A stretch of 14,450 nucleotides of DNA. It comes from Desulfatitalea sp. Its GTDB lineage: Bacteria > Desulfobacterota > Desulfobacteria > Desulfobacterales > Desulfosarcinaceae. The first letter of the stretch is position 1. Every line of letters starts with the position of its first letter. The stretch is from assembly GCA_013041835.1 (NCBI GenBank), contig JABDRH010000036.1, positions 1-14,450 of the forward strand. The letters are read 5' to 3'. Shown one piece after another: positions 1 through 14,450 of the stretch. The notes beneath the pieces were generated by a model, which worked only from the letters and a program-made list of their open reading frames with translations, ran no database searches and had not been told where the DNA came from. The position numbers and the translations under genes are program-made.

Positions 1-29
1 AAATCTTTGTAATCGACTTTTCCGCTCAC
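1..29 (-). CDS. start of a further operon gene, cut by the window edge
   Basis: A GTG codon at 29-27 follows the stop codon of the preceding gene directly and is open to the edge of the window, giving about nine residues (MSGKVDYKD). A GGAG Shine-Dalgarno sequence lies about 8 bases upstream, inside the last codons of the preceding gene. This matches the head-to-tail packing of the rest of the operon. No function can be assigned from so few residues. Confidence 0.4.
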
Positions 30-356
30 TTAATTGTCTCCAAAGCCGCCGCAACACCGCTGCAACATCTCCGGAGGTATGCTTAAAAACCGCTCTATCG
101 CTTCCGGACGGTTCAAAAACATAGTCATCGTATACAGGGCGTCTATATGCCCGCCGCCCTCTCTTTTCTTAATTTCGGAAAGGGTTATGCCGCCATACTC
201 GTAATCTTGCTCGACGCCCTCGACCCAGGCGTCGAAGACCCCTTGCAGGTCTGCATGAATGGAAGACATGCCTTCCATCTCAAGCTCGATAAAGGGCTCC
301 AATAGATCAAGTTCCTTAAGCCGTTTTTTTACACGTTTTTTATCAAAACGAATCAT
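30..356 (-). CDS. hypothetical 108-residue soluble protein, last complete gene of the transfer operon
   Basis: The ATG at 356 has a strong AAGGAG ribosome-binding site about 6 bases upstream. I do not recognise the protein. It begins with a basic stretch (FDKKRVKKRLKEL), has an acidic middle, and ends with a Cys-Cys-Gly-Gly motif close to the C-terminus (QRCCGGFGDN). It has no signal peptide or membrane segment, so it is probably cytoplasmic and mostly helical. It lies downstream of the coupling-protein gene in the same direction. If the coupling-protein reading frame is extended through the suspected frameshift at 475-479, that frame ends inside the first codons of this gene, which would give translational coupling. 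A DNA-processing accessory protein or a cytoplasmic partner of the coupling protein are possibilities by position only. Confidence 0.75.
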   Translation of the reverse strand: MIRFDKKRVKKRLKELDLLEPFIELEMEGMSSIHADLQGVFDAWVEGVEQDYEYGGITLSEIKKREGGGHIDALYTMTMFLNRPEAIERFLSIPPEMLQRCCGGFGDN

Positions 357-466
357 TTCCGCTCCTTTCCAGCTTTCGAATCACGTCAGTGGGCGAAGTT
401 AGAACCAAGCCCCAATCCAGCGTCCCGGTATTCCGCCGCTTGCGCTGCTGGCCGTCATTGCCGGCG

Positions 467-2239
467 CTAAATTTCCCCCACAAAGCTTATGTCGACTTTC
501 GCCGCAGCCTCTGCCTGACGCAGCTCTTGCTCCTCAAGATAGGCCAGACTCAAGTCTTCGCGCAATGAGAGTTGTTCGTGACGCGGTTGCGGTTTATCAT
601 ATTTCCATCGGCTTACGACAAAATCGAAATTTTGCAGCTTTACGATTCCCGTGAGGTCTTTCAGCCGAGCGATATCAGCGGGCAGAAAAAGCGGTTCCAC
701 GTATTTTTTAGGACTCAGGTTGACGCCGTCCCGGTGATCATCAGGCCCCATGGAGACGCTGCGTTCCCACACGCGGTACTCGGTTTCCTTGATGCGTTTT
801 TTGGATTCGTATTCGGCTGACTCTCCCTCGACGGAAAATATGATCCGATTTTTCAGTGCCTCGTCCATTGAGTCCACCGTATCGCGGCCGTAGATGTTTA
901 TCGGTTGTTTTCGGTCTTGTGTGGCCATGACCAGTACGGAGCCCTTCGACCGGCCGGCGGTGCTCAACTTTTGGATGTTCAACTTGTTAAGTGTGCCGAA
1001 CTCATCCAAAACCGTATAAAACCGGCGCTGTTTTGAGTCGGGCATCGAAAGCAGGGTGCGTATCACCGTGTCGATGAAAAGGGACATGATCGGCCTGAGC
1101 GTGTGCCTGATGGACTCATAGTTGGTCACGAATACCAGCCCGCTGCCATTTTCCACCCATTTTTTTATCGAAAAATCACCCCCGATGCCGGCCATGTATT
1201 CAAAACATTTGCAGTACTGCATCAACACCGCCTGAAAGCCGTCGGCCTGCCTGGATTCTTTGCTGTCCCCGAGAAACTTTAGGGCCGCCTCAACCCCTTT
1301 GACGTCCGCGAGTATTTCTTTCATTTTCCCCGTGGGAGCGGACAGAAAATCCCACAAGTGCATGTTCGATAGTTGTTTGTGTTTGTAGTTGTGCCGCAGC
1401 CCGGCCGCAAAAAGCGATCTTGCGCCCTCTTCCCAAAATCCGCTGCCTTGCGCCGGCGTGGGCACCAAACTGTGCGCCAAGGCTTCTAAATCTGTGATTG
1501 ATTCGATGTCGTTGAAAAGTCGCCACCCGAGGCAGCGCTTGTCCACCACATTGAAAAGCAGATCCGTGTCCGGGTCATAAAACTCACTGATATAATCGCC
1601 TTTATAGTCGTAGATGAGGCCGTGGCCCAACCGTTTTTTTATCTCTTTTATGATCCATCGCGTCGCTTGCGTTTTGCCTGTTCCAGGACCGCCTATCATC
1701 ATCGTTCCGCGCGTTTCGTTATCTTCCGGCATCGCTATTTCACCCAGGGGAAAGCTTGCTTTCATCTTCTGTTCTTTCACCTGGTCCCAAAACGCATCCG
1801 TTGTGATCAGCTTCGATCCACGAATGTACTCTTTTTCATCGCGCTGCTCGGAGGTGCGGCCCAATTTTTTCACAACGATGCCGTGCAACAAATACACGGG
1901 GCTTGTGCCCAGCAAAAGATACAGCAAAGTGAGACTTTGCCGCTGTGCGTTGGCGCCCGTGGTGCCTACGATGGTTTTTATCGGCGTTTTCGTTTTACTG
2001 CCATTGGCGTTGAAAATATTGATTTTCGCATCGGGTAGCTTGATTGCCATGGCGGCCTTGGCCGCCCAATAGGATATGGCGTTACTGCGGTTATGATGCC
2101 ATGTGGCCGCTGATATCCCGATAAACAATGCCGCATGCACGACGATCAAAAACATGAAGATGCGGGCGTGCATCTTGGCATCCATGCGAACGGCGGAGGT
2201 CAATATCTCGAAAGACTCGTATGCTTTTCCCTTTGCCAT
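467..2239 (-). CDS. type IV coupling protein, VirD4/TraD family ATPase
   Basis: This 590-residue protein would couple the relaxosome to the mating channel at the inner membrane and drive DNA transfer by ATP hydrolysis. Two hydrophobic segments (about residues 27-47 and 102-123) form the N-terminal membrane anchor, with a periplasmic loop between them. The Walker A motif is canonical, GGPGTGKT at 183-190. Walker B is the FYTVLDEF segment at about 407-414, followed by a GRSKG stretch and a conserved ATQD at 439-442, as in TraD/TraG/VirD4 proteins. The length fits the family. The gene starts 15 bp after the barrel-protein gene; a GAGG lies about 13 bases before the ATG. The reading frame stops at TAG 469-467 just after a run of five G, and a different frame stays open for another 45 codons, so the C-terminus may be truncated by a frameshift. 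Family assignment is firm. Confidence 0.93.
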   Translation of the reverse strand: MAKGKAYESFEILTSAVRMDAKMHARIFMFLIVVHAALFIGISAATWHHNRSNAISYWAAKAAMAIKLPDAKINIFNANGSKTKTPIKTIVGTTGANAQRQSLTLLYLLLGTSPVYLLHGIVVKKLGRTSEQRDEKEYIRGSKLITTDAFWDQVKEQKMKASFPLGEIAMPEDNETRGTMMIGGPGTGKTQATRWIIKEIKKRLGHGLIYDYKGDYISEFYDPDTDLLFNVVDKRCLGWRLFNDIESITDLEALAHSLVPTPAQGSGFWEEGARSLFAAGLRHNYKHKQLSNMHLWDFLSAPTGKMKEILADVKGVEAALKFLGDSKESRQADGFQAVLMQYCKCFEYMAGIGGDFSIKKWVENGSGLVFVTNYESIRHTLRPIMSLFIDTVIRTLLSMPDSKQRRFYTVLDEFGTLNKLNIQKLSTAGRSKGSVLVMATQDRKQPINIYGRDTVDSMDEALKNRIIFSVEGESAEYESKKRIKETEYRVWERSVSMGPDDHRDGVNLSPKKYVEPLFLPADIARLKDLTGIVKLQNFDFVVSRWKYDKPQPRHEQLSLREDLSLAYLEEQELRQAEAAAKVDISFVGEI

Positions 2240-2254
2240 AATTACGAACTATCC

Positions 2255-2827
2255 TCAAAATTTGTACAAAAGGCTCAAGGCGCCTTTGAAGCCGGAAAAA
2301 ATATCGCCAATTCCGTATTGATACGATATGTCCGCGCCGATTTCGAACTTGTTGCTGATTTCCCACTCTTTGGACAGGTTGGCCATCGCCGAGAAAGCAC
2401 CTTCGCTGCGATCCGGGTAGCGCGTGAGCAGGTATCCGTCCGCGTCCGTAGTATGCCTTTTTTCAAAATCGGCCATCGTATACGCCAGGCCTGCACCGGC
2501 GTAAAAATTGAACGACCGGGCGACGCGGACGATCCGCTGCAAATATGCGCCCACTTGATAGCTGCTTACGCCCTGGCCTATGTTTTGTCCGAGTGGATCG
2601 ACTTCAAAATCATAGTAGTTGATCACCCCCATGATCCTGAGCTTGTTATTTAGATCGTGAATCGTTGTAACCCCGATACCATGAAAACCGCTGCAATCAT
2701 CCGTGCTGCCGTCCGGATCCGAGATGTCTAACATGACATAGGCCGGAGAGACGCCGATTTTTGTGTCCGCCGCGATAATTGCTGGTGATAAAAGCGCCAA
2801 AATAACAAAAAAGATAATCGTTCTCAA
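2255..2827 (-). CDS. outer-membrane beta-barrel protein within the transfer operon
   Basis: A 190-residue secreted protein. Residues 1-20 form a Sec signal peptide (basic MR, hydrophobic IIFFVILALL, then small residues before cleavage near IAA|D). The rest alternates polar and hydrophobic residues in strand-length runs, with many aromatic and Gly residues, and ends in LLYKF. A terminal Phe in an alternating pattern is the usual C-terminal signal for outer-membrane barrel assembly. Size suggests an 8-stranded OmpA/OmpW-like barrel. The start is TTG 2827-2825: its last bases overlap the VirB10 stop as TTGA, and a GAGGAG ribosome-binding site sits within the last VirB10 codons. It lies between virB10-like and virD4-like genes, a position often held by virB11. 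Roles in mating-pair stabilisation, surface exclusion or an outer-membrane pore are possible inferences; no family is recognised. Confidence 0.75.
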   Translation of the reverse strand: MRTIIFFVILALLSPAIIAADTKIGVSPAYVMLDISDPDGSTDDCSGFHGIGVTTIHDLNNKLRIMGVINYYDFEVDPLGQNIGQGVSSYQVGAYLQRIVRVARSFNFYAGAGLAYTMADFEKRHTTDADGYLLTRYPDRSEGAFSAMANLSKEWEISNKFEIGADISYQYGIGDIFSGFKGALSLLYKF

Positions 2828-3933
2828 AATGTCTCCTCTATTCTGATTTTTATTTCCTGTGGGTTAACGTAGATGATGTACGATGGTTCGTTCAAAGTCT
2901 TGTCGATTTGCGTTTCTTTTTCATCAAGCATGTTTTCTGCGGCGGCCTCCACGCCGGCGCCGACAAGGGTTCCGTTGTTGAGCATGGGGGCCAGCTCTTT
3001 TCCCACTCCGAATGCACCGGCGGCAAAGCTGCGCTGCGCCGCTTTGCCGTCGGTTGACACGGCGCCGACCAAGCCGGCGGTATTGTTGATGTCCATGACG
3101 AACCCCTTGATTGAAAACTCTTCGCTTCGAGGGGCGGGGGTGATCCCTTTCACGACCAGTAGCTCCAGGCGCTTAGAGGCTGGATTCAGCGATTTTTTGG
3201 CAAACAGCGTGCTACCCCTGGGCAAGACCTTAAAGTCGCCGTATACGTCCTGCGTGATGGTTATTTCGGTCAAGTTTTGTTCGACGTTGGTCGTCACCTG
3301 CGGCAGCCGTGCCCGAATCTTGGTGCCCAGCCGTATCCCGAAATACGGCCCTTTTCTTTTCTCCGACCGAACCGATTGAAACCCGCCCACGCTCATTTTC
3401 CCAGCAGTGGGGCTTGCTTTCCAGGAGGGCGGAATATATCGATCGTTTTTGCGTTCCCGCCGGCTGCGATCCGGCCGGCCCGGATCGTTGACCGGCTTGG
3501 CGGTCTTGGCCGCGCTGCCGGGGCTCGCTGTATTGCTGTTGGGCGGAGCGCCGACGCCCGTGGACGCCATATTTTCCTTGCCGTCCGTTCCGGCGGCCGG
3601 CGCCGGGGCGGGTGCCTTGGCGCCCTTGCCGTCCGTATTTTCCGCCGGGGGTGATTCCGATGATGGATCGGCAGACGCGTTGGGAGCATGCCTGCCTTTT
3701 TTTTCCGATGTTTCTTGCCCGCCGCCAGAAACGGGCTTTCCGGGCCGTTTTTTTAACAGCAGGTGCATTTGATCGCTTTTTAGCTCACGGCTGTGCTGAT
3801 AGTGTTCCTGCTCGGATGGGTTGAGCAACCTGCGCAGCTCGTTTCCGTCTATTGGCTTTTCCGCAGCATGCGTCCCCGAAACAAAAAGAAACGCTGTCAC
3901 TATCGCCATTGCCGGCTTAATCGTTTTCACCAT
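2824..3933 (-). CDS. VirB10/TraB-like type IV secretion channel protein
   Basis: A 369-residue protein of the VirB10/TrbI/TraB family, which forms the core-complex scaffold and the outer-membrane cap. The recognisable VirB10 C-terminal domain spans about 195-369, including GIRLGTKIRARL, a central GDFKVLPRGS and a following SIKGFVMDI segment, as in the family. Residues about 66-165 are a Pro/Ala/Gly/Lys-rich linker that would span the periplasm. The N-terminus is unusual: residues 1-23 look like a cleavable Sec signal peptide (MVKTIKP, a short hydrophobic core, then SGTHA|A), rather than a cytoplasmic domain plus an inner-membrane anchor. The gene overlaps the preceding one by 7 bp (ATGGTGA) and has GGAG about 6 bases upstream. 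The family call rests on the C-terminal domain and gene order. Confidence 0.85.
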   Translation of the reverse strand: MVKTIKPAMAIVTAFLFVSGTHAAEKPIDGNELRRLLNPSEQEHYQHSRELKSDQMHLLLKKRPGKPVSGGGQETSEKKGRHAPNASADPSSESPPAENTDGKGAKAPAPAPAAGTDGKENMASTGVGAPPNSNTASPGSAAKTAKPVNDPGRPDRSRRERKNDRYIPPSWKASPTAGKMSVGGFQSVRSEKRKGPYFGIRLGTKIRARLPQVTTNVEQNLTEITITQDVYGDFKVLPRGSTLFAKKSLNPASKRLELLVVKGITPAPRSEEFSIKGFVMDINNTAGLVGAVSTDGKAAQRSFAAGAFGVGKELAPMLNNGTLVGAGVEAAAENMLDEKETQIDKTLNEPSYIIYVNPQEIKIRIEETF

Positions 3934-4847
3934 TGAAGCTCCACCTTGCCCTTGTTGCTGATCAGTGTCATCTTGGCGTCCTGCGAGTTCAATATACTGG
4001 CGTCGTTGGTAACGACAAACCCTTTGACGGTTTCGTTTTCCTTCACCTTGAGCGGCATTTCAAACTCAGACAGCAATGGGTAGCTTTGCTCGCCGTTCAT
4101 TTTTTCCAGGCTGATATTATCGATGTAAAGCGGCTCAATCGCGCTATCGTTGGTAGCCTCGATTGGAATGACATGGATGTTTCCATAGGTGATGATTTTA
4201 TCGGCATAGAAGATGACCCGGTCCCCGTTGCTCAGCTTGAGCTTTTGCTCTTCTTTGATGTTGCTGGTGTCCCGGCCCGAGGTTGCCATGCGGCCAACCA
4301 GTTTCAGGGCCATTTTTTCGGCCCGCCGATCCAGTTCGGATTCTTTGAGTTTGTACTCTTCCACCAACGCGGTTTGACGACGTTGCACGGCCCTTTCGAC
4401 AAGTTCGAGTTTGTCTGCATCGCATAGTTCGAAAATGACCGTCGAATAGTGGGCCGACCGGCTGAATGACACCCTTAATGTCAGGTTGAAATGAAACCCG
4501 GCCACATTGACGAACGCATCGCCGAGAGTCCCTTCGCTTTCGGTGTCGGCCTTTTTGATTTTGTACACGATGAAATTCTGACCCGCTTGCCAAAATAGCT
4601 CGAAGGCACTGTCATTGGTCAGCAGCCCGGTATAGGGCAACTCGACGGAGTTTTCGTCGAGGACCCACGGAAATATAACTTTGACCCCCCTGCCCGGCAG
4701 TATGTTGACGACCAATTTTGTGACCGGATTTCGGATCTGCACGATCCTTTCTTTGGGCATGTCCTGATCCTGGTCGGCTTGGACCGAGACCGCCACAACC
4801 AACAGCCATGCAACGGCGAGCAATGTAATTTTTTTACTTAAATTCAT
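3927..4847 (-). CDS. VirB9/TraK-like type IV secretion core-complex protein
   Basis: About 306 residues from ATG 4847; a TTG at 4859 in the same frame would add four residues, but the ATG gives a cleaner signal peptide (MNLSKK, then LLAVAWLLVVAVSVQA|D). The mature N-terminal half (IRNPVTKLVVNI, GRGVKVIFPWVLDE, then VAGFHFNLTLRVS) follows the beta-sandwich pattern of VirB9/TraK N-terminal domains. A charged, probably coiled-coil segment occupies about 150-190, and a beta-rich domain forms the C-terminus. It would sit in the periplasm and bridge VirB8 and the outer-membrane VirB10 ring. The start overlaps the end of the VirB8 gene by 14 bp and the Shine-Dalgarno is weak, suggesting translational coupling. 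Gene order (B8, this, B10) is strong support; sequence similarity alone is moderate. Confidence 0.7.
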   Translation of the reverse strand: MNLSKKITLLAVAWLLVVAVSVQADQDQDMPKERIVQIRNPVTKLVVNILPGRGVKVIFPWVLDENSVELPYTGLLTNDSAFELFWQAGQNFIVYKIKKADTESEGTLGDAFVNVAGFHFNLTLRVSFSRSAHYSTVIFELCDADKLELVERAVQRRQTALVEEYKLKESELDRRAEKMALKLVGRMATSGRDTSNIKEEQKLKLSNGDRVIFYADKIITYGNIHVIPIEATNDSAIEPLYIDNISLEKMNGEQSYPLLSEFEMPLKVKENETVKGFVVTNDASILNSQDAKMTLISNKGKVELQW

Positions 4848-5478
4848 AATAGTCCACAACTTTTATACCGGATGTGTTGACCGAGGATATGGCCACCATT
4901 TCAATGTCCACGAGCATTCGAAACGCCACTTTGTTGCGATTTACGAGTATTTCGGACGATACGGTGTTGCGGTCGCCGATTGCGACGTCACCGGCCAGCT
5001 CGACCTTTGCGTACGGGCCTTTTACTTCTACGATCCTGGTCTCTTTTTCGTTAAATTCCAGGTTGGATATGCTATTGGTGGATTTGATGTCCCGTGCAAG
5101 GTTGCTCTCTTTCAGATATGCGATCCGTTCCTTGCGCAGTTTTTCGGACATCATGTTCAGGGCCATGGCAAAATCGTCGTATACCGTCGCGCTGTTGAAA
5201 CTTAAGTGATACTGCGCAAACCGCTTGGCGCCGGCAATCAGTTCCTGATTGCCGCGAAAGGCCGTGGTCTGGTACTCGCCGATCACTTCGCCGGTGTTCC
5301 GGTCAACCACCACGACACGCTCGGGCTTAAATGCGATCACCGCTGTTATGATGCCAAATGACGCCGCCTGGACGATGATCGCTATGATGGCCCATTTCAG
5401 CCGGCGCATCAATTGCCGCTCGCGCTTTTCTTTCGGGCCGGGTTCGATGGTGGGCGTGCCGGCTTTTTGGTGGGTCAT
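4834..5478 (-). CDS. VirB8/TraE-like inner-membrane channel protein
   Basis: A 214-residue bitopic protein. A basic cytoplasmic tail (residues 1-28, KEKRERQLMRRLKW) leads into one transmembrane helix (about 29-50), followed by a periplasmic domain in which VVVVDRNTGEVIGEYQ resembles the start of the VirB8/TraE fold. VirB8 proteins act as assembly factors linking the inner-membrane platform to VirB9 and VirB10. The start codon overlaps the preceding stop as ATGA, with AGAGGA about 9 bases upstream. Length is normal for TraE (about 190-220 residues). Position between a VirB6-like and a VirB9-like gene agrees with the call. Confidence 0.8.
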   Translation of the reverse strand: MTHQKAGTPTIEPGPKEKRERQLMRRLKWAIIAIIVQAASFGIITAVIAFKPERVVVVDRNTGEVIGEYQTTAFRGNQELIAGAKRFAQYHLSFNSATVYDDFAMALNMMSEKLRKERIAYLKESNLARDIKSTNSISNLEFNEKETRIVEVKGPYAKVELAGDVAIGDRNTVSSEILVNRNKVAFRMLVDIEMVAISSVNTSGIKVVDYYEFK

Positions 5479-6569
5479 TTTCCCGGTCCTCTATTGTTCG
5501 GGTTCAACGAGCTCAAAGGGCTTTCGTCTTTCAGGCCCGATCCGCCCGCCGCGCCATCGCCGCCTTGCAAATTCGTCACCCCTCTTTTTATCAGGCTAAA
5601 AGCACTGCCGGCGCTATTTTGGAAGCCTTTTCCGGCCATCCCGCCCATAAGTTTGATAGCTGGCGTGCCCACTTTTTTGCCTAGCGCTTTGGACTGCCTG
5701 CTAATCATTAACGCAGTTGCGGCCGCTGCGCCGGTAAACGGCGCCACCAGGCCGGAAGCCATGTTTTCATTGTTGGCGATCTTGATGGACAGCATCGGCG
5801 CGGCTACGGATATGGCGCTCATTACCATATTGCATACGAAAAAAATCAGATACATATTGCTTCTTGATATCGCTTTTTCCGCAGAGTGCTTTGGCAAAAC
5901 ACTTTCGCTCCATCCATGAAAAATAGGAATAATCAACATGAAAATAGTGGCCTCGACTAGCGGCCAAAACATTATGGCCATAACGGATCTTACCCACCCG
6001 TTTTTGGTATTCAGGTGCTTTGACGTCATGGTCGGAACGACCACAAGGCCCCAAATGTAGACCATCGAAAAACAAATAGCGTATCCTAGCCGCAGGAATA
6101 TATACAAGCAGATCATCAATAAAAAACTGAAATAAAAAAGCAACTGTGAGATGGCTTCCTGGCCGAAATCCAACAAGTTGATGACGTTGAAACCAAATTC
6201 AATCACGGCATTGTCCGCTTTTACCAAATCCGCCGCTTTTAAAAAACCTTGATACTGCGATATGACCATTTTAAGGCCGGCCTCGCTGTAAAAAAGGGCG
6301 CACATAGCAGCATGAAATTGCATTACCAAAACCCCGAAGCTGGCATATAAACCGATCCACATGATGGACACAAGGGTGTCCTTGACCGCGTTGGCCATGG
6401 ATGTTCCTTCGCCGATGCTGGCCGTGGATTCTTCTAAGTAACGCAACGAAAGACTGGCCGCGAAAAAAATAGGCACCGCCCACATGAGGTAAAACGATGC
6501 AACCTCGGATATTTTGCCGTAAATAGGGTCTGGTTTAAATACATCGAGTAATTTAATGAAGATATCCAT
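5475..6569 (-). CDS. VirB6/TrbL-like polytopic inner-membrane channel protein
   Basis: A 364-residue protein with hydrophobic segments at about 23-44, 65-94, 138-178 (long enough for two passes), 195-217 and 238-262, so five or six transmembrane helices, then a soluble Gly/Ser-rich C-terminal tail (about 285-364). This layout fits VirB6/TrbL-type proteins, which form the inner-membrane part of the channel. There is no signal peptide. The ATG at 6569 lies 2 bp after the VirB5-like stop, and the 3' end overlaps the VirB8 start (ATGA). Sequence motifs in this family are weak, so the assignment rests on topology and on position between VirB5-like and VirB8-like genes. Confidence 0.7.
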   Translation of the reverse strand: MDIFIKLLDVFKPDPIYGKISEVASFYLMWAVPIFFAASLSLRYLEESTASIGEGTSMANAVKDTLVSIMWIGLYASFGVLVMQFHAAMCALFYSEAGLKMVISQYQGFLKAADLVKADNAVIEFGFNVINLLDFGQEAISQLLFYFSFLLMICLYIFLRLGYAICFSMVYIWGLVVVPTMTSKHLNTKNGWVRSVMAIMFWPLVEATIFMLIIPIFHGWSESVLPKHSAEKAISRSNMYLIFFVCNMVMSAISVAAPMLSIKIANNENMASGLVAPFTGAAAATALMISRQSKALGKKVGTPAIKLMGGMAGKGFQNSAGSAFSLIKRGVTNLQGGDGAAGGSGLKDESPLSSLNPNNRGPGK

Positions 6570-6571
6570 GA

Positions 6572-7255
6572 CTATTTATCAGCCATCCTTTCCAACACGT
6601 CGATGTAATCTTGCTCTAAATTTTCATTTTCCAGCTCGGTTTCAGTCTTTTCCATTTCTTCTCGTATCCGCCGCTCTTCGCGGGCAAGCTCCAGGGCCGC
6701 AATCAGCGCACACGATGATGCTGCGGATGCTTGCGTTTCTTTATCTGTTTTCGCGCCGGAGGCCAGGTCCTTGGCTTCTCCGGTTTTGGCTTTTCTCAGA
6801 GCGTTGAATCGCTCTAACGCGGCTACCTGGGAAGCCAGTTTGCGTTTGGCGTTTACCGAGGATAACGATGGGTCGTTTTCGAATCGCCGTTCTATCTCTT
6901 TTGCGAGCATTTTGAATTTTGTTTCATCGCTTTTGCCGTCCATGTTGTCGAGCAAGGTCAGGTTGCCGATGTCGTGCTTGATCTGGTCAAGCTCTCTTTC
7001 CAGGTTGAAATTTCGCGCAAAGTCGTACTCTTTTTTGACCATGACGGCCGTTTCCCTGACCTTGATCATATTTTCGTTCTGGATTTTGGCCTCTCTGATC
7101 AGTTTTAGCTGTTTCTCATACTGCTCTTTAAGGGTTTCGTAGATCACGGTCAGCCTAGCGATCACCGCCGCATCGCCGGCGCCGGTCACGTCGGCTTGGG
7201 CCGGCAGCGCCGACAGACAGAATATGCCAACAATCAGTGCGTAAATGGCTTTCAC
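6572..7255 (-). CDS. periplasmic coiled-coil protein, VirB5-like by position
   Basis: A 227-residue secreted protein starting at GTG 7255-7253, with AAAGGAA about 9 bases upstream. Residues 1-21 are a signal peptide (MKAIYALIVGIFCLSALPAQA|D). Most of the mature protein is charged and helical, with heptad-like stretches (ARLTVIYETLKEQYEKQLKL; EERRIREEMEKTETELENEN), so long coiled coils are likely. VirB5/TrbJ-type proteins are helical periplasmic or pilus-tip subunits placed between virB4 and virB6, exactly where this gene lies. Sequence similarity to VirB5 is not evident to me, so the label is mainly positional. One Cys remains in the mature part (SSCALI). Confidence 0.6.
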   Translation of the reverse strand: MKAIYALIVGIFCLSALPAQADVTGAGDAAVIARLTVIYETLKEQYEKQLKLIREAKIQNENMIKVRETAVMVKKEYDFARNFNLERELDQIKHDIGNLTLLDNMDGKSDETKFKMLAKEIERRFENDPSLSSVNAKRKLASQVAALERFNALRKAKTGEAKDLASGAKTDKETQASAASSCALIAALELAREERRIREEMEKTETELENENLEQDYIDVLERMADK

Positions 7256-7273
7256 GTTTGACCGTTCCTTTCG

Positions 7274-9643
7274 TTAGTTGGCCGATTTTAGCTGTTTCAG
7301 CCGCTCAAGGCGTTGGAATATGTCGCCGGTCTCAGCCGGTATCTGAGATTTGAAGCTTAAATCCAGCGGGCTGGTGGAACAGGTATTGAGCACGATTTCG
7401 GGAAAACTCAAAAACAGATCGTAATATTTGTCTTGTACCTGACACAGCGACGGGCGCCAGTTTAGGGTTTCAGGGTTGGGAAAATTTTTCCACCGTTGAA
7501 GCGGCGTTTTGGGTATCTGAAGGATCTTGGCCATTTCGTCGTGATCCTCTTTGCGGTACATCAGATTGCGCAATGTGGTGCTGGCGACGATCTCCGGGTC
7601 CATGGTGCGTAGCTCATGAAGGCCCTGCGTGATTAGATCCAGGCCCGCGTAATCCTTGCGCCCCATGCGGCTGATCTGGCTGCACAGGTTGGTAACCACT
7701 TCGGGGGCAATGCGTTCAAATACATGTACTTCATCCATCTCAACGCGAGCGGGGTTGGTGCTGCTGAAAAACGCCATCTGCGCATATCGAAGCGACAGGG
7801 AGGTCAGGCAGAAAATCAAAAGTTTGGGGTCGGCGTCAAGGGCGCCTTTGAGATCCACGCCGCAAAGCTCCTTGGATAAAGACAGGTTCCCGTCCATCGT
7901 GAATCGACGGCCGACGGACGAATCCAAAAAACTGCTCAGGTTGTCGGCCATGCGTTTGGCCGCGTCCTTTTGGGGCTGGCTGTTGTATTGCGTCTGGTCC
8001 AGTGATTGGCAGTAGTGGTCCATGCGAGGCGCTGTTTTGCCTTCTATCGGCGTTCGATACAGGTTTTGCAACGCCTCTTCGGCTGCCGCCCGCTGGTGGC
8101 TGCTCAATTGCGTTTTTCCGTCGGTCAACAGATAGGCCAAGGCGCTTACCGTTCCCGCGCACAGCTTGATGGGGACGGGGGTTTTCCCCTCGCCGCTGGT
8201 TAGATCGTAATCCGGCAGCGGGTTGATGACGTGTTTGTCCGGATCAAACTTTACAAAGGTTTTGCCAAATCCCTCGACCACCCATTGATATGTGCTTCCT
8301 TCGTTGCTGCCCACTTCGACGATGAACCAGTCCAGGCCCAGTGGATACGTTTCGATGATCTGACAGCCTTTGTCCACCCCTTTTCCGGCGCCGGTCATGG
8401 CCACCGTGAAACCATGGTTGACGGTGTGTTGCATGATCGACAGGCCCACCAGTTGCCCGGAACTGGTTACCCGCAGGTACTCCGGATCGAGTGTTCCCTT
8501 GTCGTAGACGATCGCAGGGGCCATGTTGGCCACCTGCCAGGTTTCGTCCTGCCTTAAAAATCCTGATATGGCGCCGTGGCCGGGTTGGCCGGCTCGGAAA
8601 AAATGCGATTGTATGTCGTCGTGACTCTTCGCAAGCCCTTGGTTGTAAAAGACCCAATCCTCTATCTCCTTGCTCATGGCCTGGATATGATCGGGGGGTC
8701 CGTGCAGATGAAGGATAAAGGCGTTTTTGAATATGGATAGATTGTTTTGGGCCACATACGAGGTGAAGTCTTCACGGTCCTGGATGGCTCTTTGCCGGTA
8801 TTTGGTGCCTTTTCTGGACTGCTCGACGCTTTCTTTTTCGCTGGCCTGGCTGTGTTTGTCGATCAAACGACGGGTGTCTGTCGGCACGACGATTTGACAG
8901 GCGTGCATTTCACAAGATATGGCCGAAAGATTCAAAAACCACGCCGGGTCGGCATCCGGATAGTGGTACAATAAAATGACTTTTGTGTATTCGCCGTCTA
9001 TCTTTACCATCCCGTTTTCTTGATGCGGGGCTTGGTAGATCACCTGGTTTGCCAAGTCCTCTCTAAAATCCAACGGGTATTGGTAGCCGCGTTTATAACC
9101 TTTGCGCCAATAACTTTGGATGACGCGTTTGAAATAGTGTTCCGGATCGGCGAAGCTGCCGGATATGATGCGTTTTAGGTTGTCGGCCGTTTTTTGCAAG
9201 CGTTCGGCGTTTTTGACCTGGTCTTTGAACGCGCTTTTCCGACTCCATTGGGATAAAAGATTGGCTTGCGGCTTGCGGTACAGTACGATGGCGCATTCGT
9301 TGTTCCACCCAAATTGCGATAGATGTTGCGCCATGGCCTTGCGGACGGGTTCTCCGAAATGCCGGCCTCTTTTTATCTTGATGTTGTTGTTTAGGTAATT
9401 CTCGGCTTGCCGCGTGTCTTTTTCACGCCAATGATGAAACTCGGCCACGCAGTCGTCCAGGCCTTCGATGAATTTATACAGGGCTTGGTATTTGGCGTGC
9501 TGTTGCTGTTTGTCGTCCATTTCGCAATCCAAACCGTCCCAATTGAGCATGCACGACACCGCACCATCATTGTGGCCGATGATTTCGTTGGATAAAGGCG
9601 TTTCCCAATAGTAATAATTACTGTACTTGTTACGTTTTTGCAT
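7274..9643 (-). CDS. VirB4/TraC-like secretion ATPase with an altered P-loop
   Basis: A 789-residue cytoplasmic ATPase of VirB4/TraC length, expected to power pilus biogenesis and substrate transfer at the inner membrane. The N-terminal half (about 1-380) corresponds to the family's N-terminal region and contains no membrane segments. The ATPase core begins around 395. Walker A is read as AMTGAGKG at 415-422: Lys421 is present, but the next residue is Gly instead of Ser/Thr, and the first position is Ala. Walker B is VEMDEVH at 634-640 (Asp637, Glu638), followed by ISRMGRKDYAGLDLITQ, which matches the conserved arginine-containing and glutamine sensor regions of VirB4 proteins. The start ATG follows the VirB3-like stop by 3 bp. 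Family call is confident; catalytic competence is open. Confidence 0.88.
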   Translation of the reverse strand: MQKRNKYSNYYYWETPLSNEIIGHNDGAVSCMLNWDGLDCEMDDKQQQHAKYQALYKFIEGLDDCVAEFHHWREKDTRQAENYLNNNIKIKRGRHFGEPVRKAMAQHLSQFGWNNECAIVLYRKPQANLLSQWSRKSAFKDQVKNAERLQKTADNLKRIISGSFADPEHYFKRVIQSYWRKGYKRGYQYPLDFREDLANQVIYQAPHQENGMVKIDGEYTKVILLYHYPDADPAWFLNLSAISCEMHACQIVVPTDTRRLIDKHSQASEKESVEQSRKGTKYRQRAIQDREDFTSYVAQNNLSIFKNAFILHLHGPPDHIQAMSKEIEDWVFYNQGLAKSHDDIQSHFFRAGQPGHGAISGFLRQDETWQVANMAPAIVYDKGTLDPEYLRVTSSGQLVGLSIMQHTVNHGFTVAMTGAGKGVDKGCQIIETYPLGLDWFIVEVGSNEGSTYQWVVEGFGKTFVKFDPDKHVINPLPDYDLTSGEGKTPVPIKLCAGTVSALAYLLTDGKTQLSSHQRAAAEEALQNLYRTPIEGKTAPRMDHYCQSLDQTQYNSQPQKDAAKRMADNLSSFLDSSVGRRFTMDGNLSLSKELCGVDLKGALDADPKLLIFCLTSLSLRYAQMAFFSSTNPARVEMDEVHVFERIAPEVVTNLCSQISRMGRKDYAGLDLITQGLHELRTMDPEIVASTTLRNLMYRKEDHDEMAKILQIPKTPLQRWKNFPNPETLNWRPSLCQVQDKYYDLFLSFPEIVLNTCSTSPLDLSFKSQIPAETGDIFQRLERLKQLKSAN

Positions 9644-9646
9644 GGC

Positions 9647-9919
9647 TCACTTTTCGATAAGCGATTCGACGCTGTAACACTTGGATTCGCGCTTGTTCAT
9701 CCATTGGGCGCGCAACATCAGCGCATCTTTGTGATGTATCCCGCCGTAAGCGGCGATAATAAGACATATTATGCTCAGGGCGATGCAAACGATTTGAAAT
9801 GCAGGGATGGGAAAAAGTGCAAATATAATCAGAATGACGGCCGCTGATCCAAAATCAAACACGGCTGCCGGTATGCCGAATCTTTCTCGGGGCCTTATGC
9901 GATGGTTGAATGCCGGCAT
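9647..9919 (-). CDS. VirB3/TraL-like small membrane protein
   Basis: A 90-residue protein from ATG 9919. The frame is open further upstream to 10189, but that part is a shadow of the pilin gene in another frame. The chosen ATG lies 2 bp after the pilin stop, with AGGAT as ribosome-binding site. A short basic N-terminus with an RPRERFGIP motif precedes two closely spaced hydrophobic segments (about 24-40 and 43-60), then a hydrophilic tail. VirB3/TraL proteins have this size and hairpin topology and always accompany VirB4. Position between pilin and VirB4 genes gives the main support. Confidence 0.75.
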   Translation of the reverse strand: MPAFNHRIRPRERFGIPAAVFDFGSAAVILIIFALFPIPAFQIVCIALSIICLIIAAYGGIHHKDALMLRAQWMNKRESKCYSVESLIEK

Positions 9920-9921
9920 TG

Positions 9922-10257
9922 CTATCCTGCCACAAATGCGACAATCGCGTATGACAGGCCGCAGGCGGCAATGATGACCAGGCTTCGTTTTATTCGTCTT
10001 GCCCCTCTTTCCGACTCTCCGATCAGCCCATTGTACTCCGCAAGTCCCCAAGCAAAGGATATCGTGGAGACCGCGGCGGCAAATAAAATGACCCCTTTGA
10101 AAAATTTCTCGCTCATGGTCCCGACTTCCTGTTTGACGTCGCCGCCGGCGCTCATCCAGTCGGGGCCAACGTCTGCGAAAACAATGCACGCCAACATGGA
10201 AATTGTCATTGTTAACAGACAGATATACGATACTTTTTTACGGCGTCCCGCTTTCAT
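9922..10257 (-). CDS. VirB2/TraA-like conjugative pilin precursor
   Basis: A 111-residue prepilin from ATG 10257, chosen because AAAGGAA lies 5 bases upstream; a GTG at 10302 in the same frame lacks a comparable site. A long, very basic n-region (MKAGRRKKVS), a hydrophobic core and VFA|D give a signal peptide cleaved after about residue 28, leaving a mature subunit of about 83 residues. Two transmembrane segments (about 53-73 and 92-110) are joined by a short basic loop (ESERGARRIKR), which is the VirB2/TraA pilin architecture. It is the first gene of the transfer operon, next to VirB3 and VirB4 genes, as usual. It would form the pilus. Confidence 0.82.
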   Translation of the reverse strand: MKAGRRKKVSYICLLTMTISMLACIVFADVGPDWMSAGGDVKQEVGTMSEKFFKGVILFAAAVSTISFAWGLAEYNGLIGESERGARRIKRSLVIIAACGLSYAIVAFVAG

Positions 10258-10377
10258 GCGATTCCTTTCTTTTTTTTGTTTTTTTGAAGCCGACGGTGAC
10301 ACACCTGATGAACCGACGGTGACGGTACGAAGGGCTGGCAGGTTCAGGGGATTCAGCGTGGTATTTTGCCTATCGTA
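10258..10377 (-). promoter_or_regulatory. transfer-operon 5' leader with an 11-bp direct repeat
   Basis: About 120 bases separate the predicted transcription start from the pilin ATG. They hold two copies of GTCACCGTCGG (minus strand), at 10313-10323 and 10290-10300, 23 bp apart, so roughly on the same face of the helix. The upstream copy is part of a 9-bp palindrome (ACCGACGGT, 10312-10320). This looks like an operator or an RNA control site for the operon. An A-rich stretch then leads to the ribosome-binding site. Confidence 0.45.
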
Positions 10378-10384
10378 CTTGCTT

Positions 10385-10445
10385 TTATAAAATTACTCAT
10401 GCTTAAATGTCAAGCTTTTTTTACTATTTATATATCTTTTATTTT
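10385..10445 (-). promoter_or_regulatory. sigma-70 type promoter of the transfer operon, with A-rich UP-like element
   Basis: On the minus strand, TTGACA (10413-10408) is separated by exactly 17 bases from TTATAA (10390-10385). The -35 hexamer is a perfect match and the -10 is close; TATAAA one base further is an alternative with an 18-base spacer. Immediately upstream, 10414-10445 is almost entirely A/T with A-tracts on the minus strand, as in UP elements bound by the RNA polymerase alpha subunit. It lies between the winged-helix gene and the pilin gene, so the transfer genes can be transcribed separately from the partition genes. Confidence 0.7.
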
Positions 10446-10494
10446 CAGTATGTTGCGGCGATTGGTTCCAAGTTATTTTTTGTGTGGTTGCTTT

Positions 10495-12024
10495 TCAAAG
10501 CTGTTGTTCTTCTTCCAAGACAATTTCCAAATATTTGCGCAATGTGTTCGCGTTCTTGGTGTCCAGCTGCTCTCCTTTTTCCAGGGCCGTTGCAATGGCT
10601 TGCTTTTTACGTTTTGTATATATCTTTTCGACAGCTTTCTTTATTTTCGCATTGTTGATGTCTGGCTGTTTGAGTAGCTCTAAGGCCGTTGACTCGATTT
10701 CTTCTTTTTGAGCTTGCCGTTGTATTTGTTCCATGCTTTTCGCACGCTCAAGCTGCTTGGCTTTCCATTTACCGTAATGTTCCAGGTCTATTTGAACCAT
10801 GGATTTGTAGTTTTCTGGTTTGCCCACCGTGCCGCCGTTTTTTTTCATGATGCTGTAAATCAGATCAGCGGCGCTTTTAACGACCTGAGTGCCCTGTTTA
10901 AGAACTTGCCAACGTACAAAACACAGATTGTTTAAGATCGTTTCCAATTCAAGACCGAACTCGTTTTTCCAGCTGGCCACCTGGGTGGGGCCTACCTGGC
11001 GATCCAACCAAAATTTGTATTCGGGATCCGATTGCATGATATCCGCTATTGTGGCTTCGGTGTCTGATTGGCCGTCGCGGCCAGTAGTAGTTTTTTTAAT
11101 TAAAAAACTACTACTACTATTTATAAGAGAGTGCCCTTCAGAGTGCCCTTTAGAGTGTCCGCCAGAGTGCCCGCCCGCCAGAGTGCCCTTAAGAGTGTCC
11201 GCCAGAGTGCCCGCCAGAGTGTTAAGGCTTTTCCCGGCTTCCAATACCTCGATGTGCATCCCTTGCCATTGCCCGATGCGAATCTTTTTAGCCTTTGTAA
11301 TACAGCTTTTTCTTTCGAGGATGGCCAAAGATTTTCTAACTGTACCGTATGGGACGCCAGTTGCGGCGCAAATGTCTGCCAATCGTGTCATTCCTCCGGG
11401 TGTTGTTTTGAGGTATTGGAGCACTGCGGCTTGGTTTTTGGTTATCCAAAAATAGGGATCATTTATGGGACTGCCCGTTTGTGTGCCCTTCAGACTGCCC
11501 TTTAGAGTGCCCGCCGGAGTGTTACGTTGACTGTCCGCCAGAGTGTCCGCTACACTGTCCGCCAGAGTGTCCGCTACACTGTCCGTCAGAGTGTCCGCCA
11601 GAGTGTTAGAGTGCCCGTCAGAGTGCCCGTCAGAGTGCCCGTCAGAGTGCCCGTCTTTCCGCTTATGATACTGTTCCGATCCTGATATGATCCTGATATG
11701 ATTCTGATGATCAATATGTTGTTTTAACGATGTTGTGGTTTCACCATCGTGTCCCAATGGTGTCCCTGTTCCGTCCCTGCCCTGTTCCGTCCCTGCCCGG
11801 TCCTTGTTTTGATCAGCGGTGTCAACATATTGTGTCTCTTGAGGGCTTTTCAAGGCAGCACCTTCTGCGATTGCGGCCTTTTGGTTTTGTCCTGCTGGAT
11901 TTATTTCAGGTTGAACGATTACCTTTTTTAAGATCTCTTTTTCCGCAACCACTTCGGTTTCGGATCGGTTTTCTTTCCGTGTTGCCCTGATTCGATCCGC
12001 TAAACTCATTGGTTTTGCAGACAT
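10495..12024 (-). CDS. winged-helix DNA-binding protein with repeat-encoded linkers (candidate replication initiator or ParB-like partner)
   Basis: A 509-residue protein from ATG 12024, chosen for the AAGGAG 8 bases upstream, inside the end of the parA gene; the frame extends to 12063 without a better start. The N-terminal part is charged and probably disordered (about 1-120, with LADRIRATRK near the start). Residues about 124-185 are low-complexity DGHS and then ADTL repeats. A winged helix-turn-helix occupies about 192-262 (GMTRLADICAATGVPYGTVRKSLAILE, here as helix pair, then a basic wing). Residues 267-299 are again TLAG/GGHS repeats. A helical, Lys/Glu-rich domain fills about 317-509. 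It lies 2 bp downstream of a parA, the normal place for a centromere-binding partner; a replication initiator carrying its own iterons is the main alternative. I recognise no named family. See the two array features. Confidence 0.7.
   Translation of the reverse strand: MSAKPMSLADRIRATRKENRSETEVVAEKEILKKVIVQPEINPAGQNQKAAIAEGAALKSPQETQYVDTADQNKDRAGTEQGRDGTGTPLGHDGETTTSLKQHIDHQNHIRIISGSEQYHKRKDGHSDGHSDGHSDGHSNTLADTLTDSVADTLADSVADTLADSQRNTPAGTLKGSLKGTQTGSPINDPYFWITKNQAAVLQYLKTTPGGMTRLADICAATGVPYGTVRKSLAILERKSCITKAKKIRIGQWQGMHIEVLEAGKSLNTLAGTLADTLKGTLAGGHSGGHSKGHSEGHSLINSSSSFLIKKTTTGRDGQSDTEATIADIMQSDPEYKFWLDRQVGPTQVASWKNEFGLELETILNNLCFVRWQVLKQGTQVVKSAADLIYSIMKKNGGTVGKPENYKSMVQIDLEHYGKWKAKQLERAKSMEQIQRQAQKEEIESTALELLKQPDINNAKIKKAVEKIYTKRKKQAIATALEKGEQLDTKNANTLRKYLEIVLEEEQQL
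11083..11126. repeat. AT-rich near-perfect palindrome beside the second 12-bp array
   Basis: Positions 11083-11115 read AGTAGTAG, seven T, AATT, six A, CTACTACT: a near-perfect inverted repeat with one unpaired base and arms of about 14-16 bp. It continues in AT-rich sequence to the first 12-bp unit at 11127. In the protein it is only a poly-Ser/Thr stretch with KK. Next to an iteron-like array, such a tract is a candidate DNA-unwinding element or cruciform; as RNA it would form a strong hairpin inside the coding region. Confidence 0.7.
11127..11226 (-). repeat. 12-bp repeat array B, eight units, inside the winged-helix gene
   Basis: Eight units start at 11127, 11139, 11151, 11163, 11179, 11191, 11203 and 11215. 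On the plus strand the consensus is CAGAGTGYCCKY, with the core AGAGTGYCC in units 1-7 and a diverged end in unit 8. After the unit at 11163 there is a 4-bp extra CCGC (11175-11178). This changes the translated repeat from TLAG/TLAD to GGHS, so one DNA repeat is read in two frames. Iterons of a replication origin or a centromere array are the best explanations. Confidence 0.85.
11467..11654 (-). repeat. 12-bp repeat array A, about sixteen units, inside the winged-helix gene
   Basis: Units follow every 12 bp from 11467, with the same plus-strand core as array B. The best copies are CAGAGTGTCCGC and CAGAGTGCCCGT. Some units carry ACACTG or GACTG variants; two alternate to give an exact 23-bp repeat (11539-11561 and 11563-11585). 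One unit at 11599-11606 is truncated to 8 bp, lacking CCGC, and this changes the translated repeat from DGHS to ADTL/ADSV. The units nearest the winged-helix coding region are the most diverged, as in the older edge of a growing array. Confidence 0.85.
11678..11708 (-). repeat. short 11-bp tandem repeat upstream of array A
   Basis: GATCCTGATAT occurs twice in tandem (11678-11688 and 11689-11699), followed by a partial copy GATTCTGAT (11700-11708). The 11-bp period is one helical turn and is not a multiple of three, so the encoded residues differ between copies. It lies within the winged-helix gene. Confidence 0.6.
11766..11797 (-). repeat. 16-bp tandem duplication in the winged-helix gene
   Basis: CTGTTCCGTCCCTGCC is present twice without a gap (11766-11781, 11782-11797). 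Sixteen is not a multiple of three, so the same DNA encodes AGTEQ in one copy and GRDGTG in the next. This is another sign that this linker grew by DNA duplication and not by selection on the peptide. Confidence 0.65.
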
Positions 12025-12026
12025 GT

Positions 12027-12824
12027 TTAGGCTCCTTCGGTGTGCGTCAAGAACTCTTTGCACAGCGTTCTAAAGGCTTGGGCTCCTTTGCTGCTTGGGG
12101 CTGAGGTGAAAAGGGTCGAACTTCGTAGGGATTCGTTTGTTTGTATGTGAGAGCTGGTTGGTATTGTAGATTTAAAAACATTTTTAGCGCCAAACCGTTC
12201 TTTGGCGTCTTCAATATTGGCTGTGTGTGCTCCCTTTCGCCGGTCTACGCGATTGATTAGTATTTTTAACAGGTTCAGGTCATATCCGTCTTCTCTGATG
12301 GCGTTCATGAGGTCTAAAACGCCTTTTATGCCTTCGAGAGAATTCCCGCTGCCTGCATCCATGGGGACAATGAGCATGTCGGATGCGTACAGGTTATTAT
12401 TTACGAATATCGAGAGGGTAGGGGGGCAGTCGATGAATGTGTAGTCGAACTTTTCTTTCGCATATTCCCGAATCGCGCTTCTCAGAAAAGTGTTGCTTTC
12501 GGGAAATTGCTGAGCCATGGGTATTTCGAGTCCTGAAGTTTCGGTGATGTTGGGTAAAATTAGCAGGTTGGGATGGATCGTTTTGTATATGTATTCTGTT
12601 GGGTCCACGACTTTCTCAGGTGCTGCCAGCACGTCGTATAAGCTTTTGTTGATCTGTGTTCCCGTTGAAAGCAGCGCCCTGCTTGAATCGCTTTGCGGGT
12701 CGCCGTCTATAAGAAGCACCCTTTTTCCTTTTAGGGCTATTGCGGCTGAAAGATTGACTGAGGTAGTTGTTTTTCCCGTTCCTCCTTTGTAATTAGAGAC
12801 GGCTGAGATAATCCCTTTACTCAT
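12027..12824 (-). CDS. parA: ParA/Soj-family partition ATPase (first copy, paired with the winged-helix gene)
   Basis: A 265-residue ParA-type P-loop ATPase without an N-terminal helix-turn-helix domain, so the short type. It has the deviant Walker A KGGTGKTT at 13-20, the A' motif LLIDGDPQ at 37-44 and Walker B YTFIDCPPT at 128-136, all intact. ParA proteins form ATP-dependent dimers on the nucleoid and move plasmid copies by interaction with a centromere-bound partner. The start ATG 12824 has an excellent AGGAGG site. The winged-helix gene starts 2 bp after its stop, which makes that protein its likely partner. A second ParA lies upstream in the window, so this copy may serve replication control or a separate partition system. 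Confidence 0.92.
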   Translation of the reverse strand: MSKGIISAVSNYKGGTGKTTTSVNLSAAIALKGKRVLLIDGDPQSDSSRALLSTGTQINKSLYDVLAAPEKVVDPTEYIYKTIHPNLLILPNITETSGLEIPMAQQFPESNTFLRSAIREYAKEKFDYTFIDCPPTLSIFVNNNLYASDMLIVPMDAGSGNSLEGIKGVLDLMNAIREDGYDLNLLKILINRVDRRKGAHTANIEDAKERFGAKNVFKSTIPTSSHIQTNESLRSSTLFTSAPSSKGAQAFRTLCKEFLTHTEGA

Positions 12825-12847
12825 GTCCCCTCCTTTTCTTTATATTT

Positions 12848-12894
12848 ACCGATATTCTCTAACCTATTGAATGTCAATCGGTTTTTTTAAACCG
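12848..12894 (-). promoter_or_regulatory. promoter and operator-like inverted repeats before the first parA
   Basis: On the minus strand TTGACA (12877-12872) lies 17 bases from TATCGG (12854-12849), a perfect -35 with a poor -10, as expected for an activated or tightly repressed promoter. The inverted repeat ACCGAT/ATCGGT (12848-12853 and 12877-12882) brackets both elements. Directly upstream, CGGTTT-TTTT-AAACCG (12879-12894) forms a second inverted repeat sharing the CGGT. Autoregulation by the ParA/winged-helix pair is an inference. Confidence 0.5.
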
Positions 12895-13194
12895 TTTCTT
12901 TTTTTTGTGTTTGTTTATAATGGGATATTTTTAACGCTATGATATTGCAAGAAATATTCATTTTTGCGCTGCATTTTGTGTTATCCCCCCTTGCCTTCCT
13001 ACTGTATATTGGTTTTAAGGTTAGAATTCGCTAGCGCGACCCGGAACGGAACTATTCCGTTTTGGGCCGCCCTGGCGCTTGGGGATCGCGTGCGATTTCA
13101 TGGCGTGTCAGAAGGCTCGGCTTTCTGACATTCAGTTTCCTTAAGTTCCTCTTTTGCTTTGGCTCCTTTTGCGTGACTCTGTGGTGCTACAGAG
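12895..13194. other. gene-free stretch: AT-rich half followed by a cluster of hairpins
   Basis: No convincing gene lies here. Positions 12895-13000 are AT-rich, with T-runs and a TATAAT. From 13029 onwards, inverted repeats are dense: CGCTAGCG (13029-13036); a 12-bp stem at 13040-13066 with loop CTA (CCC, GG/TT wobbles, AACGGAA paired with TTCCGTT); AGCGC/GCGCT flanking it; ATCGC-GT-GCGAT (13085-13096); TGTCAGAA/TTCTGACA (13106-13130) with inner GC pairs; and ACTCTGT/ACAGAGT (13176-13195). The wobble pairs fit a plus-strand RNA better than a minus-strand one. Candidates are an origin, a structured regulatory RNA, or an oriT-like site. Confidence 0.5.
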
Positions 13195-13195
13195 T
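13176..13195 (-). terminator. hairpin directly after the RHH gene, possible transcription end
   Basis: ACTCTGT-GGTGCT-ACAGAGT forms a 7-bp stem that begins within the stop codon of the RHH gene on the minus strand. No T-tract follows in the direction of transcription, so it is not a standard intrinsic terminator. It includes a TCTGTGGT motif shared with the promoter region of the same operon, so it may instead be a protein-binding site. Confidence 0.3.
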
Positions 13196-13518
13196 TATAG
13201 AAGTCTTTTGTAGATTTTCCCGCCGGATAGTTTGCGGATGTCTTCCAGGGCGAAGTTGACGAGGGCCTCCATAAGGGCTGATTTGTTCTTGATGGGCAGG
13301 CGCTCTTTTTTTAGGGTGTGGTAGATGTCGTCGAATTTTTCGATGGTATCGATTCCGAAATAATAACTGACTTTTCTTTTGATTTGCGCCTCTGTGGTGG
13401 TGTCACTCTGTGGTTCTGTAGAGGCTTTCTTTTTGGCTTGGGCTGAGGTTTTGCCCATTGCTGCGGATAGTGGGTCGGCGTCGTCAAATAAGTCTGGGAC
13501 TCGTGGTTTACTTTCCAT
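13195..13518 (-). CDS. ribbon-helix-helix DNA-binding protein, likely ParG-like partner of the upstream ParA
   Basis: A 107-residue protein with a flexible, charged N-terminal tail (about 1-45) and a C-terminal ribbon-helix-helix domain (about 47-95: a beta-strand RKVSYYFG, helix IEKFDDIYHTLKKE, then NKSALMEALVNFALEDI). ParG and related type Ib centromere-binding proteins have this layout: the tail stimulates the ParA ATPase and the RHH dimer binds operator/centromere repeats. The ATG at 13518 overlaps the end of the upstream parA by 11 bp, with AAGGA about 10 bases before it, so the two are translated together. A repeat motif (13391-13419) lies inside its own coding region, in the tail-encoding part. 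Confidence 0.78.
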   Translation of the reverse strand: MESKPRVPDLFDDADPLSAAMGKTSAQAKKKASTEPQSDTTTEAQIKRKVSYYFGIDTIEKFDDIYHTLKKERLPIKNKSALMEALVNFALEDIRKLSGGKIYKRLL

Positions 13519-14272
13519 TGCTTAATATCCTTTTTACCAGGTTTTGGTAGTCTTGCGCACCTTTGCTGGTGTTGCTGTATTCGAAGATGGTTTTTTTGTG
13601 GCCTACGGATTCGGATACTTTGACGTTTTTGTTGATGGGGTCCAATACGATTTGCCCGAAACGTTTTTTGAGTTGGGTTAGTATTTCGTGCGATTGCCTT
13701 GTGCGGGTGTCGAACATGGTCGGCAGGATGTATTTGATGTTCAGGTCAGGGTTTACCTGTTTTGCCGAGTCTACGTATTTTACGTAGTCTTTTACGCCTT
13801 CTATGTTCGCGGCTTCAAGTCCCACGGGGCATAGGATGTCGTTTACCGTGCTCAGGATGTTTACGCTGAGTATGTCCCACCCTGGTGCACAATCGAATAT
13901 GACGAAGTCTACCATGCCTTCTTTGGGGTTTAGCCTTTGGTTTAAGATCCTTTCTTTGCCTTCGCTGTGGCTGTGGAGCCAGTTGGTTAGCTCTACCAGC
14001 ATCATTCCGCCGCTGAGCAGGAATATGTTGTGCCTCGCGGAGCTTAGGCATTCCATTTTTTGGACTGGGTCACCGTGCCGGTCGTGGCCGGTGATAAATT
14101 CGTATAGGCCGTGTTTTGCGGTCACGCCCATGAATTTTGCGCAGTGGCCTTGGGTGTCGCAGTCCACCAAAAGTACGGTTTTGCCGTTTAGTGCAAGCCC
14201 GTGAGCCAGGTTTATGGCGGTTGTGGTTTTGCCGACACCGCCTTTGGCCATTCCGATGGCCAGTTTTTGCAT
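13508..14272 (-). CDS. parA: ParA/ParF-family partition ATPase (second copy, paired with the RHH protein)
   Basis: A 254-residue short ParA. The deviant Walker A motif KGGVGKTT is at 10-17, the A' motif LLVDCDTQG at 34-42, and Walker B FVIFDCAPG at 123-131. It has no N-terminal DNA-binding domain, as in type Ib ParF proteins, and is followed by an overlapping RHH gene, the typical ParG position. It would segregate the element by dynamic nucleoid or polymer binding. The ATG at 14272 has a strong AAAGGAG site. It is distinct from the other ParA in the window in sequence (for example AKGGVG against YKGGTG) and in partner, so these are two independent modules and not a recent duplication. Confidence 0.92.
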   Translation of the reverse strand: MQKLAIGMAKGGVGKTTTAINLAHGLALNGKTVLLVDCDTQGHCAKFMGVTAKHGLYEFITGHDRHGDPVQKMECLSSARHNIFLLSGGMMLVELTNWLHSHSEGKERILNQRLNPKEGMVDFVIFDCAPGWDILSVNILSTVNDILCPVGLEAANIEGVKDYVKYVDSAKQVNPDLNIKYILPTMFDTRTRQSHEILTQLKKRFGQIVLDPINKNVKVSESVGHKKTIFEYSNTSKGAQDYQNLVKRILSNGK

Positions 14273-14309
14273 GGGGGCTCCTTTCGTTTGGTTTTAGTGG
14301 CGTAGGGAT

Positions 14310-14339
14310 TTTATATCTGTGGTTCTGTGACTCTGTCAA
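14310..14339 (-). promoter_or_regulatory. promoter of the ParA-RHH operon with repeat motifs in its spacer
   Basis: On the minus strand TTGACA (14339-14334) is followed after 17 bases by ATATAA, or after 18 by TATAAA, both near consensus. The spacer consists of three back-to-back near-repeats (ACAGAGTC, ACAGAACC, ACAG). Its plus-strand 13-mer TCTGTGGTTCTGT (14316-14328) recurs exactly at 13407-13419. A protein bound here would block RNA polymerase, so autoregulation by the RHH protein is likely. Confidence 0.65.
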
Positions 14340-14378
14340 GTAAAGTTTGTTCTGTATTCTTGATTATTTTAGGATCTA

Positions 14379-14404
14379 TAGTGGTGTAGTGGTGTAGTGG
14401 CGTG
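14379..14404. repeat. 8-bp tandem repeats upstream of the ParA-RHH promoter
   Basis: TAGTGGTG, TAGTGGTG and TAGTGGCG follow each other at 14379-14402. TAGTGGCGT (14395-14403) recurs exactly at 14295-14303, between the promoter and the ribosome-binding site, 100 bp away. Short tandem boxes on both sides of a promoter are typical of ParG-type operator or centromere sites. The remaining bases to 14450 show nothing else recognisable. Confidence 0.5.
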
Positions 14405-14450
14405 TTTATTATCGGGTCGATGTGGTTTCTTGGAATGTATGGGGCCATGC

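Follow-up and report, generated by a model that had tools for sequence, protein, structure and literature searches.

Known systems and the candidate locus

The gene for the phage lambda initiator O contains iterons followed by an AT-rich region, and in the TubZRC and AspA partition systems a winged-helix (wHTH) protein sits on a repeated or extended DNA site. The closest parallel to the gene described here is provided by the RepA_N theta plasmids related to pSK41, in which a wHTH lies N-terminal to a conserved C-terminal domain and the repeats lie inside rep. According to the sections of PMC5703833 drawn on here, the origin of pSK41 is placed inside rep and its wHTH in the N-terminal domain, RepA_N plasmids have a separate C-terminal domain that is conserved within genera, and in pPR9 the RepA_N domain and the origin have been swapped, the C-terminal domain remaining >97 % identical. 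In repABC replicons the origin is found inside repC near an A+T-rich region and a ParA-type gene belongs to the same operon; the cited sections report no iterons for repC (PMC3155836).

The window, by which we mean the whole stretch of 14,450 bp analysed in this study, is one contig of a 693-contig assembly; it may belong to a plasmid and carries a gene for a conjugation coupling protein. The gene of interest occupies 10495..12024 of the minus strand and encodes 509 residues from an ATG at 12024, its end being at 10495. This ATG, 2 bp past the stop of parA (AAA_31; 12027..12824, minus strand), was taken as a likelier start than the GTG at 12063, which yields 522 residues in the ORF list; the gene thus follows parA, as given in the preliminary description. 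No Pfam or NCBIfam model covers the product beyond generic hits. Read in coding direction, the gene comprises repeat array A (11468..11655), an iteron-free region encoding the wHTH (11230..11439), array B (11128..11227), an AT-rich inverted repeat (11083..11115) and the code for a C-terminal helical domain (10498..11076), all on the minus strand; the last was modelled by AlphaFold2 with a mean pLDDT of 95.8. Structural and sequence matches of the wHTH are generic, with a weak resemblance to AspA, the top PDB sequence match, and to TubR, which is among the structural matches.

We consider that this gene probably encodes a theta-type plasmid replication initiator and holds its own iteron origin. 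The wHTH would bind the iterons, the assembled protein would open the AT-rich inverted repeat as the unwinding element, and the helical C-terminal domain would recruit host replication proteins; the repeats may set compatibility between plasmids, and the upstream ParA would serve partition.

As in theta iteron replicons in general, a direct-repeat array stands beside an AT-rich region, as far as sequence features alone can tell, and as in systems pairing ParA with a wHTH centromere-binding protein, a ParA gene is adjacent. The gene and its relatives resemble lambda O in having iterons and then an AT-rich region, and repABC in that the proposed origin lies inside the initiator gene with parA next to it. 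They differ, however, from each of these systems. From RepA_N they are distinguished in that PF06970 finds no match here, arrays stand on either side of the wHTH, parA is the direct neighbour, the phylum is a different one and the inverted repeat consists of 3- or 4-bp units. Compared with lambda O, there is no PF04492 match, hits to O-like PHROG families are weak, the genes are plasmid-borne with parA and the arrays again lie on both sides; compared with repABC, iterons are present, PF03428 is not matched and no ParB gene intervenes between parA and the gene. Unlike TubZRC and AspA, the family has an extra conserved C-terminal domain, its site is inside coding sequence, and several of its plasmids show a GC-skew minimum at that site. 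On the best reading, the family is proposed to work like RepA_N or lambda O, yet it matches neither family model; what distinguishes it from RepA_N, lambda O and RepC alike is the placement of arrays around the wHTH, an inverted repeat of short units and linkage to parA.

A family on plasmids of Thermodesulfobacteriota

Similarity searches place the candidate initiator in an unnamed family of Thermodesulfobacteriota plasmids. With about 8000 candidates scored, at least 14 relatives were detected by protein database search and at least 47 by the family profile, and tblastn located the family on plasmids of Desulfosarcina, Desulforapulum, Nitratidesulfovibrio, Solidesulfovibrio, Desulfohalobium and Desulfobaculum. 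Of 60 near genomes five match; one of these is the genome of the window itself and another holds a false relative, so that three others remain. The false relative (L013, G009:C28) is a weak match (E 3.6e-4) which by eye appears patatin-like, with a long SDIPSEIP peptide repeat. Within the class, 23 of 389 genomes match the profile; here too the own genome is counted, and several of the matches are weak and partial (E 1e-7 to 1e-9). In all nine plasmids examined, the gene preceding the family gene encodes a ParA or AAA-family ATPase, and the family gene itself carries the annotation hypothetical or helix-turn-helix protein; for pDsulf-L2-2, tblastn matched an open frame longer than the annotated CDS. 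Weak PHROG matches were to an O-like replication protein for 7 of 53 members (best E 0.0013) and to a DnaD-like loader for two members (E 1.2e-5). No description of the family was found among the listed titles and abstract openings from the open PMC literature. Transposon insertions are spread over pDV1 according to PMC10102598, and nothing on the family gene was found in the cited part of that account.

Two family genes (L056 and L057) occur on contigs labelled Anaerohalosphaeraceae and Chloroflexi, by transfer or wrong binning, and L057 is close to the Desulfobacca gene L058 in both the wHTH and the C-terminal domain. A member of 1125 residues (L018, 3148-6525 of NZ_CP116248.1) is carried by a pDV-type plasmid of N. 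vulgaris strain L2 and shows scattered GTCACC-type units instead of tidy arrays.

Repeats maintained as DNA

About 24 copies of a 12-mer in two arrays flanking the wHTH had been described at the outset. At ≤2 mismatches to the plus-strand core AGAGTGYCC (GGRCACTCT on the coding strand) we count 23 copies (15 exact; 16 at ≤1 mismatch), of which 15 lie in array A, before the wHTH in coding direction, and eight in array B, after it; a weaker copy at about 11516 (GGAGTGTTACGT) makes the 24th. Spacing inside the arrays is 12 bp, apart from one spacing of 16, one of 24 at the weak copy and one of 8. As the 16-bp and 8-bp spacings change the codon phase, the 12-mer is read in two phases, with 8 copies giving GHS-type and 15 giving TLAD-type peptides, in agreement with the earlier observation that one DNA repeat is read in two frames as differing peptides. 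Sites at ≤1 mismatch number 17 in the gene, with 16 located in the arrays; 200 base shuffles gave 0.25 such sites on average (maximum 2) and 500 synonymous-codon shuffles 4.9 (maximum 11). A two-copy pattern (≤2 mismatches) had 17 matches in the assembly to which the window belongs (G000, 86.9 % complete), every one inside the candidate initiator gene, and a reversed control pattern gave two matches.

Two further repeats, absent from the preliminary description, lie on the minus strand of the window. Upstream of array A, 2.8 copies of an 11-mer (11678..11708; coding strand ATATCAGGATC) resemble the iteron of a relative, L011, whose wHTH differs, and are possibly a relic of an earlier specificity; 2.2 perfect copies of a 16-mer (CCCTGTTCCGTCCCTG, 11764..11798), unrelated to the 12-mer, are possibly another relic.

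Relatives have repeats of their own, with periods from 8 to 13 bp: 8 bp in pHRM2a, 11 bp in L011 and the BuS5 plasmid, 12 bp in the window and Do28_1, and 13 bp in pDsulf-L2-2. The comparison was made on 30 genes with hand-set wHTH positions, four of 34 having been excluded (L018 because of its 1125 residues and scattered units, L028 and L057 because contig ends truncate them, and L010 because its reading frame is split). On testing the commonest 9-mer of each gene against 60 synonymous shuffles, it was found to exceed all of them in 25 of the 30 genes, where it has to be noted that here, as in the skew and Mantel tests below, the sequences are related and so not fully independent. The exceptions are L012, L016, L025, L049 and pDMC2; in L016, from the BuS5 plasmid, the word scored is A-rich and is not the iteron. 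The commonest 9-mer occurs in at least two frames in 28 genes, all except L037 and pDMC2, and in all three frames in 20. It flanks the wHTH on both sides in 28 of the 30 and lies inside the wHTH code in three; in pDMC2 and pDRET01 no copy was found after the wHTH.

Since a period not divisible by 3 rules out a peptide repeat in a single frame, these results indicate that the repeats are kept at the DNA level across the family, as had been suggested for the window; on two plasmids, moreover, repeat copies are also found outside intact family genes. Neither homologues without repeats nor a fixed peptide with varying codons turned up, and the repeat changes together with the wHTH. It could be argued that the repeats work as peptide, or have expanded neutrally as tandem repeats in a disordered linker, with no function as DNA: the model has low confidence where the array B peptide lies (pLDDT <50 for residues 100-132 in a 325-residue piece), five of the 30 genes are equalled or surpassed by at least one synonymous shuffle, and L037 and pDMC2 use one frame only. 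We regard this account as very improbable, as in 28 of 30 genes with different repeats the same word recurs in several frames and gives different peptides, the repeats covary with the wHTH, and the codons at the junction following array B are nearly fixed.

The copies outside intact genes occur on the BuS5 plasmid and on Do28_1. Downstream of the intact BuS5 gene lies a second family-gene copy broken by stops and frame changes (L016, 9331-10116 of NZ_CP087953.1), the start of which is annotated as a short hypothetical CDS (9330-9584). Both arrays persist in it, with an 11-mer array at 9403-9534 and further copies ahead of the inverted repeat, which is long, of the AGT/ACT type and located at about 9797-9835; the intact BuS5 gene has no such inverted repeat. 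On Do28_1, three duplicated segments that precede parA contain related 12-mers; the gene table, known to be incomplete, lists no gene there. Such extragenic copies would fit a function in cis, and recent decay and segment duplication could be an alternative account of them.

A short-unit inverted repeat after array B

Adjoining array B in the window is the AT-rich inverted repeat (11083..11115) with perfect 14-bp arms, AGTAGTAGTTTTTT..AAAAAACTACTACT, located within the code for SSSSFLIKKTTT and likewise absent from the preliminary description. In one class of the family the corresponding feature is AGTAGTAGT..ACTACTACT, which encodes SSSS..TTT shortly after array B. Sixteen of 32 genes fit this peptide pattern; in these, the junction serine is AGT in 63 of 64 cases (76 of 476 in the remainder of the genes) and the junction threonine is ACT in 48 of 51 (89 of 324 in the remainder). 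Other members have arms of 4-bp units (for example AGAT/AGAA or AGTT) around an AT-rich centre. By our own reading of the per-gene rows, short-unit arms form the best inverted repeat in 22 of the 30 genes at p≤0.03 (≤1 of 30 shuffles each), the p values in L017 and L012 being 0.07 and 0.10. The scan of 30 genes found no such repeat in L016, L037, pDMC2 and the D. bizertense gene, and in L019 and L054 a different inverted repeat was scored instead. In pDMC2, pDRET01, pDMC1 and D. bizertense the AT-rich stretch is weak or lacking, at 61-72 % AT over 36 bp. TAG trinucleotide repeats occur in one class, other members having 4-bp units, and DnaA boxes are inconsistent; the DnaA-trio consensus is given as 3'-GAT-5' in the cited part of PMC8287927.

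Repeat and wHTH change together

Across the 30 genes, array similarity correlates with wHTH identity (r 0.54), and the partial correlation given C-terminal identity, 0.52, was reached by none of 2000 permutations. The correlation with C-terminal identity is 0.185 (p 0.0035) and falls to a partial value of 0.087 given the wHTH, which is not significant (p 0.066). In 20 of 30 genes the array most similar to array A is array B from the same gene, and in four more it ranks second; the worst ranks are 16, 22 and 30. Such covariation is what would be expected if the wHTH reads the repeats, and it supports the preliminary prediction that the encoded wHTH does so.

Five genes from a single Desulfobacca assembly (STE_27; L051, L052, L053, L054 and L058), each on a contig of its own, illustrate the pattern: their wHTHs are 25-49 % identical and their C-terminal domains 79-97 % over 150 residues (74-97 % over the last 180), and their repeats are mostly dissimilar, an exception being L053/L058 with a repeat similarity of 0.36 at a wHTH identity of 0.31. 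A second exception is L012/L036 (0.35 at 0.24). Conversely, the window and Do28_1 share a repeat core (0.42) and have wHTHs 52 % identical, with C-terminal domains only 27-29 % identical. These comparisons indicate that the C-terminal domain can persist while the wHTH and the repeats change.

Origin or centromere

The preliminary description had treated an origin and a centromere as equally possible; this balance is not borne out, and an origin is favoured by the GC skew, the AT-rich inverted repeat, the presence of other partition genes and the fact that none of four replication families was matched. In four of nine complete plasmids the minimum of the cumulative GC skew falls within the family gene, and in a fifth it is 0.95 kb from the gene midpoint (Fisher p 3e-7), a signal that is weakened by masking. 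At E≤0.1, none of ten records (G000 and the nine plasmids) matched RepA_N (PF06970), Phage_rep_O (PF04492) or RP-C (PF03428). Sensitivity is limited for the first, which gave signal in three of 14 control genomes and none above the cut-off, and for RP-C, above the cut-off in none of the 14; Phage_rep_O was above it in one. Rep_3 (PF01051) was matched on none of five plasmids at E≤0.01, nor on the four further plasmids and G000 at E≤0.1, with two of the 14 control genomes above the cut-off in both searches. Some other replication-like genes are present on the plasmids, which slightly lowers the odds of the origin reading. As for partition, pDRET01 has a separate ParA-ParG pair, Do28_1 has a ParB_N protein, absent from the other four of the five plasmids searched, pHRM2a has a ParB by annotation only, and pDMC1 has a second ParA.

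A centromere role nevertheless keeps some weight, owing to the constant parA neighbour and the weak resemblance to AspA and TubR. In its exclusive form, the wHTH protein would be a ParB-like partner of ParA, the arrays would be the partition site and some other, unrecognised gene would replicate the plasmid. We judge this quite unlikely, given the plasmid-wide skew minima at the gene, the inverted repeat adjoining an array, the generic nature of the wHTH matches, and the second partition pair of pDRET01 and the ParB_N protein of Do28_1; the four replication families unmatched on nine plasmids are counted on the same side. Alternatively, the same protein and arrays might serve as origin and centromere at once, with ParA engaged, which could account for the two arrays and the fixed parA neighbour. 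The constant linkage and the lack of ParB_N on four of five plasmids agree with this, as does the evidence from GC skew and inverted repeat for an origin; however, contact between ParA and the wHTH protein is hypothetical, and the additional partition genes of pDRET01 and Do28_1, the annotated ParB of pHRM2a and the second ParA of pDMC1 speak against it, so that we hold such a dual role to be unlikely.

Beyond the preferred reading of an initiator gene with an embedded iteron origin, we put forward, as a tentative possibility, that the family represents an undescribed replicon class in sulfate reducers, including the pDV-type plasmids of Nitratidesulfovibrio vulgaris, with initiator, two iteron arrays and unwinding inverted repeat in one gene, the wHTH being swapped together with the repeats and the arrays acting also as the ParA centromere. 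If true, plasmids whose likely initiator bears no annotation beyond hypothetical protein, such as the large ones in N. vulgaris, a model sulfate reducer, would gain a replication system, and bacteria for which genetic tools are scarce would gain candidate origins for vectors. The family would also amount to a natural collection of wHTHs paired with their DNA sites, where a single stretch of DNA is both site and code, making recognition directly testable; multi-frame repeats flanking a DNA-binding domain may also suggest a search route for embedded origins.

Other genes in the window

A likely type IV secretion/conjugation cluster extends over 467-9643 of the window. The Pfam search gave no match in 7274-9643; the gene at 467-2239 encodes a conjugation coupling protein (TrwB_AAD_bind, E 1.5e-80), and the remaining genes of the cluster show a likeness to VirB components by eye only. 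A second ParA-like gene, at 13508-14272, brings the number of ParA genes on the contig to two; the small gene that comes after it (13195-13518) gave no convincing match in Pfam.
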